Part shown: one piece after another, positions 1 to 64,000 of the stretch | Numbering within the stretch: the stretch's first letter is position 1 | How the letters are laid out: every line of letters starts with the position of its first letter | DNA from: Aureitalea sp. L0-47 | Lineage (GTDB): Bacteria > Bacteroidota > Bacteroidia > Flavobacteriales > Flavobacteriaceae | Assembly: GCF_026126405.1 (NCBI RefSeq) | Contig: NZ_JAFMTQ010000005.1 | Location: 62,001 to 126,000, forward strand | Reading direction: 5' to 3' | Length of the DNA stretch: 64,000 nucleotides | The notes under the pieces: generated by a model | The model's database searches: none | The model's input: the letters and a program-made list of their open reading frames with translations, nothing else | Told to the model about the DNA's origin: nothing | Translations under genes and position numbers: made by a program

Positions 1-1370
1 TAATCGATTTCCGTAGCGTCACCTATTCCGAAGAATTCATAAGGCGAATTCTGTCCTAAATATCCTTCACCACACAATGTGTAGTTGAACTGACTTTCAC
101 CATTTACCGAAACCTCGATCCAGGACCCGATCCCCTGCCTGTTCGATTCGATCCCTTCTAATTTCACCTTGATCCAGTTGTTGTTACTAGTCGAAATATT
201 TCTGTATAGGAAAATGTCGTGTGGTTCATAATTCAGAACGGCAATGTCCGGATAGCCGTCATTATTCACGTCACCAATCGCATTGGCATAGCTTTCTGCG
301 TTGTCATTATCAAATCCTATCCCTGAAGGAATAATATAATTTCCGGAGCCATCATTGTAATAATAAGCGGATGTAAGCCCAATGCTTGGATCATCGATCA
401 AAGCACTCACAAAGAGATCTTTGATTCCCCTGTTGGCTCCATCCAAGAATACTGCTCCCCAGGCGTAACTTTCCATTAAAGTGCCGTTAGCAGGTGCAAG
501 ATCTGTAAACGTACCATTGAAGTTATTCTTAAAAAAGGCATTACCCTCCGCGGTATTAGTTACGTAGATATCCAGGTAACCATCGTTGTTTGCGTCGTCA
601 ATGGCGGTGCTCATAGCCTCAATGGAAACCCCGGTTCCGGAGGCACTTCCAATTTCGACAAAAGTTCCATCGCCATTATTTCGATACAAGTGATTTACGG
701 GAGTCCGGTCGTTGGCCACATAAATATCCTGCCAACCGTCCTTGTTGAAGTCGAAAAAAGCCGCACAAAAGGAGTAAAACCCGTCCTGAAGTATACCGGC
801 CTGAACACTTACATCCGTAAAGGTCCTATTTCCATTATTTCTGAATAGCTTGTTGCTGTAACCCGAAAGAGGGCCGCGGTGGGAAGTAAGGAACAGGTCG
901 AGAAGCCCGTCGTTATTATAGTCACCCCACGAACCTCCGAAACTCCAGTTATTTATGATCTGTAGTCCTGCTTCGAAGGTGATATTGGTAAATTGCATCT
1001 GACCGTCATTTTCGTACAACCTGTTATCCTCATGTATCGTGGTTGTGAACAGGTCGTAATCGCCATCATTATCGAAATCCACCCATTGGACCGTTTTATT
1101 CTCGAGTGTTTCATTGATCCCGAAATCAACCAGCTCGAATTGTCCATTGTTATTCCTGTAAAAACGTATGGATTGGCCCTCTTCAGAAGTGATTGTAAGG
1201 TCATCCCAACCATCATTATTGAAGTCGAAAAATGATATACCACCTCCAAAGGTTCCGCCTCCATAGGAGGTATTTGACAATCCTAAAATACTTGCCTCCT
1301 CGCTAAACAGCACCTGGGCTTGTAAAGAAGTGATTGAAATTAGAAGGCAAATGAAAAATTTTGGGTACAT
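1..1370 (-). CDS. VCBS-repeat / ASPIC-UnbV secreted protein, 3'-truncated by window edge
   Basis: The reading frame is open from an ATG at 1370 to the left edge, so about 456 codons are visible and the C-terminus lies outside. It begins MYPKFFICLL with a signal peptide ending near AQ. Repeated FG-GAP/VCBS motifs follow (DFNNDGWDD, DFDNDGDYD, DYNNDGLLD, DANNDGYLD), which are calcium-binding beta-propeller blades. The last visible part is the start of an ASPIC/UnbV domain (NRQGIGSW...GYLGQN). The protein is collinear with its neighbour at 1434-3155, including the start and the upstream TATATTTA element, so the two are tandem duplicates. By analogy with that neighbour it should end in a T9SS sorting domain. 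The frame was checked at both ends and in the middle and is intact. It is probably a cell-surface or secreted protein of unknown ligand. Confidence 0.9.
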   Translation of the reverse strand, partial: MYPKFFICLLISITSLQAQVLFSEEASILGLSNTSYGGGTFGGGISFFDFNNDGWDDLTITSEEGQSIRFYRNNNGQFELVDFGINETLENKTVQWVDFDNDGDYDLFTTTIHEDNRLYENDGQMQFTNITFEAGLQIINNWSFGGSWGDYNNDGLLDLFLTSHRGPLSGYSNKLFRNNGNRTFTDVSVQAGILQDGFYSFCAAFFDFNKDGWQDIYVANDRTPVNHLYRNNGDGTFVEIGSASGTGVSIEAMSTAIDDANNDGYLDIYVTNTAEGNAFFKNNFNGTFTDLAPANGTLMESYAWGAVFLDGANRGIKDLFVSALIDDPSIGLTSAYYYNDGSGNYIIPSGIGFDNDNAESYANAIGDVNNDGYPDIAVLNYEPHDIFLYRNISTSNNNWIKVKLEGIESNRQGIGSWIEVSVNGESQFNYTLCGEGYLGQNSPYEFFGIGDATEID

Positions 1371-1433
1371 GAAGTAGTTATTTACTTAACAACGTTGACT
1401 TTTGGGTAAATATATGAAATTCCACCTGCTCCT

Positions 1434-3155
1434 TTAGTTGTTGATCAATAGCTTTTTGGTGATTGAATGTTTGTTATTCTCAAGGGTGACAAAATACACA
1501 CCACTGGAAAATTCAGGAAGGAAGATTTCCGATAATGAAGAATCGATCACAGTTTCCTGAACCAACCCTCCATTCACATTGTGAATCTTTAGTGGGCTCC
1601 CAATCATTTCTGAAGAAACCGAAATACTCACACGATCGTTTGCAGGGTTTGGTGATATTCTGAATGTAACCAATGAATCACCATCCTGCGTACCCAGACC
1701 GAGTCCTTCGGTCACTGTAATATGGGTATTAATAGCTGGATTGTCGATGATATCCACAATACCACTCAGCCAGGTGACTTTAACGTAATCGATCTCCGTG
1801 GCGTCCCCTATTCCGAAGAACTCATAGGAGGAGTTCTGACCCAAATACCCTTCCCCGCATAAAGTGTAGTTGTACTGACTTTCTCCATTAACCGAAATCT
1901 CTATCCAGGATCCAATTCCCTGCCTGTTCGATTCGGTCCCCTCTAATTTTACCTTGATCCAGTTATTGTTACCGGCAGACAAATTCCTGTACAGAAAAAT
2001 ATCGTGCGGCTCCTGGTTGAGTACCGCTATGTCCGGATAGCCATCATTATTTATATCTCCAATGGCATTTCCGAAGCTTTCTGCGTGGTCGTTATAGAGT
2101 CCGGAACCAGTGGGAATGGTATAGTTACCGGATCCGTCGTTGTAGTAATAGGCAGATGTTAGACCCACAGCAGGATCAACTTCCCAGGAGCTAACATACA
2201 GATCCTTGAATCCATTATTCGATCCATCCAAAAACACAGCCCCCCAGGACCAACTTTGCATTAGAGTTCCATTCGCCGAAGCCATGTCGCTAAAAGTACC
2301 ATTTGTATTATTTTCGAAGAAAACGTTGCCCGCAGAGGTGTTGGTTACATAAATATCCAGGTAACCATCGTTGTTCGCGTCATCAATCGTTGTGCTCATT
2401 GCATCTATTGAAATCCCGGTCCCCGTAGTGTTGCCAACTTCTGTAAATGTTCCATCACCATTGTTATGATATAAGTGATTATCCGGTGAATGGTCACTGG
2501 CTACATAGATATCCTGCCAACCATCCTTATTATAGTCAAAGAAAGCCGCGCAAAAAGTGTAATATCCATCCTGAAGTATCCCCGCCTGGACACTTACATC
2601 CGTAAAGGTTCCGTTTCCATTATTTCTGAAAAGTTTGTTGCTGTACCCGGAACCCGGTCCGCGGTGGGACGTTAGAAACAGGTCGAGAAGGCCGTCATTA
2701 TTATAGTCGCCCCACGAACTCCCGAAACTCCAGTTATTAATGATCTGAAGTCCGGCTTCGAATGTGATGTTGGTGAATTGCATCTGACCGTTATTTTCAT
2801 ACAACCTGTTATCGTCATGAACCGAAGTGGTAAATAGATCGGAATCACCGTCATTGTCGAAATCCACCCACTGTACCGTCTGATTTTCCTGGAGATCGTT
2901 AATTCCCAGATCCACCAACACAAATTGCCCATTTACATTTCTATAGAAACGTACCGGTAAACCTTCATCGGATGAGATGGTTAGATCATCCCAGCCATCC
3001 CCGTCAAAATCGTAGAACGCTATCCCGCCACCATAGACTCCGGTACCATAGGAAGTATTTGCGCAACCCAGGCTACTCGCTTCTTCACTAAATAATACTT
3101 GCGCATTCAAAGAAGTGATTGAAAGCAGAAAACAAAAGATAATTTTTTGGTACAT
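1434..3155 (-). CDS. VCBS-repeat / ASPIC-UnbV protein with T9SS type-A sorting domain
   Basis: Start chosen at MYQKIIFCFLL (ATG at 3155, 573 aa) because the tandem paralogue starts at the matching place; the frame is open 12 codons further upstream. Signal peptide of about 18 residues ending NAQ. Multiple FG-GAP/VCBS blades with DxDxDG-type loops (FDGDGWDD, FDNDGDSD, YNNDGLLD, YNKDGWQD, ANNDGYLD, INNDGYPD) suggest a calcium-binding propeller. An ASPIC/UnbV domain follows (KVKLEGTESNRQGIGSW through VTWLSG). The last ~80 residues carry the T9SS type-A signature (SPNPAND... ending in a basic KKLLINN). It should be exported by Sec and then moved to or across the outer membrane by T9SS. Substrate unknown. 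Confidence 0.9.
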   Translation of the reverse strand: MYQKIIFCFLLSITSLNAQVLFSEEASSLGCANTSYGTGVYGGGIAFYDFDGDGWDDLTISSDEGLPVRFYRNVNGQFVLVDLGINDLQENQTVQWVDFDNDGDSDLFTTSVHDDNRLYENNGQMQFTNITFEAGLQIINNWSFGSSWGDYNNDGLLDLFLTSHRGPGSGYSNKLFRNNGNGTFTDVSVQAGILQDGYYTFCAAFFDYNKDGWQDIYVASDHSPDNHLYHNNGDGTFTEVGNTTGTGISIDAMSTTIDDANNDGYLDIYVTNTSAGNVFFENNTNGTFSDMASANGTLMQSWSWGAVFLDGSNNGFKDLYVSSWEVDPAVGLTSAYYYNDGSGNYTIPTGSGLYNDHAESFGNAIGDINNDGYPDIAVLNQEPHDIFLYRNLSAGNNNWIKVKLEGTESNRQGIGSWIEISVNGESQYNYTLCGEGYLGQNSSYEFFGIGDATEIDYVKVTWLSGIVDIIDNPAINTHITVTEGLGLGTQDGDSLVTFRISPNPANDRVSISVSSEMIGSPLKIHNVNGGLVQETVIDSSLSEIFLPEFSSGVYFVTLENNKHSITKKLLINN

Positions 3156-3325
3156 GAAGAGGTTGATTACTTGGACATCAATGAATGTCAAGTAAATATA
3201 TAAAATTCTGAATACTGAATCTTGCCTGGACGCATACTCCTATTATGGAATGAGCCTTTCAACAACAAAAGAGATTCAACTCCGATTGAGTTCTTGGTAA
3301 AACTCCTTAGGATTAGATCAATTCA

Positions 3326-4591
3326 TTATTGATCAATGCTTTCTACAAATTCGTTGTCTGAAAGCACGGGGCCATAGACCCACGGTGCTTGGATGAATGC
3401 CGAATATCCGTTAAACTGACTGTAATTTTTCAGGCTATATGTTAGTGAAGAACCAAACATCCCGGAACTTATATTCGACTGATTAGCAAAAATATTGTCG
3501 AATAAGTTTGCCTTTGAAAAGTTAATGTTTTGTGAGGCTGCCCCGTAGAAAGTATGAAAAACAACTACTCCTTGAGGAATATTCTGAAAGTCGAACCTAA
3601 CCTGGAAGTGGTCATAATTACCCTGTGTTGCCATAGAGAAGTTCGAGATCGAGCCGTTATTCAATGTGAAACCAAGGTTTACAGAAGGAATGCTTGATGG
3701 TGTTGCAGCGGATATCGTGCTGTATCGATAGGCTACTCCATCGTTAGACAAGCCGTAACCAATATCGTAGCGATACTTGTCAAAAACATTTTGAGGTAGA
3801 TAAGCTTCGTAAGAAGAAGCAGTGCCGTTGTTATTGGCATCTTTCTGTACACAATGTAAAATCTGATTCACTCCGGATAGATCGTCGTTTAAAATTCCAT
3901 AAACCGAAAAGGAAGATGAGGTATTCGCCGGAACAGCAACATCAGTTGTGTTATCAAGCAACGGTAATGAATTAAAATCTACATCAACGGTCGAATTACC
4001 AGGCACATTTTCAATCCAGATGTATCGGGGAAATTGCTCACCCGACTTCTGCACGGAGACATAATAATCTCCCGGTGCGGTGAGCATGTTTCCAGTTATC
4101 ACATAATCACCGGCGCCATTGATGGATACATTTGTTGAGGTCGATGAGTTAAGAACCGTTAAGCTCCCACCAATATTTGTGACATTTATAGTAATGGTAG
4201 GAATATTTACTCCTGAATTAATAAGGCCCGGTGCCGTATAACTGCCTGGTGGGACATTTATATAAGTAAACAACTGATATAAATTTATTGTAGTGTTATT
4301 CAATTCCACATATACAGTAGCGTCGTATTCTTCGTTAGGATCAAAATCAATTTCCACAGATGCTTGTTGTGAATTAGCCAGGGGAGCTTGTCCAATTATT
4401 TCACCCTGACTATTGCTGATGTACAAAGTTCCAGAGGCAACTTCATCCAAAAAATTCTCATCAAGGGAAAGTAGATAAGTTGCGGTATTTACCGGGTCGG
4501 GGTCTGGATCTGGGCCCGGATTAGGGGTTTCGTCTTCAGAACATTGAAGAATTAAAACAGCCAACAAGCTGAGGTATAGTAATTTTTTCAT
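3326..4591 (-). CDS. Predicted surface lipoprotein of unknown function
   Basis: 421 aa from the ATG at 4591. That start gives a standard lipoprotein signal (MKKLLYLSLLAVLILQC, lipobox Cys17); a longer frame start 8 codons upstream would spoil it. A low-complexity acidic/proline linker (PNPGPDPDPDPV) follows the cysteine, as in lipoproteins displaced from the membrane. The rest is rich in T, S, N and beta-branched residues with no enzyme motif I recognise, suggesting beta-sandwich modules. It does not have the T9SS C-terminal signature. It lies between glyA and the tandem VCBS genes on the same strand. Confidence 0.8.
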   Translation of the reverse strand: MKKLLYLSLLAVLILQCSEDETPNPGPDPDPDPVNTATYLLSLDENFLDEVASGTLYISNSQGEIIGQAPLANSQQASVEIDFDPNEEYDATVYVELNNTTINLYQLFTYINVPPGSYTAPGLINSGVNIPTITINVTNIGGSLTVLNSSTSTNVSINGAGDYVITGNMLTAPGDYYVSVQKSGEQFPRYIWIENVPGNSTVDVDFNSLPLLDNTTDVAVPANTSSSFSVYGILNDDLSGVNQILHCVQKDANNNGTASSYEAYLPQNVFDKYRYDIGYGLSNDGVAYRYSTISAATPSSIPSVNLGFTLNNGSISNFSMATQGNYDHFQVRFDFQNIPQGVVVFHTFYGAASQNINFSKANLFDNIFANQSNISSGMFGSSLTYSLKNYSQFNGYSAFIQAPWVYGPVLSDNEFVESIDQ

Positions 4592-4657
4592 TTTGCAATT
4601 ATACCTTCTGAACAAGAACTAAAAAATAGCTCCGATTGTTAAAAATATTTCAAAAAT

Positions 4658-5935
4658 TTAATTCTTGAATAACGGCCTGCCCGCCATCATCGCATTCACC
4701 TTTGCACCAACAGCTTCCAGTCTGGCATCATCTTCATAATTGGTGATCACCTCATCGATAAGTTCAACAATAGGAGCCATATCGCTTTCCACGAGGCCGC
4801 GAGTAGTTACTGCTGCCGTTCCAATACGAATACCACTGGTTACGAATGGTGATTTATCATCGAAAGGCACCATATTCTTATTCACCGTGATATCGGCTTT
4901 ACCGAGGGCTTCTTCAGCCGCTTTTCCGGTAATGTCTTTATTGCGGAGATCGATCAGCATCATGTGATTATCGGTTCCTCCTGAAATGATCTTATAGCCT
5001 TTGTCCACAAATGCCTGGGCCATAACTGCCGCGTTCTTTTTTACCTGAACCATATAGTGCAGGAAATCGTCGGTTAAGGCTTCTCCGAAAGCGATTGCTT
5101 TGGCTGCAATGATGTGTTCTAGAGGGCCTCCCTGGTTTCCGGGGAAAATTCCACTATCCAGCAGAGAAGACATCATCCGAGGTTTTCCGCTCTTAAGTGT
5201 TATTCCGAAGGGGTTCTCAAAATCCTTACCCATCATGATTAATCCGCCACGCGGACCTCGCAGGGTCTTGTGCGTAGTTGTAGTTACTACATGACAGTGT
5301 GGAATTGGATCGGCAATGATCCCTTTTGCGATCAATCCTGCCGGGTGGGCTATGTCTGCAAGCAGGATAGCTCCTACTTTATCGGCGATCTCTCTAAAAC
5401 GTTTGTAATCGATCTCCCTCGAATAAGCTGACGCGCCTGCGATTATCATCTTAGGTTGTTCTGCCACGGCTATGGCTTCGATCTTATCGTAATCCAGTCT
5501 TCCTGTTTCCTCTTCAACACCATAGAATACAGGCTTGTATAATTTTCCGGAGAAATTCACCGGCGAACCATGCGTAAGGTGACCACCATGTGCCAGGTCG
5601 AAGCCGAGGAACTTATCCCCCGGTTTCATACAAACAGAGAAAACAGCCGTATTGGCCTGGGAACCACTATGGGGTTGTACATTGGCGTATTCCGCACCGA
5701 ATAAGGTTTTAGCCCTTTCAATGGCTATTCGCTCGACCTCATCAACAACCTCACAGCCCCCGTAATAACGCTTTCCGGGGTATCCTTCGGCATATTTGTT
5801 GGTAAGCACGGAACCTGCGGCTTCCATTACCTGTTCGCTTGCAAAATTTTCAGAAGCTATAAGCTCCAACCCATTTAATTGTCGTTCTTTTTCGGCTTCG
5901 ATAAGTTCGAATATCTGTTCGTCTCTCGGGATCAT
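4658..5935 (-). CDS. glyA: Serine hydroxymethyltransferase
   Basis: 425 aa, full length for the family. It interconverts serine plus tetrahydrofolate with glycine plus 5,10-methylene-THF using PLP and is the main source of one-carbon units. Seen: the N-terminal LIASENFAS motif, [18 protein letters not shown] and the PLP-lysine motif [14 protein letters not shown] with Lys223. The gene has its own promoter (TATTTTTG at 5960-5967, minus strand) and is transcribed divergently from fahA. A second folate one-carbon gene, fhs, lies 16 kb away. Confidence 0.97.
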
Positions 5936-5959
5936 GATCTGGATTTATTTATAAAGAAT

Positions 5960-5967
5960 CAAAAATA
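5960..5967 (-). promoter_or_regulatory. Predicted glyA -7 element
   Basis: On the minus strand the bases read TATTTTTG, a full match to the Bacteroidota -7 consensus TAnnTTTG, with 24 nt to the glyA ATG. I see no clear TTG at the expected -33 position. Confidence 0.5.
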
Positions 5968-5975
5968 CAAAATGC

Positions 5976-6007
5976 TTGGTGCAGATGGTACAGAAATCAT
6001 ATATTTG
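5976..6007 (+). promoter_or_regulatory. Predicted fahA promoter (TTG-N21-TATATTTG)
   Basis: TTG at 5976-5978 and TATATTTG at 6000-6007 are separated by 21 bp, inside the 17-23 bp range of flavobacterial housekeeping promoters. The -7 element is 48 nt before the fahA ATG. It lies back to back with the glyA promoter. Confidence 0.5.
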
Positions 6008-6055
6008 ATTAACATTTTACCAACAAATTGAGTTTATAATTCCAAATAACAAACC

Positions 6056-7336
6056 ATGCCCTTATCAGCAAATAATCCCGACCGTACTACTTGGTTGAAA
6101 GTTCCTGAAAACAGTGACTTTCCCATTCAGAATATACCTTTTGGCGTCTTTCTCACCAGGGATGACATTATCACCATAGGAACGCGTATTGGTGACACGG
6201 CCATCGACCTGGGTGCCTTGCATCAGCTTGGATATTTTAAGGGTATCGATCTTACCGACGATATTTTCCTTCAGGACAGCCTGAACGATTTCATTGCAGA
6301 CGGTCGCAAGACCTGGCGACTTGTTCGAAACCGAGTCTCGGAGATATTTATGACGGATAATCCTGCTTTGCGCGATAATGAAGAGCATAAAAACCGGGTA
6401 CTTTTCACAATGGAAGAGATCGAAATGCAATTGCCTGTTGACGTGGGTGACTACACCGATTTCTACGCTAGTAAAGAACATGCTACCAATGTAGGATCGC
6501 TTTTTCGTGACCCGGAAAATGCCCTGTTGCCCAACTGGCTGCACATTCCAATTGGTTACCACGGAAGGAGTTCGTCCATCATACCTTCGGGAACTCCAGT
6601 CCGTCGTCCTGTGGGCCAGACAAAACCGGGAGATGATGGGAAACCTGGCTTCGGACCGTCGAGATTGCTGGATTTTGAACTCGAAATGGCATTTATTACA
6701 ACGGCAGCCAACGATCTTGGCAAACGTATCTCAATAGGTGAGGCCGAGGATTATATTTTCGGTCTGGTATTGTTCAACGACTGGAGCGCACGTGACATCC
6801 AGGCCTGGGAATATGTTCCACTGGGACCATTCCTCGGAAAGAGTTTCGCTTCTACCATCTCACCCTGGATAGTTACTTTGGATGCGCTGGAGCCCTTCAG
6901 AGTGGCAGGACCCGAACAGGATCCGAAACCACTACCATACCTTCAGCAGCAAGGGAATAAGAACTTCGATATTAAATTACAGGCCATCATTCAACCCGAA
7001 GGCGGGGAAGAAAGTGTGGTGTGTACCTCCAACTTTAAATACATGTACTGGTCCATGGCCCAGCAGTTAACACATCATACCGTGAACGGCTGTAATGTGC
7101 GCAGTGGTGATATGATGGGAAGTGGAACAATTTCCGGGCCCACCAAGGACAGCTATGGATCCATGCTGGAGTTGAGTTGGCGCGGACAGAACCCGGTTCC
7201 ATTAGCGGATGGCTCCACCCGAAAATTCATTGAGGATGGTGACACTGTGATCCTCCGTGGATATTGTGAAAATGACAATGTTCGAATAGGATTCGGAAAG
7301 TGCAGCGGTAAAGTACTGCCCGCCAGGGAGATATAA
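6056..7336 (+). CDS. fahA: Fumarylacetoacetase
   Basis: 426 aa, family-typical length. It hydrolyses fumarylacetoacetate to fumarate and acetoacetate, the last step of tyrosine/homogentisate catabolism. Metal ligands and the catalytic base are visible at the spacing of animal FAH: Asp135 (YTDFY), His142 (KEHATN), Glu208 and Glu210 (DFELEM) and Asp242 (FNDWSARD), each offset by nine from mouse Asp126, His133, Glu199, Glu201 and Asp233. No other tyrosine-catabolic gene is next to it here. The start is an ATG preceded by an A-rich stretch. Confidence 0.97.
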   Translation: MPLSANNPDRTTWLKVPENSDFPIQNIPFGVFLTRDDIITIGTRIGDTAIDLGALHQLGYFKGIDLTDDIFLQDSLNDFIADGRKTWRLVRNRVSEIFMTDNPALRDNEEHKNRVLFTMEEIEMQLPVDVGDYTDFYASKEHATNVGSLFRDPENALLPNWLHIPIGYHGRSSSIIPSGTPVRRPVGQTKPGDDGKPGFGPSRLLDFELEMAFITTAANDLGKRISIGEAEDYIFGLVLFNDWSARDIQAWEYVPLGPFLGKSFASTISPWIVTLDALEPFRVAGPEQDPKPLPYLQQQGNKNFDIKLQAIIQPEGGEESVVCTSNFKYMYWSMAQQLTHHTVNGCNVRSGDMMGSGTISGPTKDSYGSMLELSWRGQNPVPLADGSTRKFIEDGDTVILRGYCENDNVRIGFGKCSGKVLPAREI

Positions 7337-7387
7337 GTTTGGCACAACCCTTGTATTTTAATCAACCATAACCAATACCTTTTCGTT

Positions 7388-8569
7388 ATGAGAACGACTA
7401 TTACCCTTATTCTGGCAACGCTATTGCTAATCGGATGTAATAGTGTGAAACGAAATCAGAAGTTTCTCTCCCAGGGAAATTACGACCAGGCGATCGAACT
7501 TGCTGTAAAAAAACTTCAGAAGGACAAAAAAGCTCCGAAGAATGAAGAGCACATTGTATTGCTTGAAGAAGCATTTAAGAAAGCAGTTGCGGAAGATCAA
7601 CGAAGGATCAGTTTTCTGAAGAAGGAAAACAATCTGAAATCCAAAAGAGATGTCTACTATCTGTATCTCGACCTGGAGCGAAGACAGCGATGGATCCGTC
7701 CACTCTTGCCGTTGAATGTTCCTTCAGAAAACAGAGAAGCCAAATTTAAATTTAAGGAGTACACTGATGCCACATTGGATGCTAAAAAGGTATTGGGTGA
7801 TGCACTGTGGAGCCAGAGTGTGCGTTTCCTGGATAGCAATGATAAAATGCAGGCCAGACGAGCTTTCGATCTATTGAATGAACTACAGGATCTTAGAGGT
7901 AGCGATTCAGGGATTACGGCAATGATAGAGGATGCTATTTATATAGGGACCGATTTTGTCTTTGTAACCCTCAATAACAGGAGTGGGCAGATCATGCCGC
8001 GAAGACTGGAACAGGAACTACTTGACTTCAATACCTACGGACTCGACAGTTTCTGGACTGAATATCACAGTGAACGCGATCAGCGTATCGATTACGACTA
8101 TGGGATCGCGCTAAATTTCAGAGTGATCGAATTCTCTCCGGAACGTATTTCAGAAAGGGAAGAAAGAAGAACAAAACGTGTAAAGGACGGCTGGGAATAC
8201 AAAAAGGATTCCGAAGGAAATTTTGTACTTGATGAAGATGGTAAAAAGATCAAGGTAGATGTCTACAAAACGGTTTCAGCAATGATGTTGATCACAGAAC
8301 AGTTTAAAGCGGCCAATGTGGGCGGAAATGTAGTATACCGGGACCTGCAGCGTGGCAGGGATATGGATGAGTTCCCCCTGGGTACAGAGTTTATCTTTGA
8401 AAATGTGTTTGCTACCTACCGGGGTGATGAACGAGCATTGAGCGACGATGACCTTATATTGATGGATAACAGGTTCATTCCTTTCCCGTCGAATGCGCAG
8501 CTATTATTGGATGCAAGTGATAACATAAAAGGCCGGTTGAAAGAGATCCTCAGGGATAATCGATTATAA
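7388..8569 (+). CDS. Conserved flavobacterial-type lipoprotein, function unknown
   Basis: 393 aa. MRTTITLILATLLLIGC gives a lipobox with Cys17. The next 120 residues are charged and helical (NYDQAIELAVKKLQKDKK, EEAFKKAVAEDQRRISFLKKENN), resembling TPR-type helical pairs; the C-terminal two thirds are mixed alpha/beta with many arginines. No catalytic motif recognised. It lies 51 bp after fahA on the same strand, so co-transcription is possible, but the functions do not obviously connect. It ends 23 bp from the convergent ytxJ. Confidence 0.8.
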   Translation: MRTTITLILATLLLIGCNSVKRNQKFLSQGNYDQAIELAVKKLQKDKKAPKNEEHIVLLEEAFKKAVAEDQRRISFLKKENNLKSKRDVYYLYLDLERRQRWIRPLLPLNVPSENREAKFKFKEYTDATLDAKKVLGDALWSQSVRFLDSNDKMQARRAFDLLNELQDLRGSDSGITAMIEDAIYIGTDFVFVTLNNRSGQIMPRRLEQELLDFNTYGLDSFWTEYHSERDQRIDYDYGIALNFRVIEFSPERISEREERRTKRVKDGWEYKKDSEGNFVLDEDGKKIKVDVYKTVSAMMLITEQFKAANVGGNVVYRDLQRGRDMDEFPLGTEFIFENVFATYRGDERALSDDDLILMDNRFIPFPSNAQLLLDASDNIKGRLKEILRDNRL

Positions 8570-8592
8570 CTCGATTGGGTAGCTCGATTTTA

Positions 8593-8985
8593 CTAAATAA
8601 ATTGATGAAGTCTGTTCGCATCTATACTATGATGCGATGCATGGTGAACCGCTATCCCGTTGCGTAGAATGATAAGCTGCGGACTTTGATGGTATACCTG
8701 GAAACGAATGCCTACCTCATCGGAAATATCCCGAAAACTCAAAAGATCAAGGTAATAGAGGTTAATGGTATCGGGCTCAATAGCATATTTACTTTCAAAC
8801 TGCCGGAGGGCCATACTGCTAATTCCGCATCTGGTGGAATGTTTGAAGATTACGACCGTTTTGGTTTTGGAAATTTCAACGATCTCATCGAGTTGTTCCA
8901 TACGTGTTAAACGAAGCCATGGAAGTTCTTTCTTTTCTTTTTTTTCTGAAGATCCCTTAGATCCAAATATTCCAAATAGAGCCAT
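8593..8985 (-). CDS. ytxJ: Bacillithiol-system redox protein YtxJ (thioredoxin fold, monothiol)
   Basis: 130 aa. The core VVIFKHSTRCGISSMALRQF has a single redox cysteine (Cys53) in an RCGIS motif, the hallmark of YtxJ (formerly DUF2847), followed by a thioredoxin-fold cis-proline (HQSPQLI). YtxJ is proposed to act as a monothiol bacilliredoxin removing bacillithiol from proteins, so the organism probably makes bacillithiol as some Bacteroidota do. The N-terminal ~20 residues are lysine-rich. A TATCTTCG element (one mismatch to TAnnTTTG) lies 8 nt before the ATG, on the minus strand at 8994-9001. Divergent from clpB. Confidence 0.9.
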   Translation of the reverse strand: MALFGIFGSKGSSEKKEKKELPWLRLTRMEQLDEIVEISKTKTVVIFKHSTRCGISSMALRQFESKYAIEPDTINLYYLDLLSFRDISDEVGIRFQVYHQSPQLIILRNGIAVHHASHHSIDANRLHQFI

Positions 8986-9151
8986 AATTAATGCGAAGAT
9001 ACGCCTTTGGGAAAATTTACAAGCGCCATTTTGTCGTTTAAATTCCGAAGAAATCGGTCAAAATGTCTCAAAATAATCTTGGCGTAAGATTTGACCTACC
9101 CATTCAAAAATTACAACACACGAGCAGCAATGCTAGAATAATATAATCGCT

Positions 9152-11755
9152 ATGAACGTAAATAACTTTACTATAAAATCACAGGAAGCACTGCAGCAAG
9201 CACAGCAGCTTGCGCAAAGCATGGAGCATCAGCAGATCGAGAATGACCACTTGCTGAAAGCTATCTTCGAGGTAGATGAAAATGTTGCTCCCTTCCTGCT
9301 AAAAAAACTAAACGTAAACCTGGACTTACTCAAAAAGGTCCTTGAAAAACAACTGGAGAGCTACCCGAAAGTGAGCGGTGGTGACCTTATGTTTTCAAGG
9401 GAAGCAGGTAAAACGGTCAACGAAGCATCCATCATCGCCAAAAAGATGAATGACGAGTTCGTAAGTATAGAGCACCTGCTTCTGGCTATCTTTAAATCGA
9501 AAACCAGCATCGCCCAGAGTTTGAAGGATCAGGGGGTGAGCGAAAAAGGTATAAAAGCCGCTATTGATGAACTCCGTAAAGGAGATCGAGTTACCTCGGC
9601 CAGCGCAGAAGACACCTATAATTCCCTTAATAAATACGCTCGTAACCTGAATCAACTGGCGCGTGATGGAAAGCTGGATCCGGTAATTGGACGAGACGAA
9701 GAAATTCGTAGGATCCTTCAGATTCTTTCACGTAGAACTAAGAACAACCCAATGCTAGTGGGAGAACCCGGTACGGGTAAAACCGCTATAGCAGAAGGTC
9801 TGGCGCATCGTATCGTAGATGGTGATATTCCTGAGAACCTGAGATCCAAAGAAATTTACTCCCTGGATATGGGTGCATTGATCGCAGGTGCTAAATATAA
9901 AGGGGAATTCGAAGAACGCCTGAAAGCAGTGATCAAAGAAGTAACGGGAAGTGATGGTGATATCGTTCTCTTTATCGATGAAATTCACACATTAGTGGGT
10001 GCCGGGGGTGGTCAGGGAGCCATGGATGCCGCAAACATTCTTAAACCTGCCTTAGCCAGGGGAGAATTACGTGCCATTGGTGCGACAACCCTGGACGAAT
10101 ACCAGAAGTATTTTGAAAAAGACAAAGCCCTGGAGCGCAGGTTCCAGAAAGTAATGGTGGATGAGCCCGATACCGAGTCGGCTATTTCAATTCTTCGCGG
10201 TATCAAGGAAAAATACGAAACACACCACAAAGTTCGGATCAAGGACGAGGCGATCATTTCTGCGGTTGAACTATCCCAGCGGTACATTACCAATCGTTTC
10301 CTCCCGGATAAGGCTATCGACCTTATGGACGAAGCCGCAGCAAGACTTCGGATGGAGATCAATTCGAAACCCGAAGAACTGGATGTGCTGGACAGAAAGA
10401 TCATGCAACTCGAGATCGAGATCGAGGCGATAAAACGTGAAAAGGACGAATCCAAACTAAAAATATTACGCTCGGATTTAGCGAATCTGAAAGAAGAGCG
10501 CAACGAGCTCAATGCCAAGTGGAAGAGTGAGAAGGAAGTGGTGGATAATATCCAGAATGCCAAGAAAGAGATAGAAGAATTCAAACTTGAAGCGGAAAAA
10601 GCGGAACGTGAAGGTAACTTCGGAAAGGTAGCAGAACTTAGATACGGCAAGATCAAGGAGACACAGGAGCGATTGACTACTCTTGAAGGACAGCTTGCCG
10701 AGTTTCAGCAGGGAAGTTCGATGATAAAAGAAGAGGTTACCAACGACGATATCGCTGAAATAGTCGCTAAATGGACGGGTATTCCCGTTACCAAAATGCT
10801 GCAAAGCGAACGCGAGAAGCTCTTACAGTTGGAAAAAGAACTGCACAAACGAGTGGTTGGCCAGGAAGAGGCTATCGTAGCAGTAAGCGACGCCATCAGA
10901 CGAAGCAGGGCTGGACTACAAGATGCTAAGAAGCCAATTGGCTCCTTTCTGTTCCTGGGAACAACTGGAGTTGGTAAAACCGAATTGGCAAAGGCCCTCG
11001 CAGAATACCTATTCGACGATGAGAACGCCATGACGCGTATCGATATGAGCGAATACCAGGAGCGACACAGCGTGAGTCGACTCGTGGGAGCACCTCCGGG
11101 ATATGTGGGTTATGATGAGGGCGGACAGCTAACGGAAGCAGTTCGCAGGAAGCCATATAGTGTTGTATTGCTTGATGAAATTGAAAAAGCGCATCCGGAT
11201 ACCTTCAACGTACTGTTGCAGGTACTCGATGAAGGAAGGCTTACCGACAATAAAGGACGGGTAGCCGACTTCAAAAACACCATCATCATTATGACCAGCA
11301 ATATGGGTAGTCATATTATCCAGGAACAATTCGAGAATATGAAAGATCTGGATACGGCTATGGCGACGGCGAAAGTGGAAGTACTCGGACTGCTGAAACA
11401 GTCGGTTAGACCCGAGTTCCTGAACAGGATAGACGACATCATCATGTTTACGCCATTGAACAAAAGTGATATCACGGAGATCGTCGGACTACAACTCAAA
11501 GGGGTTACCAAAATGCTTGCGAAGCAGGGGATCACGATGGATGCGACCAATGAAGCAATCGCGTTTCTCGCCGAAAGAGGATTTGATCCTCAGTATGGTG
11601 CGCGGCCTGTAAAACGTGTGATTCAGAAAGAAGTACTGAATGCGCTGTCGAAAGAAATTCTTGCAGGAACAGTTACTACAGACAGTATCATCCTCATTGA
11701 CAGTTTCAACGATTCACTGGTCTTCAGAAATCAAAGTGACCTCGTGAACTCATAA
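9152..11755 (+). CDS. clpB: ATP-dependent chaperone ClpB
   Basis: 867 aa, full length. ClpB is a hexameric AAA+ disaggregase that works with DnaK to rescue aggregated proteins after stress. Seen in order: Clp-N repeats (residues ~1-145), first AAA+ module with Walker A GEPGTGKT at ~204-211 and Walker B VLFIDEIH, the ClpB-specific coiled-coil middle domain (~400-530), second AAA+ module with Walker A GTTGVGKT (603-610) and [11 protein letters not shown], and the C-terminal D2-small domain. No HrcA or sigma-32-type heat-shock element was recognised in the 166-bp upstream gap. A strong terminator follows. Confidence 0.98.
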
Positions 11756-11797
11756 AATTGGTTAGGGTTCCATAAAAACCCATTGGTTGGTTAGTTG

Positions 11798-11840
11798 CCG
11801 CCCGTTGCTTTTTGAGTAGCGGGCGGTTTGTTTATTTTTC
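11798..11840 (+). terminator. Rho-independent terminator after clpB
   Basis: CCGCCCG (11798-11804) pairs with CGGGCGG (11820-11826), the stem extending imperfectly inward, followed by a T-rich tail to 11839. It lies 43 bp after the clpB stop. Confidence 0.85.
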
Positions 11841-11889
11841 TGAAGAATACATTTTCTCAAATGAGGACTTCCCGATCGGACATGATTTA

Positions 11890-14800
11890 TCAGCAACTAA
11901 CAAAGGAAAAGTCTCCACCCATTGACCCGATCAAGTTTTCAATTCCATTCATTCCTTCTCCCACGGGGCCTAAAGTAGTATACAAGATCTCTTTGTATAC
12001 ATTACACGCTAACTCTTGAAGTGCCTGAGCGATCTGTTCATCCAGATTAGAAGCATCCATTAAGATTATGGCCTCGGATGCGAATGCATAAAGACGCACC
12101 AGGGTTAGGCTGTAAGTTGCGACGATTCCAACTGCTAGGCCACCCACACCGGCAATTCCCATTCCGAGATTCATTCTTGCCACAACTTTCTCATATTCAT
12201 CTACTACGGCCTTAAGATGCTGTAATTGTTCATAGTGTGAATTCCCACCTCCACCTGTTCCATCAGGCAGCACACCATAAAGTTCACCTGTCTTCGGATC
12301 AATACGCCAGAATGATTTGTTTACTGCTGAAGCGTCAAATAATTTTAGCACACCTCCTCGAAATACCTTTTCCCTGAAGTAATTGTATCTTTCGGCAAGG
12401 ACCCTGCTACTGTACTCCTCTTCACGCGAAACGTCCTGGTTCAGTACCAGCTTAGAGTCTTTCAATTCGGACATTGCGGTCTTATCAAATATTTCTTCTT
12501 CCAATAGGGCCAGCTGAGCCGTCTTTCTGGTTGTTTCAATGAAGGCGTTTCTTCCACTAGGGGTCAATGATTTGTATTCCGAAGTTGGAAGATAATCGAA
12601 TGTTACCTCAGAAGCTTCCGAAAAATATGCAGGTTTAAATTTTATTATACCCACCCTGTATCCACTGGGATATGTTATACTTTCCTTGGAAATATTGTTC
12701 TTGATCGGTTGCATGGTATTGAGAAAGATCGCGGGATAATCGAAGGTGCCCTGGCTTAACTTTTCAAGTGCCATTGCATTGTCTCCTGCCTGAACAGCTT
12801 CGAACCACGCTTTGTTGCTCATTAATGTTTTCAAATACTCCGAAAGCCTTATGGATTCGCTCGCCCCTTCTCTTTCGAAGGCAATTACAACGCCTCCCAG
12901 AAGCAATTCATGAACGTCATTGGCCATTTCGGGAGTTGGATCAGCATAGGAATCCAAATAATTATCCCACCCTGCGAGTACCCGCCTGATCGGACTTCTA
13001 TTCCCGATTTTAATATCCATATAGATTCCTGTAAGCCTTTTACCTACTGCATTTGAAGATTTCGATGCAAATCTGAAGTTGTCCGTGGCACCTAAAACTT
13101 TATCCTTCGCAGATACCTCCACCAAATGGTCTTTATCAACTTCAACAGAGTTATAGTTGAAAACGTAGGGAGGAAATTCCAAGCCGTTTATTGTCTCACG
13201 AATTTGAAGAATTGTCGCCTGTTGATCCTCGGCTGGTATTATGATCCCGCCGGTATTGTCTGCGATAGCCTGTATGTATTTATCGGTATCTCGAGTATAA
13301 AGATATAAGGTTGGCGGACCCGATTCAAAAATGGGCTTATCATCAGGATTAAAACTATCACTGTTATGACCATCTGTGGCATATAGTATAAGATCACTTT
13401 CGGTTTGTGCTGCTTTTAGATGCGCCGTATATATTCGCGATCCTGTTTCCTGCAATTTGATGCTGGCATGTGGGTAAGTCTCCCGGATCGCAGTTTGGGT
13501 TTCTTCTAAAAATGCGGTAATACCTTCGTCTCGATATTGATTCGGCATACTTAAAGACGTGTCGTACAATAACATGATCCTTGGAGCCACAATATTTTGA
13601 CGGAGTAAACCGGTAACAAGTTTGTTATTATCTCTGATAGTAAAGTTTCCCGCTTTTATACCTTCCACGATCTTACCTTCGTTATCTCTGGGAAATATCT
13701 CCAGTCGCACCTTAGGGTACGTCTTTGGAAAGGCTTTTATCTCAAGAGAGACTACATCACCAATATCTCCACTTTGTTCATCTCCTTTTGACTGTAGTCC
13801 GAATTCTAAGAAGACCTTTTCCCCTTCCAATGTTATCGGTTCACCTAAAAAGGAACGTTCTTCCATATACTCTCTGTCCTTATGAATAGCTTGCAATGCC
13901 AAACAGGGAGTAAATGTGGAAATGTCCGATACGGATTTAACCGCCTGGTCTTCGAATGTCATATTATTCAGGAAACTTACCTTAACTTGATTTCCCACAA
14001 GATCTGATGCGTTCCACGAGCCTTTTATCAATTCGATTTCTTTGGTACCATCAAACGCATTGGTGCTCTTTATAGTAACAGAGACCTCTTCTTCTATGGA
14101 TCTCAAGGGTTTAGCATCTCTAGTATAGTTATCCTTGTTCGAGGGATGTAATGATCCTAAGGGAACGGATGGATCGAATATATGCGCGTATTTTTCCACT
14201 CCTTCTTCCGTATAAAGTACAGTTGGAACGCCACTGTTTGAAAAATAAAATTTCGATTCTGTCTCCACCTGTTTGTACTTATCATCTAATTTCTCCAGTA
14301 GACCATCTGCAAAGATCGTGGCCTTTTCAACAGGGGATTCCATTACTTTTACCGTCCCATTTTCCGGATTGCTGCCAAGTTCTTTTCTCCACCGTTTTAG
14401 ATCCGAATCTTTTACAGCAGGTTCGAAATCAGCCTTCCCCGGATTGAAAAGAATTGATTTCACCTCTTCCTCGCTCATATCAACGGTCTCCAATACTACC
14501 CTTGCTTCAACTCCAGCTTCCTGTAGCATTTTACACAGTATCTCTGCCTTTTCCCTCGGAGTGGCTAAACCACATCGTAATGCTGCATCAGGACCGTATA
14601 ACAATCCAGCTGCAATACTCCGGAAGTATCCTTTATCACTTGGCAGGAGTCCTATGTCATTTACAACGAAATCTCGCATTGCATTAATATCACCGGTACT
14701 TACAAGATTGTCGCGACGAGCGAGGTAGTGATCCGGACTGTTTTCCAATGCATAGATCATTTCCTCCCAAACATTAAATGGCGGATTGCCGCTTCCTTTG

Positions 14801-14925
14801 ATCATATCGGGATACTTTCCATTATCACATGACTGCAGATAAGGAAACAAGTACAATCCTGCACCACCTAATATTATTTGTTGAAAGAAAGTTCGCCTTG
14901 AATTGCCTTTTTGATGGATGTCCAT
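11890..14925 (-). CDS. Large VWA-domain protein with Tat-like signal and transglutaminase-like N-terminal segment
   Basis: 1011 aa; I do not recognise a named family. The N-terminus has a Tat-type twin-arginine motif (SRRTFF, residues 9-14), a hydrophobic stretch and Cys33 in LQSC, so it may be a Tat-exported lipoprotein. Residues ~117-147 (CGLATPREKAEILCKML followed by GVEARVVLE) resemble the core of transglutaminase-like domains. A von Willebrand A domain follows; its MIDAS motif DTSLSM starts at Asp455. A glycine-rich hydrophobic segment lies near ~920-965. The VWA motif implies metal-dependent protein binding at the cell surface. It is transcribed alone, convergent with clpB. Confidence 0.8.
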   Translation of the reverse strand: MDIHQKGNSRRTFFQQIILGGAGLYLFPYLQSCDNGKYPDMIKGSGNPPFNVWEEMIYALENSPDHYLARRDNLVSTGDINAMRDFVVNDIGLLPSDKGYFRSIAAGLLYGPDAALRCGLATPREKAEILCKMLQEAGVEARVVLETVDMSEEEVKSILFNPGKADFEPAVKDSDLKRWRKELGSNPENGTVKVMESPVEKATIFADGLLEKLDDKYKQVETESKFYFSNSGVPTVLYTEEGVEKYAHIFDPSVPLGSLHPSNKDNYTRDAKPLRSIEEEVSVTIKSTNAFDGTKEIELIKGSWNASDLVGNQVKVSFLNNMTFEDQAVKSVSDISTFTPCLALQAIHKDREYMEERSFLGEPITLEGEKVFLEFGLQSKGDEQSGDIGDVVSLEIKAFPKTYPKVRLEIFPRDNEGKIVEGIKAGNFTIRDNNKLVTGLLRQNIVAPRIMLLYDTSLSMPNQYRDEGITAFLEETQTAIRETYPHASIKLQETGSRIYTAHLKAAQTESDLILYATDGHNSDSFNPDDKPIFESGPPTLYLYTRDTDKYIQAIADNTGGIIIPAEDQQATILQIRETINGLEFPPYVFNYNSVEVDKDHLVEVSAKDKVLGATDNFRFASKSSNAVGKRLTGIYMDIKIGNRSPIRRVLAGWDNYLDSYADPTPEMANDVHELLLGGVVIAFEREGASESIRLSEYLKTLMSNKAWFEAVQAGDNAMALEKLSQGTFDYPAIFLNTMQPIKNNISKESITYPSGYRVGIIKFKPAYFSEASEVTFDYLPTSEYKSLTPSGRNAFIETTRKTAQLALLEEEIFDKTAMSELKDSKLVLNQDVSREEEYSSRVLAERYNYFREKVFRGGVLKLFDASAVNKSFWRIDPKTGELYGVLPDGTGGGGNSHYEQLQHLKAVVDEYEKVVARMNLGMGIAGVGGLAVGIVATYSLTLVRLYAFASEAIILMDASNLDEQIAQALQELACNVYKEILYTTLGPVGEGMNGIENLIGSMGGDFSFVSC

Positions 14926-15178
14926 TAGTGCTGATTTACGTTCAGAACACTTAAGATAGTAAGAATTCTTGTTATTTGTATTTCCTTACGCGCATCCTGC
15001 GGTTTTTTCAGATCACGGACTATTTTTTCATCGAAATCCGAGTAACATCCGAATCCCCCATTTCACTGGGGTTCTGAGATGTTTTGTCCTTGATTTTCAA
15101 CACTTCAGAAGAATACCATGTAACAAAATGATATATCTCGTCGTCTAAATAGCATATCAATCTTTAAAACCAATCATC
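14926..15178. other. Intergenic region with a small hairpin
   Basis: 253 bp without a convincing gene. It must hold the promoter of the 1011-aa protein on the minus strand and perhaps that of the small ORF at 15179. CCCCA (15056-15060) and TGGGG (15067-15071) form a 5-bp hairpin with a 6-nt loop. No clean TAnnTTTG with correct spacing was found. Confidence 0.4.
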
Positions 15179-15313
15179 ATGAGACTTAAACAAATTGTAT
15201 TGCGAAAAGATGTAGCGAGAGTGCGGAGAAATTATCCCCTTGCTGTTTACATCGCCTGTATTTCTGCCTTTATGGTTAGCTACTCTGTAGTGACCGCAAT
15301 CCAGTACTTTTAA
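15179..15313 (+). CDS. Possible small single-span membrane protein, 44 aa
   Basis: ATG at 15179 opens 44 codons. The first 19 residues are strongly basic (MRLKQIVLRKDVARVRRNY) and are followed by one hydrophobic segment of about 20 residues (AVYIACISAFMVSYSVVTAI), a positive-inside small membrane protein layout. The start is preceded by TTTAAAACC, the A-rich leader usual in this phylum. A possible hairpin follows the stop (CCCTCC 15318-15323 with GGAGGG 15342-15347). The other strand also has an open frame here, so coding is plausible rather than shown. The next 118 bp to 15465 hold nothing clear. Confidence 0.4.
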   Translation: MRLKQIVLRKDVARVRRNYPLAVYIACISAFMVSYSVVTAIQYF

Positions 15314-15465
15314 AATACCCTCCGATGCCTTACAACCGCAAGGAGGGCATTTCAACAGTTGGCAATAGCTGACGATCCTTTCAACTATTTTTTTCAGAAA
15401 AATGAATTCCCGGCAAGCTGCATGGGTGATAGACTATTTTGTATCTTTCTGAAAACATCCGGAGT

Positions 15466-15993
15466 ATGCTGAGACCCTTTATATTCGCCTTGCTGGGAGT
15501 TATACTATTTATTTCATGCAAACAGCAAGCCGAAACAACAACTTCGGAAGAAGAAGTTATATCCACCACTTATTACCTTATTCGCCATGCGGAGAAGGAC
15601 AGAAGCGATCCGGATAATAAAGACCCGATGCTAACAGATAAAGGCCGAGAGCGGGCCGAGGGCTGGAAGAACTATTTCGACAGTATAAAACTGGATGTCA
15701 TCTATTCCACGGGATACAAAAGGACGCTGGGCACTGCAAAACCAACAGCAGCTAAAAAGGATCTGGAAATCATAACCTACGAAGTTCAGTACGTATTCAG
15801 TCGAGATTTCAGAAATGACACTAAAGGCAAAAAGGTACTCGTTGTAGGCCACAGCAATACCACTCCACCATTGGCCAATAAACTTTTGGGATCGCAAAAA
15901 TTTCCGGATATGGAGGATAATGACAACAGCAGTCTGTACGTTGTGACCATAACGGATACCTTAGCTAAAGTTGAAGTTAGAACTGTCGATTAA
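15466..15993 (+). CDS. SixA-like histidine phosphatase lipoprotein
   Basis: 175 aa from the ATG at 15466, which gives a lipoprotein signal (MLRPFIFALLGVILFISC, Cys18); the frame extends upstream only via a TTG. The phosphatase signature is YYLIRHAEKD with Arg40 and His41 (the RHG motif in its RHA form), then LTDKGRERAEGW, and a second conserved histidine in VVGHSNTTPP. Histidine-phosphatase enzymes of this branch dephosphorylate phosphohistidine or small phosphoesters via a phosphohistidine intermediate; a periplasmic or membrane-anchored form has an unknown substrate. It is followed after one base by the M23 peptidase gene, so the two are probably co-transcribed. Confidence 0.85.
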   Translation: MLRPFIFALLGVILFISCKQQAETTTSEEEVISTTYYLIRHAEKDRSDPDNKDPMLTDKGRERAEGWKNYFDSIKLDVIYSTGYKRTLGTAKPTAAKKDLEIITYEVQYVFSRDFRNDTKGKKVLVVGHSNTTPPLANKLLGSQKFPDMEDNDNSSLYVVTITDTLAKVEVRTVD

Positions 15994-15994
15994 T

Positions 15995-16963
15995 ATGACA
16001 CCAATGAAATTACTCGCGCTCGCATTGCTGCTCTACACCCAACTACAAATGGCTCAAACACCTGCTTATGTGGCAGTTATTGAGAAATTTCAACAATCCT
16101 ATAACAATGAAAACTCCGAGGCAATATTCGACCTGTTCAATGCACAAATGAAACAGGCGGTTAACCGGGAGACGACAAGTCAGATCATTTCTTCCTTTCA
16201 AACGCGCTATGGAATGATGAAGAGTTTCGACTTCAAAGAAAGTGAAGGCCTGTTAGAGATCTACATTGGGCATTTCGAACGTGGTAAACAGACCATTCAA
16301 ATATCGCTGGACGAACAAGAGCAGATCTCCGGATTATTATTCAAGCCCTTTTCCGCAAGCAGACCGCCTAAGTTCGAACGAAACACCACCAAACTTGGCA
16401 TGCCCTTTCGGGGAAAATGGTTCACGGTTTGGGGTGGCGACACCAAGGCACAGAATTACCACGTGAATTTCCCGTCACAACAGGGAGCTTTCGATTTCCT
16501 GGTGCTTGGCAAGAATAACAAGACGTACGAAAGAAGCGGAACCCGTAATGAAGATTATTTTGCCTTCGGACAACCGATCTTCGCTGTATGTGATGCTGAA
16601 GTTATCGAGGTGATCACCGGTGTTGAAGATAATAAACCCGGGGCGATGAATGCCGCACAACCTTTAGGTAATGCCGTAGTGCTTAAAACGAGCAATGATG
16701 AATACATCTTTTATGCACATTTTGAAAAAGGCACAGTTAAAGTGGAAGAAGGCCAGATGGTGAAAAGAGGACAGATTTTAGGAAATTGCGGGAACTCCGG
16801 AAATTCTTCCGAAGCACATCTTCACCTACATATTCAAGATGGTCCTGATGTCTTCAGTGATGTAGGCGCCAAGTGTTATTTTGAGAAGATAATGGTGAAT
16901 GGCGAATTAAAAACAGACTACTCCCCTGTTCGACTCGACAGGATTTCTGCTCCCGAAGAATAA
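15995..16963 (+). CDS. M23-family (LytM-type) metallopeptidase with N-terminal DUF3887-like domain
   Basis: 322 aa from the ATG at 15995, one base after the upstream stop. A signal peptide (KLLALALLLYTQLQMAQ) is followed by a ~100-residue helical/beta domain resembling DUF3887 (VIEKFQQSYNNENSEAIFDLF). The M23 peptidase domain occupies about 145-300: a region beginning YHVNFPSQQGAFDF, IFAVCDAEVIEV, then NAVVLKT...YIFYAHF, GNCGNSGNSSEAHLHLH with the HxH zinc motif near 274-278. M23 enzymes cleave peptidoglycan cross-links or act as non-catalytic activators; here the HxH is intact. Probably periplasmic. Confidence 0.88.
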   Translation: MTPMKLLALALLLYTQLQMAQTPAYVAVIEKFQQSYNNENSEAIFDLFNAQMKQAVNRETTSQIISSFQTRYGMMKSFDFKESEGLLEIYIGHFERGKQTIQISLDEQEQISGLLFKPFSASRPPKFERNTTKLGMPFRGKWFTVWGGDTKAQNYHVNFPSQQGAFDFLVLGKNNKTYERSGTRNEDYFAFGQPIFAVCDAEVIEVITGVEDNKPGAMNAAQPLGNAVVLKTSNDEYIFYAHFEKGTVKVEEGQMVKRGQILGNCGNSGNSSEAHLHLHIQDGPDVFSDVGAKCYFEKIMVNGELKTDYSPVRLDRISAPEE

Positions 16964-16970
16964 TTTATAC

Positions 16971-16978
16971 TATTTTTG
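16971..16978 (+). promoter_or_regulatory. Predicted smpB -7 element giving a leaderless start
   Basis: TATTTTTG lies only 6 nt before the chosen smpB ATG (16985), so transcription would begin at or next to the start codon. No good TTG at -33. Confidence 0.45.
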
Positions 16979-16984
16979 CCCACC

Positions 16985-17449
16985 ATGGCAAGTCAGAAGA
17001 AAGTACAGATCAAAAACAGGAAGGCTCGTTTCGAATACGAGATCCTGGACAAGTACGTCGCAGGTATTGTACTTCGCGGAACCGAGATCAAGGCGATCCG
17101 CGAGGGCAAGGCCTCTATTGCCGAAAGTTTCTGTGAATTCAGTAATGGTGAATTATTCGTGATAAACATGACGGTTCAGGAATACTCTCACGCCTCGCAT
17201 TACAGCCATAATCCGAAACAGGAACGTAAACTTCTCCTCAACCGTTCAGAATTAAAAAAACTGGAGAAAGAAGTAAAGAACACGGGGCTAACAATAATAC
17301 CTTTATTGCTTTTCACCACCGACAAAGGCCTTGCCAAACTTGAGATTGCCTTGTGTAGAGGTAAGAAGCAGTTCGATAAGCGGGAGTCGATCAAGGATCG
17401 CGACACCAAACGTGATCTCAGCAGGATCAAGAAGTCCTTCAATAACTGA
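16985..17449 (+). CDS. smpB: SsrA-binding protein SmpB
   Basis: 154 aa from the ATG at 16985; the frame reaches back only through a TTG inside the promoter. SmpB binds tmRNA and brings it to stalled ribosomes for trans-translation. Seen: NRKARFEYEILDKYVAGIVLRGTEIKAIREGKASI, the OB-fold RNA-binding core; LCRGKKQFDKRESIKDRD; and the basic C-terminal tail (RDLSRIKKSFNN) that mimics the missing mRNA in the ribosomal channel. No tmRNA gene was found nearby. Confidence 0.97.
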   Translation: MASQKKVQIKNRKARFEYEILDKYVAGIVLRGTEIKAIREGKASIAESFCEFSNGELFVINMTVQEYSHASHYSHNPKQERKLLLNRSELKKLEKEVKNTGLTIIPLLLFTTDKGLAKLEIALCRGKKQFDKRESIKDRDTKRDLSRIKKSFNN

Positions 17450-17550
17450 TCATTGTTGACTTTCGGTTAAAAGATTTTCCTAACTAACATAATTTTAAGA
17501 TTCTTGAAGTTGGAATTTTCTATTTTCACTTCTGAAACAATTACGCCCGA

Positions 17551-20031
17551 ATGAGATACACTACCCTCCTTGCATGTCTTCTTTTCACCTATTCATTATC
17601 CGCCCAGATCGTTGGCAAGGTCACTAACACCGAAGGTGAGCCCCTGGCCTACGTAAACATCTACCTCGAGAATAGTTACTCCGGCACAACTTCGAACGAG
17701 GATGGAAATTATGAACTCGATCTAACCGAAAACGGCGATTACAACATTGTTTTTCAATTTCTGGGGTATAGCAGGGTGAAAAAGAATATTTCTGTTTCTT
17801 CCTTTCCATATATTCTGAATGTTACACTTGAAGAGGAAACTACCAGCCTTGACGCAGTGGTGATCGATGCTTCGGAAGATCCTGCTTACAGGATAATTAG
17901 GAATACTATTGCACAGAGAAAAGCCAACCTGGATCGTATTGCTGAATTCAAAGCCGACTTTTACTCACGCGGACTCTGGCGGGTAGACAGCATCCCGGAA
18001 AAATTTATGGGCCAGGAAGTGGGAGATTTCGACGGACAGCTGGATTCAACGCGCACAGGGATCGTATACCTTTCAGAAACAATTTCGAAAATAGCATCCA
18101 GAAGACCGGATGACTTTAAAGAGACCATCATTGCGAGTAAAGTAAGTGGGAACGACAATGGCTTCAGTTTTAATACCGCTGTGGATGCTGAATTTTCCTT
18201 TTATGAAAACAACTTAAACCTCAACGCAGCAATCATTTCACCTATTGCTAACAACGCACTTAGTTATTACAGGTACGAACTCGACGGAGTCTTTTACGAG
18301 GGTGATAAACTTATAAACAAGATCACTGTTACTCCACGCAGGCCGAAGGACAGGGTTTTCAGAGGAGTGATCTATATAGTGGAAGACGACTGGCAGTTAT
18401 ACGGGCTAGAACTCACCACCAATGGCGAAGCGATACAGATCCCCTTTGTAAAGGACCTGGTGTTCATACAGAATTTTAGCTACGATACCAAGAACAAATT
18501 CTGGGTGAAACGATCCCAGACCATAGATTTTGGCTTTGGATTCTTTGGATTTAATGGTGATGGGAGGTTTATCGCCGTGTACAGCAACTACGATTTCGAT
18601 CCTGGTTTCGATAAGGGTTCCTTTACCAACGAGGTACTTAACTTTCAACCTGAAGCGAACAAAAAGGACAGTCTGTTCTGGAAAGGTATTCGGCCTGTAC
18701 CTCTTACCAATGAAGAGTTAAACGACTACATTAAAAAGGACAGTATCCAACAATTGAGGAAATCCAAGCCTTATCTTGATTCCCTTGATAGAGAGAGTAA
18801 TCGTCCGGGCTTACTCGATATTCTTTTTGGATACACCTATCAGAACCGCTATAAAAAATGGGACCTCAGCTACCAGGGTCCGTTGCCTGAAGTAAATTTT
18901 AATACGGTACAAGGATGGAACGGCGGCGTGGGTCTGTCCTATTTCAAATCCTATGACGAGAACCGAACACGCTGGCTTTCTGTAACTTCAAATATTCGTT
19001 ATGGTATATCGGACGATCGCGTGAGGGCCAGCGGTAGAGTTGTCTATAATTTCAACCAAACAAACCGACTGCGAATAGGAATTTATGGCGGTAATGAAGT
19101 GGTACAGTTCAATAGATCACAGCCCATAAGTCCTGTGATCAATACCATCTCAACACTTTTCTTCGAGCGTAATTATATGAAGGTGTACGACCTAACCTAT
19201 GTGAATGCAGCTTGGAGTCAGGAAGTATTTAACGGGCTCAGCCTAAGCGCAAATCTAGGTTATGAGAAAAGAAAACCACTTTTTAATACCACAGACTACG
19301 TTACTATACCCAATGACGATGTCGACTATACTCCAAACAATCCGAGGCAGGGAGTTTCTGAGATCTTTCTTCCCGATATCATACCTCATGATATAATCAA
19401 ATCAACAGTTGTAGCTAACATTAATTTCGGACAGAAATACTACAAATACCCTGATGGAAAATTCAATATGAGCAGCAACAAGTATCCAAGCCTGCAATTT
19501 ACTTTCGAGAATGGTATGGGTGCTTCAATTAGCGACTATAATTTCAGTCAGCTGAGGGCTCAGATCTCGCAGTATGTTTCCCTAGGAAATAAAGGGCGAT
19601 TTGTCTACCGCCTGAAAGGTGGTACTTTCTTTAACGGAGATAATATTTCGTTTGCCGATTACCAGCATTTCAATGGCAATCAAACACGGGTAGGAACGTC
19701 TTCAACTTATTCAAACGTCTTCAACCTCCTTCCCTACTATGATCTCAGCACCAACCAAAGTTATTTTGAAGGGCACGTGGAGCACAATTTCCGTGGCTGG
19801 GTTCTCGGTAAGATCCCGGGAGTCAATTCGCTCAATTTCAACCTGGTATTAGGAGCCCATATGCTGAGTATTGATAGCAGGAAACCGTATACTGAATATT
19901 CAGTGGGTCTTGATAATCTTGGTTGGGGAAAATTCAGGTTTTTAAGACTGGACTATGTTCGTTCCAACTTCAACGGAGTGGGAGACGGAGCGTTTATTTT
20001 CGGACTTAAATTCCTTAACCTCATAGATTAA
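17551..20031 (+). CDS. DUF5686 outer-membrane protein with carboxypeptidase-regulatory-like N-domain
   Basis: 826 aa. A signal peptide (MRYTTLLACLLFTYSLSAQ) is followed by a CarboxypepD_reg-like domain at ~19-100 (VGKVTNTEGEPLAYVNIYLENSYSG... DGNYELDL), as in the N-terminus of TonB-dependent receptors. The remainder matches the DUF5686 layout: ASEDPAYRIIRNTIAQRK after the domain, then alternating amphipathic strands ending in an aromatic strand, suggesting an outer-membrane beta-barrel. No plug domain is seen, so it is not a TonB receptor. Function unknown. It has no obvious operon partner. Confidence 0.88.
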   Translation: MRYTTLLACLLFTYSLSAQIVGKVTNTEGEPLAYVNIYLENSYSGTTSNEDGNYELDLTENGDYNIVFQFLGYSRVKKNISVSSFPYILNVTLEEETTSLDAVVIDASEDPAYRIIRNTIAQRKANLDRIAEFKADFYSRGLWRVDSIPEKFMGQEVGDFDGQLDSTRTGIVYLSETISKIASRRPDDFKETIIASKVSGNDNGFSFNTAVDAEFSFYENNLNLNAAIISPIANNALSYYRYELDGVFYEGDKLINKITVTPRRPKDRVFRGVIYIVEDDWQLYGLELTTNGEAIQIPFVKDLVFIQNFSYDTKNKFWVKRSQTIDFGFGFFGFNGDGRFIAVYSNYDFDPGFDKGSFTNEVLNFQPEANKKDSLFWKGIRPVPLTNEELNDYIKKDSIQQLRKSKPYLDSLDRESNRPGLLDILFGYTYQNRYKKWDLSYQGPLPEVNFNTVQGWNGGVGLSYFKSYDENRTRWLSVTSNIRYGISDDRVRASGRVVYNFNQTNRLRIGIYGGNEVVQFNRSQPISPVINTISTLFFERNYMKVYDLTYVNAAWSQEVFNGLSLSANLGYEKRKPLFNTTDYVTIPNDDVDYTPNNPRQGVSEIFLPDIIPHDIIKSTVVANINFGQKYYKYPDGKFNMSSNKYPSLQFTFENGMGASISDYNFSQLRAQISQYVSLGNKGRFVYRLKGGTFFNGDNISFADYQHFNGNQTRVGTSSTYSNVFNLLPYYDLSTNQSYFEGHVEHNFRGWVLGKIPGVNSLNFNLVLGAHMLSIDSRKPYTEYSVGLDNLGWGKFRFLRLDYVRSNFNGVGDGAFIFGLKFLNLID

Positions 20032-20047
20032 TCCCATTGTTTTGAGC

Positions 20048-20091
20048 ATGACGTTCGTCATAGAATACTCCTTTTCAACTTCATAGCTTCG
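20048..20091 (+). promoter_or_regulatory. CRP/FNR-type operator and promoter before the OFA transporter
   Basis: ATGACGTTCGTCAT (20048-20061) is a perfect 6-2-6 palindrome, or ATGAC-N4-GTCAT. Exactly 22 nt later is TAGCTTCG (20084-20091), one mismatch from TAnnTTTG. The arms match the palindrome before fhs and the spacing is identical. The start codon is 85 nt further on. The geometry fits an activator bound near -41.5; the activator itself is not in this window. Confidence 0.5.
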
Positions 20092-20176
20092 TTCCTGTAA
20101 TCAACGATCAACCAAATTCGTAGTGGCTTGTATTTAGCAGGCTGTTACCCGATGATCCTTCAGAAATTCGAATTCT

Positions 20177-21544
20177 ATGTCGTACTTCAGCAGGGAAAAG
20201 AGTATCGCGAAAGACAAATATAATCGCTGGTACGTCCCTATTGCCGCCCTCAGTATTCACCTGTGTATAGGTCAGATCTACGCCTTCAGCGTTTTCAATA
20301 AACCACTAACAAAAGTCATTGGCATTACCGAACAGATTCCTGAAGACTGGAAGCTAACCGAGTTGGGCTGGATCTTTACGATCGCTTTGTTCACCCTGGG
20401 AGCTTCTGCAGCCACCTTTGGAAAGTGGGTGGAGCGCGTAGGTCCTAGAAAGACCATGTTCGTGGCTGCACTTTGCTTTAGTTCAGGTTTTCTTGTCTCG
20501 GCTCTGGGTATTTACCTTCATCAGCTATGGTTGTTATATGTTGGTTCAGGACTCCTTGGTGGTATTGGACTTGGCCTTGGTTATATCTCACCGGTTAGTA
20601 CCCTGATCAAGTGGTTCCCGGACAGACCGGGTATGGCCACCGGTATGGCTATTATGGGCTTTGGTGGTGGTGCCATGATCGCTTCACCGCTTAGTGTTAA
20701 ACTGATGGAGCACTACGCTACCGCGACTTCAAACGGGGTAATGGAAACCTTTATTACCATGGGGCTCATCTATCTCGTCCTTATGATGTTTGGTTCCATT
20801 ATCGTTCGTATTCCACAGGAAGGATGGAAGCCCAAAGGTTTCAATCCTGAAAAGAAAAAACAGGCTAAGTTGATCACTTCTGAGAATGTATTGGTCGATA
20901 ATGCAATGAAAACTCCACAATTCTGGTTGCTGTTCACCGTCCTTTTGATGAACGTAAGCGCGGGTATCGGTGTACTGGGGCAGGCCAGCGTGATGATACA
21001 GGAGATGTTTAGTGTGAGTAGCGTTGGTGCCGAACTGGCCGTAGACGCAACCGCTGCTGCCATGTTTGTTGGTATACTGAGTTTATTCAATATGGTAGGA
21101 AGGTTCTTCTGGTCGTCACTCAGTGATTATATTGGAAGAAAGAGTACCTACGCCATATTCTTCCTGCTCGGGATCGCCTTATATATAACCGTTCCCTATG
21201 CCGGGAAGATCGGTAGTGTAGTTCTATTCTATGCTGCCTTTGGTATCATAATAAGTATGTATGGAGGTGGATTTGCCACAATTCCGGCCTATCTGAGGGA
21301 TATGTTTGGAACGAAACAAGTAGGAGCCATTCACGGTCGATTACTGCTGGCGTGGAGTTTGGCGGCCATTGTAGGGCCTGTAACGCTGAACTACCTCAGA
21401 GAATACCAGATCGAAGAGCTTGGTAAACCGCCTGCGGAAGTATATAGCTTAACGATGTATCTTATGGCGGGACTGTTGCTAATTGGATTGATCGCTAATT
21501 TGCTAGTGAAACCGGTACATTCGAAATATCACGATAAAAGCTAA
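20177..21544 (+). CDS. OFA-family MFS transporter (oxalate/formate antiporter type)
   Basis: 455 aa with 12 predicted membrane spans. The N-terminus RWYVPIAALSIHLCIGQIYAFSVFNKPL is the OFA-family first helix; the motif after helix 2 is FGKWVERVGPRKTM, and repeat two carries SLSDYIGRKSTYAIFF. OFA members exchange oxalate for formate or carry other small carboxylates. The next gene is formate-tetrahydrofolate ligase, and the two share the same 14-bp operator, so formate or a formate-yielding acid is the likely cargo; this is inference. A lysine-rich cytoplasmic loop (~residues 220-235) divides the two halves. Confidence 0.88.
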   Translation: MSYFSREKSIAKDKYNRWYVPIAALSIHLCIGQIYAFSVFNKPLTKVIGITEQIPEDWKLTELGWIFTIALFTLGASAATFGKWVERVGPRKTMFVAALCFSSGFLVSALGIYLHQLWLLYVGSGLLGGIGLGLGYISPVSTLIKWFPDRPGMATGMAIMGFGGGAMIASPLSVKLMEHYATATSNGVMETFITMGLIYLVLMMFGSIIVRIPQEGWKPKGFNPEKKKQAKLITSENVLVDNAMKTPQFWLLFTVLLMNVSAGIGVLGQASVMIQEMFSVSSVGAELAVDATAAAMFVGILSLFNMVGRFFWSSLSDYIGRKSTYAIFFLLGIALYITVPYAGKIGSVVLFYAAFGIIISMYGGGFATIPAYLRDMFGTKQVGAIHGRLLLAWSLAAIVGPVTLNYLREYQIEELGKPPAEVYSLTMYLMAGLLLIGLIANLLVKPVHSKYHDKS

Positions 21545-21584
21545 CTTTTAGTTATTCTGAAGTTAACTATTCATAAAAACCAAT

Positions 21585-21628
21585 ATGACCTAGGTCATTG
21601 AACAACCAATGACCAAAAACTAATTTTA
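21585..21628 (+). promoter_or_regulatory. CRP/FNR-type operator and promoter before fhs, with a third half-site
   Basis: ATGACCTAGGTCAT (21585-21598) is a perfect 14-bp palindrome with the same arms as the one before the OFA gene. Exactly 22 nt later is TAATTTTA (21621-21628), one mismatch from TAnnTTTG; a TTG at 21598-21600 sits 20 bp before it. The right arm GGTCATTG (21593-21600) also pairs with CAATGACC (21607-21614) across 6 nt. No T-run follows, so it is not a terminator of the upstream gene. Confidence 0.55.
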
Positions 21629-21669
21629 CAGCATTAATTTCCGAAGGAATCTTCGGCTAGAACCATATT

Positions 21670-23337
21670 ATGACCGATTTAGATATTGCACAAAGCGTAA
21701 AGGAAGAGCACATTCGCGACATTGCCACCAAGCTCGACATTTCAGAAGAAAATCTTGAATTCTACGGAACCAATAAAGCCAAGTTACCACTTAGCCTTAT
21801 TGATGAACAGAAAGTAGATGATAACAACCTCATCCTCGTGACTGCCATTACACCTACCCCGGCAGGTGAGGGAAAAACAACGGTTTCCATCGGTTTAGGA
21901 GATGCCTTGTGTGAGATCGGTAAGAAAGCCGTAACAGTGATCCGCGAACCCAGTTTGGGACCTGTTTTTGGGATAAAAGGTGGAGCCGCTGGTGGTGGAT
22001 GGAGCCAGGTGATCCCTATGGCAGATATCAACCTTCACTTCACAGGAGATTTCCACGCCATTGAAAAGGCAAACAATCTTTTAAGCGCATTGATAGAGAA
22101 CAATATTCAGAGTAAGACAAGGAACCTGGGCATCGATCCAAGAACTGTACTCTGGAAGCGTTGTATGGATATGAACGACCGCGGACTGCGGAACATCGTG
22201 GCGGCCCTGGGCGGAAAACCCGGCGGTATCCCCAGGGAAACAGGATTCAATATCACGGCAGCCTCTGAGATAATGGCCATACTTTGTTTAAGCAAGGATT
22301 TCGAAGACCTGAAGAAAAAATGTGGAAGTATTTACGTAGGAGATACCTGGGAAGGCAAGCCTGTCTATGCACGGGACCTGAATGCAGAAGGTGCCATGGC
22401 GGTATTAATGAAAGACGCCATCAAACCTAATTTGGTTCAAACACTGGAAGGAAACCCTGCCATTATTCACGGGGGGCCATTTGCAAATATTGCACAGGGT
22501 ACAAACTCCATTATCGCAACAAAGATGGGACTTAGCCTGGGAGACTATGTGGTCACTGAGGCCGGTTTTGGTGCCGACCTGGGTGCGGAGAAATTCATGA
22601 ACATCAAATGCCGTGAGGCCGAATTATCTCCAAGAACCATCGTTTTAGTAGCCACGATCAGAGCGCTGAAATACCACGGAGGAAAACCATTACAAGAATT
22701 AACGAACGAAGACACAGCCGCGCTAAAAGCCGGATTCCCTAACCTGGAACGTCATATTTCCAGTTTGAAGAGTTTCGGAGTACCGGTTGTGGTAGCCGTA
22801 AATTGTTTCAGCAGTGATACCGAAGCTGAAAAACAGGCTTTGATGGATCATTGTAAATCTCTTGGAATTCCTGTCGCTTTGAGTAACGGTTGGGCCGATG
22901 GTGGAAAAGGTTGTACCGACCTGGCGGAGATTGTTGTGGAAGCCAGCGCGAGTTGTAACAACAAGTTCACACCCACCTACTCGCTGGATGATTCACCAAG
23001 AACGAAAATGGAAAAGATCTGTTCTACCATCTATGGCGCCGAGAACGTTATACTTACGAACAAAGCCAAACGACAACTCAAGCGCTTTGAAGACCTTGGT
23101 TATGGCAGGCTACCTGTTTGTATGGCGAAAACACAAAAGAGTCTCAGTGATGATGAAAAGCAACTGGGTCGTCCGGCGCATTTCGATATTCACATTCGCG
23201 AGTTCGAAATAGCCACGGGAGCAGGTTTCCTTATACCTATTGCAGGAAACATATTGAGAATGCCAGGACTACCAGGAACACCTGCCGCCGAGAAAATAAC
23301 CATTGATGCCGAAGGTAATATCAGCGGTTTGTTTTAG
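21670..23337 (+). CDS. fhs: Formate-tetrahydrofolate ligase
   Basis: 555 aa, the standard length. It joins formate to tetrahydrofolate using ATP to make 10-formyl-THF. The P-loop is TPAGEGKTT (residues 63-71); REPSLGPVFGIKGGAAGGGWSQV, DINLHFTGDFHAI and the C-terminal AGFLIPIAGNILRMPGLPG are all family signatures. It follows the OFA transporter by 125 bp but has its own palindromic operator and promoter. With glyA and the folate pool this lets the cell capture external or internally released formate for one-carbon metabolism. Confidence 0.97.
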   Translation: MTDLDIAQSVKEEHIRDIATKLDISEENLEFYGTNKAKLPLSLIDEQKVDDNNLILVTAITPTPAGEGKTTVSIGLGDALCEIGKKAVTVIREPSLGPVFGIKGGAAGGGWSQVIPMADINLHFTGDFHAIEKANNLLSALIENNIQSKTRNLGIDPRTVLWKRCMDMNDRGLRNIVAALGGKPGGIPRETGFNITAASEIMAILCLSKDFEDLKKKCGSIYVGDTWEGKPVYARDLNAEGAMAVLMKDAIKPNLVQTLEGNPAIIHGGPFANIAQGTNSIIATKMGLSLGDYVVTEAGFGADLGAEKFMNIKCREAELSPRTIVLVATIRALKYHGGKPLQELTNEDTAALKAGFPNLERHISSLKSFGVPVVVAVNCFSSDTEAEKQALMDHCKSLGIPVALSNGWADGGKGCTDLAEIVVEASASCNNKFTPTYSLDDSPRTKMEKICSTIYGAENVILTNKAKRQLKRFEDLGYGRLPVCMAKTQKSLSDDEKQLGRPAHFDIHIREFEIATGAGFLIPIAGNILRMPGLPGTPAAEKITIDAEGNISGLF

Positions 23338-23351
23338 ACGGTAAACTACTG

Positions 23352-24044
23352 TTACTTATTTTCTGATTCCGGCAAATGAACGCCGCGTTTCAGAAGTACT
23401 ATACCCATTACTACCATCCAGAAGATCTTGATGAAGACCATAGGTTTGTAGTATTCGTAGTATTCGGGAAGCCCCATGATGATTGCCATGGCAGCTAGTC
23501 CGAAAAGTGCAGTAAACCATCCCAATAATTGAGGCACCAGCCTCCATTTTACAAATGCATACCCAAGGAGCAGCATCCCTAGTCCGGAAAATACTCGACC
23601 GAAACGAATAAAACAGGTTACATACTGATTGGTATAAAGAATATTGTCCATGAATTCCTGAATTTCTGTTGCCGACTTCCCAGCAGTCATCCCAACACCC
23701 CATGCGCCGTAGTTATAGTAATAGGCATAGGCAATAGCGAGGAAAAAGGTACCAATCACAATCAGTCCGGCTCCCGGTAAGGCGATCACCCGATATGGCT
23801 TTCTGGTCAGACTTGTTGTTAAAGCCATTATGGCAATACCAAAAATCACCCATCCGAAGATGAATACCCGGTATACCCAAATCCAGTACCATACATTTTC
23901 GCCTATGGCCTCAAAATCGGAAGCGACAATATATTCGTTAATGTTATGAGAGGACAAGGCCCAACCCAAAATAATAAATAATGCGGCTACAATAAATGCT
24001 CCTGCTGTAAATCTTGTTTCGAAATCTTTTTTTATCAATGACAT
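23352..24044 (-). CDS. Uncharacterised integral membrane protein (about 6 spans)
   Basis: 230 aa from the ATG at 24044 (MSLIKKDFETRFTAG); an extension of 29 codons upstream has no membrane logic. About six hydrophobic helices are seen, with aromatic-rich loops (ENVWYWIWVYRVFIFGW, AYAYYYNYGAWGVG, PEYYEYYKPMVFIK). No motif recognised. It is divergent from the 24161 gene and both share one palindromic operator at 24096-24109, so it probably belongs to the same physiological response as the sulfite dehydrogenase cluster. Confidence 0.75.
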   Translation of the reverse strand: MSLIKKDFETRFTAGAFIVAALFIILGWALSSHNINEYIVASDFEAIGENVWYWIWVYRVFIFGWVIFGIAIMALTTSLTRKPYRVIALPGAGLIVIGTFFLAIAYAYYYNYGAWGVGMTAGKSATEIQEFMDNILYTNQYVTCFIRFGRVFSGLGMLLLGYAFVKWRLVPQLLGWFTALFGLAAMAIIMGLPEYYEYYKPMVFIKIFWMVVMGIVLLKRGVHLPESENK

Positions 24045-24065
24045 ACCTGTTGAATTTTCAATGCG

Positions 24066-24139
24066 AAAAAATAATGGGTTTTGTTGAGGGGCAACGTAAC
24101 AAATGTTACACAGAGGAATAAATTTGTGCAATTAGTTTG
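24066..24139. promoter_or_regulatory. Bidirectional CRP/FNR-type operator with two outward promoters
   Basis: GTAACAAATGTTAC (24096-24109) has 6-bp inverted arms. On the plus strand TTAGTTTG (24132-24139) lies 22 nt beyond it; on the minus strand TATTTTTT (24073 down to 24066) also lies 22 nt beyond. Each is one mismatch from TAnnTTTG. One operator could therefore serve both divergent genes. The arms match the operator before the sulfite dehydrogenase gene. Confidence 0.5.
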
Positions 24140-24160
24140 TGAATCCGTTACATTTAAGGT

Positions 24161-25198
24161 GTGATTTCTTCTCATATCAATACTGAAATATCTAAGAATA
24201 ATCTGGTTGTTGAAAGGCTTACAGCACTCTGGGCCCTGAATGAGTGTGGCCTTGGAGGATTCATGCATGCCATCAGTTCACCTTTTACCGGGATCCTGGT
24301 AGGGGGTATTTCTATTTTATTGATCACTTTGATCGCCGCAAATGGAAAGTCGGTTTGGCCGGCACTCCTGAAAGCATTAACTATTGTGTTATTGGTGAAA
24401 TTAAGTGTGAGTCCTCATTCTCCTGTCACTTCATACCTAGCAGTATCCTTCCAGGCCTTTATGGGTATGTTATTGTATTCTTTGTTCAAGGTAAACAAGA
24501 TCACAGTACTCGTTCTGGGCTTGCTAACATTTCTTGAATCGGCTTTACAGAAATTACTCACCCTTACTATAATTTACGGGGAATCCCTTTGGGATGCAGT
24601 AGATGTTTATGGTTCCTGGGTGGGCCAAAAAGTATCATTCCTGGATCCGGTATTGTCTTCAAGAACGCTTATCTGGTCCTATGTTATATTCTACGCTATT
24701 GCCGGGATTTTCATGGGAATCGTTATTCTGCGCACGATGACGCTGATGCGTTCGGTAGAAGTAATGGATCAGGAGAAATGGATGGATGCGCACACAGCTA
24801 TTATTCAGCAGAAAAAATCAAAAAGCCCATCCGGTAAAATTCTGATCTTCTGGGCTATTGCCCTTCTTGTCATCCTTCTTCCATTACTCTTTTTTAATTC
24901 TGAATTTTATGGTTGGAAGGCAGGATTATATCTCGTGGCGCGCAGTGCCTTAATTCTCGTATGCTGGTACCTGCTTTTAGGACCACTATTATTGAAAGGG
25001 ATTCAGAAGCTGTTATCTCGACGACGTTCCGCCTATCAGGAGGACATACAGAATACCTTGAGTCTTTTACCACATCTGAGGCTTATATTGAAGTACGCCT
25101 GGAAGGATAGTAGATCGTTAAAAGGAATGAATCGTTTCCAGCATTTTATTGCTCGTAGCATAGTATATAGTGTTTACTTTAATCCTTCGGAATCATGA
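24161..25198 (+). CDS. Uncharacterised polytopic membrane protein paired with a THEP1-like NTPase
   Basis: 345 aa from a GTG start; I found no ATG that keeps the conserved-looking N-terminus. The first ~200 residues hold 5-6 helices starting ALWALNECGLGGFMHAISS followed by PFTGI and VGG, a glycine-rich motif with some look of an ECF-transporter substrate-binding component; three more helices and a basic cytoplasmic C-terminus (KLLSRRRSAYQ) follow. Its stop overlaps the next gene by 4 bp (ATGA), so translation of the two is coupled. The pairing with a P-loop NTPase could mean a transporter or a cofactor-related device, but this is not established. Confidence 0.7.
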   Translation: MISSHINTEISKNNLVVERLTALWALNECGLGGFMHAISSPFTGILVGGISILLITLIAANGKSVWPALLKALTIVLLVKLSVSPHSPVTSYLAVSFQAFMGMLLYSLFKVNKITVLVLGLLTFLESALQKLLTLTIIYGESLWDAVDVYGSWVGQKVSFLDPVLSSRTLIWSYVIFYAIAGIFMGIVILRTMTLMRSVEVMDQEKWMDAHTAIIQQKKSKSPSGKILIFWAIALLVILLPLLFFNSEFYGWKAGLYLVARSALILVCWYLLLGPLLLKGIQKLLSRRRSAYQEDIQNTLSLLPHLRLILKYAWKDSRSLKGMNRFQHFIARSIVYSVYFNPSES

Positions 25199-25710
25199 TC
25201 TATATCCTTAGTGGTGACATCGAGACCGGAAAGAGTACAGCGCTCCTTGACTGGGCGAAGGACCGACAGGACTGCTATGGAATTTTAAGTCCCGGAAACG
25301 CGCCGGGTGAACGCTACTTCCTGGATATTTCTAACAAACGTGAATTTCGAATGGAGGCAGGCTCCGGGGAAGAAGACGCGATAGAGGTAGGACGTTTCAG
25401 ATTCCTTCGATCGGCATTCAGTAAAGCAAATGCCATTCTCAAGAAGGCAACAGATATTTCAGAAGGAATTATAATTATCGACGAACTTGGAAAGCTCGAA
25501 TTGCGAGATGAAGGATTATTTGAATCAGCAAAATTGGCAGTGAAGAAAGCAACGGAAAATGAGATGATCGATTTAATACTCGTGGTGAGAACATCTTTAT
25601 TGGATCAGGTTGTATCGAAATACGGTATTGATAAATACACATTGATCTCAAAAGAATATTTAAAGGATTTTCCAACCAATTGTAACAATAGTTACATAGC
25701 GAAATTTTAA
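25195..25710 (+). CDS. THEP1-like P-loop nucleoside-triphosphatase
   Basis: 171 aa. Walker A is GDIETGKST (residues 7-15), in the place where THEP1 enzymes have their P-loop at the extreme N-terminus, and Walker B is IIIIDELGKLEL (~92-103), the typical THEP1 form. THEP1 family proteins hydrolyse ATP/GTP in vitro with unclear physiological role. It overlaps the upstream membrane-protein gene by 4 bp and ends 48 bp before the SorA-like gene; the operator for that gene lies in its last codons. MobB-like function is an alternative because a molybdenum enzyme follows, but its typical motifs are not seen. Confidence 0.8.
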   Translation: MIYILSGDIETGKSTALLDWAKDRQDCYGILSPGNAPGERYFLDISNKREFRMEAGSGEEDAIEVGRFRFLRSAFSKANAILKKATDISEGIIIIDELGKLELRDEGLFESAKLAVKKATENEMIDLILVVRTSLLDQVVSKYGIDKYTLISKEYLKDFPTNCNNSYIAKF

Positions 25711-25725
25711 GATATCGTATCTTGT
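25682..25725 (+). promoter_or_regulatory. CRP/FNR-type operator before the sulfite dehydrogenase gene
   Basis: TGTAACAATAGTTACA (25681-25696) is a perfect palindrome with 6-bp arms; its core GTAAC-N4-GTTAC (25682-25695) equals that at 24096-24109. Exactly 22 nt beyond the core is TATCTTGT (25718-25725), a looser -7 match with two mismatches. It overlaps the 3' end of the NTPase gene and lies 63 nt before the TTG start. Confidence 0.5.
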
Positions 25726-25758
25726 GGAATCGAATTATAACCACCATAATTAGAAAAA

Positions 25759-26979
25759 TTGAAGAGAAGAGATTTCGTAAAAAAAGCGACCCTAACGTCC
25801 CTAACAGCAGTTATAGGAGCGGAAATCGTATATGGGTCGAAATTACTGGAAGGCTATATTCCATTGGCGCTTCAGGATCCGGATCCATTCAAGATGTTCA
25901 ACAAGCATCCTGAAATGGTGGTTCTAAACGACAAGCCATGGAATATCGAAGCGCAGGCACATTTGCTTGATGATAAAATTACGCCGAACGCCAAAATGTT
26001 CATTAGGAATAATGGACACGTCCCTGAAGGAATAGATGCGGCCTCTTGGACACTTACCATCGATGGGGAATCCGTGACGAGGGAAAAGACTTATACACTT
26101 TCAGAATTGAAATCGAAGTTCGAACAGCACACTTATCAACTCGCCCTTGAATGCGGTGGTAACGGAAGAAGTGAATTCGACCCGCCTGCTAAAGGAAATC
26201 AGTGGACAGTGGGTGCCGTACATTGCGCATCCTGGACCGGAGTTCGTTTACGGGATGTACTGGAAGATGCTGGCATAAAAAGCAATGCCGTGTATATTGG
26301 ATATCACGCTGTTGATAAACATTTGAGCGGTGACCCTAAGAAAGAACCAATTTCGCGAGGTTGCCCGATGGCCAAGGCGCTTCAGGATGAAACCTTACTG
26401 GCCTTTAAGATGAATGGAGAGGATATTCCTCTGGTTCATGGTTATCCCCTTCGCCTGGTGGCGGGTGGCTGGCCTGCTTCTGTTTCCGGGAAATGGGTAA
26501 ACAGGATCAGTATAAGAGATAAGGTACACGACGGTACAAAAATGACAGGTACCGCATATCGAGTACCATGTGAGCCGGTTGCGCCGGGTGAAAAGGTGAA
26601 AGATGAGGATATGTGTATTATTGAATCCATGCCTGTGAAGTCACTTATCACCTACCCTAAAACAGGAGCCATGATAAGTAAGAACAAAGCATTGAAGATA
26701 AGAGGGCATGCCTGGGCCGGGGAATTGGAAGTGGCTAAAATGGAGTATTCCATTGATTTCGGATCAACCTGGACGGAATGTGCCGTTGAAAAGCCGGCGA
26801 ATCGTTTAGCTTGGCAACATTTTTCGGCGGAAGTGAAATTTCCGAAGAAAGGATATTATGAGGTTTGGGCGCGAGCCACAGACAGCAGAGGCACTTCGCA
26901 GCCTATGCTATTGCCGGGCTGGAACCCCAAAGGGTATTTGAATAATGCCTGTCATCGAATTGCCGTAAAAGTGAAGTAA
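25759..26979 (+). CDS. Molybdopterin-dependent sulfite dehydrogenase (SorA-like), TTG start
   Basis: 406 aa. The only start after the in-frame stop at 25747 is TTG at 25759, which directly precedes a Tat signal (KRRDFVKKATLTSLTAVIG). Oxidoreductase molybdopterin-binding domain: LALECGGNGRSEF supplies the molybdenum-ligating Cys132, then HCASWTGVRLRDVLEDAG, LVHGYPLRLVAGGWPA and SGKWVNRI. The C-terminal ~120 residues form the Mo-co dimerisation domain of sulfite oxidases (KALKIRGHAWAGE, VWARATDSRGTSQP). It should oxidise sulfite in the periplasm and pass electrons to the c-type cytochrome encoded immediately downstream. Confidence 0.9.
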   Translation: MKRRDFVKKATLTSLTAVIGAEIVYGSKLLEGYIPLALQDPDPFKMFNKHPEMVVLNDKPWNIEAQAHLLDDKITPNAKMFIRNNGHVPEGIDAASWTLTIDGESVTREKTYTLSELKSKFEQHTYQLALECGGNGRSEFDPPAKGNQWTVGAVHCASWTGVRLRDVLEDAGIKSNAVYIGYHAVDKHLSGDPKKEPISRGCPMAKALQDETLLAFKMNGEDIPLVHGYPLRLVAGGWPASVSGKWVNRISIRDKVHDGTKMTGTAYRVPCEPVAPGEKVKDEDMCIIESMPVKSLITYPKTGAMISKNKALKIRGHAWAGELEVAKMEYSIDFGSTWTECAVEKPANRLAWQHFSAEVKFPKKGYYEVWARATDSRGTSQPMLLPGWNPKGYLNNACHRIAVKVK

Positions 26980-27453
26980 ATGAGTAAGGAACCTTCCTTT
27001 CGGTCAAATGTGCGCAAAGTATACCAGATGTTATTCCTGGTATTCGCGATGTGCGTTGTGGTTGGGGGCGGAATGATCTATTTAATGGTAAATCCGAATG
27101 CATTGGATCCAACTGCACCCTACGAGGCCGTAGTGGAAATTCCGGAAGTAATAGATGAGAATCTCATTGAGAATGGAATACACGTTCGAACTGGACTGGT
27201 TGAAGCTGATGGCCTTATGGAAGTTGTAAATAACTGTACGGCTTGTCATTCAGCGAAAATAGTAACTCAGAACAGGATGAACACTGAACGCTGGAATGCA
27301 ACTATTGTATGGATGCAGGAAACACAAAATCTCTGGGACCTGGGGAAAAACCAGGAGATAATTGTTAACTATTTAGTGACCAATTATCCACCAAAGAAAA
27401 AAGGTAGGCGTGAAGTCCTAACCGATATTGACTGGTATGAACTAACAGATTGA
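26980..27453 (+). CDS. Membrane-anchored monohaem cytochrome c, SorB-like
   Basis: 157 aa, starting on the base after the upstream stop. One N-terminal membrane anchor (VYQMLFLVFAMCVVVGGGMIYLM) is followed by a soluble domain with a single haem-binding CTACH (residues 86-90); a likely axial methionine is in IVWMQETQ. The genetic arrangement SorA-cytochrome c is known for sulfite dehydrogenases, where the cytochrome accepts electrons from the molybdenum subunit and passes them to the respiratory chain. Confidence 0.88.
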   Translation: MSKEPSFRSNVRKVYQMLFLVFAMCVVVGGGMIYLMVNPNALDPTAPYEAVVEIPEVIDENLIENGIHVRTGLVEADGLMEVVNNCTACHSAKIVTQNRMNTERWNATIVWMQETQNLWDLGKNQEIIVNYLVTNYPPKKKGRREVLTDIDWYELTD

Positions 27454-27467
27454 AAAATTTAATTGAA

Positions 27468-28343
27468 ATGGAAAAATATTTAGACGCATTTGTAAATTCT
27501 TTTATTAATACCCTTAACTGGACCTGGGATGCCATTACCTTCGATGTGCCCTGGTATACTAATTATTTCTGGGGCCTGGTAGTTATTTCGCTTTTTGTAT
27601 GGCTACTGGAGATCGCTTTCCCATGGAGGAAGGACCAGGCTATCTTTAGACGAGACTTCTGGCTGGATGCCTTCTATATGTTCTTTAACTTCTTCATATT
27701 CGCCATTGTAATAAGTGGAGTGTATGAGTTACTTGGAGTCCTATTTGGCGAGTTCAATGTAACTGCAAAATCTTTTGCCATAATAGACATGGCCAACTGG
27801 TCACCCTATCTGCAGTTGTTTGTATTCTTCATTATCCTGGATTTTGTACAATGGTTCACACATGTACTCCTGCACCGTTATAAATTCCTGTGGAATTTTC
27901 ACAAGGTGCACCACAGTGTGAAAGAAATGGGTTTTGCTGCGCATTTACGCTATCACTGGATGGAAAACGTATTGTACAAACCTCTTAAAACCTTCGGTGT
28001 TATGATCTTAGGTGGTTTTGAACCTGAACAGGCGTACATTGTACATTTCATCACTATTGCTATTGGCCATTTAAACCATGCCAATATCAAGATTACCTGG
28101 GGTCCGCTCAAATATATCTTCAACAATCCTGTAATGCACTTGTACCACCACGCGTATCACCTTCCTAAGGGCACGCACGGTGTGAATTACGGAATTAGCT
28201 TAAGTCTTTGGGATTATATATTTAAAACAAACTATATCCCTGAAGACAGTGGTACTATTGAAATAGGATTTAAAGGAGATGATAAGTTCCCACAGGATTT
28301 CATTCATCAAAACCTCTACGGCTTCACGAAGGATAAGTCGTAA
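27468..28343 (+). CDS. Sterol desaturase / fatty acid hydroxylase superfamily membrane protein
   Basis: 291 aa from the ATG at 27468 (MEKYLDAF); a TTG six codons earlier overlaps the preceding stop. Four or more membrane helices and the eight-histidine pattern of di-iron hydroxylases: HVLLH, NFHKVHH and HLYHHAYH. It belongs to the fatty acid hydroxylase family (PF04116). It follows the SorA/SorB genes by 14 bp and is very likely co-transcribed, yet a lipid hydroxylase has no known part in sulfite oxidation; it may modify a sulfonate- or membrane-related lipid. Substrate unknown. Confidence 0.85.
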   Translation: MEKYLDAFVNSFINTLNWTWDAITFDVPWYTNYFWGLVVISLFVWLLEIAFPWRKDQAIFRRDFWLDAFYMFFNFFIFAIVISGVYELLGVLFGEFNVTAKSFAIIDMANWSPYLQLFVFFIILDFVQWFTHVLLHRYKFLWNFHKVHHSVKEMGFAAHLRYHWMENVLYKPLKTFGVMILGGFEPEQAYIVHFITIAIGHLNHANIKITWGPLKYIFNNPVMHLYHHAYHLPKGTHGVNYGISLSLWDYIFKTNYIPEDSGTIEIGFKGDDKFPQDFIHQNLYGFTKDKS

Positions 28344-28411
28344 TCGAATCCCGATCCGGATTGGGTTTAATGGGTCGGAACAAATACAATTTTAGTTATC
28401 TTTAGCTAAGC

Positions 28412-28882
28412 ATGAAGTCTAACAATTCTTTTTGCTTAGCTATTTTTTTTGTGAAATCAAGACTATTCCTTTTTGTGTGCCTGGCGTGTACCATCACACC
28501 TGCAGTAGCTCAATTCGATGCCGATGCCAAACGACTCGCCGCAATGGCGTACATGGAGGATATAGGCCCTATTGATTGCGATGAAATCATTTCGAATCGG
28601 GAAGCGCGTATTTGCTACAATATAAAATTTCAGCAAACCGACTCAATTCTGAATGCAAAACTAAGTGACTACCTTTCTACCTATTCCGATGATAGTTTAA
28701 AAGAAGAGTTTCTTTCACATCATCGCGCCTGGATCCAATACCGAAGGTTTCAAAGTGAGATGTATTCCAAAGGCAACCGCGGACACTTTATGGGGATTAG
28801 ATATTTAGGCGCAATGACCGAACTCAGCAATCTAAAGATAGAGGAACTATCTATATTGATGGATGAGGAAGAAGAGGAATGA
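28412..28882 (+). CDS. LprI-type (DUF1311) secreted protein
   Basis: 156 aa. An unusually long signal region (residues ~1-34, ending AVAQ) is followed by a helical domain with the LprI layout: CDEIISNREARICYN, DSILNAKLSDYLSTY, FLSHHRAWIQYRRF. Family members are small periplasmic or lipid-anchored proteins, some inhibiting lysozyme. The acidic C-terminus (DEEEEE) is unusual. A TATCTTTA element at 28397-28404 lies 7 nt before the ATG. The fourth cysteine of the classic set is absent. Confidence 0.7.
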   Translation: MKSNNSFCLAIFFVKSRLFLFVCLACTITPAVAQFDADAKRLAAMAYMEDIGPIDCDEIISNREARICYNIKFQQTDSILNAKLSDYLSTYSDDSLKEEFLSHHRAWIQYRRFQSEMYSKGNRGHFMGIRYLGAMTELSNLKIEELSILMDEEEEE

Positions 28883-28909
28883 CCGAGAATCCTTCAAACA
28901 AAAACAACT

Positions 28910-29254
28910 ATGACAAACAACCATATCAATTATATAGAATTTAAAGCCAGGGACCTGAAAGTGATAAAAAAGTTTTATTCTGAATGTTTCGGCTGGAACT
29001 TCACAGATTATGGTCCGGACTACACCTCCTTTAACGAGAGCGGTGTGTATGGCGGTTTTGAACTTTCTGAAGCTCCCGTCACCAACGGAGCGCTTGTAAT
29101 CCTATATCATTCAGATCTCGAAACTATTGAAGCCACAATTGCATCATCGGGAGGAACTATACTAAAACCAATATTTTCATTCCCCGGGGGACGCAGATTT
29201 CACTTCTCCGATCCTTCCGGTAATGAATTGGCCGTTTGGTCGGATAAAACATAA
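28910..29254 (+). CDS. VOC-family (glyoxalase-like) protein
   Basis: 114 aa. Two beta-alpha-beta-beta-beta halves: NYIEFKARDLKVIKKFYSECFGW at the N-terminus and FPGGRRFHFSDPSGNELAVW at the end, the classic VOC repeat ending with GNELAVW. His4/Glu-type metal ligands are possible (H5, E9-like and the final E). Substrate cannot be told from the sequence. The next gene begins one base after the stop, so the pair is co-transcribed. Confidence 0.85.
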   Translation: MTNNHINYIEFKARDLKVIKKFYSECFGWNFTDYGPDYTSFNESGVYGGFELSEAPVTNGALVILYHSDLETIEATIASSGGTILKPIFSFPGGRRFHFSDPSGNELAVWSDKT

Positions 29255-29255
29255 A

Positions 29256-29885
29256 ATGGAAGTCGTGGACCTGCAGAAACAGTTTTTCGAAACTTTCTCT
29301 CAATTTGGTCTATCGAAGTCCGAAACCCTCCCATATTGGCGCGAAGTCGAATCGGCTTATTCAGGAAAACAGCGACATTACCACACTCTCAAACATCTTC
29401 AGTATCTGTTAAACGAGCTTTCAGAAGTAAAACATAAAATATCACACTGGCATATTTTGATGTTTAGCCTATACTATCACGACATCATCTATTCGTCAAT
29501 TAGTTATAAGAACGAATTGAAAAGTGCCGAATTAGCGTCCGAACGACTGAGGGATATCGGTGTTTCTGAAGAAAAGATAGAAAAATGCAGGGATCAGATC
29601 CTGGCTACCAAACACCACAAAACTTCGGAAGATATGGACAGCAACTACTTTTTGGATGCCGATCTTGCTATCCTGGGTGCTTCCGAAGAAAAATACCAGC
29701 AATATACAGATGGTATAAGAAAGGAATACAAATTGGTTCCGGGCGGGATATACAGAAAGGGAAGAATGAAATTGGTGAAGAAGTTCTTGTCGATGGACCG
29801 GATCTACAAAACCGATCATTTCTATGAGAAGTATGAAGAGAAGGCAAGGGCCAATCTAACTTCAGAATTAAAACTATTACAATAA
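29256..29885 (+). CDS. Predicted metal-dependent HD-superfamily hydrolase
   Basis: 209 aa from the ATG at 29256, just after the VOC gene stop; an earlier in-frame ATG overlaps that gene. Motifs: RHYHTLKHLQYLL (His-rich helix), FSLYYHDIIYS with the HD pair, and ATKHHK and FLDADLAILG, matching the COG4339 group of predicted HD-domain phosphohydrolases. The catalytic metal site seems complete. Substrate unknown. Confidence 0.85.
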   Translation: MEVVDLQKQFFETFSQFGLSKSETLPYWREVESAYSGKQRHYHTLKHLQYLLNELSEVKHKISHWHILMFSLYYHDIIYSSISYKNELKSAELASERLRDIGVSEEKIEKCRDQILATKHHKTSEDMDSNYFLDADLAILGASEEKYQQYTDGIRKEYKLVPGGIYRKGRMKLVKKFLSMDRIYKTDHFYEKYEEKARANLTSELKLLQ

Positions 29886-29922
29886 AAAACCCTCCTTAGC
29901 ACGAGGCTTCAGAGGGCTCTTC
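29884..29922. terminator. Weak bidirectional terminator
   Basis: CCCTC (29890-29894) can pair with GAGGG (29912-29916); A-run on the left and CTCTTCTT on the right. It separates the convergent HD and fasciclin genes. Stem short. Confidence 0.4.
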
Positions 29923-29946
29923 TTCATAGCAATCTTTAAAACGCTA

Positions 29947-30462
29947 CTATTTCGGCATTACCACGTCTCCAATTACGTGGATTACTCCGTTACTTGCCAT
30001 GACATCGGTAGCAGTGATTTCACTGTAGTTACCATTCTCATCTTTCAACCAAATCTTTCCGTTCTTCTGCACTACTACTAGAGTAGCTCCACTAAGTGTT
30101 TTTACCTTTGCCATCCCATTCCCTTTCTCAAGAGCAGCTACAACATCTGCAGCGGCTAGTTTTCCAGGTACTACGTGATAGGTTAGAATGGAAGTTAGTG
30201 TTCCTTTGTTTTTTGGCTCTAGTAAACTGTTTAAGGTGTTAGAATCGATCTTACCGAAGGCTGCATTTGTTGGTGCAAAAACGGTGAAGGGTCCGTCACC
30301 TTGTAGCGCGGTTACCAGGTCAGCTGCCTTAAGAGCAGTTACAAGTGTTGAAAAATCGTTGTTTGATACAGCTATATCTACGATGCTTTGCTTCTGAGCG
30401 AATGCATTCTGCGATAGTCCGACTGTAAGGATAGTTGTTAAAATTAGGATTAACTTTTTCAT
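29947..30462 (-). CDS. Secreted fasciclin-domain protein
   Basis: 171 aa. A signal peptide (MKKLILILTTILTVGLSQNAFA) precedes one fasciclin (FAS1) domain: FSTLVTALKAADLVTAL, GPFTVFAPTNAAF (H1 motif), LTYHVVPGKL and NGVIHVIGDVVMPK (H2 motif). FAS1 proteins are adhesion-like. It faces an ECF sigma/anti-sigma pair, a common arrangement in Bacteroidota and other phyla, and shares with it a mirrored promoter motif, which suggests that sigma factor drives it. Confidence 0.93.
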   Translation of the reverse strand: MKKLILILTTILTVGLSQNAFAQKQSIVDIAVSNNDFSTLVTALKAADLVTALQGDGPFTVFAPTNAAFGKIDSNTLNSLLEPKNKGTLTSILTYHVVPGKLAAADVVAALEKGNGMAKVKTLSGATLVVVQKNGKIWLKDENGNYSEITATDVMASNGVIHVIGDVVMPK

Positions 30463-30498
30463 GTTTCTGTTTTTTTAGTAATTATACATTTGTTTGTC

Positions 30499-30548
30499 AA
30501 GGTTCGATTACATTTACACTAACTTGATACTTTGGATGAGGCAACCTT
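30499..30548. promoter_or_regulatory. Mirrored AACCTT motifs in the ECF/fasciclin divergent region
   Basis: AACCTT occurs outward on both strands: minus at 30504-30499, 36 nt before the fasciclin ATG, and plus at 30543-30548, 35 nt before the sigma factor ATG. AAC-containing -35 elements are typical of ECF sigma promoters. No clear -10 was defined. Confidence 0.4.
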
Positions 30549-30583
30549 ACTTTTTTATCAGTTTCTTAACAGTCTAGCCCTTA

Positions 30584-31144
30584 ATGTCGGAAGAATTAAC
30601 ACTTATTAACCAATTGAAAGCTCGTGATGAACGCGCTTTGTCTTCTTTATATGACAAGTATTCCGCTGCTTTATACGGAGTGATCATCAGAATTTGCAGG
30701 AACGAGGCCAATGCCCAGGACCTGCTGCAGGAAACTTTTGTAAAGATCTGGGAGAAGAGTGATTCCTACGATCCGGAAAAAGGAAGATTCTACACCTGGG
30801 CGTATCGAATTGCCAGAAACACAACATTAAATTCACTACGAAATCGGCCTGAGCTCATCCAAAATCAGGATTTGAGTGTATATAAAAATAAGGAGGACGA
30901 TCAAAGTGAAACCGCGATTGATCTTACCCGATTGAATGGAACTTTGAAACAGCTTGAAGAGCATCACCAAAAGGCAATTGAGCTGGTTTATTTCAAAGGT
31001 ATGACGCACAGGGAGGCGCACGAAGAAATGGGAGTGCCCCTGGGAACATTCAAATCGTATGTAAGACAAGCACTGACCAACCTGAGAAAATCGTATGAAC
31101 TTTTGTCCTTCCTTGGACTTTTTATATTTGAGAGGATACTATGA
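30584..31144 (+). CDS. ECF-type RNA polymerase sigma factor
   Basis: 186 aa. Sigma region 2 is visible as ALSSLYDKYSAALYGVIIRICRN-EANAQDLLQETFVKIW and region 4 as ELVYFKGMTHREAHEEMGVPLGTFKSYVRQALTNLRK, a helix-turn-helix that reads the -35 motif. It has no region 3. The stop overlaps the next start (ATGA), coupling it to its anti-sigma factor. It resembles the SigK-type group regulated by RskA-like anti-sigma factors. Confidence 0.95.
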   Translation: MSEELTLINQLKARDERALSSLYDKYSAALYGVIIRICRNEANAQDLLQETFVKIWEKSDSYDPEKGRFYTWAYRIARNTTLNSLRNRPELIQNQDLSVYKNKEDDQSETAIDLTRLNGTLKQLEEHHQKAIELVYFKGMTHREAHEEMGVPLGTFKSYVRQALTNLRKSYELLSFLGLFIFERIL

Positions 31145-31920
31145 AGGAGAATTATGACATAATAGAGAGCGGCATGCTGGAACGTTATCTACTGGGAGAG
31201 CTTTCCAAAGATGAGGTCATAGAAATTGAAGCAGCCTTGAGCAGAGACTCGAGCCTACGAGCTCAGCTGGATCAGTTGGAACAGGATCTGGAAACTATGG
31301 CTATAGAGAATGCTCTTACGCCGCCGGAGAATGTGAAGCAGGCTGTTTTTCGTGAGTTGCAAATGAATTCCGACGAAAAGATCATTAAGATAAAACCTCT
31401 TAAACCTGTTCGAACGTACACAGCTATTGCAGCCTCCATTGCAGCTTTATTTATGCTAAGTTCATTCTGGTTGTACCAGAAGATGAATGGTATACAGGAA
31501 GATCTCCGGGTTGTTAAAGAACAAAACAATTTATTACTTGAGGAAAAGGATAATCTTCAGAAAGATATTGAAGCAACCAACAAATGGCTTTCAGCGGTTA
31601 ACAGTGCCGAAACTGAAAAGCTTATCATGAAGGGCAATGATCTTCTTCCTGAAGCTACAGCGATCAGTTACGTGAATCATTCAGAAAAAACAGTTATTCT
31701 GAATGCTTCCGGCTTACCCGAGCTTCCGGCGGACAAGGACTACCAGCTTTGGGCCGATGTGGAAGGCGAGATGATCGATATGGGTGTTATTCCGAAGAAA
31801 TCTGAAATGATCGTAATGACATACATAGAGGATGCTGAATCCTTAAATATCACCATTGAACCCGCTGGCGGGAATGACCATCCTACGGTTTCGAATCTGA
31901 TCAGTTTTGTAAGTATCTGA
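31141..31920 (+). CDS. RskA-type membrane anti-sigma factor
   Basis: 259 aa. A cytoplasmic sigma-binding helical segment (MLERYLLGELSKDEVIEIEAAL) is followed by one membrane span at about 85-105 (TAIAASIAALFMLSSFWLY), a coiled coil (~108-145) and a periplasmic RskA-like domain (YQLWADVEGEMIDMGVIPK and SLNITIEPAGG). It would hold the upstream sigma factor at the membrane until regulated proteolysis. It ends 5 bp from the convergent 1005-aa gene, with no space for an independent terminator. Confidence 0.93.
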   Translation: MKENYDIIESGMLERYLLGELSKDEVIEIEAALSRDSSLRAQLDQLEQDLETMAIENALTPPENVKQAVFRELQMNSDEKIIKIKPLKPVRTYTAIAASIAALFMLSSFWLYQKMNGIQEDLRVVKEQNNLLLEEKDNLQKDIEATNKWLSAVNSAETEKLIMKGNDLLPEATAISYVNHSEKTVILNASGLPELPADKDYQLWADVEGEMIDMGVIPKKSEMIVMTYIEDAESLNITIEPAGGNDHPTVSNLISFVSI

Positions 31921-31925
31921 AACTT

Positions 31926-34900
31926 CTAGTCGAAAATTTCAATGGGGATTCGTTCCCAATCGATCAGTTCGTATCCCAAAGAAGATAACAAGTGATGATC
32001 GCTCATATGCTCACAGAACTTATGGATATGCAAATCATCTGCCCGTCCGTCATCATCACCATCACCATCAAGATCCGCCACTTCACCAGTGACAAACTCA
32101 TCGTCGGTTGATTGCTCCCACAACATCGCTATTCTCCAAACTTTGTCTTTGTCGAAGTAATATTCAATATCGCTCAGGCGGTATCCTTGATTTCGCTTCG
32201 AATCCAATTCATTGAACAAATCACTAGTGCTCTTATTGATTTCTAAAATTGTCCTTCTGTCAGCGGTCCAAACACCTGTCCAGTGAAAATCATTGCCTGT
32301 CCGATAACCTTCCATATCCACTAATGCAAATCCCCTAGAAGTCATTTCCTGTTGTTTATCTAAAAACTCTTGTCTACTCATTTTGAAGTAGGATTCATTG
32401 TACCTGTTCACCTTAGAAAAAACCGCACCCCATCGTCTGCCGCTGTTACCCATTACATAAGACTCAATATCAGAAACGATATAGCCATCTTCTTTCATCG
32501 AAGTGATCTTTTTCTTCAGATCAGAAAGTTTGATATCACTCACCAATTTAGTATCGGGTCCCCCTTCCTTCAATACAGCATCCCAATATCGTTTCCCACC
32601 GTTCTTGAAAGTTTCGATATCCACAACATTGTATCCGTTGTTCTTAAGGTGCTTCATCTCGTCAAAGAAAAGGCTTTTCTCATATCCCGTACGCACCAGG
32701 ACATCGGTGTTCGTTTTGCGCCAGACCGCATGAAAAGCGTCTTCTCCATCTTCCATATTTTCACGGCAAAAGTCTCTCGGGGTTTCTCCATCAACCCAAT
32801 CTTTGGATGCAGGGGGATGTAATGACAATTCCTGTCGGATATACGTTGCCAGTCTCGGCATCTCCGAATAAACAGCAGGAGCAATCAACACTATTCCCGT
32901 ACTATCAGCAGGAAAGAATTCCATGTGCGAACGCACATTGTTGTGTTTTCCTCCGTGCCAAACTCTTAGGTCCATTCCCGTTCCTTCAAAATTGAGTCCA
33001 TAACTATAGCCCCGAGTAGCATCAGAAGTACTACGACTAACGGTAACCATATTATCCCATAATACCGTTTTGTTCTTATCGAGAAACTTCCCGGTACTCA
33101 AAGCATAAGCATATTTTGCCAGGTCGCAAATATTGGACTCATAACCACCGGCTGGTAAAACTGGCTGGTTGCATCCTAAGTCGTAAGTTACCAGCATTCC
33201 ATCTTGGTTCATGTGGTGCCCTGGGCTTTTATCTTTACAATAGTCCATACTTCTTAAATCAGCTACTTTGATGATGTTCTCTTTTACCCAGGGATGGTAT
33301 CCGATGGATGAAACTTTATCTATAGCCGCCCCTGCCAATACGAAACCGTAAGACGAATATAGATACCGCATTCCAGGATCGTCATTCAATACTGACTTAT
33401 TAAATATCTCGACGGCCTTTCTTGCTTTCCAACCTCTTGGACTATTATCACGATCACCATAGGCCTTGGTATTCCTTTCAAACGGAACTGTGAGAAGAGT
33501 ATCTTTTGGCGGCTCTCTATTATCAAGTGTCGCAGGAACTTTAGCATAGAGCTTATTATCACCGGATCCGCTTCCCTTACCATAATGCTGTACCCCACTG
33601 GTATTGTTTAACAATTGTCCCAGCGTAATTTCAACATGGCGTCGGTCCATTCCCCGAAAGCCTGAAGTATCTTGATATCGCACAGGTCCCCAATTGGTCA
33701 CGTATTTTGTAATAAGTGAATCGACACTGAATTCACCGATTCCCCTTTCTTCCAACTGAGCTGCCGCTACTCCGGTCACCGACTTAGATATTGATGCCCA
33801 GTGCATTTTGGTAAATGTTGTTATAGGAGTTTTACTATAGTAATCACTGTATCCATATCCTTTAATATGGATCATCTTTCCTTCTTTAAAAACTGCGACG
33901 GCCAGACCGGGAACATTTTGCATTATCATCTGTTTCTTAACGGCATTATCTATAATAGCGTTAAACGCTGGCTTACAAAATGGATCTTCATAAGGTTCTA
34001 TATAACCCCCAGTGTTAGAATTAGGATTACCTGTAGGCAAGCTTGTTTGCAGAAGTCGCTGCCCTCGATTCGGTGGAACGGCTATATCAGTTGAAGGATT
34101 GAATTGGGTGGTTCCTGCCGATTCCGGAATGTAGATCTGAGTTTTGGTCCGAGCATATCCCTTCGGAAAATACCTGATGTAATATCCATCAGGGTGTTTG
34201 GTCCATCTTCCCGCTTCAAAGCCGGGTACAATTGGTTCAACCCCGGCTAACATTGCAATTTCCTCATATTCCTGATAGGATTTGGCTCCGGCATAAAACT
34301 TACGCCTTAGATTGTCTTCGGCCTCTAGTATAGCTCTAACGGCAGGTGTCTCATTAGCAACTTTTTTCAACTCGTTTCTTGTAAGTTTGTCCAATGCCCC
34401 CTTACTCAGTCGAGCGATCTGTGTAGGGGTAAGTAACTTAAGAGCAGTTACCTTAACCGGTCCCTTCATCTTGGCGAAATCCGCCTTAGCGATTATGGCC
34501 CATAATAACAACTGCACTTCCCTCTGTGTAATCTCCGGATTACCTTGATAACCATCGATGATCGCGGTCATAATATCCGCTTTGGGTCCTTTGATAGGGG
34601 CGTAAAATCTACCCCCACCCTCTATGGGAGGAGTAGTCCCTGCCTTGATACAAAAGCTCTGAAAGGTTCCTTCATAATATCCGGGTTCAAGTGTAAATCC
34701 TCTCTTTGGATCGAATGGCTGTTCAAAGAATGAGCTGTATGCCCCATCATTTCCGAATTCGATTCCAAGGATCTCAGACTTATCAACATCCTTAAATGAA
34801 GTAGTAATTGGATCGCTGCTAAGCTTATCGATAGTCACAGCACCAATTTTATCCTTGGTCTTCTTGATCTTGTCAAGAATCTGTGCATTTATAGAAATAG

Positions 34901-34943
34901 TTGATACGATCAGAAACAGGGGCAGAAAAATTCTAGTCTTCAT
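31926..34943 (-). CDS. Large secreted serine hydrolase (class C beta-lactamase fold) with tandem C-terminal repeats
   Basis: 1005 aa. A signal peptide (MKTRIFLPLFLIVSTISINA) leads a ~330-aa region of unknown type. The beta-lactamase/DD-peptidase domain follows at ~330-700: SxxK is Ser384-Ile-Ser-Lys387, the Tyr motif is Y529-S-S, and WHGG near 660 takes the place of KTG. Four ~50-aa repeats (~736-940; e.g. LKNNGYNVVDIETF, MKEDGYIVSDIESY, MTSRGFALVDMEGY, KRNQGYRLSDIEYY) match the bacterial tandem repeat domain found with this fold in polyglycine hydrolases. A DxDGDxDDDG loop follows near 950, likely calcium-binding. Probably hydrolyses an amide or ester, substrate unknown. Confidence 0.88.
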   Translation of the reverse strand: MKTRIFLPLFLIVSTISINAQILDKIKKTKDKIGAVTIDKLSSDPITTSFKDVDKSEILGIEFGNDGAYSSFFEQPFDPKRGFTLEPGYYEGTFQSFCIKAGTTPPIEGGGRFYAPIKGPKADIMTAIIDGYQGNPEITQREVQLLLWAIIAKADFAKMKGPVKVTALKLLTPTQIARLSKGALDKLTRNELKKVANETPAVRAILEAEDNLRRKFYAGAKSYQEYEEIAMLAGVEPIVPGFEAGRWTKHPDGYYIRYFPKGYARTKTQIYIPESAGTTQFNPSTDIAVPPNRGQRLLQTSLPTGNPNSNTGGYIEPYEDPFCKPAFNAIIDNAVKKQMIMQNVPGLAVAVFKEGKMIHIKGYGYSDYYSKTPITTFTKMHWASISKSVTGVAAAQLEERGIGEFSVDSLITKYVTNWGPVRYQDTSGFRGMDRRHVEITLGQLLNNTSGVQHYGKGSGSGDNKLYAKVPATLDNREPPKDTLLTVPFERNTKAYGDRDNSPRGWKARKAVEIFNKSVLNDDPGMRYLYSSYGFVLAGAAIDKVSSIGYHPWVKENIIKVADLRSMDYCKDKSPGHHMNQDGMLVTYDLGCNQPVLPAGGYESNICDLAKYAYALSTGKFLDKNKTVLWDNMVTVSRSTSDATRGYSYGLNFEGTGMDLRVWHGGKHNNVRSHMEFFPADSTGIVLIAPAVYSEMPRLATYIRQELSLHPPASKDWVDGETPRDFCRENMEDGEDAFHAVWRKTNTDVLVRTGYEKSLFFDEMKHLKNNGYNVVDIETFKNGGKRYWDAVLKEGGPDTKLVSDIKLSDLKKKITSMKEDGYIVSDIESYVMGNSGRRWGAVFSKVNRYNESYFKMSRQEFLDKQQEMTSRGFALVDMEGYRTGNDFHWTGVWTADRRTILEINKSTSDLFNELDSKRNQGYRLSDIEYYFDKDKVWRIAMLWEQSTDDEFVTGEVADLDGDGDDDGRADDLHIHKFCEHMSDHHLLSSLGYELIDWERIPIEIFD

Positions 34944-35059
34944 TGGTTGGTTAGATTTGCAATGTTAATCATTGAAAATGAAGATATTAAATATCTGCGA
35001 GAACGAAAAGAAATAAGGGGTTTCGTTTGCTTGTAATCGAGAGAACTATACCCCAGGAA

Positions 35060-35701
35060 CTAATTCTTATCCTCAAGCAACGGTACAAAACGGTATTCTC
35101 CGTATTCTTTCTTGATGAATTTTTTCGGACCTTCACGGGTAATAACAGTCATGATTTGAACTGCGTCTCCAAGGGGAATTACCATCCGGCCACCAATTGC
35201 CAGTTGAGACAACAAAGACTTTGGGACGTACGGTGCACCTGCGGTTACAATGATCCCATCGTAGGGCGCTTCTTCTTCATAGCCCTGGTAACCGTCACCA
35301 AAGATCAGTTTCTTAGGCCGGTAACCAATTTTAGGAAGAAACAGTTTTGTTTTTTTGAAAAGCTCGTTCTGTCGTTCAATACTGTAAACAATCGCACCCA
35401 TTTCCAACAGTACGGCAGTTTGATACCCACTCCCTGTCCCTATTTCGAGTATCTTATCACCTTTTTCGACCTCCAGCAGTTCGGTCTGTCTCGCTACAGT
35501 GTATGGTTGAGAGATGGTTTGATCTGCTGCAATAGGAAAGGCCTTGTCTACGTATGCATGGCCTACGAAACCCGAATCCATGAACAAGTGCCTGGGAATC
35601 GTATTGATGGCATCCAGAACATTCTCATCTGTGATGCCCTTTAACCTGAGCGTATCGACAAGTTTCTTTCTAAGACCTTTATGTTTGAAGTCGTCTTTCA
35701 T
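35060..35701 (-). CDS. pcm: Protein-L-isoaspartate O-methyltransferase
   Basis: 213 aa, family-typical. It methylates isoaspartyl residues in damaged proteins using SAM as a repair step. Seen: AYVDKAFPIAADQTISQPYTVARQ, the SAM-binding motif EIGTGSGYQ (86-94), and YDGIIVTAGAPYVP. It lies divergent from the Gfo/Idh/MocA-type dehydrogenase, with about 126 bp between the start codons. Confidence 0.95.
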   Translation of the reverse strand: MKDDFKHKGLRKKLVDTLRLKGITDENVLDAINTIPRHLFMDSGFVGHAYVDKAFPIAADQTISQPYTVARQTELLEVEKGDKILEIGTGSGYQTAVLLEMGAIVYSIERQNELFKKTKLFLPKIGYRPKKLIFGDGYQGYEEEAPYDGIIVTAGAPYVPKSLLSQLAIGGRMVIPLGDAVQIMTVITREGPKKFIKKEYGEYRFVPLLEDKN

Positions 35702-35803
35702 TTACACAAAGATGAAAAGAAAGCAGCGATTATTCGAAAAAATCGATCAAAAAATCTGCTTGTCAATTCCGTTCGTCGATCCGTGATTTTCTTCAAAATC
35801 TAT

Positions 35804-35811
35804 TACCTTTG
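35804..35811 (+). promoter_or_regulatory. Predicted -7 element for the Gfo/Idh/MocA gene
   Basis: TACCTTTG, a full match to TAnnTTTG, lies 16 nt before the chosen ATG at 35828 and rules out the longer upstream reading frame. Confidence 0.5.
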
Positions 35812-35827
35812 TGCAAAACGAATTCAC

Positions 35828-36796
35828 ATGCTGAAAGCAGGCGTTCTGGGTGCCGGTCACCTCGGAAAAATCCATCTGAAACTAATCAATCAATCTCCGC
35901 GATACGAACTTGTTGGATTCTACGACGCGGATAAAAAAGCTTCCGAAGCAATCGAAAAGGAATTCGGTTATAAAAGCTACCCTAGCATGGAAGCGCTAAT
36001 CGAAGCCTGTGACATGGTAGATGTTGTAACACCTACGGTATCACATTTCGAATGTGCGGAGAAAGTGGTGTCGGCAGGAAAACATCTCTTTATAGAAAAA
36101 CCCATCACCCAAACCGTGGAAGAAGCAAATAAACTGCTCTATCTGGTACAGGAATATGGTGTTAAAGGACAGGTAGGCCATGTGGAACGTTTTAATCCGG
36201 CCTTTATGGCTGTGAAGGACATGATGGACAACCCCATGTTCGTAGAATCGCATCGTTTAGCGGAATTCAACCCCAGGGGAACTGATGTATCGGTTGTTCT
36301 GGACCTAATGATTCACGATATCGACGCTATTTTAAGCGTGGTCAATTCCGAAGTAAAAAGTATTAATTCCAGCGGGGTTTCGGTTATTTCTGAAACTCCC
36401 GATATAGCAAATGCCCGCATCGAATTTGAAAACGGTTGCGTAGCTAACCTTACTGCCAGCCGAATCTCGATGAAGAAAATGCGTAAGGCACGATTCTTTC
36501 AGCGGGACGCATATATCTCGGTGGATTTTCTGGATAAAGCCTGTGAAGTTGTGAAAATGAAGGATGCGCCAAAAGATCCGGACGACTTTGCCATGATCCT
36601 AACCAATGCCGAAGGTGTAAAAAAACAGATCTATTTCGACAACCCTGAGATCAAGGCCAATAACGCCATACTGGACGAATTGGAAACTTTTGCAGATGCC
36701 ATCGAGAATAACACAACCCCTGTTGTGACATTGGAACAGGGGACCAATGCATTGCGTGTTGCAATGCAGATCATAGAAAATTTCAAAAAACTATAA
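35828..36796 (+). CDS. Gfo/Idh/MocA-family NAD(P)-dependent oxidoreductase
   Basis: 322 aa from the ATG at 35828; the open frame runs 49 codons upstream but across the promoter and over pcm. Rossmann fingerprint GVLGAGHLGKIH (5-16) and the EKP motif at Glu90-Lys91-Pro92 (FIEKPIT) mark the family; the C-terminal domain starts near VGHVERFNPAF. It reduces or oxidises a sugar, cyclitol or similar compound; the substrate cannot be told. It lies 6 bp before the 3-hydroxyacyl-CoA dehydrogenase gene and is probably co-transcribed with it. Confidence 0.9.
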   Translation: MLKAGVLGAGHLGKIHLKLINQSPRYELVGFYDADKKASEAIEKEFGYKSYPSMEALIEACDMVDVVTPTVSHFECAEKVVSAGKHLFIEKPITQTVEEANKLLYLVQEYGVKGQVGHVERFNPAFMAVKDMMDNPMFVESHRLAEFNPRGTDVSVVLDLMIHDIDAILSVVNSEVKSINSSGVSVISETPDIANARIEFENGCVANLTASRISMKKMRKARFFQRDAYISVDFLDKACEVVKMKDAPKDPDDFAMILTNAEGVKKQIYFDNPEIKANNAILDELETFADAIENNTTPVVTLEQGTNALRVAMQIIENFKKL

Positions 36797-36802
36797 ATCG
36801 AT

Positions 36803-37690
36803 ATGAAAAATGTCGCAGTAATCGGAGCAGGAACCATGGGTAATGGAATTGCCCACACCTTTGCCCAGTTCAACTATAAAGTACAATTGATAGATGTTTC
36901 ACAGGCAGCCCTGGATAAGGGAATAGCTACGATCGGCAGGAACCTTGATCGAATGGTGACGAAAGAGAAGATTACCGAGGCAGATAAGGAGCGTACTCTT
37001 GGAAACATCACTACCTATACCAGCCTCGAGGAAGGCGTGGAATACGCAGGCCTTGTTGTAGAGGCGGCTACGGAAAATATCGATCTCAAGTTAAAGATCT
37101 TTACCGACCTTGATAAATTCTGTCCGGACGATACCATACTCGCCAGTAATACTTCCTCCATTTCCATCACTCAGATCGCTGCGGTTACTTCCAGACCCGA
37201 AATGGTGATAGGAATGCACTTTATGAACCCGGTTCCAATTATGAAGCTGGTTGAGATCATCAAGGGTTACAACACCAGTGATGATACATACAACACCGTG
37301 GCTGATATTTCGAAACAGCTGAATAAAGTTCCTGTTGAAGTAAACGACTACCCAGGGTTTGTTGCCAATCGTATCCTAATGCCAATGATAAACGAGGCCA
37401 TTGAAACCTTGTACAACGGCGTTGCAGGGGTTCAGGAGATCGACACAGTGATGAAGTTAGGAATGGCACATCCTATGGGACCTCTACAGCTGGCGGATTT
37501 CATCGGACTGGATGTATGCCTGTCCATACTGAATGTAATGTACGACGGTTTCAAGAACCCGAAATACGCACCTTGCCCATTACTGGTGAACATGGTGATG
37601 GCAGGAAAACTTGGTATAAAGAGCGGTGAAGGTTTTTACGACTATTCTGAAAGCCGGAAAGCGGAGAAGGTTTCCAGGATGTTCGCCTGA
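36803..37690 (+). CDS. 3-hydroxybutyryl-CoA dehydrogenase
   Basis: 295 aa, a stand-alone enzyme. It oxidises 3-hydroxyacyl-CoA with NAD+ or runs the reverse in butyrate/amino-acid pathways. Seen: GAGTMGNGIAH at 8-18, the catalytic pair His139 (GMHFMNPVP) and Glu151 (KLVEI), NDYPGFVANR and the C-terminal GEGFYDY. It is followed by the heptamer array and the S23-like gene. Confidence 0.94.
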   Translation: MKNVAVIGAGTMGNGIAHTFAQFNYKVQLIDVSQAALDKGIATIGRNLDRMVTKEKITEADKERTLGNITTYTSLEEGVEYAGLVVEAATENIDLKLKIFTDLDKFCPDDTILASNTSSISITQIAAVTSRPEMVIGMHFMNPVPIMKLVEIIKGYNTSDDTYNTVADISKQLNKVPVEVNDYPGFVANRILMPMINEAIETLYNGVAGVQEIDTVMKLGMAHPMGPLQLADFIGLDVCLSILNVMYDGFKNPKYAPCPLLVNMVMAGKLGIKSGEGFYDYSESRKAEKVSRMFA

Positions 37691-37691
37691 T

Positions 37692-37719
37692 CAGTTGGCA
37701 GTAAGCAGTAAGCAGTATA
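37692..37719 (+). repeat. Short CAGTNNN heptamer array (4 copies)
   Basis: CAGTTGG, CAGTAAG, CAGTAAG, CAGTATA: four in-register 7-bp units starting one base after the dehydrogenase stop and ending 18 bp before the S23-like gene. The same heptamer with opposite orientation occurs after that gene at 38131-38221. Confidence 0.85.
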
Positions 37720-37737
37720 AATTTCTTAAGGAAAAGA

Positions 37738-38106
37738 ATGAAGTTTCAAGATCTCCAGGTTTACATTAAATCAGTGGATTTGGCCATGGAGATTTTTGAA
37801 TTGTCCAAAGCTTTTCCCAAGAGTGAAACATATGCCTTAACTGATCAAATAAGACAATCATCGCGCAGTGTTTCTGCGAATATTGCCGAAGCTTACCGAA
37901 AAAGACGATATCCTAAGCACTTTACAAGTAAAATGACGGATAGTGATGCAGAAAATTCTGAAACACAAACCTGGTTAGAATTTGCCCTTAAGTGTAATTA
38001 TATTGAAGCTGAATCCTATCAAAACCTGATCGAACGATCGAATGAAGTTGGAAAACTAATTAACTTTATGATTAGTAATCCAGAAAAATTCGGTGTGAAA
38101 ATTTAA
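37738..38106 (+). CDS. Four-helix-bundle protein of the S23 / 23S rRNA intervening-sequence (IVP) family
   Basis: 122 aa. The pattern KFQDLQVYIKSVDLAMEIFELSKAFPKSETYALTDQIRQSSRSVSANIAEAYRKRR is the signature of this family, whose members form homopentameric four-helix bundles and resemble the Avd accessory protein of diversity-generating retroelements. It was first named from insertions in spirochaete 23S rRNA genes; here it is a free-standing gene. It is inserted between two unrelated genes and bracketed by inverted heptamer arrays. No reverse transcriptase or variable repeat was found nearby. Function unknown. Confidence 0.93.
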   Translation: MKFQDLQVYIKSVDLAMEIFELSKAFPKSETYALTDQIRQSSRSVSANIAEAYRKRRYPKHFTSKMTDSDAENSETQTWLEFALKCNYIEAESYQNLIERSNEVGKLINFMISNPEKFGVKI

Positions 38107-38130
38107 AATTGAATATCACATAAATCATAG

Positions 38131-38221
38131 AATACTGAACACTGAACACTGAATACTGAATACTGAACACTGAACACTGAATACTGAATACTGAACACTG
38201 AACACTGAATACTGAATACTA
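38131..38221 (-). repeat. AAYACTG heptamer array, 12 full copies plus a partial unit, with a 28-bp superperiod
   Basis: From 38131 the sequence is 12 contiguous AATACTG or AACACTG units to 38214 then AATACTA to 38221. After the first unit the variant order is C,C,T,T repeated, a 28-bp higher-order period. The unit is the reverse complement of CAGTRTT, so it is inverted relative to the array at 37692. It ends 4 bp before the ATG of the DUF1015 gene. No direct repeat/spacer structure, so not CRISPR. Confidence 0.95.
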
Positions 38222-38225
38222 ACCT

Positions 38226-39464
38226 ATGCCTAAAATCCTCCCATTCCGCGCTGTACGTCCCACCAGGGATAAGGTGAGCCTTATCGCTTCGAGGGCTTAC
38301 GACAGTTATTCGAGGGACGAAAGAGAGTCGCGGTTGAGGGATAATCCGTTCTCCTTTCTGCATATAGTTAACCCAGGTTATAAATACCACAAGGTGATTT
38401 CCGGGAAAGAGCGATACAGACTTGTTCGGAATCGCTACCAGGAATTCAAGGAAGACGGGATCTTCATTCAGGATGACAAACCCTGCTATTATGTGTACAA
38501 GATCGTTAATAGGGATGGTTTCTCATTCAAAGGGATAATTGCCGCAGCAAGTGTAGAAGATTACAAGAAGGACGCGATCAAAAAACACGAGGAGACCCTA
38601 AAGTTCAGGGAGACCATGTTCAAGAAATACCTGAAAACCGTAGGTTTTAACGCAGAGGCTGTTCTTCTCACTTATCCCGATAGCCCCGGACTCAAAGAGA
38701 TCATAGAAAAAACTATGAGCGAAAGGGCAGAATACGAATTCACTACTACATACAGAGATACACATTACCTGTGGTGCCTGGATGACGAGGCAGTACTTGC
38801 GGAAGTAGAAAGGTTGTTTGCCGAGATGCCATGTATCTATATTGCTGATGGACATCATAGAACTTCCTCATCAATGCTGCTTGCTGAAGCCATGAAGAAA
38901 GAAAATAAGGAGCATACTGGAAATGAGCCTTACAATTTCTTTATGAGCTACCTCATACCTGAAAGCGATCTGAAGATCTATGAATTCAATCGATTGGTTC
39001 GTGACCTCAATGGCATGAGCAAAGAAGAATTCCTGGTGAAGCTGGATGCCATGTATCGTATCACAGAGCTTGGACGGGAATACTACAAGCCTTCGAAGAA
39101 ACATCATTTTAGCATGTACCTCGACGGTTCATTTTATTCGTTATACCTTCGGAAGCACGACTATACTATTAATAATGCCCTTGACGCGCTGGATACACAA
39201 ATACTTCATACCACTATTCTAAAACCTATCCTGGGAATTGAGGATGCCCGAAATGACAAACGACTTCATTACGCACATGGAAAGATGGATATGGCTTACG
39301 TAAAAAGTATGGTGGACAGTGGGGAATTCAAGGTTGGTTTCGGAATGCTACCTGTAACTACTTCAGAAATGAAACAAATTGCAGATGAAGGGCTTATTAT
39401 GCCCCCTAAGAGCACCTATATCCAGCCTAAACTGCGAAGCGGTGTCACGATCTATGAATTCTAA
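38226..39464 (+). CDS. DUF1015-family protein
   Basis: 412 aa, family-typical length. Motifs: LPFRAVRPTRDKVSLI, NPFSFLHIVNPGYKYH, YIADGHHRTSSSMLLAEAM (the conserved ADGHHR), YAHGKMD and MPPKSTYIQPKLRSGVTIYEF at the end. Function is not established; some members are annotated as ParB-like or phosphatase-related. The array at 38131-38221 occupies the place where its promoter or leader would be, so expression must depend on read-through or on the array. It is followed by the YggS gene 13 bp later. Confidence 0.9.
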   Translation: MPKILPFRAVRPTRDKVSLIASRAYDSYSRDERESRLRDNPFSFLHIVNPGYKYHKVISGKERYRLVRNRYQEFKEDGIFIQDDKPCYYVYKIVNRDGFSFKGIIAAASVEDYKKDAIKKHEETLKFRETMFKKYLKTVGFNAEAVLLTYPDSPGLKEIIEKTMSERAEYEFTTTYRDTHYLWCLDDEAVLAEVERLFAEMPCIYIADGHHRTSSSMLLAEAMKKENKEHTGNEPYNFFMSYLIPESDLKIYEFNRLVRDLNGMSKEEFLVKLDAMYRITELGREYYKPSKKHHFSMYLDGSFYSLYLRKHDYTINNALDALDTQILHTTILKPILGIEDARNDKRLHYAHGKMDMAYVKSMVDSGEFKVGFGMLPVTTSEMKQIADEGLIMPPKSTYIQPKLRSGVTIYEF

Positions 39465-39477
39465 CAAGTAATATTGA

Positions 39478-40134
39478 GTGAACATTTCAGAAAACATAAA
39501 AGCATTTAAATCGGAACTACCCGAAAGCATCACCCTTGTAGCCGTATCTAAAACCAAACCGGTTTCCGATATCATGGAGGCCTATAATGAAGGTCACCGG
39601 ATCTTCGGAGAGAATAAGATACAGGAGATGGCTGCCAAGTGGGAGGAAATGCCTGCCGATGTGCAGTGGCACATGATAGGACATGTTCAGCGAAACAAGG
39701 TGAAGTACATGGCAGAATTCGTGAGCCTGGTGCATGCTGTGGACAGCTTTAAACTACTTACAGAGATCAATAAACAAGCGGCTAAGTACTATCGAACTAT
39801 CAACTGCCTGCTTCAGATTAAAATAGCCGAAGAGGACAGTAAATTCGGTATGAGTGCCGATGCGGCGAAAGAACTGCTCGAATCTTCGGAATATCAAAAT
39901 TTAAAAAACATCAGAGTGACCGGACTCATGGGTATGGCGACTTTCACCGACAACATGGAGCAGGTACGCAGGGAATTCAGGTATCTTAAGAATTTATACG
40001 ATGAATTAAAGGATCCTCATTCTTTTACTGAATTATCCATGGGAATGAGCGGAGATTTCAAAATAGCCCTTGAAGAAGGCAGCACCATGGTGCGAGTTGG
40101 AAGTGCTATCTTTGGTGAACGCAATTACGGATAA
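39478..40134 (+). CDS. yggS: YggS/PLPBP-family PLP-homeostasis protein
   Basis: 218 aa from a GTG start at 39478. It is an alanine-racemase-like TIM barrel that binds PLP and controls vitamin B6 and amino-acid homeostasis. PLP lysine is Lys25 in VAVSKTKP; other motifs are FGENKIQEM, WHMIGHVQRNK, GLMGMATFTDN and LSMGMSGDF followed by GSTMVRVGSAIFG. It is probably co-transcribed with DUF1015 upstream. Confidence 0.93.
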   Translation: MNISENIKAFKSELPESITLVAVSKTKPVSDIMEAYNEGHRIFGENKIQEMAAKWEEMPADVQWHMIGHVQRNKVKYMAEFVSLVHAVDSFKLLTEINKQAAKYYRTINCLLQIKIAEEDSKFGMSADAAKELLESSEYQNLKNIRVTGLMGMATFTDNMEQVRREFRYLKNLYDELKDPHSFTELSMGMSGDFKIALEEGSTMVRVGSAIFGERNYG

Positions 40135-40158
40135 AGAGAAATTGGCAGGACGGAAAGT

Positions 40159-41538
40159 ATGTATGCAATTCTAGATATCGAGACCACGGGAGGGAAATAC
40201 AACGAAGAAGGTATTACCGAGATCGCCATATACCGCTTCGACGGTGAGAGAATTGTGGATCAGTTCTGTAGTTTGGTGAATCCCGAACGCCGGATACAGC
40301 CATTCGTGGTAAATCTAACCGGTATTAATTCTGAAATGCTTCGGAATGCACCAAAATTTTATGAGGTGGCCAAACGCATTATCGAGATAACCGAAGATGC
40401 AGTGCTTGTAGCGCATAATGCGCAGTTCGACAACCGTATTCTTACCACAGAGTTCGACAGGTTAGGCTATAATTTTGATAAGGATACACTGTGTACGGTA
40501 GAACTCACTAAAAAACTAATCCCCGGCCTACCCTCCTACAGCCTGGGAAAACTGGTCCGTTCATTGGGGATACCATTGAGCGACAGGCACAGGGCACAGG
40601 GCGATGCCAAGGCCACAGTGACCTTATTCAAAATGTTGCTTAATAAAGACGCATCAAAAGAGATCATTCAGAAATCGGTACGAAAGGATCCTAAACGACA
40701 GCTGGAGCCAAAACTGCTGGATATTATTGAAAATGCCCCCACGGAAACAGGTGTTTATTATATGCACAGGGAAGACGGTACCGTTATATACATTGGGAAA
40801 AGCAGGAACATCAAGAAAAGACTGGTTCAGCATTTTACGAACGACTCGAAAAAGTCTAAAAAGATCCAACTCGAAGTAACTAATGTAAGCTATGAGAGAA
40901 CAGGCAACGACCTCATCGCACAGTTAAAGGAAAGTCAGGAAATCAAAAAGATAAAGCCTATTTACAACCGGGCCTTGCGCAGAACTTCTTTCAGTTATCA
41001 ACTGGCCTCCTATACCGATTCCGATGGATATATCAATCTAAAGGTGGAAAAAGCGAATGCCAGCAAGGAAGCCATAATGACTTTCAGCAATTACCAGCAA
41101 GCGAAATCCACAGTCTACAAGATCACGGAAGAGTACCAGTTATGTCAGAAACTCACCGGACTTTACAAAACCGATTCTGGTTGCTTCCTGTACTCCATAA
41201 AGGAGTGTAATGGTGCGTGTTTGATGGAGGAAGAAACAATTTCTTATAACGATCGTGTAAGCCGATTTATAGAAAAGAATAGCTACGAAAACAAGCACAT
41301 GCTTATTATTGACAAAGGCCGTGAGGTGGATGAGCGTTCTGTAATCCTGATTGAAAATGGAGAATATAAAGGGTTCGGATACTACAACCTGAATTTCCAG
41401 ATCAATAATATTGAGATTCTAAAAAGTATAATCAATACTGTAAATCCCGACAGGGACTCGAGACACTTAATTCAGAATTATCTGAGAAAAAACAAGGTCC
41501 TCGACATCGTAAAATTACCCGAAGAAGCAGCCATATAA
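40159..41538 (+). CDS. DnaQ-like exonuclease fused to a UvrC-type GIY-YIG nuclease
   Basis: 459 aa. N-terminal DEDDh exonuclease: Asp6/Glu8 (LDIETTG), Asp91 (HNAQFD), His144 and Asp149 (HRAQGDA). Then a GIY-YIG domain from about 198 (GVYYMHREDGTVIYIGKSRNIKKRL) with cysteine-containing UvrC-like middle and C-terminal parts (GCFLYSIKECNGAC). The fusion is known in Bacteroidota and actinobacteria and resembles Cho, an alternative nucleotide-excision nuclease. It probably processes damaged DNA or repair intermediates. Confidence 0.9.
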   Translation: MYAILDIETTGGKYNEEGITEIAIYRFDGERIVDQFCSLVNPERRIQPFVVNLTGINSEMLRNAPKFYEVAKRIIEITEDAVLVAHNAQFDNRILTTEFDRLGYNFDKDTLCTVELTKKLIPGLPSYSLGKLVRSLGIPLSDRHRAQGDAKATVTLFKMLLNKDASKEIIQKSVRKDPKRQLEPKLLDIIENAPTETGVYYMHREDGTVIYIGKSRNIKKRLVQHFTNDSKKSKKIQLEVTNVSYERTGNDLIAQLKESQEIKKIKPIYNRALRRTSFSYQLASYTDSDGYINLKVEKANASKEAIMTFSNYQQAKSTVYKITEEYQLCQKLTGLYKTDSGCFLYSIKECNGACLMEEETISYNDRVSRFIEKNSYENKHMLIIDKGREVDERSVILIENGEYKGFGYYNLNFQINNIEILKSIINTVNPDRDSRHLIQNYLRKNKVLDIVKLPEEAAI

Positions 41539-41544
41539 ATAAAG

Positions 41545-42411
41545 TTGCTTACTTTTATACAACAATTTAACCACGCTTTGAGTAGTCAACCACAAGCAGC
41601 ATGGAGGCGAAAGCTCCACGACATCATCTATGAGGCCGACACTCCCATGGGAAAGCTTTTTGATGTTATCCTGCTCATCCTCATTCTTCTAAGTGTCTTT
41701 TTCGTAATGCTGGAAAGTGTTGGCGGACTCCCCGAATACATCTACGAATGGCTGTACTACGGGGAATGGGTGATTACTATTTTCTTTTCTTTTGAATACA
41801 TCGCAAGGATCATAACTGTTCGTCGGCCATCGAAATATATATTCAGTTTCTATGGAATTATTGATTTTATTTCAACAATTCCGCTTTACCTCACATTTAT
41901 CCTCGCAGGAAGTAACTACTTACTCACAGTCCGTGCGTTACGACTTCTCAGGGTGTTCAGGATCCTTAAGATTACCCGATATGTGGGCGAATCCAACAAG
42001 CTTACGCGGGCTTTGCTGCATAGCCGCGCCAAGATCTTTATATTCCTGTTTGCGGTGCTTATTGTATGTATCATTGCAGGAACACTTATGTACCTTATTG
42101 AAGGTGAGGAAAGTGGATTTAAGAGTATCCCATTAAGTATTTACTGGTGTATTGTTACCCTGACCACCGTTGGCTACGGCGACATTCACCCGGTAACTCC
42201 TTTGGGCCAGACCCTTGCCGCTATCATCATGATCATGGGTTATGGTATTATCGCAGTACCCACTGGAATTATCAGTGTTGAATATGCTAAAAGCGAAGAA
42301 TACGTTCACGTTAATTCATATGCCTGCCCAAATTGTAATTCATCTAAACATAGAGATGACGCCATATTCTGCCATAAATGCGGTGAGGAACTGCATCCTG
42401 AAGAATTCTAA
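41545..42411 (+). CDS. Voltage-gated-like potassium channel with C-terminal zinc ribbon
   Basis: 288 aa. The upstream gene's stop is in the same frame at 41536-41538, so the start must be TTG at 41545 or TTG at 41578; no ATG exists before the first helix. Six membrane helices. S4 has regularly spaced arginines (RALRLLRVFRILK), and the selectivity filter is TLTTVGYGD (205-213). The C-terminal Cys261/Cys264 and Cys276/Cys279 (CPNC, CHKC) make a zinc ribbon. Cytoplasmic regulation by metal or redox is possible. The next gene, miaA, begins 5 bp later. Confidence 0.9.
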   Translation: MLTFIQQFNHALSSQPQAAWRRKLHDIIYEADTPMGKLFDVILLILILLSVFFVMLESVGGLPEYIYEWLYYGEWVITIFFSFEYIARIITVRRPSKYIFSFYGIIDFISTIPLYLTFILAGSNYLLTVRALRLLRVFRILKITRYVGESNKLTRALLHSRAKIFIFLFAVLIVCIIAGTLMYLIEGEESGFKSIPLSIYWCIVTLTTVGYGDIHPVTPLGQTLAAIIMIMGYGIIAVPTGIISVEYAKSEEYVHVNSYACPNCNSSKHRDDAIFCHKCGEELHPEEF

Positions 42412-42416
42412 ATTTC

Positions 42417-43331
42417 ATGCCAATCACTAAAACACTCATCTGTGTTGTAGGTCCTACGGCCATAGGAAAGACTGCTTTAGGCATAGCCCTGGCCAAAGCA
42501 TTTGATACAGAAATAATCTCGGCGGATTCAAGGCAGTTCTACAAGGAAATGCGGATTGGAACCGCGGTTCCTTCGGAAAGTGAACTAGCCGCTGTAAAAC
42601 ATCATTTCATTCAATCACTCAGTATTTTCGACAACTATTCAGTAGGCGATTTTGAAAGGGATGCTATAGCCTTACTCAAGGAGTTATTTCAAGATAAAGA
42701 CGTCGTTTTAATGGTAGGCGGTTCCGGACTGTATGTCGATGCGGTTGTAAAAGGAATGGACGATCTGCCGAAAGTTTCAGCCAACATTCGGGAAACGCTT
42801 AAAGCAGAGCTGGATGAGAAAGGCATCGAAGCACTTCAGGAAGAATTGAAGGTTGTGGATCCCGATGCGTACGCAAACATAGATCTTCAGAATAAACAAA
42901 GACTTATACGAGCACTGGAGATGTATCGCGGCACCGGACTCCCCTATTCGACCTTTCTTCAGAAGAAAAAAATAAAACGAAATTTCCAGACTGTATACAT
43001 AGGTCTCACCGCGGATCGCGAAATTGTTTACAACAGGATCAACCTGCGTGTAGAAAAAATGATCGAAGCAGGGTTAGTAGACGAAGCAAAACATTTATAT
43101 GAGCACAGAAAGCTCAATGCGCTTCAAACGGTGGGCTATAAAGAGTTTTTCGAATGGATGGATGGCAGTATCACTTTCGAAGCTGCCATTGAAGAGATCA
43201 AAAAGAACACGCGCCGGTTTGCCAAACGACAAGGTACCTGGTATCGTAAAAACGAACAAATTCATTGGTTTGATCACCTCACTCCGGCCAGTGAGATACT
43301 TGCTTTCCTAAAACAAGAAAAAGGCCTGTGA
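42417..43331 (+). CDS. miaA: tRNA dimethylallyltransferase
   Basis: 304 aa. It adds a dimethylallyl group to N6 of A37 in tRNAs reading UNN codons. P-loop GPTAIGKTAL (12-21), SADSRQFYKEMRIGTAVPS, GGSGLYVDAV and TRRFAKRQGTWYRK are the family signatures. The stop codon falls within the left half of a terminator hairpin. It ends the 38-43 kb plus-strand run. Confidence 0.97.
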   Translation: MPITKTLICVVGPTAIGKTALGIALAKAFDTEIISADSRQFYKEMRIGTAVPSESELAAVKHHFIQSLSIFDNYSVGDFERDAIALLKELFQDKDVVLMVGGSGLYVDAVVKGMDDLPKVSANIRETLKAELDEKGIEALQEELKVVDPDAYANIDLQNKQRLIRALEMYRGTGLPYSTFLQKKKIKRNFQTVYIGLTADREIVYNRINLRVEKMIEAGLVDEAKHLYEHRKLNALQTVGYKEFFEWMDGSITFEAAIEEIKKNTRRFAKRQGTWYRKNEQIHWFDHLTPASEILAFLKQEKGL

Positions 43332-43346
43332 AAGGCCTTCTTCTAT
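43321..43346. terminator. Bidirectional terminator between miaA and the response regulator
   Basis: AAGGCC (43321-43326) and GGCCTT (43334-43339) form a 6-bp stem with a 7-nt loop. A-rich on the left, TCTTCT on the right. The miaA stop (TGA, 43329-43331) is in the loop. Confidence 0.7.
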
Positions 43347-43364
43347 TAACACTTAATTATCAAA

Positions 43365-44081
43365 CTACTGGTCAACTTCATCCTTAACTACAAGTCTGAA
43401 GCCTTCACCATGTATATTAATGATCTCCACTCCATCATCCTTACTCAAATATTTACGAAGTTTGGCAATATAAACGTCCATACTCCTGGATGTAAAGTAG
43501 TTATCGTCACGCCAGATCTTGGTAAGAGCTAATTCCCTAGGCATGAGATCGTTCTTATGCAATGCCAGTAAGCGCAGCAATTCATTCTCTTTGGGAGAAA
43601 GTTTGGTAGGTTCTTCCTTGTTATAAGTGAGAAATCTCAATTTCGAATTGAGGTGGAAATTTCCAATCTCGAACTCAAACTGTTTACTGTCGGCAATCGA
43701 ATCGGTTGCTTTTCGCTGAATAATAGCCTTGATCTTCATTAACAGCACTTCACTATCGAAGGGTTTGTTAAGGTAATCGTCTGCACCTACCTTGTATCCT
43801 TTCAGCACATCTTCCTTCATTGCCTTGGCTGTTAGGAAGATAATTGGCACATCTTCGTTCTTCTCTCGAATCTCCTTAGCCAGTGTGAAGCCATCTTTAT
43901 AAGGCATCATTACATCGAGTATACACAGGTCGAAATCATCTTTCTTGAATTTCTCGAATCCTTCCATTCCGTTCTTGGCATGAGTCACGTCGTACTCATT
44001 CATTGCCAGGTAATCCTTTAAAACTGTTCCGAAATTCGGATCGTCCTCTACTAACAGGATCTTTTTGTTTTCAGTTTCCAT
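43365..44081 (-). CDS. OmpR-family response regulator (RprY-like)
   Basis: 238 aa. Receiver domain with acidic pocket (LVEDDP), phospho-accepting Asp56 (LDVMMPYKDGF), Thr (FLTAKAM) and Lys (NKPF). A winged-helix DNA-binding domain follows from ~135 (LSPKENELLRLL, then SMDVYIAKLRKYL). It starts 3 bp after its kinase gene and is co-transcribed with it. Sequence resembles RprY of Bacteroides fragilis, a regulator tied to the RprX kinase; the signal is unknown. Confidence 0.95.
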   Translation of the reverse strand: METENKKILLVEDDPNFGTVLKDYLAMNEYDVTHAKNGMEGFEKFKKDDFDLCILDVMMPYKDGFTLAKEIREKNEDVPIIFLTAKAMKEDVLKGYKVGADDYLNKPFDSEVLLMKIKAIIQRKATDSIADSKQFEFEIGNFHLNSKLRFLTYNKEEPTKLSPKENELLRLLALHKNDLMPRELALTKIWRDDNYFTSRSMDVYIAKLRKYLSKDDGVEIINIHGEGFRLVVKDEVDQ

Positions 44082-44084
44082 AGT

Positions 44085-45647
44085 TTATGATATTAAGTGT
44101 ATTTTAATAATGAATGTACTTCCTTTTCCTTTATCGCTTTCAACATAAATCTCTGCGTCGTGATCGTCAAGTATCCGTTTTGCGTATGCAAGACCCAGTC
44201 CGTGGCCCTTTACATTGTGAATATCTCCAGTAGATTCGCGATAGAATTTTTCAAATATTTTTTTCTGAACAGATTTTGTCATCCCAATACCCTGGTCTCG
44301 GATCTTTAGAATAATACTGTTCTTTACATTTTCCGTATAGACATCGATCTTCGGCTCATCCTCCGAATACTTGATGGCATTATCCAGGATATTCACGATC
44401 ACATTCGTGAGGTGGGATGTGCTTCCAAGTATGGTGGATTTCAGTGCTCCAAGGTGGGTTTTGATATATCCGTTCCTGTCCTCAACGATAAGGCTTACAT
44501 GTGATACGGCCGTTTCAATGAGTTCGTGTAGTTTGATCCTGTCCTTCTTAAGATCGAGTTGATTCTTCTCCAACTTTGAAATTCGCAGGACGTTCTCAAC
44601 CTGGGCGTGCATTCTGCGATTCTCATCGCGAATCAATTTCAAATATCGGTCTAAGAAACTCTCATCCGCCTTTGCCTTCGGATTTTTCAGTGCATCCAGC
44701 GCAAGATTGATGGTGGCGATTGGCGTCTTGAATTCATGTGTCATGTTGTTGATGAAATCCGACTTTATCTGGGAGATCTGCCTTTGTTTGAAAATTTGGG
44801 AGATCGCGCTTGCATATGCCAGAACGATCACACTGGTAAACACAAGTGAGAGTACTGCCATACCAAGTATGGATTTGAATGCGGTCTTCTTCTTTTCTGA
44901 AAAATTAACAAGCAGATCGTATCCTATTTTCAGTTCTTCGTTCACAAAAATGGGGGTTGCCAGTATTCTGTCTGCCTGGTATTCGAAGTTTCTGCTGTGA
45001 ACACGAGTAGAAAGACCGTTGCTGTAAACGGCAAATTCTACATCCGATTTAAGTCCTCGTTTCTTCATAGACTTCTTCAGCAAATTATCGATCTCGTCTA
45101 CACTCACTCTTTTATGTATGGGTGTCCGGGCCGAAATATTTGTGAAAGCACTCTCAAAACGATTGCGCTCATAGTCCTTCATCCTGGCAAACGATTCGAT
45201 GGTTTCTGATACCTGTCCTGATCCATCTACTCCGGCAATAACTTTGGTTGTGCTCTTTTTATTGATGATCTTTTTGAAAAGAATACTATCAATTTCTGTG
45301 TCAAGAAAACTCGAAGAAAGCTTGTAATCCTCAACCAGGATTCCGTCACTAAAAATATAGGTCTCGTTACTTTTATCGCTCTGTGTTGTGTAAACCAATT
45401 CACTGAAATTTATGCTTTCCGGGGTTTGCACACTATCTGCCAGACCACTGTAAATACGATAGTAATCCTCTATTTCTCTAACCTGAACTTCTTTGGCTAC
45501 TTCGTTCAACACCTGACGGAAATTGAAGTTAACCTGCTCTTCCTTGTCGCGATAGGAGTTTGATATCCAGTAACCCTGAACAAAAATGATCCCCAATAGC
45601 GAAAGGGACATAAGTGCTATTAGCAAAATAAACAGCCTCTTGTTCAT
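44085..45647 (-). CDS. Membrane sensor histidine kinase (RprX-like)
   Basis: 520 aa from the ATG at 45647, fixed by TACTTTTG just 4 nt upstream (45652-45659); a longer frame start would be inside the promoter. Two membrane spans (~1-28 and ~262-284) bound a large periplasmic sensor domain. The H-box is FINNMTHEFKTP with His304; N-box NILDNAIKYS, G1 DQGIGM and G2 GHGLGLAYAK follow. It pairs with the downstream regulator. Confidence 0.95.
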   Translation of the reverse strand: MNKRLFILLIALMSLSLLGIIFVQGYWISNSYRDKEEQVNFNFRQVLNEVAKEVQVREIEDYYRIYSGLADSVQTPESINFSELVYTTQSDKSNETYIFSDGILVEDYKLSSSFLDTEIDSILFKKIINKKSTTKVIAGVDGSGQVSETIESFARMKDYERNRFESAFTNISARTPIHKRVSVDEIDNLLKKSMKKRGLKSDVEFAVYSNGLSTRVHSRNFEYQADRILATPIFVNEELKIGYDLLVNFSEKKKTAFKSILGMAVLSLVFTSVIVLAYASAISQIFKQRQISQIKSDFINNMTHEFKTPIATINLALDALKNPKAKADESFLDRYLKLIRDENRRMHAQVENVLRISKLEKNQLDLKKDRIKLHELIETAVSHVSLIVEDRNGYIKTHLGALKSTILGSTSHLTNVIVNILDNAIKYSEDEPKIDVYTENVKNSIILKIRDQGIGMTKSVQKKIFEKFYRESTGDIHNVKGHGLGLAYAKRILDDHDAEIYVESDKGKGSTFIIKIHLIS

Positions 45648-45651
45648 AGGC

Positions 45652-45659
45652 CAAAAGTA
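45652..45659 (-). promoter_or_regulatory. Predicted -7 element for the two-component operon, leaderless
   Basis: On the minus strand TACTTTTG is followed after 4 nt by the kinase ATG, so the transcript would have essentially no leader. No TTG found near -33. Confidence 0.45.
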
Positions 45660-45717
45660 AGATTTTAACATTTAGGCCTACTTCCATTTAACCTAAAGTT
45701 AACAAAATGAATTGCAG

Positions 45718-46314
45718 CTATTTACTGGGTTCGCAGAGGATTTTATGGATACGAATCACCTCACTATTAGTTACTTCCAGATCGATATTTTCGATAATGA
45801 AATCGGCGAGTTTTTCTTTTTCTGAATCAGGCCATTGGTTCGCCATTCTGGCGTCGATCTCATCTTCGGAATTGCCATCCCTGGCAATGATACGTTGGAT
45901 TCGAAGGTTTTTTGGTGCTACTACTAAAATTGTACTATCGCATTGTTGATATCCCCCATTCTCAAACAGGATTGCTGCCTCTTTAATTACATATGGAGCG
46001 TCTTGCTTCTTACACCATCGTTTAAAATGTGAGGCCACTTTGGGGTGGATGATCGAATTAACCTGCTGTAGGATTTCCGCATCCTTAAAGACAATGTCCG
46101 CAACGTATTTCCGATCCAATGTTCCGTCCTTGTAGGTTTTGGGGCCCAATAACTGGGTTAATTTACGGCGGATGAATTTAGACCTGTTCGTGAGGGCTTT
46201 GGCTTCCGTATCTGCAATGTATACAGGTACTCCCAGCTCCTCGAACATCCGGGCTACGGTAGTCTTCCCACTGCCAATACCTCCTGTGAGTCCAATTACC
46301 TTCACCTGAATCAT
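45718..46314 (-). CDS. coaE: Dephospho-CoA kinase
   Basis: 198 aa. It phosphorylates dephospho-CoA to CoA, the last step of CoA synthesis. P-loop GLTGGIGSGKTTV (8-20), YIADTEAKAL and VAPKNLRIQRIIARDG are family signatures. It overlaps the YbbR gene by 4 bp. coaBC, catalysing two earlier steps, is encoded 12 kb away in this window. Confidence 0.95.
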   Translation of the reverse strand: MIQVKVIGLTGGIGSGKTTVARMFEELGVPVYIADTEAKALTNRSKFIRRKLTQLLGPKTYKDGTLDRKYVADIVFKDAEILQQVNSIIHPKVASHFKRWCKKQDAPYVIKEAAILFENGGYQQCDSTILVVAPKNLRIQRIIARDGNSEDEIDARMANQWPDSEKEKLADFIIENIDLEVTNSEVIRIHKILCEPSK

Positions 46315-47252
46315 TTAAAGATTAGATAGTCGACCTTTTTCTCTTCCAATTCCGTATTCAAGATCGCTTCAGGTTGCTTCTGAATAGATACGATCATAAA
46401 ATTATCTTCGGAATTCCTTTCGTTATAATCACAGATCAGTGAAAAATCTGCTGCGGATATTTCGTTGAATTTTTCCATGGCTACGTCGAAAGATACGTTT
46501 ATCTGTTCGGGAATGATCTTTACGGTGGTATCCTCAGGGAGATTAAGGATCGTAACAGGTATTGATAGAGTTTTTTGTGTGAATTCAGTCACTTCCAGAA
46601 TCATATTAATTTCCGATGGATTAACCTTTACACCATCAAATTCCGGAGCTACAAGTTGCAGATCACGGTTCAGGCTTTCATGAACATCAGTTAAGGATAG
46701 CTCTTCCGTGCTTATTGCTGTTATTTCTTCGATCAGATCTTCAGGAGCAGATATATTAATACTATCCGGAATAAGTTTAATTCCACGAATACTCTTGTAA
46801 CCCTCACGGAACTGCAGCTGTACATTTGCTTCCACCGGTATAACTTTAGTTGCCAGGCGGTCAAAACTGATCACTAATTCCGAAGGAGAAAGGTTTGTAA
46901 TATTTACATCGCTACCCAATTCGTCGTTGACTAGTCTACCAAGGTCATTTTCTGCTAAAACTATGTTTTCATTTTCATCTGGCTCGTAGTTTATTAGGGA
47001 AAGATTTAGCTCAGGCTTGTTAAATTGGTACTGAAGAAATGTAAAGCCATTTGCAGTAACTTCAAAGTTTAACTCTTTGACATTGCTATCGCTTAGAACG
47101 GCATTTTCAGGAATGTCTTTGTAAAACACATTTGCGCTTATGGTTGCAGTGTACTCTTTGGAAAACTTGGTGAGTATCCAGATTACACATGCGAGGGCCA
47201 GAAACAGTAAAAATGTTCGGATTTTTCCGGTATTGTACTTCTTTCTACTCAA
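46311..47252 (-). CDS. YbbR/CdaR-like domain protein
   Basis: 313 aa. One N-terminal membrane anchor (TFLLFLALACVIWILTKF) is followed by tandem YbbR-like beta modules (e.g. IPVEANVQLQFREGYKSIRGIKLIPDSINISAP). In Firmicutes, CdaR-type YbbR proteins regulate the c-di-AMP cyclase; in Bacteroidota the gene often sits with coaE, as here, without known role. Facing the periplasm by topology. Confidence 0.85.
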   Translation of the reverse strand: MSRKKYNTGKIRTFLLFLALACVIWILTKFSKEYTATISANVFYKDIPENAVLSDSNVKELNFEVTANGFTFLQYQFNKPELNLSLINYEPDENENIVLAENDLGRLVNDELGSDVNITNLSPSELVISFDRLATKVIPVEANVQLQFREGYKSIRGIKLIPDSINISAPEDLIEEITAISTEELSLTDVHESLNRDLQLVAPEFDGVKVNPSEINMILEVTEFTQKTLSIPVTILNLPEDTTVKIIPEQINVSFDVAMEKFNEISAADFSLICDYNERNSEDNFMIVSIQKQPEAILNTELEEKKVDYLIFK

Positions 47253-47284
47253 AGGTTGCAGGCTAATTGGTAATTTGAATAAAG

Positions 47285-48289
47285 TTACTTAAAAAATAAG
47301 TTTGGAAATTGTTTCTCAGGATCTTTATTCAGAATATGTATTTGAATAGTGGAATGTAAGAATGCAATTCCGTAACCCAGAAACTGAATAAACAACGCGA
47401 ATACCGAAAGGACAGCAATAAATGGGTCTCTTGTTTTGAATAGGGCTTCTGTAAAAAAGGCTATCAAATACAATGCAAGTGGAATAAAAGCCCAGATGTG
47501 AAGGCAAATTATGGAAATTATTAATGCCAATAGCAGGTACACAACGAATAGTGTAGGGAACCAAAAGGTAATCTTAGCACTCCCGGGATGCCATTTTGAT
47601 AGAATGGGCCGCACCAAACCGAACTTTCTCACTTGTTTATAGAATTTAGACCAGGATATTCGGCGTTTGTGAAACACAAAGGCATTTGGGATAAATGTGG
47701 TCTTGTAACCTGCCTTGCGTATTCTGAGCGATAGATCCGGGTCCTCACCCGGATGAATTTTTCCGAAGCCAGCTGTTTTTTCAAAAACCTCTTTTGATAT
47801 ACCCATATTAAAACTCCTGGGCTCGAACTTTCCAATTTGGTTACGTTTTCCCCTTATACCACCTGTTGAAAGAAAGGAGGTCATACTATGGTTGATTGCC
47901 TTCTGAATTGCAGAAAAACTCTTGTGTGCGGCATCCGCTCCGCCGTAACATTCGAAATACTGATTTTCCAAAAATGTCGAAACTGTTTCCAGGTAATGCG
48001 GTGGTAGTATAACGTCCGAATCGAGAATGATGAAGTAGTTTCCTCTCGCCTTACTCATTCCATAGTTACGAGAATCACCCGGACCGCTGTTTTCTTTATA
48101 GTAATAGGAGATATCCAGTACAGAACGAAACTCTTCTATTACCTCAGCCGCTGTTTCGGTAGATCCATCTTCTACGATCACGATTTCATAAGGTTCAGCA
48201 TACTCCAGAACGCTGAAACTCTCCAGCAATTCCCTGACTTCCTGTGGGCGGTTATAAACAGGTATAATAAAGGAAAACAGCAAGCTCAT
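47285..48289 (-). CDS. Family-2 glycosyltransferase with C-terminal membrane helices
   Basis: 334 aa from the ATG at 48289 (MSLLFSFIIPVYNRPQEV), fixed by TACATTTG 4 nt upstream; the 11-codon extension is not needed. GT-A fold: FIIPVYNRPQEVRELLESF, IVIVEDGSTETAAEVI, ILDSDVILPPHY (DxD), and PGEDPDLSLRIRKAGYKT (acceptor ED motif). Three C-terminal helices anchor it. It probably takes part in surface polysaccharide or glycolipid synthesis; it has no clustered partner here. Confidence 0.9.
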   Translation of the reverse strand: MSLLFSFIIPVYNRPQEVRELLESFSVLEYAEPYEIVIVEDGSTETAAEVIEEFRSVLDISYYYKENSGPGDSRNYGMSKARGNYFIILDSDVILPPHYLETVSTFLENQYFECYGGADAAHKSFSAIQKAINHSMTSFLSTGGIRGKRNQIGKFEPRSFNMGISKEVFEKTAGFGKIHPGEDPDLSLRIRKAGYKTTFIPNAFVFHKRRISWSKFYKQVRKFGLVRPILSKWHPGSAKITFWFPTLFVVYLLLALIISIICLHIWAFIPLALYLIAFFTEALFKTRDPFIAVLSVFALFIQFLGYGIAFLHSTIQIHILNKDPEKQFPNLFFK

Positions 48290-48293
48290 AGGG

Positions 48294-48322
48294 CAAATGT
48301 AATTAAAAAAAAAGCCACCCAA
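48294..48322 (-). promoter_or_regulatory. Predicted promoter of the glycosyltransferase gene (leaderless)
   Basis: On the minus strand TTG (48322-48320), an 18-bp spacer and TACATTTG (48301-48294) precede the ATG by 4 nt. The -33 TTG sits inside the terminator hairpin of the upstream T9SS gene. Confidence 0.5.
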
Positions 48323-48338
48323 ATCAATGGGTGGCTTT
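48303..48338 (-). terminator. Terminator of the 903-aa T9SS gene
   Basis: AAAGCCACCCA (48311-48321) and TGGGTGGCTTT (48328-48338) form an 11-bp stem with a 6-nt loop; a long A-run to the left supplies the T-tail on the minus strand. Confidence 0.92.
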
Positions 48339-48357
48339 CGTATTTAATTGAAGAGAA

Positions 48358-51069
48358 TTATCTCTTGATCACTTTGTACGTACCAGTTTGGCCGTCTACA
48401 GTCACTTTCATCAGGTAAGCACCTGTTGCTAGTGTTGAAGTATCAAACTGTGCACTGGTTGCATTTACTTCTTGTCCAAGTACTTGCTGACCTAACAGAT
48501 TGTAGATCGCAACATCTTCGATAGCATCTATAGAATCCAGGTTCAACATACCGTTGGTTGGGTTCGGGTAGAAACTGAAGCCTTCGATCACATTATCGTT
48601 GGTGCCAAGGCGTACTCCGTCGATAGTAATGTCGGTAACACCGCCATCATTAACAACGTATACGTAGTAAGGCTGACCTGCTGCCGTGTTGATAGTAGCC
48701 ACTGTACCAGGAGCACACTGGTTTCCAATCTGGAAGAAGTACTCAAGGTCTGTTTCAATAGCGTTCTCATCAGGAGCTGTAAAGAATACAACAAAACTGT
48801 TTCCTGCTGGTGAAACGATCTCGGCTGTAGCCGTACCGTTACCTTGAGGTGTAAAGTTATACCATACACCTTTACCTCCGGAGATATCACAACCCACTGG
48901 GTTTCCATTCTCAACAGTAGCCGCTGGCATAGCAACAGCTGGATCTGTATAAGGAACACCAATTTCATCAACGTCGATAGAGTTAACGATCATATCGTTT
49001 GGTGGTGGTACCGGAGTACATTCAAGAGTTAAGTTGAAATCACCTGTTGAGGAACCGAATCCATGTACAAGGATATAATAGGTTGTTGAACCATCACTTA
49101 CCCACTCCACTGTTGAAGTGAATCCAGTACAGTCATCGTCGTCGTCATTCGCAGCAACACAGATAAGACCTCCTGTACAGTCACCTTCGTAAACAGATAT
49201 CTTAGTATCGAAAGTAGCATCGTCACAAGTAGACACTCGAATATCAGAAACTAGTCCTGATGGATCTGTGAAAGTGTACCATACACCCGGTGCAGTTACA
49301 TCCACAGTTGGGTTGAACGGCGTTGGATCGAATGTATCTTCACAATTTGAAGCTACTGCATCGTCAATGCTGGCAAAAGTTGTAGAACCGGCTGTAACAC
49401 TTCCACAGTCTATAGCGATTGCATTTTCACAAGTGTCGTTCGCTGCAGGAGGGGTACAAGTAATAGTCAGGTCATACGTTCCTGATCCACCACCGAATCC
49501 GTCTACTGCGATATAGTAAGTAGAAGATCCATCGGCCTGGAAGGTCAATTCCGAAGTAAATCCGGAACAACCTGGGCCATCGTCGTTAGAAGCTACTACT
49601 GTTCCACCACAGCTATCGTAAACTGTAAGAATAGTATCGTATGCGGCCTGGTTACAAGTAGAGACCGTTACAAATTCCCCGGCTACTGTACTTGTAAATG
49701 CATGCCACTCGTCTGGTGATCCGTCACCGTTTGTATCTGTATTACCATTTGAAGTGTCACCGGACATAGTTTCACCACAAGCGATAGCAAAAGCACCTGC
49801 ACAATCATCGTTGTCAGGAATTGCCTCACATTGTCCGTCAAGAGAGTATACACCTTCCGTAGTTGGATCTGGTCCACTACCAAAGTCAGGATATCCCCAA
49901 ACAGTTCCATCGAACTGCACTAAAGGCTCTCCTACCAAAGGAGTTGTAGCTGTATTCGTTACTTCGAAGAATACTGATCCAGACATAGTGGACGTACCCA
50001 TAAGAACTTTTATCCAGTAAGTAGTATCAGCACCTAACTGACCAGCAAACTCGAAAGGAGTTACATCAAATTCCAAAGTATGAACATCAATCACTGGGTT
50101 AACCCATGGCATAGAATTCAGAACAGTTACAGGAATACCTGTTTCAGATCCGATTTCCATATCCGGGAATCCACCTGCATTTGTGTAGTAGTAAACATCT
50201 GCTACAACCGGAGCTCCGTCTGCGGGGAATGTAAGGAAGTTAGCAGTAACCTTTTCCAAAGTAAAGTTTTCGTCCATAGGAACAATAACATCAACCGCTG
50301 AGTCAAAAGCACTGTCAATAGACGATCCTACACCTCCGGCCGGTGTGTTAATTGGATTTCCTTGAGCACAAGGATTTCCTCCTCCACCACCACCTAGGTC
50401 GTAAGTGATACTTCCGTTCCAAACGCGAGGGTTGAAGATTGTTGGTGTGAAAGGCACATTAGATCCTGATCCAAGATCTATTGTCAAATCAGCATTAGAA
50501 TATTGTTGGTTTGTTCCATCGCCATTGGTATAATCATGAGCGTGAGAAGCATCCATCACCAATGCCATTGCATACGTTGTGTTTGCTGTAAGAACCAGTG
50601 GTACATCCAATGTGGTTGGTGAGGGCACGTTTGCTCCCATTCCCGTACCTGATGCCACTGCTACGGGACTACCCCAAAAAGCAGCGTTGTCTTCATTTCC
50701 TACATACGTACCTACAACTGCATATACATCCATTGTAAAGGCACCTGCCTCTCCCGTATTCGTCTCCAAATCAGTAATGGTGATGTCGGCAGCTCCAACA
50801 GTAACATCAAAGTATACTGCACCACCGTTTGCTCCACCATTACCTCCGGCAAACAATGTTGTTAAGGTAGTAGGCATCCTGAAAATTGGAGTTGGCGTGT
50901 GATTAGTAACGTGAAGTTCGCCATCGTCACCAATGGCCATTTCAGGGGTAGCGTTCTGCACACCCTCATCGTAACCTTGGGTACTGATAGTGGCTTGCGA
51001 AACCGTAGGTTCCTGCGCAAAACCGAACGCAAATACCAGTAAGGTCAATAGAATTGTAATTCTTTTCAT
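48358..51069 (-). CDS. Large secreted T9SS protein with PPC-like repeats
   Basis: 903 aa. A signal peptide (MKRITILLTLLVFAFGFAQ) is followed by a ~200-aa beta-rich module, a glycine run (GGGGGG), another ~190-aa module, then two ~110-aa pre-peptidase-C-like repeats (ANDTCENAIAIDCG..., NDDCAGAFAIACG...) with DGSSTYYIAVDGFGG and SNDDGPGCSGFTS motifs, a third related module, and a type-A T9SS sorting domain (FSFYPNPTNG... GTYKVIKR). No protease motif, so it is a surface or secreted non-enzymatic protein as far as seen. Its last 660 bp match its upstream neighbour without indels. Confidence 0.9.
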   Translation of the reverse strand: MKRITILLTLLVFAFGFAQEPTVSQATISTQGYDEGVQNATPEMAIGDDGELHVTNHTPTPIFRMPTTLTTLFAGGNGGANGGAVYFDVTVGAADITITDLETNTGEAGAFTMDVYAVVGTYVGNEDNAAFWGSPVAVASGTGMGANVPSPTTLDVPLVLTANTTYAMALVMDASHAHDYTNGDGTNQQYSNADLTIDLGSGSNVPFTPTIFNPRVWNGSITYDLGGGGGGNPCAQGNPINTPAGGVGSSIDSAFDSAVDVIVPMDENFTLEKVTANFLTFPADGAPVVADVYYYTNAGGFPDMEIGSETGIPVTVLNSMPWVNPVIDVHTLEFDVTPFEFAGQLGADTTYWIKVLMGTSTMSGSVFFEVTNTATTPLVGEPLVQFDGTVWGYPDFGSGPDPTTEGVYSLDGQCEAIPDNDDCAGAFAIACGETMSGDTSNGNTDTNGDGSPDEWHAFTSTVAGEFVTVSTCNQAAYDTILTVYDSCGGTVVASNDDGPGCSGFTSELTFQADGSSTYYIAVDGFGGGSGTYDLTITCTPPAANDTCENAIAIDCGSVTAGSTTFASIDDAVASNCEDTFDPTPFNPTVDVTAPGVWYTFTDPSGLVSDIRVSTCDDATFDTKISVYEGDCTGGLICVAANDDDDDCTGFTSTVEWVSDGSTTYYILVHGFGSSTGDFNLTLECTPVPPPNDMIVNSIDVDEIGVPYTDPAVAMPAATVENGNPVGCDISGGKGVWYNFTPQGNGTATAEIVSPAGNSFVVFFTAPDENAIETDLEYFFQIGNQCAPGTVATINTAAGQPYYVYVVNDGGVTDITIDGVRLGTNDNVIEGFSFYPNPTNGMLNLDSIDAIEDVAIYNLLGQQVLGQEVNATSAQFDTSTLATGAYLMKVTVDGQTGTYKVIKR
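48361..49020 (-). repeat. 660-bp near-identical C-terminal block, copy 1
   Basis: This segment of the 903-aa gene aligns with 51202-51861 at a constant 2841-bp offset with no indels I could find. It covers the third PPC-like module (beginning CTPVPPPNDMIV) and the T9SS sorting domain. Only scattered substitutions are seen. Confidence 0.9.
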
Positions 51070-51147
51070 AATTGTGAAATTTGATTAATCTAGTTTAGTC
51101 GTCCCTAAAGATAGTAAGATTTTCATTAGAAAAAAGTCTATAAATAA

Positions 51148-51178
51148 AAATCCCGGCAAATAAAATTTGCCGGGATTT
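51148..51178 (-). terminator. Terminator of the 934-aa T9SS gene
   Basis: AAATCCCGGCAAA (51148-51160) and TTTGCCGGGATTT (51166-51178) form a perfect 13-bp stem with a 5-nt loop, A-rich to the left, giving a T-tail on the minus strand. Confidence 0.93.
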
Positions 51179-51198
51179 GAATTCAAATATTAGATAAC

Positions 51199-54003
51199 TT
51201 ATCTCTTAATTACTTTATACGTACCAGTCTGGCCATTTACAGTCACTTTCATCAGGTAAGCACCTGTTGCAAGTGTGGATGTATCAAGCTGTGTACTGGT
51301 TGCGTTTACTTCTTGTCCAAGTACTTGCTGACCTAACAGATTGTAGATCGCAACATCTTCGATAGCCTCTAATGAATCCAGGTTCAACGTACCGTTGGTT
51401 GGGTTCGGATAGAAACTGAAGCCTTCGATTACATTATCGTTAGTACTAAGTAGTGTTCCGTCGATAGTAATGTCAGTAATACCGCCATCGTTCACAACGT
51501 ATACATAGTATACCGAACCTGCTGCCGTGTTGATGTTAGCTACTGTACCCGGAGCACACTGGTTTCCAATTTGGAAGAAGTACTCAAGGTCTGTTTCAAT
51601 AGCGTTCTCATCAGGCGCAGTAAAGAATACAACAAAGCTATTTCCTGCTGGTGAAACGATCTCGGCTGTAGCCGTACCGTTACCGGCAGATGTAAAGTTA
51701 TACCATACACCTTTTCCTCCGGAGATATCACAACCCACTGGGTTTCCATTCTCAACCGTGGCCGCTGGCATTGCAACAGCTGGGTCTGTGTAAGGAACAC
51801 CAATTTCATCAACATCGATAGAGTTAACGATCATATCGTTTGGTGGTGGTACCGGAGTACAAGTCATATTCAACTCGAAGTTTCCAGTTGCACCTCCGAA
51901 ACCATGAACAAGAATGTAGTAAGTAGTATTTCCGTCACTTTGGAATTCTACCTCACTCTGGAAGTTAGTACAGTTTGGTGAATCGTCATTACCAGCAACA
52001 CACGTTAATGGTAGAACAGTACAATCACCTGTGTAAACAGAGATCTTAGTATCGTAGTCTGTGTTAGTGCTACATGTCGATACTAAAATGTCGGTTACAA
52101 GACCAGTAGTATCTTCATACACATACCATACACCAGGAGCGCTTGTTGGAGTATCACAATCCGGAGCAGCAGCTGTATCGTCATTAGCTGTGTCTGTGTT
52201 GCCAAATAGTGGTACACCACATTCAATTGCTATTGCACCACATGGGTCGTCGTTAACAGGACCACAAGTTACGGTTAGGTCGAAAGTACCTGAAGCACCT
52301 CCAAAACCGTCTACTGCGATATAGTAAGTAGAAGAACCGTCTGCTACGAAAGATAGTTCAGAAGTAAATCCTGAACAACCTGGTCCGTCATCATTGGTCT
52401 CAACAACTGTACCACCACAGGCATCGTATACTGTAAGAATAGTATCGAAAGCCGCCTGGTCACAAGTAGAAACTGTAATAAGCTCACCTGCTACAGAACT
52501 GGTAACTGCGAACCACTCATCCGGAGATCCGTCTCCGTTGGTGTCGGTATCATTACCTGTATCTCCTGAAAGTGTCTGACCACAGTTGATAGTGGTAGCG
52601 TTAGCACAAGTGTTATTTCCAACCACAGGAGTAGCGTTAACGGATAAAATTCCTTGCTCATAAGCTCCTGAAATCCCAAGAGGCGTAGCTGCACCCGTGT
52701 TCTTATCGACAGTTGAAATTACAGTGTTTGCTCCGTCATAGATACCGGCATACAGGATATCAGTTGTTGGATCTACTGTAGCTTCCTGAACAAAATTGAT
52801 ATCCACACCAAGGGGTCCAATTAAGGTACCTACACCCGTTGAAAGATCAACGGAGTACAAATTGTCATCACCTACATCCGCCATGTATCCAACTCCACTG
52901 TTATCAATCTCGAGCCAAATCCCTAGGGAGTTACCCGTTCCGGCACCTACAGGAGTTAACGTTCCTGTAGTCGTATCAACTGTGTATAATTGTGTTGTTG
53001 CCCCATCGGTTGAAAGCGCATACATAGTTCCTGTTGTAGGGTCTAATGAAATCCCTTCCGGGAAGTGTCCGGCGAGTAAGCCGGTAAGTGGACCTACACT
53101 AGTTGCTGCGCCGGTAGCAGTATCTATTATGACTAATTCAGTATTGTCAAAATCCAAAGCGTACATTGTGCCGCTTCCGTCAATATCATCAGCAAAAATC
53201 GTTGGAACCGTTGAACCAATTGGGGTTAATCCATAAGGTCCGGCGATTGGAATTGTTCCAAATGGGTATGGACTTACAGCAGGGAAAATATCATTCGCAA
53301 AGAATTCAGTAGCAGGTCCGCCACCTGAAGTAGCAAGGATCTCAACATCCCATCCACCGTAGTCTACTACGGCAGTTGCGTTGAATTCGAACGTTAAGCT
53401 ACCGGATGTTCCGGTAAACAGTGCAGATCCGTTAGACGCGATCATATCCACTAACGTGATGTCTCCATCGTTAATACCGCCCGCAGAATTATCATAAAGA
53501 ACAGGCCCTGTTGTATCTACACCGTCGTAGATTCTCAACCAGTCGAAAGTGGCAAAAACACTGAAGAATAAAAATTCTATTTCAGTAGCCCCATCAAGGG
53601 TTGTTAGGGTGATACAGCCACAATTCGGATAGTTACCCGGGGTTCCACCAGTTGAACTACCTCCCGGTCCTCCCGGATCGAAGAAGTTATCTCCAACGGC
53701 AACTGGAAACGTCTCCGTTGCACCAGCGGTTGGGATTATATCTGCGAGTACATTGCGAGTCTGATCACTGTAGTACTTTCGCAATGCAAGTCTTTCTTCC
53801 AAAGTAAAATGTACATCAGAGATCAAAGGACTATCGCCTCTACTCTCGAGGGTAGCGATCAAACTCTGCACATCTACGGGTTCCTGGGACTCCATATTCG
53901 CAGCTTGAGTGAGTTCCTGCTGAATTGCAGAAACCTCAGTAGTTTGCGCCATCATCATCGGTATGCAAACCAATAATGAAAGCATCATAGTAATTTTCTT
54001 CAT
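51199..54003 (-). CDS. Large secreted T9SS protein with CUB-like domain, beta-propeller and PPC-like repeats
   Basis: 934 aa. A signal peptide (MKKITMMLSLLVCIPMMMAQ) precedes a short pro-region, a CUB-like domain at ~125-230 (CITLTTLDGATEIEFLFFSVFATFDWLRIYDG), a propeller with TGTMYALS and LYTVDTTTG repeats (~255-450), PPC-like repeats (~465-700; NTCANATTINCG, DPCGAIAIECG) and a type-A T9SS sorting domain. The N-terminal half is unlike its neighbour's, while the C-terminal ~220 aa are almost the same. Probably a secreted adhesion or polymer-binding protein; no enzyme motif seen. Confidence 0.9.
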   Translation of the reverse strand: MKKITMMLSLLVCIPMMMAQTTEVSAIQQELTQAANMESQEPVDVQSLIATLESRGDSPLISDVHFTLEERLALRKYYSDQTRNVLADIIPTAGATETFPVAVGDNFFDPGGPGGSSTGGTPGNYPNCGCITLTTLDGATEIEFLFFSVFATFDWLRIYDGVDTTGPVLYDNSAGGINDGDITLVDMIASNGSALFTGTSGSLTFEFNATAVVDYGGWDVEILATSGGGPATEFFANDIFPAVSPYPFGTIPIAGPYGLTPIGSTVPTIFADDIDGSGTMYALDFDNTELVIIDTATGAATSVGPLTGLLAGHFPEGISLDPTTGTMYALSTDGATTQLYTVDTTTGTLTPVGAGTGNSLGIWLEIDNSGVGYMADVGDDNLYSVDLSTGVGTLIGPLGVDINFVQEATVDPTTDILYAGIYDGANTVISTVDKNTGAATPLGISGAYEQGILSVNATPVVGNNTCANATTINCGQTLSGDTGNDTDTNGDGSPDEWFAVTSSVAGELITVSTCDQAAFDTILTVYDACGGTVVETNDDGPGCSGFTSELSFVADGSSTYYIAVDGFGGASGTFDLTVTCGPVNDDPCGAIAIECGVPLFGNTDTANDDTAAAPDCDTPTSAPGVWYVYEDTTGLVTDILVSTCSTNTDYDTKISVYTGDCTVLPLTCVAGNDDSPNCTNFQSEVEFQSDGNTTYYILVHGFGGATGNFELNMTCTPVPPPNDMIVNSIDVDEIGVPYTDPAVAMPAATVENGNPVGCDISGGKGVWYNFTSAGNGTATAEIVSPAGNSFVVFFTAPDENAIETDLEYFFQIGNQCAPGTVANINTAAGSVYYVYVVNDGGITDITIDGTLLSTNDNVIEGFSFYPNPTNGTLNLDSLEAIEDVAIYNLLGQQVLGQEVNATSTQLDTSTLATGAYLMKVTVNGQTGTYKVIKR
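51202..51861 (-). repeat. 660-bp near-identical C-terminal block, copy 2
   Basis: Partner of 48361-49020. The similarity falls off just beyond 51861, where the preceding PPC-like module starts, so the shared region has a fairly sharp boundary. Confidence 0.9.
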
Positions 54004-54012
54004 AATAAAATA

Positions 54013-54034
54013 ATTAGATTAGTTATAATCTAAT
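54013..54034. promoter_or_regulatory. Palindrome in the 5' leader of the 934-aa gene
   Basis: ATTAGATT (54013-54020) and AATCTAAT (54027-54034) are perfect 8-bp arms around AGTTAT, about 10 nt from the start codon. It could be an operator or an RNA hairpin that hides the start region. Confidence 0.3.
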
Positions 54035-54124
54035 AAAAGTATCCATAAATACTATGATTAACAAATATTTTGCAAGTGAAATTAGAATCATCGATGAACG
54101 CATCATCTTACCGTTGAATATCAA

Positions 54125-54155
54125 TAAAAAACCGCTTGATTTTAACATCAAGCGG
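54125..54155 (-). terminator. Terminator of fabI
   Basis: CCGCTTGAT (54132-54140) and ATCAAGCGG (54147-54155) form a 9-bp stem with a 6-nt loop; AAAAAA to the left gives the T-tail on the minus strand. Confidence 0.9.
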
Positions 54156-54181
54156 CTGTCTTTATCTATTGTTGGATCTAC

Positions 54182-54997
54182 CTATTCTTCCTGGAAAGTT
54201 TCCATCACGAGATCACTAACCCCCATATTGGAAAATCCACCGTCATTGTAGAGGTTCTGAAGTGTTACCCTTCTTGTGAGATCACTAAACATGGCAACCG
54301 TATAATTGGCACAATCCATGGCGGTGGCATTCCCCAATGGAGACATCTTTTCAGCATAGGCGATAAAGCCATCAAATCCTTTCACACCCTGCCCAGCAGT
54401 AGTGGGTGTAGGTGACTGTGAAATGGTGTTTACCCTTACGTTTTTATCCCTTCCGAAGAAATACCCGAAACTACGGGCAATAGATTCAAGATATGCTTTA
54501 TTATCTGCCATATCATTGTAATCCGGGAAGACACGCTGCGCAGCCATATAGGTTAAAGCCACTATACTGCCCCATTCGTTCATCGCATCCTTCTTGTATA
54601 ACACCTGCATCGTCTTGTGAAACGAAAGTGCCGAAACATCCCAACCTTTATGTGTCCAGTCGTAATTCGACTCTGTATAATGTTTTCCTTTACGAACGTT
54701 GACAGACATCCCAATGGAGTGAAGCACAAAGTCAATCTTACCTCCAAGGATTTCCATCGATTTCTCTACCAGGTTTTCCAGGTCCTCGAGATTAGTGGCA
54801 TCGGCAGGAATTATTTCCGAATTCGTCTTTGCAGCGAGATCCTTTATCTGCCCCATTCGCATGGCGATGGGTGCATTGGTCAGCACAAAAGTACCACCTT
54901 CTTCAGCGATGCGTTCCGCAGTTTTCCAGGCAATTGAATTCTCATCCAAAGCCCCGAAAATGATCCCTTTTTTTCCTTTCAACAAGTTGTACGACAT
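54182..54997 (-). CDS. fabI: Enoyl-[acyl-carrier-protein] reductase (NADH)
   Basis: 271 aa. It reduces trans-2-enoyl-ACP in the last step of fatty-acid elongation. SDR fold with GIIFGALDENSIAWKTA (nucleotide binding), LHSIGMS, and the FabI-type catalytic pair Tyr160-x6-Lys167 (YNDMADNK); NTISQSPTPT follows. The N-terminal MSYNLLKGKKG is conserved in this phylum. Promoter TATCTTTG lies at 55034-55041. Confidence 0.96.
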   Translation of the reverse strand: MSYNLLKGKKGIIFGALDENSIAWKTAERIAEEGGTFVLTNAPIAMRMGQIKDLAAKTNSEIIPADATNLEDLENLVEKSMEILGGKIDFVLHSIGMSVNVRKGKHYTESNYDWTHKGWDVSALSFHKTMQVLYKKDAMNEWGSIVALTYMAAQRVFPDYNDMADNKAYLESIARSFGYFFGRDKNVRVNTISQSPTPTTAGQGVKGFDGFIAYAEKMSPLGNATAMDCANYTVAMFSDLTRRVTLQNLYNDGGFSNMGVSDLVMETFQEE

Positions 54998-55033
54998 TGT
55001 TTTTGTATTGAAAATTAATGGTTAATGTAAGGG

Positions 55034-55041
55034 CAAAGATA
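55034..55041 (-). promoter_or_regulatory. Predicted fabI -7 element
   Basis: Minus strand TATCTTTG, a full match to TAnnTTTG, 36 nt before the fabI ATG. It lies just outside the recN stop codon. Confidence 0.5.
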
Positions 55042-55044
55042 CAG

Positions 55045-56697
55045 TTAATTCAACAATTCTCTCGCATTGGCCAATGCCGCTTCGGTTATGTTCTTTCCAC
55101 CGATCATCTTTGCTATTTCAACGATCCTGTCGTCCAAATTCAATTCCTTTAATCGGGTGAAAGTCACTTCATCTTCATCCTCTTTAAACACCTTTATGTG
55201 CCTGTCTCCTTTTGCCGCTATCTGAGGCAAATGGGTAATGCTTATCAACTGCATGGATTTACTCATATTACTCATTATCACCGCCATTTTATTCGCGATC
55301 TCCCCGGAGACACCGGTATCTATCTCATCGAAAATAATAGTTGGTAATTGCTTGTATTTTACCAGCACCGCTTTTACAGCGAGCATGATTCTGCTCTTCT
55401 CCCCACCGGAGGCCACTTTCTTCAACGGTCCAAAAGAATGGCCCTTATTCGCTGTAAACAACAATTCCAGCTTATCCATCCCCAGTTCCCTGAACTCCTC
55501 CGTCCACTCGATCTCAAACTTGAATCGGGCATTCTGTAAACCGAGTTCTGCCAGGATCTCTTCAAGCTTTTCTTTTAAGTGAGGTATTGCCTCAAGCCGC
55601 TTTTCATGCAATTTTTTCGCCCAGTCCACCGCCCTTTCACGGGATTTGTCCAGTTCGTCCTGTAGCGAGGCGATAGCATCATCCAGATTGGCAGTCTCAT
55701 CGATCTTCGCCTCCAGGCTATCCCTGATCTCAATTAAGTCCGAAATATCCTCTGTCGTGTGTTTCTGCTGCAGCTTATAAAGTACTTGTAACTTCTCATT
55801 GATCTCCGCAAGTTGTCCGGGGTCAGCTTCTACCTTGTCCAGACTGGAATGTAAACTTTCCAATAGATCCTCGATCTCAATTATACTGCTATTGATCCGC
55901 TCCCAGTGTTCGTCCAATTCCGAAGTAAACCCTTTTATCTTAGACAATGCAGCCCGGGCCTGTTTGGCCGTTTCTATGGCTCCCATAGGCTCATCACTCA
56001 GTAAACCGATAGCCGAAGCCAACGACTCCTGTATCAACTCGGTGTTGTTCAGGGTCTCATAGGTCTCTTCCAGTTCCTCCAGGTCTATTCCATCCAGATT
56101 CGCCTCTTTTAATTCGTTGTATAAGAAAGTATTATAGTCCTGTTCTTTGTTTGCCGTGGCTTTTTGTTCTTCCAAAGCATGAAGCTGTTGGCTTTTGCTT
56201 TTTACATCTCGATATTGTTTTTTATAGGACTGTAGAATCGCACCATTCCCCGCCATGGCATCCAGTACTTCCAGTTGAAATGCTTCGGAAGACAATACCA
56301 GTGTTTCGTGTTGACTATGAATATCCACTAACCGAATGGCCAGCGATTGCAATTGTGCCAGCGTAACCGGGGTATCGTTCACAAAAGCTCGGGATTTACC
56401 ACCGGGAAGGATCTCCCTTCTCACAATAGTATTAGGATCGTAATCAAGATCATTTTCAGAAAAAAACCCCTCAAAATCATAGTCGGAAACTCTGAACTCC
56501 CCCTCGATCACACATTTCTTAGCAGGGTCCTTCACACTGCTCATATCGGCTCGTTTCCCTAACAATAAGGAAAGAGCCCCGAGTAAAATAGACTTTCCAG
56601 CACCTGTTTCACCAGTAATAATGGTAAGTCCCGAATCGAAATCTACCTTGATATCGTCTATCAGGGCATAGTTCTTTATGGCTAAATGAGTAATCAT
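55045..56697 (-). CDS. recN: DNA repair protein RecN
   Basis: 550 aa, family length. An SMC-like ATPase in recombinational repair of double-strand breaks. Walker A GETGAGKSILLGAL (~29-42), coiled-coil arms (~150-360), the signature VASGGEKSRIMLAV and Walker B PTIIFDEIDTGVSGE, D-loop region SITHLPQIAA. It begins about 90 bp after the DUF4835 gene stop. Confidence 0.97.
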   Translation of the reverse strand: MITHLAIKNYALIDDIKVDFDSGLTIITGETGAGKSILLGALSLLLGKRADMSSVKDPAKKCVIEGEFRVSDYDFEGFFSENDLDYDPNTIVRREILPGGKSRAFVNDTPVTLAQLQSLAIRLVDIHSQHETLVLSSEAFQLEVLDAMAGNGAILQSYKKQYRDVKSKSQQLHALEEQKATANKEQDYNTFLYNELKEANLDGIDLEELEETYETLNNTELIQESLASAIGLLSDEPMGAIETAKQARAALSKIKGFTSELDEHWERINSSIIEIEDLLESLHSSLDKVEADPGQLAEINEKLQVLYKLQQKHTTEDISDLIEIRDSLEAKIDETANLDDAIASLQDELDKSRERAVDWAKKLHEKRLEAIPHLKEKLEEILAELGLQNARFKFEIEWTEEFRELGMDKLELLFTANKGHSFGPLKKVASGGEKSRIMLAVKAVLVKYKQLPTIIFDEIDTGVSGEIANKMAVIMSNMSKSMQLISITHLPQIAAKGDRHIKVFKEDEDEVTFTRLKELNLDDRIVEIAKMIGGKNITEAALANARELLN

Positions 56698-56783
56698 GAG
56701 CTATAGAAATGTAGCCTCAGCAATGAGCTGTTCAACTCCTTAAAAGTACAAGGAAAAATCTATCCCGGCAACAGGGTTAGTAT

Positions 56784-57674
56784 CTAAAATCTGATCTCGC
56801 TCCAGGCACTGCGTTTTGTAGGCGCCATGCGATTCAGGTTCTCAAGGAGTCGTGTGATCTCTACATTCGGACCACCACTGAATATATCCTTTATCTCGTC
56901 GCTTTTCGCATCGAAGAATGTTCTAAGCAGGTATGAGTTAGGCCTGCGGTCGTTGATGTTCTTGAGTGTAGCGATCGACTTGATTATATTCTGCTTTGCC
57001 ATCTTAGGTTGCTCACTCATAAGGTCTAAACCTTCTCTGTGATACTCATACATTGCATCGTGAAACTCTTTGTACACGTTTGAAATCAAAGCATCATTGT
57101 AACGGAAACGCGATTGGGTTCCGTCTGTCGCCTTCCAACCAGCAAAGTTGCTACCAGCTGCGGTATTGACTATCTGCTTGGCGATATCGAAGTATTCCTG
57201 TCCGCCATTAAGTTCGAAAGAATCGGCATCCAGACCAATAACGGTGTAGATGTGAAATGCCAGAACGGACATCAGATTGGAATCAAAATTATTGATGTTG
57301 AAGACCAGTGGCTGAAATTCGATGTACTCGAAATTACACTGACGGTCGTTGTAGTTGTAGATCGGACTATCATAGGTTGAGTCGTACACCGGGCGTGACG
57401 CCTGAACCTGCAGGGTGGATGTAAAGAAATCCGACTCGAAATTTGAGATAATAAGCGTGAAATTACAATCGATTCGCTCCTGAACTTTGTAGATCTTATC
57501 GGTCCACTTAGTTTGGCTGATGTATTCTGTTAACTGCGCCTCCAACGTTCGGAATACCTGGAGGTTGGGTTGTCCGGTCTGTTCGGCATCAATTGTCACT
57601 GTCGCATTCAGCTCCTGTGCCTGGAGTATTCCGCCGCTAAAAATAAGCGCTAGTACAAGTAGTATTCTATTCAT
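56784..57674 (-). CDS. DUF4835-family secreted protein (possible PorD)
   Basis: 296 aa starting at MNRILLVLALIFSG (ATG 57674); an ATG three codons earlier also works. The signal peptide ends ILQAQ. Features: ELNATVTIDAEQTG, LEAQLTEYISQTKWT, LAFHIYTVIGLDADSF, YFDIAKQIVNTAAGS and the C-terminal KRSAWSEIRF. DUF4835 proteins are conserved in this phylum and, to my knowledge, have been named PorD of the type IX secretion system, which would fit with the T9SS substrates in the window; I am not sure of that naming. The gene overlaps the end of coaBC by 8 bp. Confidence 0.88.
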   Translation of the reverse strand: MNRILLVLALIFSGGILQAQELNATVTIDAEQTGQPNLQVFRTLEAQLTEYISQTKWTDKIYKVQERIDCNFTLIISNFESDFFTSTLQVQASRPVYDSTYDSPIYNYNDRQCNFEYIEFQPLVFNINNFDSNLMSVLAFHIYTVIGLDADSFELNGGQEYFDIAKQIVNTAAGSNFAGWKATDGTQSRFRYNDALISNVYKEFHDAMYEYHREGLDLMSEQPKMAKQNIIKSIATLKNINDRRPNSYLLRTFFDAKSDEIKDIFSGGPNVEITRLLENLNRMAPTKRSAWSEIRF

Positions 57675-58878
57675 TGATCTCATCTATAATGTATGCCAGT
57701 ATATCTCCGGCAACTTCCGTTTTTGGTTTAACTTCGAAAGGAAGCGTTTTATTGTCCTTGCTTATCAAGGTTACCTTATTAGTATCACCTCCAAATCCGG
57801 CACCCTTGTCTCTCAGCGAATTTAACACAATTAAATCTAAATTCTTTTTTTTGAGTTTCGATTTTGCGTTTTCAAGTTCATTTTCCGTTTCCAGTGCAAA
57901 ACCAACCAGGTATTGGTCCTTTTTCAGCTCTCCCAGGGAGGCCAGGATATCCTTAGTCTTCTCAAGTTTGATGTGAAGTTCGGTATCTGACTTCTTTATT
58001 TTTTCTGAAGCTACCTCAGCAGGCCTGTAATCGGCTACTGCCGCACTTAGGATAGCAATATCTGTCTCGTCAAAGTATTTGCGTGTAGCCTTATACATTT
58101 CTTCGGCGCTGGTGACCGAAACCAGCTCAATTTCCGAAGTATTCGTTTGGAGACTTACCGGACCGGAGATCAATGTAACCTGACCTCCTAGTGAAGCTGC
58201 CTTCTCGGCGATCGCATAGCCCATTTTTCCTGAGGAATGATTCCCTATAAAACGAACGGGATCAATAGCCTCGTAGGTAGGACCCGCGGTGATAAGTACT
58301 TTCTTTCCGCGCAGCGGAAGTCCCTTTAAGAGATCCTTTTCAATAAACGAAACTATGGCCTCAGGCTCGGCCATTCTACCTTTACCAACCAATCCACTGG
58401 CCAATTCACCATGGGTAGCATCAATTCGGGTATTTCCAAAGGAATCCAGGGTATCAAATGTTGCCTTAGTCGTTGGATGTTTGTACATATCCAGATCCAT
58501 GGCAGGTGCGTAATACACCGGGCATTTGGCCGACAAGTACACGGCCAGCAATAAGTTGTCACAGGTGCCATGTGCCATTTTTGATAAGGTATTCGCAGTG
58601 GCAGGGGCGATCAGAAATAAATCAGCCCAAAGGGCCAACTCAACGTGGTTGTTCCATTGGGCATTCTCGTCTTCTTCGTTTGTGAATGAAGAAAATACTT
58701 CGTTCTTTGAGAGCGTGGACAAGGTGAGCGGAGTGACAAATTCCCTCGATGAAGGCGTCATTACTACCTTTACCTGGGCTCCTGCTTTGACCAGTAATCG
58801 TACAAGGAAAGCCGATTTATAAGCGGCAATTCCGGCAGTGACGCCCAGTAGAATTTTTTTACCGCTCAGCACAGACAT
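57667..58878 (-). CDS. coaBC: Bifunctional phosphopantothenoylcysteine decarboxylase/synthetase
   Basis: 403 aa. CoaC decarboxylates and CoaB joins cysteine to phosphopantothenate, two steps of CoA synthesis. N-terminal CoaC flavoprotein (LGVTAGIAAYKSAFLVRLL, catalytic-histidine motif NNHVELALWADL, APATANTLSKMAHG, PAMDLDMY in place of PAMNxxM) then CoaB (VLITAGPTYEAIDPVRFIGNHSSGKMGYAIA). It lies 3 bp after the omega gene. Confidence 0.97.
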   Translation of the reverse strand: MSVLSGKKILLGVTAGIAAYKSAFLVRLLVKAGAQVKVVMTPSSREFVTPLTLSTLSKNEVFSSFTNEEDENAQWNNHVELALWADLFLIAPATANTLSKMAHGTCDNLLLAVYLSAKCPVYYAPAMDLDMYKHPTTKATFDTLDSFGNTRIDATHGELASGLVGKGRMAEPEAIVSFIEKDLLKGLPLRGKKVLITAGPTYEAIDPVRFIGNHSSGKMGYAIAEKAASLGGQVTLISGPVSLQTNTSEIELVSVTSAEEMYKATRKYFDETDIAILSAAVADYRPAEVASEKIKKSDTELHIKLEKTKDILASLGELKKDQYLVGFALETENELENAKSKLKKKNLDLIVLNSLRDKGAGFGGDTNKVTLISKDNKTLPFEVKPKTEVAGDILAYIIDEINE

Positions 58879-58881
58879 AAA

Positions 58882-59217
58882 CTAGTCTTCGATTTCTTCG
58901 TCTGCAGTGTTTCGGTAGTAAATCTTATCTTCTAACCATTCCTGTATCGCCAAAGCATGTGGCTTAGGAAGTTTTTCATAGAATTTCGATACTTCGATCT
59001 GTTCTTTGTTCTCGAAGATCTCTTCCAGGCTATCGTTATAGGTGGCAAATTCATCCAACTTTTCAAGAAGTTCTTTCTTGATATCAGAGTTGATCTGAAT
59101 AGCGCGCTTCGATATGATAGAAATGGCCTCGTAGATGTTCTCCGTTGGCTCGTCAATTTGATTCCTATCGATAGTCTTAGTGTTGATAGGCGCTTCCGAA
59201 TTCTTAATATCCGTCAT
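58882..59217 (-). CDS. rpoZ: RNA polymerase omega subunit-like protein (Bacteroidota type)
   Basis: 111 aa from the ATG at 59217; the frame extends 28 codons further into bamD but without a conserved part. The core NIYEAISIISKRAIQINSDIKKEL matches the omega/Rpb6 helix that latches onto the beta' subunit, with a phylum-specific C-terminal extension (PKPHALAIQEWLEDKIYYRNT). Gene order bamD-omega-coaBC is conserved in Flavobacteria. Confidence 0.88.
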   Translation of the reverse strand: MTDIKNSEAPINTKTIDRNQIDEPTENIYEAISIISKRAIQINSDIKKELLEKLDEFATYNDSLEEIFENKEQIEVSKFYEKLPKPHALAIQEWLEDKIYYRNTADEEIED

Positions 59218-59224
59218 AATATGG

Positions 59225-60049
59225 TTATTTGCTTGTAGGTTCTTCTGTTTCAGAAGACAATCGTTCTTGGATGTCGACCATGATCTCACGGGCCTCTTCA
59301 CTTAGTTCGCTGTCTTCGTAATATTTATTAAAACTTTTGTAATGTCCTTTTGCTACTTCTAGTCTTTCATTTACCAGGGAAGGTAAACTGTTTATCGCCA
59401 ACTTATAGGCTGCCTCGAATCTTCCGTAAAAGGCATTTTTTCTCAGTGATGCCCCGGGATGATCGGAAATGAAATTGTCAAACGCTTCAATAGCTGCTTT
59501 GAAATCTTCGATTCTAAGATATTGTAAGGCCGTTTCATAATCCTTCTTCTCAATCTTTCTTCTGAGCTCCAGTACAAGACCATTAGCTTCCGTTCTGTAA
59601 TTCGAGTTAGGGTACTTATCGATATAACTTTGAAGTCTCTCCAGGGCTTTATCCGTATCCTTTTGGTCCAGGGAATAGCGCGGAGATAGTTCGTAATAAC
59701 TCTTGGCCGACTTATAGGCCGCGACCTCAAGGCTGTCACTATCCGGGTAGGAGCTCTCGAATCGCTCGAACTGGTAACCGGCCAGGTAAAAATCTTCCAG
59801 TTTATAAAATGTATTGGCGTAGATGTACATCAGCTTTTCAGCCTGAGGCTTACCGCGATATACAGGTACGATCTGTTCCATCAGTTTCAAGGCCTTTTTA
59901 TATTTCCCAACATTGTACAAGGAATCCGCCATCGCATACTTTTTGGTAGCATCATCCTCCTTCAGCACCATCTGGTACTCACTACAGGAGTTCAGAAATA
60001 CGGCTAAAACAAAGCCTAAAAGACTAATTCTGATCATTTTATAAAACAT
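59225..60049 (-). CDS. bamD: Outer-membrane assembly lipoprotein BamD
   Basis: 274 aa. A lipoprotein signal with lipobox FLNSC (Cys22) precedes a TPR-rich domain (YALADSLYNVGKY-like, ALERLQSYIDKYPNSNYRTEA, AIEAFDNFISDHPGAS). BamD belongs to the BAM complex that folds beta-barrels such as the DUF5686 protein. The start is fixed by TATTTTTG 4 nt upstream. It heads the operon with rpoZ, coaBC and DUF4835. Confidence 0.94.
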   Translation of the reverse strand: MFYKMIRISLLGFVLAVFLNSCSEYQMVLKEDDATKKYAMADSLYNVGKYKKALKLMEQIVPVYRGKPQAEKLMYIYANTFYKLEDFYLAGYQFERFESSYPDSDSLEVAAYKSAKSYYELSPRYSLDQKDTDKALERLQSYIDKYPNSNYRTEANGLVLELRRKIEKKDYETALQYLRIEDFKAAIEAFDNFISDHPGASLRKNAFYGRFEAAYKLAINSLPSLVNERLEVAKGHYKSFNKYYEDSELSEEAREIMVDIQERLSSETEEPTSK

Positions 60050-60053
60050 CGTG

Positions 60054-60082
60054 CAAAAATAGTGAATTAAAGCTGATTACAA
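60054..60082 (-). promoter_or_regulatory. Predicted bamD operon promoter (leaderless)
   Basis: Minus strand TTG (60082-60080), an 18-bp spacer, TATTTTTG (60061-60054), then 4 nt to the ATG. A full match to the flavobacterial consensus. Confidence 0.65.
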
Positions 60083-60165
60083 AAACTTAATATCAGGCTA
60101 AAATATTGTCTGAAGAAGGATTTCAACAGCCTTTTCCGATACAATTAACATTTCAGCGGTTCAAT

Positions 60166-61044
60166 TCAGGTATTTTGAGTAACAAAATCGCGAATCTTAC
60201 CCTGCAATTCCTTGCTTGCTGCAACGAGAGGAAGTCGTACAGAATTTCCACAAATCCCCCTTGCTTCAAGCACAGACTTGATACCCGCCGGATTGCCTTC
60301 CGCAAAGATGTAATCGATAGCAGGAGCGATACGATAATGAAGCTTGTATGCTTGGGTAACTTCACCTTTTAGCCCCAGACGGACCATTTCAGAAAACATC
60401 TCCGGGAAACCCTCTCCTATAACAGATATCACACCGGAACCTCCGGCCAAAATCATGGGCAAGGTTATCATATCATCCCCCGAGATCACCATAAAATCAT
60501 CTGGTGTTTGGGAGATCATCCTCATGGCTTGGACTATATCTCCCGCAGCCTCTTTTATGGCAACGATAGCATCGAAATCGCGAGATAATCGAGCAACTGT
60601 TTCGGGTTGAATATTACTCGCAGTTCTACCCGGTACATTGTAGAGTATTATAGGCTTAGGGCTTTCTGCTGCTATTGCCGCAAAGTGCTGGTAAATGCCT
60701 TCCTGTGTGGGTTTGTTATACATGGGTGATACGGAAAGAATGGCGGTGAAATCGGATAGATCCCTGGAATTCATCTCATCAATAACCGCTTGGGTATTGT
60801 TCCCTCCAATCCCTAAAACCATGGGGAGTCGGCCCGCATTTTCAGAAACAACCGTGTCGATCACCAATTGCTTCTCTTCTTTAGTTAATGTAACACTTTC
60901 AGCCGTCGTTCCAAGCAGCACCAAATAGTCGATACCATTATCAATTTGAAATTGCACTACTCGACGTAGTCCAGCTACATCGACCTCGTTCTCCACAGTA
61001 AAAGGAGTAACTAATGCAACACCGGTTCCTATTAATTCTTTCAT
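60166..61044 (-). CDS. dapA: 4-hydroxy-tetrahydrodipicolinate synthase
   Basis: 292 aa. It condenses pyruvate and aspartate semialdehyde, the entry to the diaminopimelate/lysine pathway. Schiff-base Lys164 in VAIKEAAGD, Tyr136 in LYNVPGRT, and Thr47/Thr48 in LLGTTAES are present. It overlaps the next upstream gene (DUF6913) by 4 bp. Confidence 0.97.
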
Positions 61045-61559
61045 GTTAATTTGCCTAAAACCTGAAGGTATTTTTTTAATTCGTTCTTGAATGCAGCAGT
61101 ATTCATAGGATCTAACGACATGATCAAATCGTAGAGGCGCTCATCTCCACCTGAAAAGCCAACCTTGAAGGCCGCATTACTCTTTGAGATCATCAAGTCC
61201 AGGAATTCGTGCTTTCCTTTATAATAGCCAACCAGGACATCAAACTCTTTTTCGAGAAATTCAACCGCATTCTGATTCTGAATTTCTCCTTTCCAGGTAA
61301 AATCTTTGTTATTCACCTGGTTCTGGCGCATGGACGGCATTTTCTTTTTAAATTCCTGAAAGGAAAATACCTTTACGTCTTTCGGTTGGAGGTTGTAATC
61401 GAACGCAAACGAATCGAAGACTTCCAATTCCTGTATCATACCCTCATCCACCAGGAAACCCAAGGTTTTCATTTCGACATTGATCCTCGAAATGTCCCTT
61501 TCCTTCAGGTTGTGATCGATTTGTTTTTTTAAAGATCGACGCTTGATTTTTTCAAACAT
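61041..61559 (-). CDS. DUF6913-type conserved protein
   Basis: 172 aa, no signal peptide or membrane span. Basic N-terminus ([18 protein letters not shown]), then [15 protein letters not shown] and [20 protein letters not shown]. It is translationally coupled to dapA (4-bp overlap). A conserved flavobacterial gene of unknown role, here assigned to DUF6913 from memory. Confidence 0.8.
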
Positions 61560-61579
61560 AAGACCCAGTTCTCATCTTA

Positions 61580-61587
61580 CAAAAATA
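61580..61587 (-). promoter_or_regulatory. Predicted -7 element for the DUF6913-dapA operon
   Basis: Minus strand TATTTTTG, 20 nt before the ATG. No TTG at -33. Confidence 0.45.
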
Positions 61588-61616
61588 CAGCATTAGAGGC
61601 GATTTTCTCATTACAT

Positions 61617-63692
<2,076 letters not shown>

Positions 63693-63712
63693 TTAAAAAT
63701 ATTTAGTTGACC

Positions 63713-64000
63713 TTATCTTTTGATGAATCGTTTAGACACTGCTAATTTACCCGTCACAAAACGCACAAAGTACATTCCTGTGGCAAGTTCTGAAACATCA
63801 ATCTGCAGTGAACCACTTACGTTTGTATAAGATTGTACCAGAATTCCCATAGCCGAATAGACATTTACTTCATCGAATTGCCCTTCTAAAATATCAATAT
63901 TCAAAGTCGTATTAGCAGGGTTAGGATGCAATTTGATATTATCTGAAGTGGCAAGTCTTTGTGCCTGGAGAGCCTCAGGTGTTCTAATGTTTGATTCTGA
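63713..64000 (-). CDS. C-terminal end of a T9SS type-A sorting-domain protein (5' end outside window)
   Basis: The frame is open from the stop at 63713 to the right edge, so about 95 residues are visible. The sequence KLHPNPANTTLNIDILEG, VYSAMGILVQSY and ATGMYFVRF followed by KRFIKR is a classic T9SS type-A C-terminal domain. The apparent internal start at 63931 is a TTG leucine codon within the PNP motif, so it is not a short gene. The functional part lies outside. Confidence 0.88.
   Translation of the reverse strand, partial: SESNIRTPEALQAQRLATSDNIKLHPNPANTTLNIDILEGQFDEVNVYSAMGILVQSYTNVSGSLQIDVSELATGMYFVRFVTGKLAVSKRFIKR

Follow-up and report, generated by a model that had tools for sequence, protein, structure and literature searches.

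FNR of Escherichia coli and similar oxygen regulons use TGAY-N4-RTCA half-sites and control a low-oxygen gene set. Flavobacteriaceae are abundant marine heterotrophs, and no description of their sulfide-oxidation control was found among the papers listed by searches of the open-licence PMC literature. The -7 promoter box of Flavobacterium psychrophilum has been measured at -12 to -5. In cyanobacteria, the class II site of NtcA is GTAN8TAC with its centre near -41.5, and NtcA responds to 2-oxoglutarate, according to the accessible text of the source (PMC3898017). In the accessible text of a review of reactive-sulfur regulators, FNR is absent and Crp occurs twice, both times in the reference list (PMC9774590).

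Here, we analysed a window of 64,000 nucleotides from Aureitalea sp. L0-47, together with the rest of its genome and related loci. We are fairly confident that four palindromes in this window are class II operators of two Crp/Fnr activators encoded on other contigs, termed C11 (sulfur) and C64 (low oxygen).

Results

Palindromes and promoter boxes in the window

The preliminary description had reported four palindromes of 5-4-5 architecture, each 22 nt from a promoter box, and all four proved to be perfect repeats. Two strandless operators have ATGAC-N4-GTCAT arms and fall into the TGAY-N4-RTCA low-oxygen class (ATGACGTTCGTCAT at 20048..20061 and ATGACCTAGGTCAT at 21585..21598). The other two, likewise strandless, have GTAAC-N4-GTTAC arms and are grouped with the sulfur regulon: GTAACAAATGTTAC at 24096..24109, which faces the 23352 gene, and GTAACAATAGTTAC at 25682..25695, which precedes the sulfite oxidase gene. 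The 22-nt spacing was exact in all five directions, with one mismatch to TAnnTTTG in the boxes TAGCTTCG (20084..20091, plus strand), TAATTTTA (21621..21628, plus), TTAGTTTG (24132..24139, plus) and TATTTTTT (24066..24073, minus), and two in TATCTTGT (25718..25725, plus). Of these, the plus-strand element beside 24096 is weak and its use is uncertain. By the F. psychrophilum -7 position rule, transcription would start at ~20096, ~21633, ~24061 (minus strand) and ~25730.

Perfect 5-4-5 palindromes number 83 in the window, so that this geometry by itself is common. Only four of the 83 have ATGAC/GTCAT or GTAAC/GTTAC arms. When 400 first-order Markov sequences were built from the window, such arms occurred 0.12 times on average and at most twice, never four times as in the window, and arms followed by N22 and TAnnTT were found in none of the 400, compared with four instances in the window. 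These results confirmed that the palindromes and their spacing are not due to chance. The comparison of the arms, which form two classes, suggests two different operators. In a near relative (L032), the 20048 arms and their -7 box are both kept, and the 21585 arms are kept with an altered 4-nt spacer.

Genes flanking the sites

Downstream of the 20048 operator lies an MFS transporter gene (20177..21544, plus; PF07690). A formate role had been proposed for it, which was not supported: the protein passed the cut-off of the L-lactate MFS family (SfMCT; 340.1 bits, cut-off 320), its best fit, and failed both oxalate/formate antiporter cut-offs (193.9 against 374.85 and 147.5 against 335), so that on these scores the lactate-transporter family appears the better match. 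The gene behind the 21585 operator encodes formate-tetrahydrofolate ligase, Fhs (21670..23337, plus; PF01268, 833 bits).

On the minus strand, 23352..24044 encodes an unnamed membrane protein with no Pfam or NCBIfam match. Of the 80 loci from relatives, 33 contain it, and in 28 of the 33 the sulfite oxidase gene is transcribed divergently from it; it is a probable member of the GTAAC regulon. Between it and the sulfite oxidase gene, this organism has an ORF for a second membrane protein (24161..25198, plus), for which Pfam and NCBIfam searches gave no family, and an adjoining gene for an NTPase_1-like protein (25195..25710, plus; PF03266, 24.4 bits, cut-off 23.9). The 25682 operator sits within the 3' end of the latter ORF. 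As the 24161 gene had no tblastn match (E <= 1e-8) in the 80 loci, the plus-direction promoter from 24096 lacks comparative support.

The gene at 25759..26979 (plus) encodes a SorA-like molybdopterin sulfite oxidase/dehydrogenase. It matched PF00174 and PF03404, and its SorA equivalog score of 240.2 bits was under the cut-off of 600; it is therefore described as sulfite-oxidase-like rather than as certified SorA. It is followed by a gene for a small protein (26980..27453, plus) without a Pfam match, in which a CxxCH haem-type motif was read by eye and whose relative follows sulfite oxidase at each of the 80 loci, and by a gene for a fatty acid hydroxylase family protein (27450..28343, plus; assigned by Pfam), with a relative near sulfite oxidase in 71 of 80.

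The ATGAY sites and the C64 protein

A count against control patterns, which the preliminary description had proposed, did not speak against the sites: the organism's own genome holds 57 sites of the TGAY-N4-RTCA class versus 4 for the reversed control, and a further pattern comparison in this genome gave 7 versus 0. Across the family, ATGAY sites totalled 4120 against 600 for the control. At 51 of the 57 sites, an ORF encoding 60 aa or more begins 8-135 nt past the -7 box, in 40 of them at 20-60 nt; for 4000 random places in the window, the corresponding numbers were 2042 and 863. Matches for 20 chosen downstream proteins include CcoS, CcoNO, PFOR, HypA, a HoxE/F-like protein, PPDK, a Usp and Hsp20, giving a gene set of cbb3-oxidase, PFOR, hydrogenase-related and PPDK functions. 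The operators at 20048 and 21585 probably belong to this larger regulon, judging from their arms and boxes. In relatives, an exact ATGAC site was found before Fhs in 1 of 29 cases and a relaxed site with a -7 box in 5 of 29; the transporter's site was found in none of the 23 distant relatives examined.

TGAY sites surround a gene for a receiver-Crp fusion on contig C64, which lies among Usp-like genes. Its product is the only one of three HTH_Crp_2 proteins with a T-E recognition pair, which is expected for a TGA arm without the leading G. Its only cysteine lies in the receiver part, so that it lacks the cysteines to ligate a [4Fe-4S] cluster and is not an Fe-S FNR. This receiver-Crp fusion is likely, from these sequence features, to be the regulator of the TGAY-N4-RTCA regulon. 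ATGAY sites averaged 14.6 in the 96 genomes that are neither in the receiver-Crp group nor among the 20 no-match genomes listed, a set that includes 22 further no-match genomes; another protein may therefore use the ATGAY site in other species.

The GTAAC sites and the C11 protein

Conservation in related genomes, the check suggested for the palindromes, was observed at sulfite oxidase loci: a GTAAC palindrome lies within 300 nt upstream in 54 of 80 relatives. Of 59 other arms made of the same letters, ATGAC occurred at 3 loci and the remaining 58 at none. No exact palindrome was present within 300 nt upstream at 26 of the 80 loci (the upstream sequence is shorter than 300 nt at two of the 80). 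In 22 relatives, one exact palindrome stands alone between divergent sulfite oxidase and membrane-protein genes, and in 11 of them a TAnnTT box lies at exactly 22 nt from it in either direction, so that one operator would serve two facing promoters. In the window, two additional genes lie between the divergent pair, and each side has an operator of its own.

The organism's own genome has 11 exact GTAAC sites. Five lie in a cluster on contig C11 surrounding a Crp/Fnr regulator gene, together with SQR-like, persulfide-dioxygenase-like, TauE and rhodanese genes. Another is upstream of a second persulfide-dioxygenase-like gene, and two, C11:104856 and C44:101581, are within ORFs and look like chance occurrences. 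The bare GTAACN4GTTAC pattern shows no excess without the -7 box (11 sites versus 12 for the reversed control), and the excess is also gone when GTAAC-N22-TAnnTT is searched with two mismatches (44 versus 66). At least one GTAAC site with a -7 box was found in 109 of 111 genomes with a close relative of the C11 regulator (E <= 1e-76) and in 2 of 26 genomes without a match, both counts being uncorrected for phylogeny. When one site per genome was sampled from 30 genomes, the downstream gene was, by eye, of the sulfur-regulon type in 20; the other 10 had no recognised gene downstream, 3 of them without any ORF. The operators at 24096 and 25682 probably join a sulfide/persulfide/sulfite-oxidation regulon centred on the C11 gene, as far as site and gene comparison indicates.

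The C11 protein matched PF00027 (38.2 bits, cut-off 27.5) and PF13545 (36.6, cut-off 27), and combines a cNMP-binding-like domain with HTH_Crp_2, as Crp/Fnr proteins do; its top Foldseek matches were Crp/Fnr structures. R182-V183 of the recognition helix is invariant across the 30 best-matching regulators. Three cysteines, C77, C83 and C84, are invariant in C11-type regulators and appear, from alignments and the anatomy of Crp, to lie at about the ligand-loop position of cAMP-binding relatives, in a region where the AlphaFold model has low confidence (residues 81-89, holding two of the three).

The preliminary description had joined the four sites into one contiguous formate and sulfite block. 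The Crp/Fnr sites do adjoin; as GTAAC and ATGAC are associated with distinct sets of genes and probably with distinct regulators, the idea of one block is only partly right. A single Crp/Fnr regulator for all four sites, with GTAAC and ATGAC as variants of one degenerate motif, would account for the shared 5-4-5 shape and 22-nt spacing, for the adjoining positions and for one efflux operon of this genome with both kinds of site upstream. It is nevertheless very unlikely, as GTAAC sites go with sulfur genes and ATGAY sites with low-oxygen genes, GTAAC sites track the presence of the C11 regulator, TGAY sites can be abundant where GTAAC sites are absent (77 versus 0 in genome G025), and the three Crp proteins have recognition residues that differ as expected.

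We consider slightly less probable still that the GTAAC sites are those of a nitrosative-stress regulator of the HcpR2 type. This regulator is reported from Bacteroides, and its published consensus GTAACnnnnGTTAC is identical to the GTAAC operator, according to the accessible part of that study (PMC1274295). The same text gives Pro at position 181, and Ser or Gln in three species (PMC1274295), whereas all 30 regulators here have Val when the numbering is carried over by eye via the common S-R pair. Furthermore, inspection by eye identified no hcp gene behind the GTAAC sites of this genome or in the sample of 30 genomes, and those genes that could be recognised are for sulfur oxidation.

Spacing and promoter geometry

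All exact sites of the own genome were examined without preselection for a -7 box. TAnnTT stood at offset 22 in 7 of 11 GTAAC sites (average at other offsets from 5 to 59, 0.31) and in 7 of 10 ATGAC sites (0.11). Relatives contributed 142 distinct GTAAC-N4-GTTAC sites; of the 284 directions read from these, TAnnTTTG with at most one mismatch occurred at offset 22 in 104, compared with an average of 3.3 at other positions. In 53 palindrome-aligned promoters (that of the window's sulfite oxidase and 52 from relatives), the base at +22 was T in 50, that at +23 was A in 44, and those at +26 and +27 were T in 49 and 52, respectively. The operator-plus-promoter rule read from these alignments is palindrome, 22 nt, TAnnTTTG; it is family-wide and apparently shared by both operator classes.

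With the F. psychrophilum -7 position applied to this organism, the 22-nt spacing places the operator centre at -41.5. The proposal of Crp/Fnr-type operators in class II geometry was borne out to this extent: the spacing is constant throughout the genome and the family, and the two-fold operator has a predicted centre at ~-41.5, as in Crp/Fnr class II promoters. Repressor sites tolerate variable positions. The least probable reading is that the C11 protein is a repressor or dual regulator at these sites rather than a class II activator, for although an operator whose end lies 22 nt ahead of the -7 box covers the place of the -33 element, and the sulfide regulators CstR and SqrR/BigR repress according to the accessible text of the review (PMC9774590), the rigid single spacing is what RNA polymerase contact demands and -41.5 is the classic activator position.

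Discussion

Returning to two Crp/Fnr activators, the -41.5 centre and the TAnnTTTG box exactly 22 nt on give both of them a predicted class II geometry. We infer from sequence comparison which protein binds which site, that it activates, and which signal it reads. The C11 protein would bind GTAAC-N4-GTTAC and activate the SQR-like and persulfide-dioxygenase-like genes and its own gene; its targets in the window would be the operon of the sulfite oxidase gene (25759) and the membrane-protein gene 23352 divergent from it. Such a regulon would lead from sulfide via persulfide and sulfite to sulfate, and its signal may be sulfide or persulfide, read through the three invariant cysteines. The C64 fusion would bind ATGAY-N4-RTCAT and activate low-oxygen genes, among them those for the lactate-type transporter and Fhs in the window.

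With the operator-plus-promoter rule, start sites can be predicted to single-base precision and the sulfur regulon can be told apart from the low-oxygen regulon. The two-faced operator between divergent genes offers a compact test case of class II activation in a phylum with a sigma factor that recognises unusual promoter boxes. We put forward only tentatively, at somewhat less than even confidence, that in flavobacteria a Crp/Fnr protein serves as a direct sensor of sulfide or persulfide and switches on the entire sulfide-to-sulfate pathway from class II promoters. If persulfide is indeed sensed through the three cysteines, the Crp/Fnr family would be added to the known reactive-sulfur sensors.

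Compared with E. coli FNR, the ATGAY class has the same half-sites and low-oxygen genes, but a receiver-Crp fusion, which is not an Fe-S FNR, is the likely regulator of this class. HcpR2 shares the operator consensus and the Crp/Fnr superfamily with the C11 system, but it is predicted to regulate hcp (PMC1274295), whereas the recognisable genes here are SQR-, PDO- and sulfite-oxidase-like. The NtcA site GTA-N8-TAC is contained in GTAAC-N4-GTTAC and has an identical centre, and the recognition helices align (TSRVVISR and STRVTVTR) with the R-V recognition residues in common. NtcA belongs to another phylum, and the C11 system differs from it in the TAnnTTTG box, in its sulfur rather than nitrogen genes and in the three invariant cysteines; the NtcA equivalog score of the C11 protein (44.9 bits) was below the cut-off of 244.95. 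CstR, SqrR/BigR and FisR likewise control sulfide-oxidation or detoxification genes, their cysteines being sensors where those of the C11 protein are candidates, and the accessible text of the review places them in the CsoR, ArsR and Fis families, not in Crp/Fnr (PMC9774590).

Palindromes with a fixed 22-nt spacing

The four palindromes of 5-4-5 architecture at 20048 and 21585 (ATGAC arms) and at 24096 and 25682 (GTAAC arms) agreed letter for letter with the preliminary description, and all five 22-nt distances to a -7 box related to TAnnTTTG held, with the mismatch counts that it had given. Its expectation of chance palindromes was also borne out: 83 perfect 5-4-5 palindromes were counted in the window, so the shape alone carries little information. 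ATGAC/GTCAT or GTAAC/GTTAC arms occurred four times in the window against 0.12 expected from 400 Markov sequences, and the combination of arms, 22 nt, and TAnnTT occurred four times in the window and in 0 of the 400 sequences.

These patterns were then counted in the organism's own genome (3.38 Mb, 67 contigs). Exact GTAACN4GTTAC was present at 11 places versus 12 for the reversed control. The bare palindrome therefore showed no genome-wide enrichment and was dropped as evidence, as GTAAC enrichment appeared only in combination with the -7 box: GTAACN4GTTAC-N22-TAnnTT gave seven matches versus none for the control. Exact ATGACN4GTCAT was present at 10 places versus 4 for its control. In these sets, which were not selected for the -7 box, 7 of the 11 GTAAC sites and 7 of the 10 ATGAC sites had TAnnTT at offset 22; the remaining offsets between 5 and 59 averaged 0.31 and 0.11, respectively. 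When the GTAAC pattern was loosened to two mismatches, the signal was gone (44 versus 66 for the control). The Markov sequences, the relatives' loci, and the own-genome offsets ruled out a chance origin of the four palindromes.

Two probable operator classes

In the relatives' loci, we next scanned all perfect 5-4-5 palindromes (2400 distinct ones) for TAnnTTTG (at most one mismatch) at offset 22. The largest excess was found for GTAAC (142 sites, 104 matches), ATGAC (14 and 12), ATGAT (19 and 11), and CTGAT (6 and 5); the next ten arms by excess had at most two matches each, and GTGAC (two sites, two matches) was too rare for weight. The excess thus defined two groups, GTAAC-N4-GTTAC and TGAY-N4-RTCA. 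TGAYN4RTCA-N23-TAnnTT matched 57 times versus 4 for the control in the own genome, and 4120 versus 600 times across 199 family genomes. Of the contiguous CRP/FNR-regulated block proposed earlier, the conserved class II architecture stood, but the single block gave way to two regulons, GTAAC and TGAY.

GTAAC sites and sulfur genes

Five of the 11 own-genome GTAAC sites lay within 9.3 kb on another contig, C11, around a Crp/Fnr gene. The products of this cluster comprised TauE, a metallo-beta-lactamase-rhodanese protein, peroxiredoxin, rhodanese, a TPMT-like methyltransferase, an FAD oxidoreductase, HlyD/OEP efflux parts, and a protein combining a Tll0287-like domain with a weak match to cytochrome c. 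Judging from its domains, the metallo-beta-lactamase-rhodanese protein may be of the persulfide dioxygenase type. The FAD oxidoreductase matched type III sulfide quinone reductase with a score of 229.9, short of the cut-off of 525. A sixth site preceded a second dioxygenase-like gene, with two mismatches in the -7 match; one preceded a small gene, behind which lay an efflux-type gene (by eye); two lay inside ORFs and look like chance occurrences; and the last two were the window pair. In the sulfide cluster, the HlyD/OEP efflux operon had both GTAAC and TGAY sites upstream (L015:5613, equivalent to C11:718612, and C11:718845), and is possibly a meeting point of both regulons.

Conservation in relatives, on which the earlier reading depended, was found: a GTAAC palindrome occurred within 300 nt upstream in 54 of 80 sulfite-oxidase loci. 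Among 59 other arms of the same composition, ATGAC was found at 3 of these loci and the remaining 58 at none. When 53 promoters (the window's and 52 others) were aligned on the palindrome, T at offset 22 (50/53), A at 23 (44/53), T at 26 (49/53), and T at 27 (52/53) predominated, and offset 28 was T in 26 and G in 18. As these promoters vary likewise, the window box TATCTTGT, previously noted for its two mismatches, is normal for a sulfite-oxidase promoter.

Around the regulator gene, 42 GTAAC sites were found in 22 of the 30 best loci, with at most two sites for each of the other 59 arms. The C11-type regulator protein was present in 173 of 199 family genomes, paralogues counted. In raw genome counts that ignore kinship, a GTAAC-N22-TAnnTT site occurred in 109 of 111 genomes with a close regulator relative (E <= 1e-76; at least two sites in 97), in 28 of 41 and 6 of 21 with weaker matches, and in 2 of 26 with no match. 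The family total was 470 matches versus 27 for the hand-counted control. Thirty genomes were sampled at one site each, and the downstream genes were judged by eye: 20 sites led to lookalikes of sulfite oxidase, the 23352 protein, dioxygenase, TauE, peroxiredoxin, rhodanese, OEP efflux, or SulP, and 10 to no recognisable gene, 3 of them without an ORF.

At the phylum scale, the rule was matched in 44 of 296 genomes. A hand count assigned 18 of them to the family (30 genomes examined), 1 to the remainder of the order (6 genomes), 12 to the remainder of the class (37 genomes; 25 matches versus 10 for the control, with three genomes contributing 15 of the 25), and 13 to other classes (223 genomes). 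The other classes had 13 matches versus 17 for the control, which gives no indication that the rule extends beyond the class.

Divergent genes and a putative shared operator

A gene like that of the membrane protein at 23352 (minus strand) was present in 33 of the 80 sulfite-oxidase loci and divergent from sulfite oxidase in 28. An exact palindrome lay between the divergent pair in 24 of the 28, as a single copy in 22, and 11 of these 22 had a TAnnTT box on each side, both exactly 22 nt away. Two loci (L039 and L062) carried two palindromes, one toward each gene. The window resembles this split form, but with two genes in between: a membrane protein gene (24161) and an NTPase_1-like protein gene (25195) occupy 24161-25710, between 23352 and the sulfite oxidase gene at 25759. 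A tblastn search of the 80 relatives' loci (E <= 1e-8) matched neither gene, and the two therefore look like an insertion. The plus-direction box of the 24096 palindrome, TTAGTTTG, would serve this pair, a role without comparative support. In 71 of the 80 loci, a relative of the nearby fatty acid hydroxylase family gene (27450-28343) lay close to sulfite oxidase.

TGAY sites and low-oxygen genes

By a mechanical ORF rule, 47 of the 57 own-genome TGAY sites were intergenic. At 51 of the 57, an ORF (minimum 60 aa) began 8-135 nt past the -7 box (median 34). This alone is modest evidence, because half of random window places (2042/4000) also have such an ORF. The crowding of ORF starts at 20-60 nt (40/57 versus 863/4000) is better evidence. 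Of 20 chosen proteins behind TGAY sites, 17 had a Pfam family. The matches included FixS/CcoS, COX1-FixO (CcoNO), PFOR parts, HypA, a HoxE/F-like protein, and PPDK, as well as alanine dehydrogenase, a beta-eliminating lyase, a Usp, and Hsp20. The cbb3 oxidase is described as strongly induced in F. psychrophilum at oxygen limitation (PMC9723704). An FAD oxidoreductase (PF07992; L291:3233-4504 on contig C64), SQR-like by eye, stood behind a TGAY site, not a GTAAC site.

The window Fhs (21670) and MFS transporter (20177) genes are predicted to belong to this class. A near relative (L032) kept both ATGAC sites with arms and -7 box, the inner 4 nt being changed. Among 29 other Fhs relatives, site and box were found in 5 and the palindrome without the box in 3 more, versus 0 for the control with box; for the MFS gene, site and box were found in 0 of 23 distant relatives examined. 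Curated cut-offs ruled out the label oxalate/formate antiporter for 20177.

Candidate regulators

Three HTH_Crp_2 proteins were matched in the own genome, encoded on contigs C11, C4, and C64, with recognition segments SRVVISR, AREVISR, and ATESLIR, respectively. By Crp/Fnr recognition rules, a T-E pair is expected to go with ATGAY and R-E with GTGAC. The C64 protein has T-E, and its gene lies among TGAY sites; the C4 protein keeps R-E, and its gene is closely followed by GTGAC-N4-GTCAC with a -7 box. The C11 protein, aligned with NtcA at the recognition segment, is without Glu181, the loss of which goes with a GTAAC site according to PMC1274295. We infer that the C11, C64, and C4 proteins would bind GTAAC, TGAY, and GTGAC, respectively. 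HcpR2 identity for the C11 regulator was disfavoured by its recognition residue. At C4:93206 (L021:2735), GTGAC-N4-GTCAC with TAnnTT at 22 nt lies upstream of a small membrane protein gene and perhaps represents a third operator class.

A structure model and structure comparison gave the C11 regulator a Crp/Fnr fold, and C77, C83, C84, R182, and V183 were invariant among the 30 best-matching regulators. The AlphaFold model (mean pLDDT 81.0, pTM 0.60) was poor at residues 81-89. We therefore make no claim on the shape of the cysteine loop and propose only as a hypothesis that the regulator is a persulfide sensor.

Comparison with known systems

The reactive-sulfur regulators named in the consulted part of a review are CstR, SqrR, BigR, PigP, and FisR, with no Crp/Fnr protein (PMC9774590). 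Sulfide addition is reported to raise sqr and pdo transcripts in phyla that include Bacteroidota (PMC12345210); the sections seen of that study do not treat regulators, the words 'regulator' and 'Crp' being absent. A passage of PMC12531629 had no bearing on this question. Among the matches listed from the open-licence PMC literature, in partial text, there was neither a Crp/Fnr sulfur regulator in Bacteroidota nor a published spacing rule of this type.

The F. psychrophilum sigma-A box TAnnTTTG is placed at -12 to -5 in PMC9723704. With this position and the 22-nt distance, the palindrome is computed to span -48 to -35 with its centre at -41.5, in line with the class II place near -41 suggested beforehand. 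The predicted class II architecture at these promoters is conserved and strict. The same place (near -41.5) is reported for NtcA (PMC3898017). The proposed two-regulon class II system is undescribed in the literature searched, yet of known kind.
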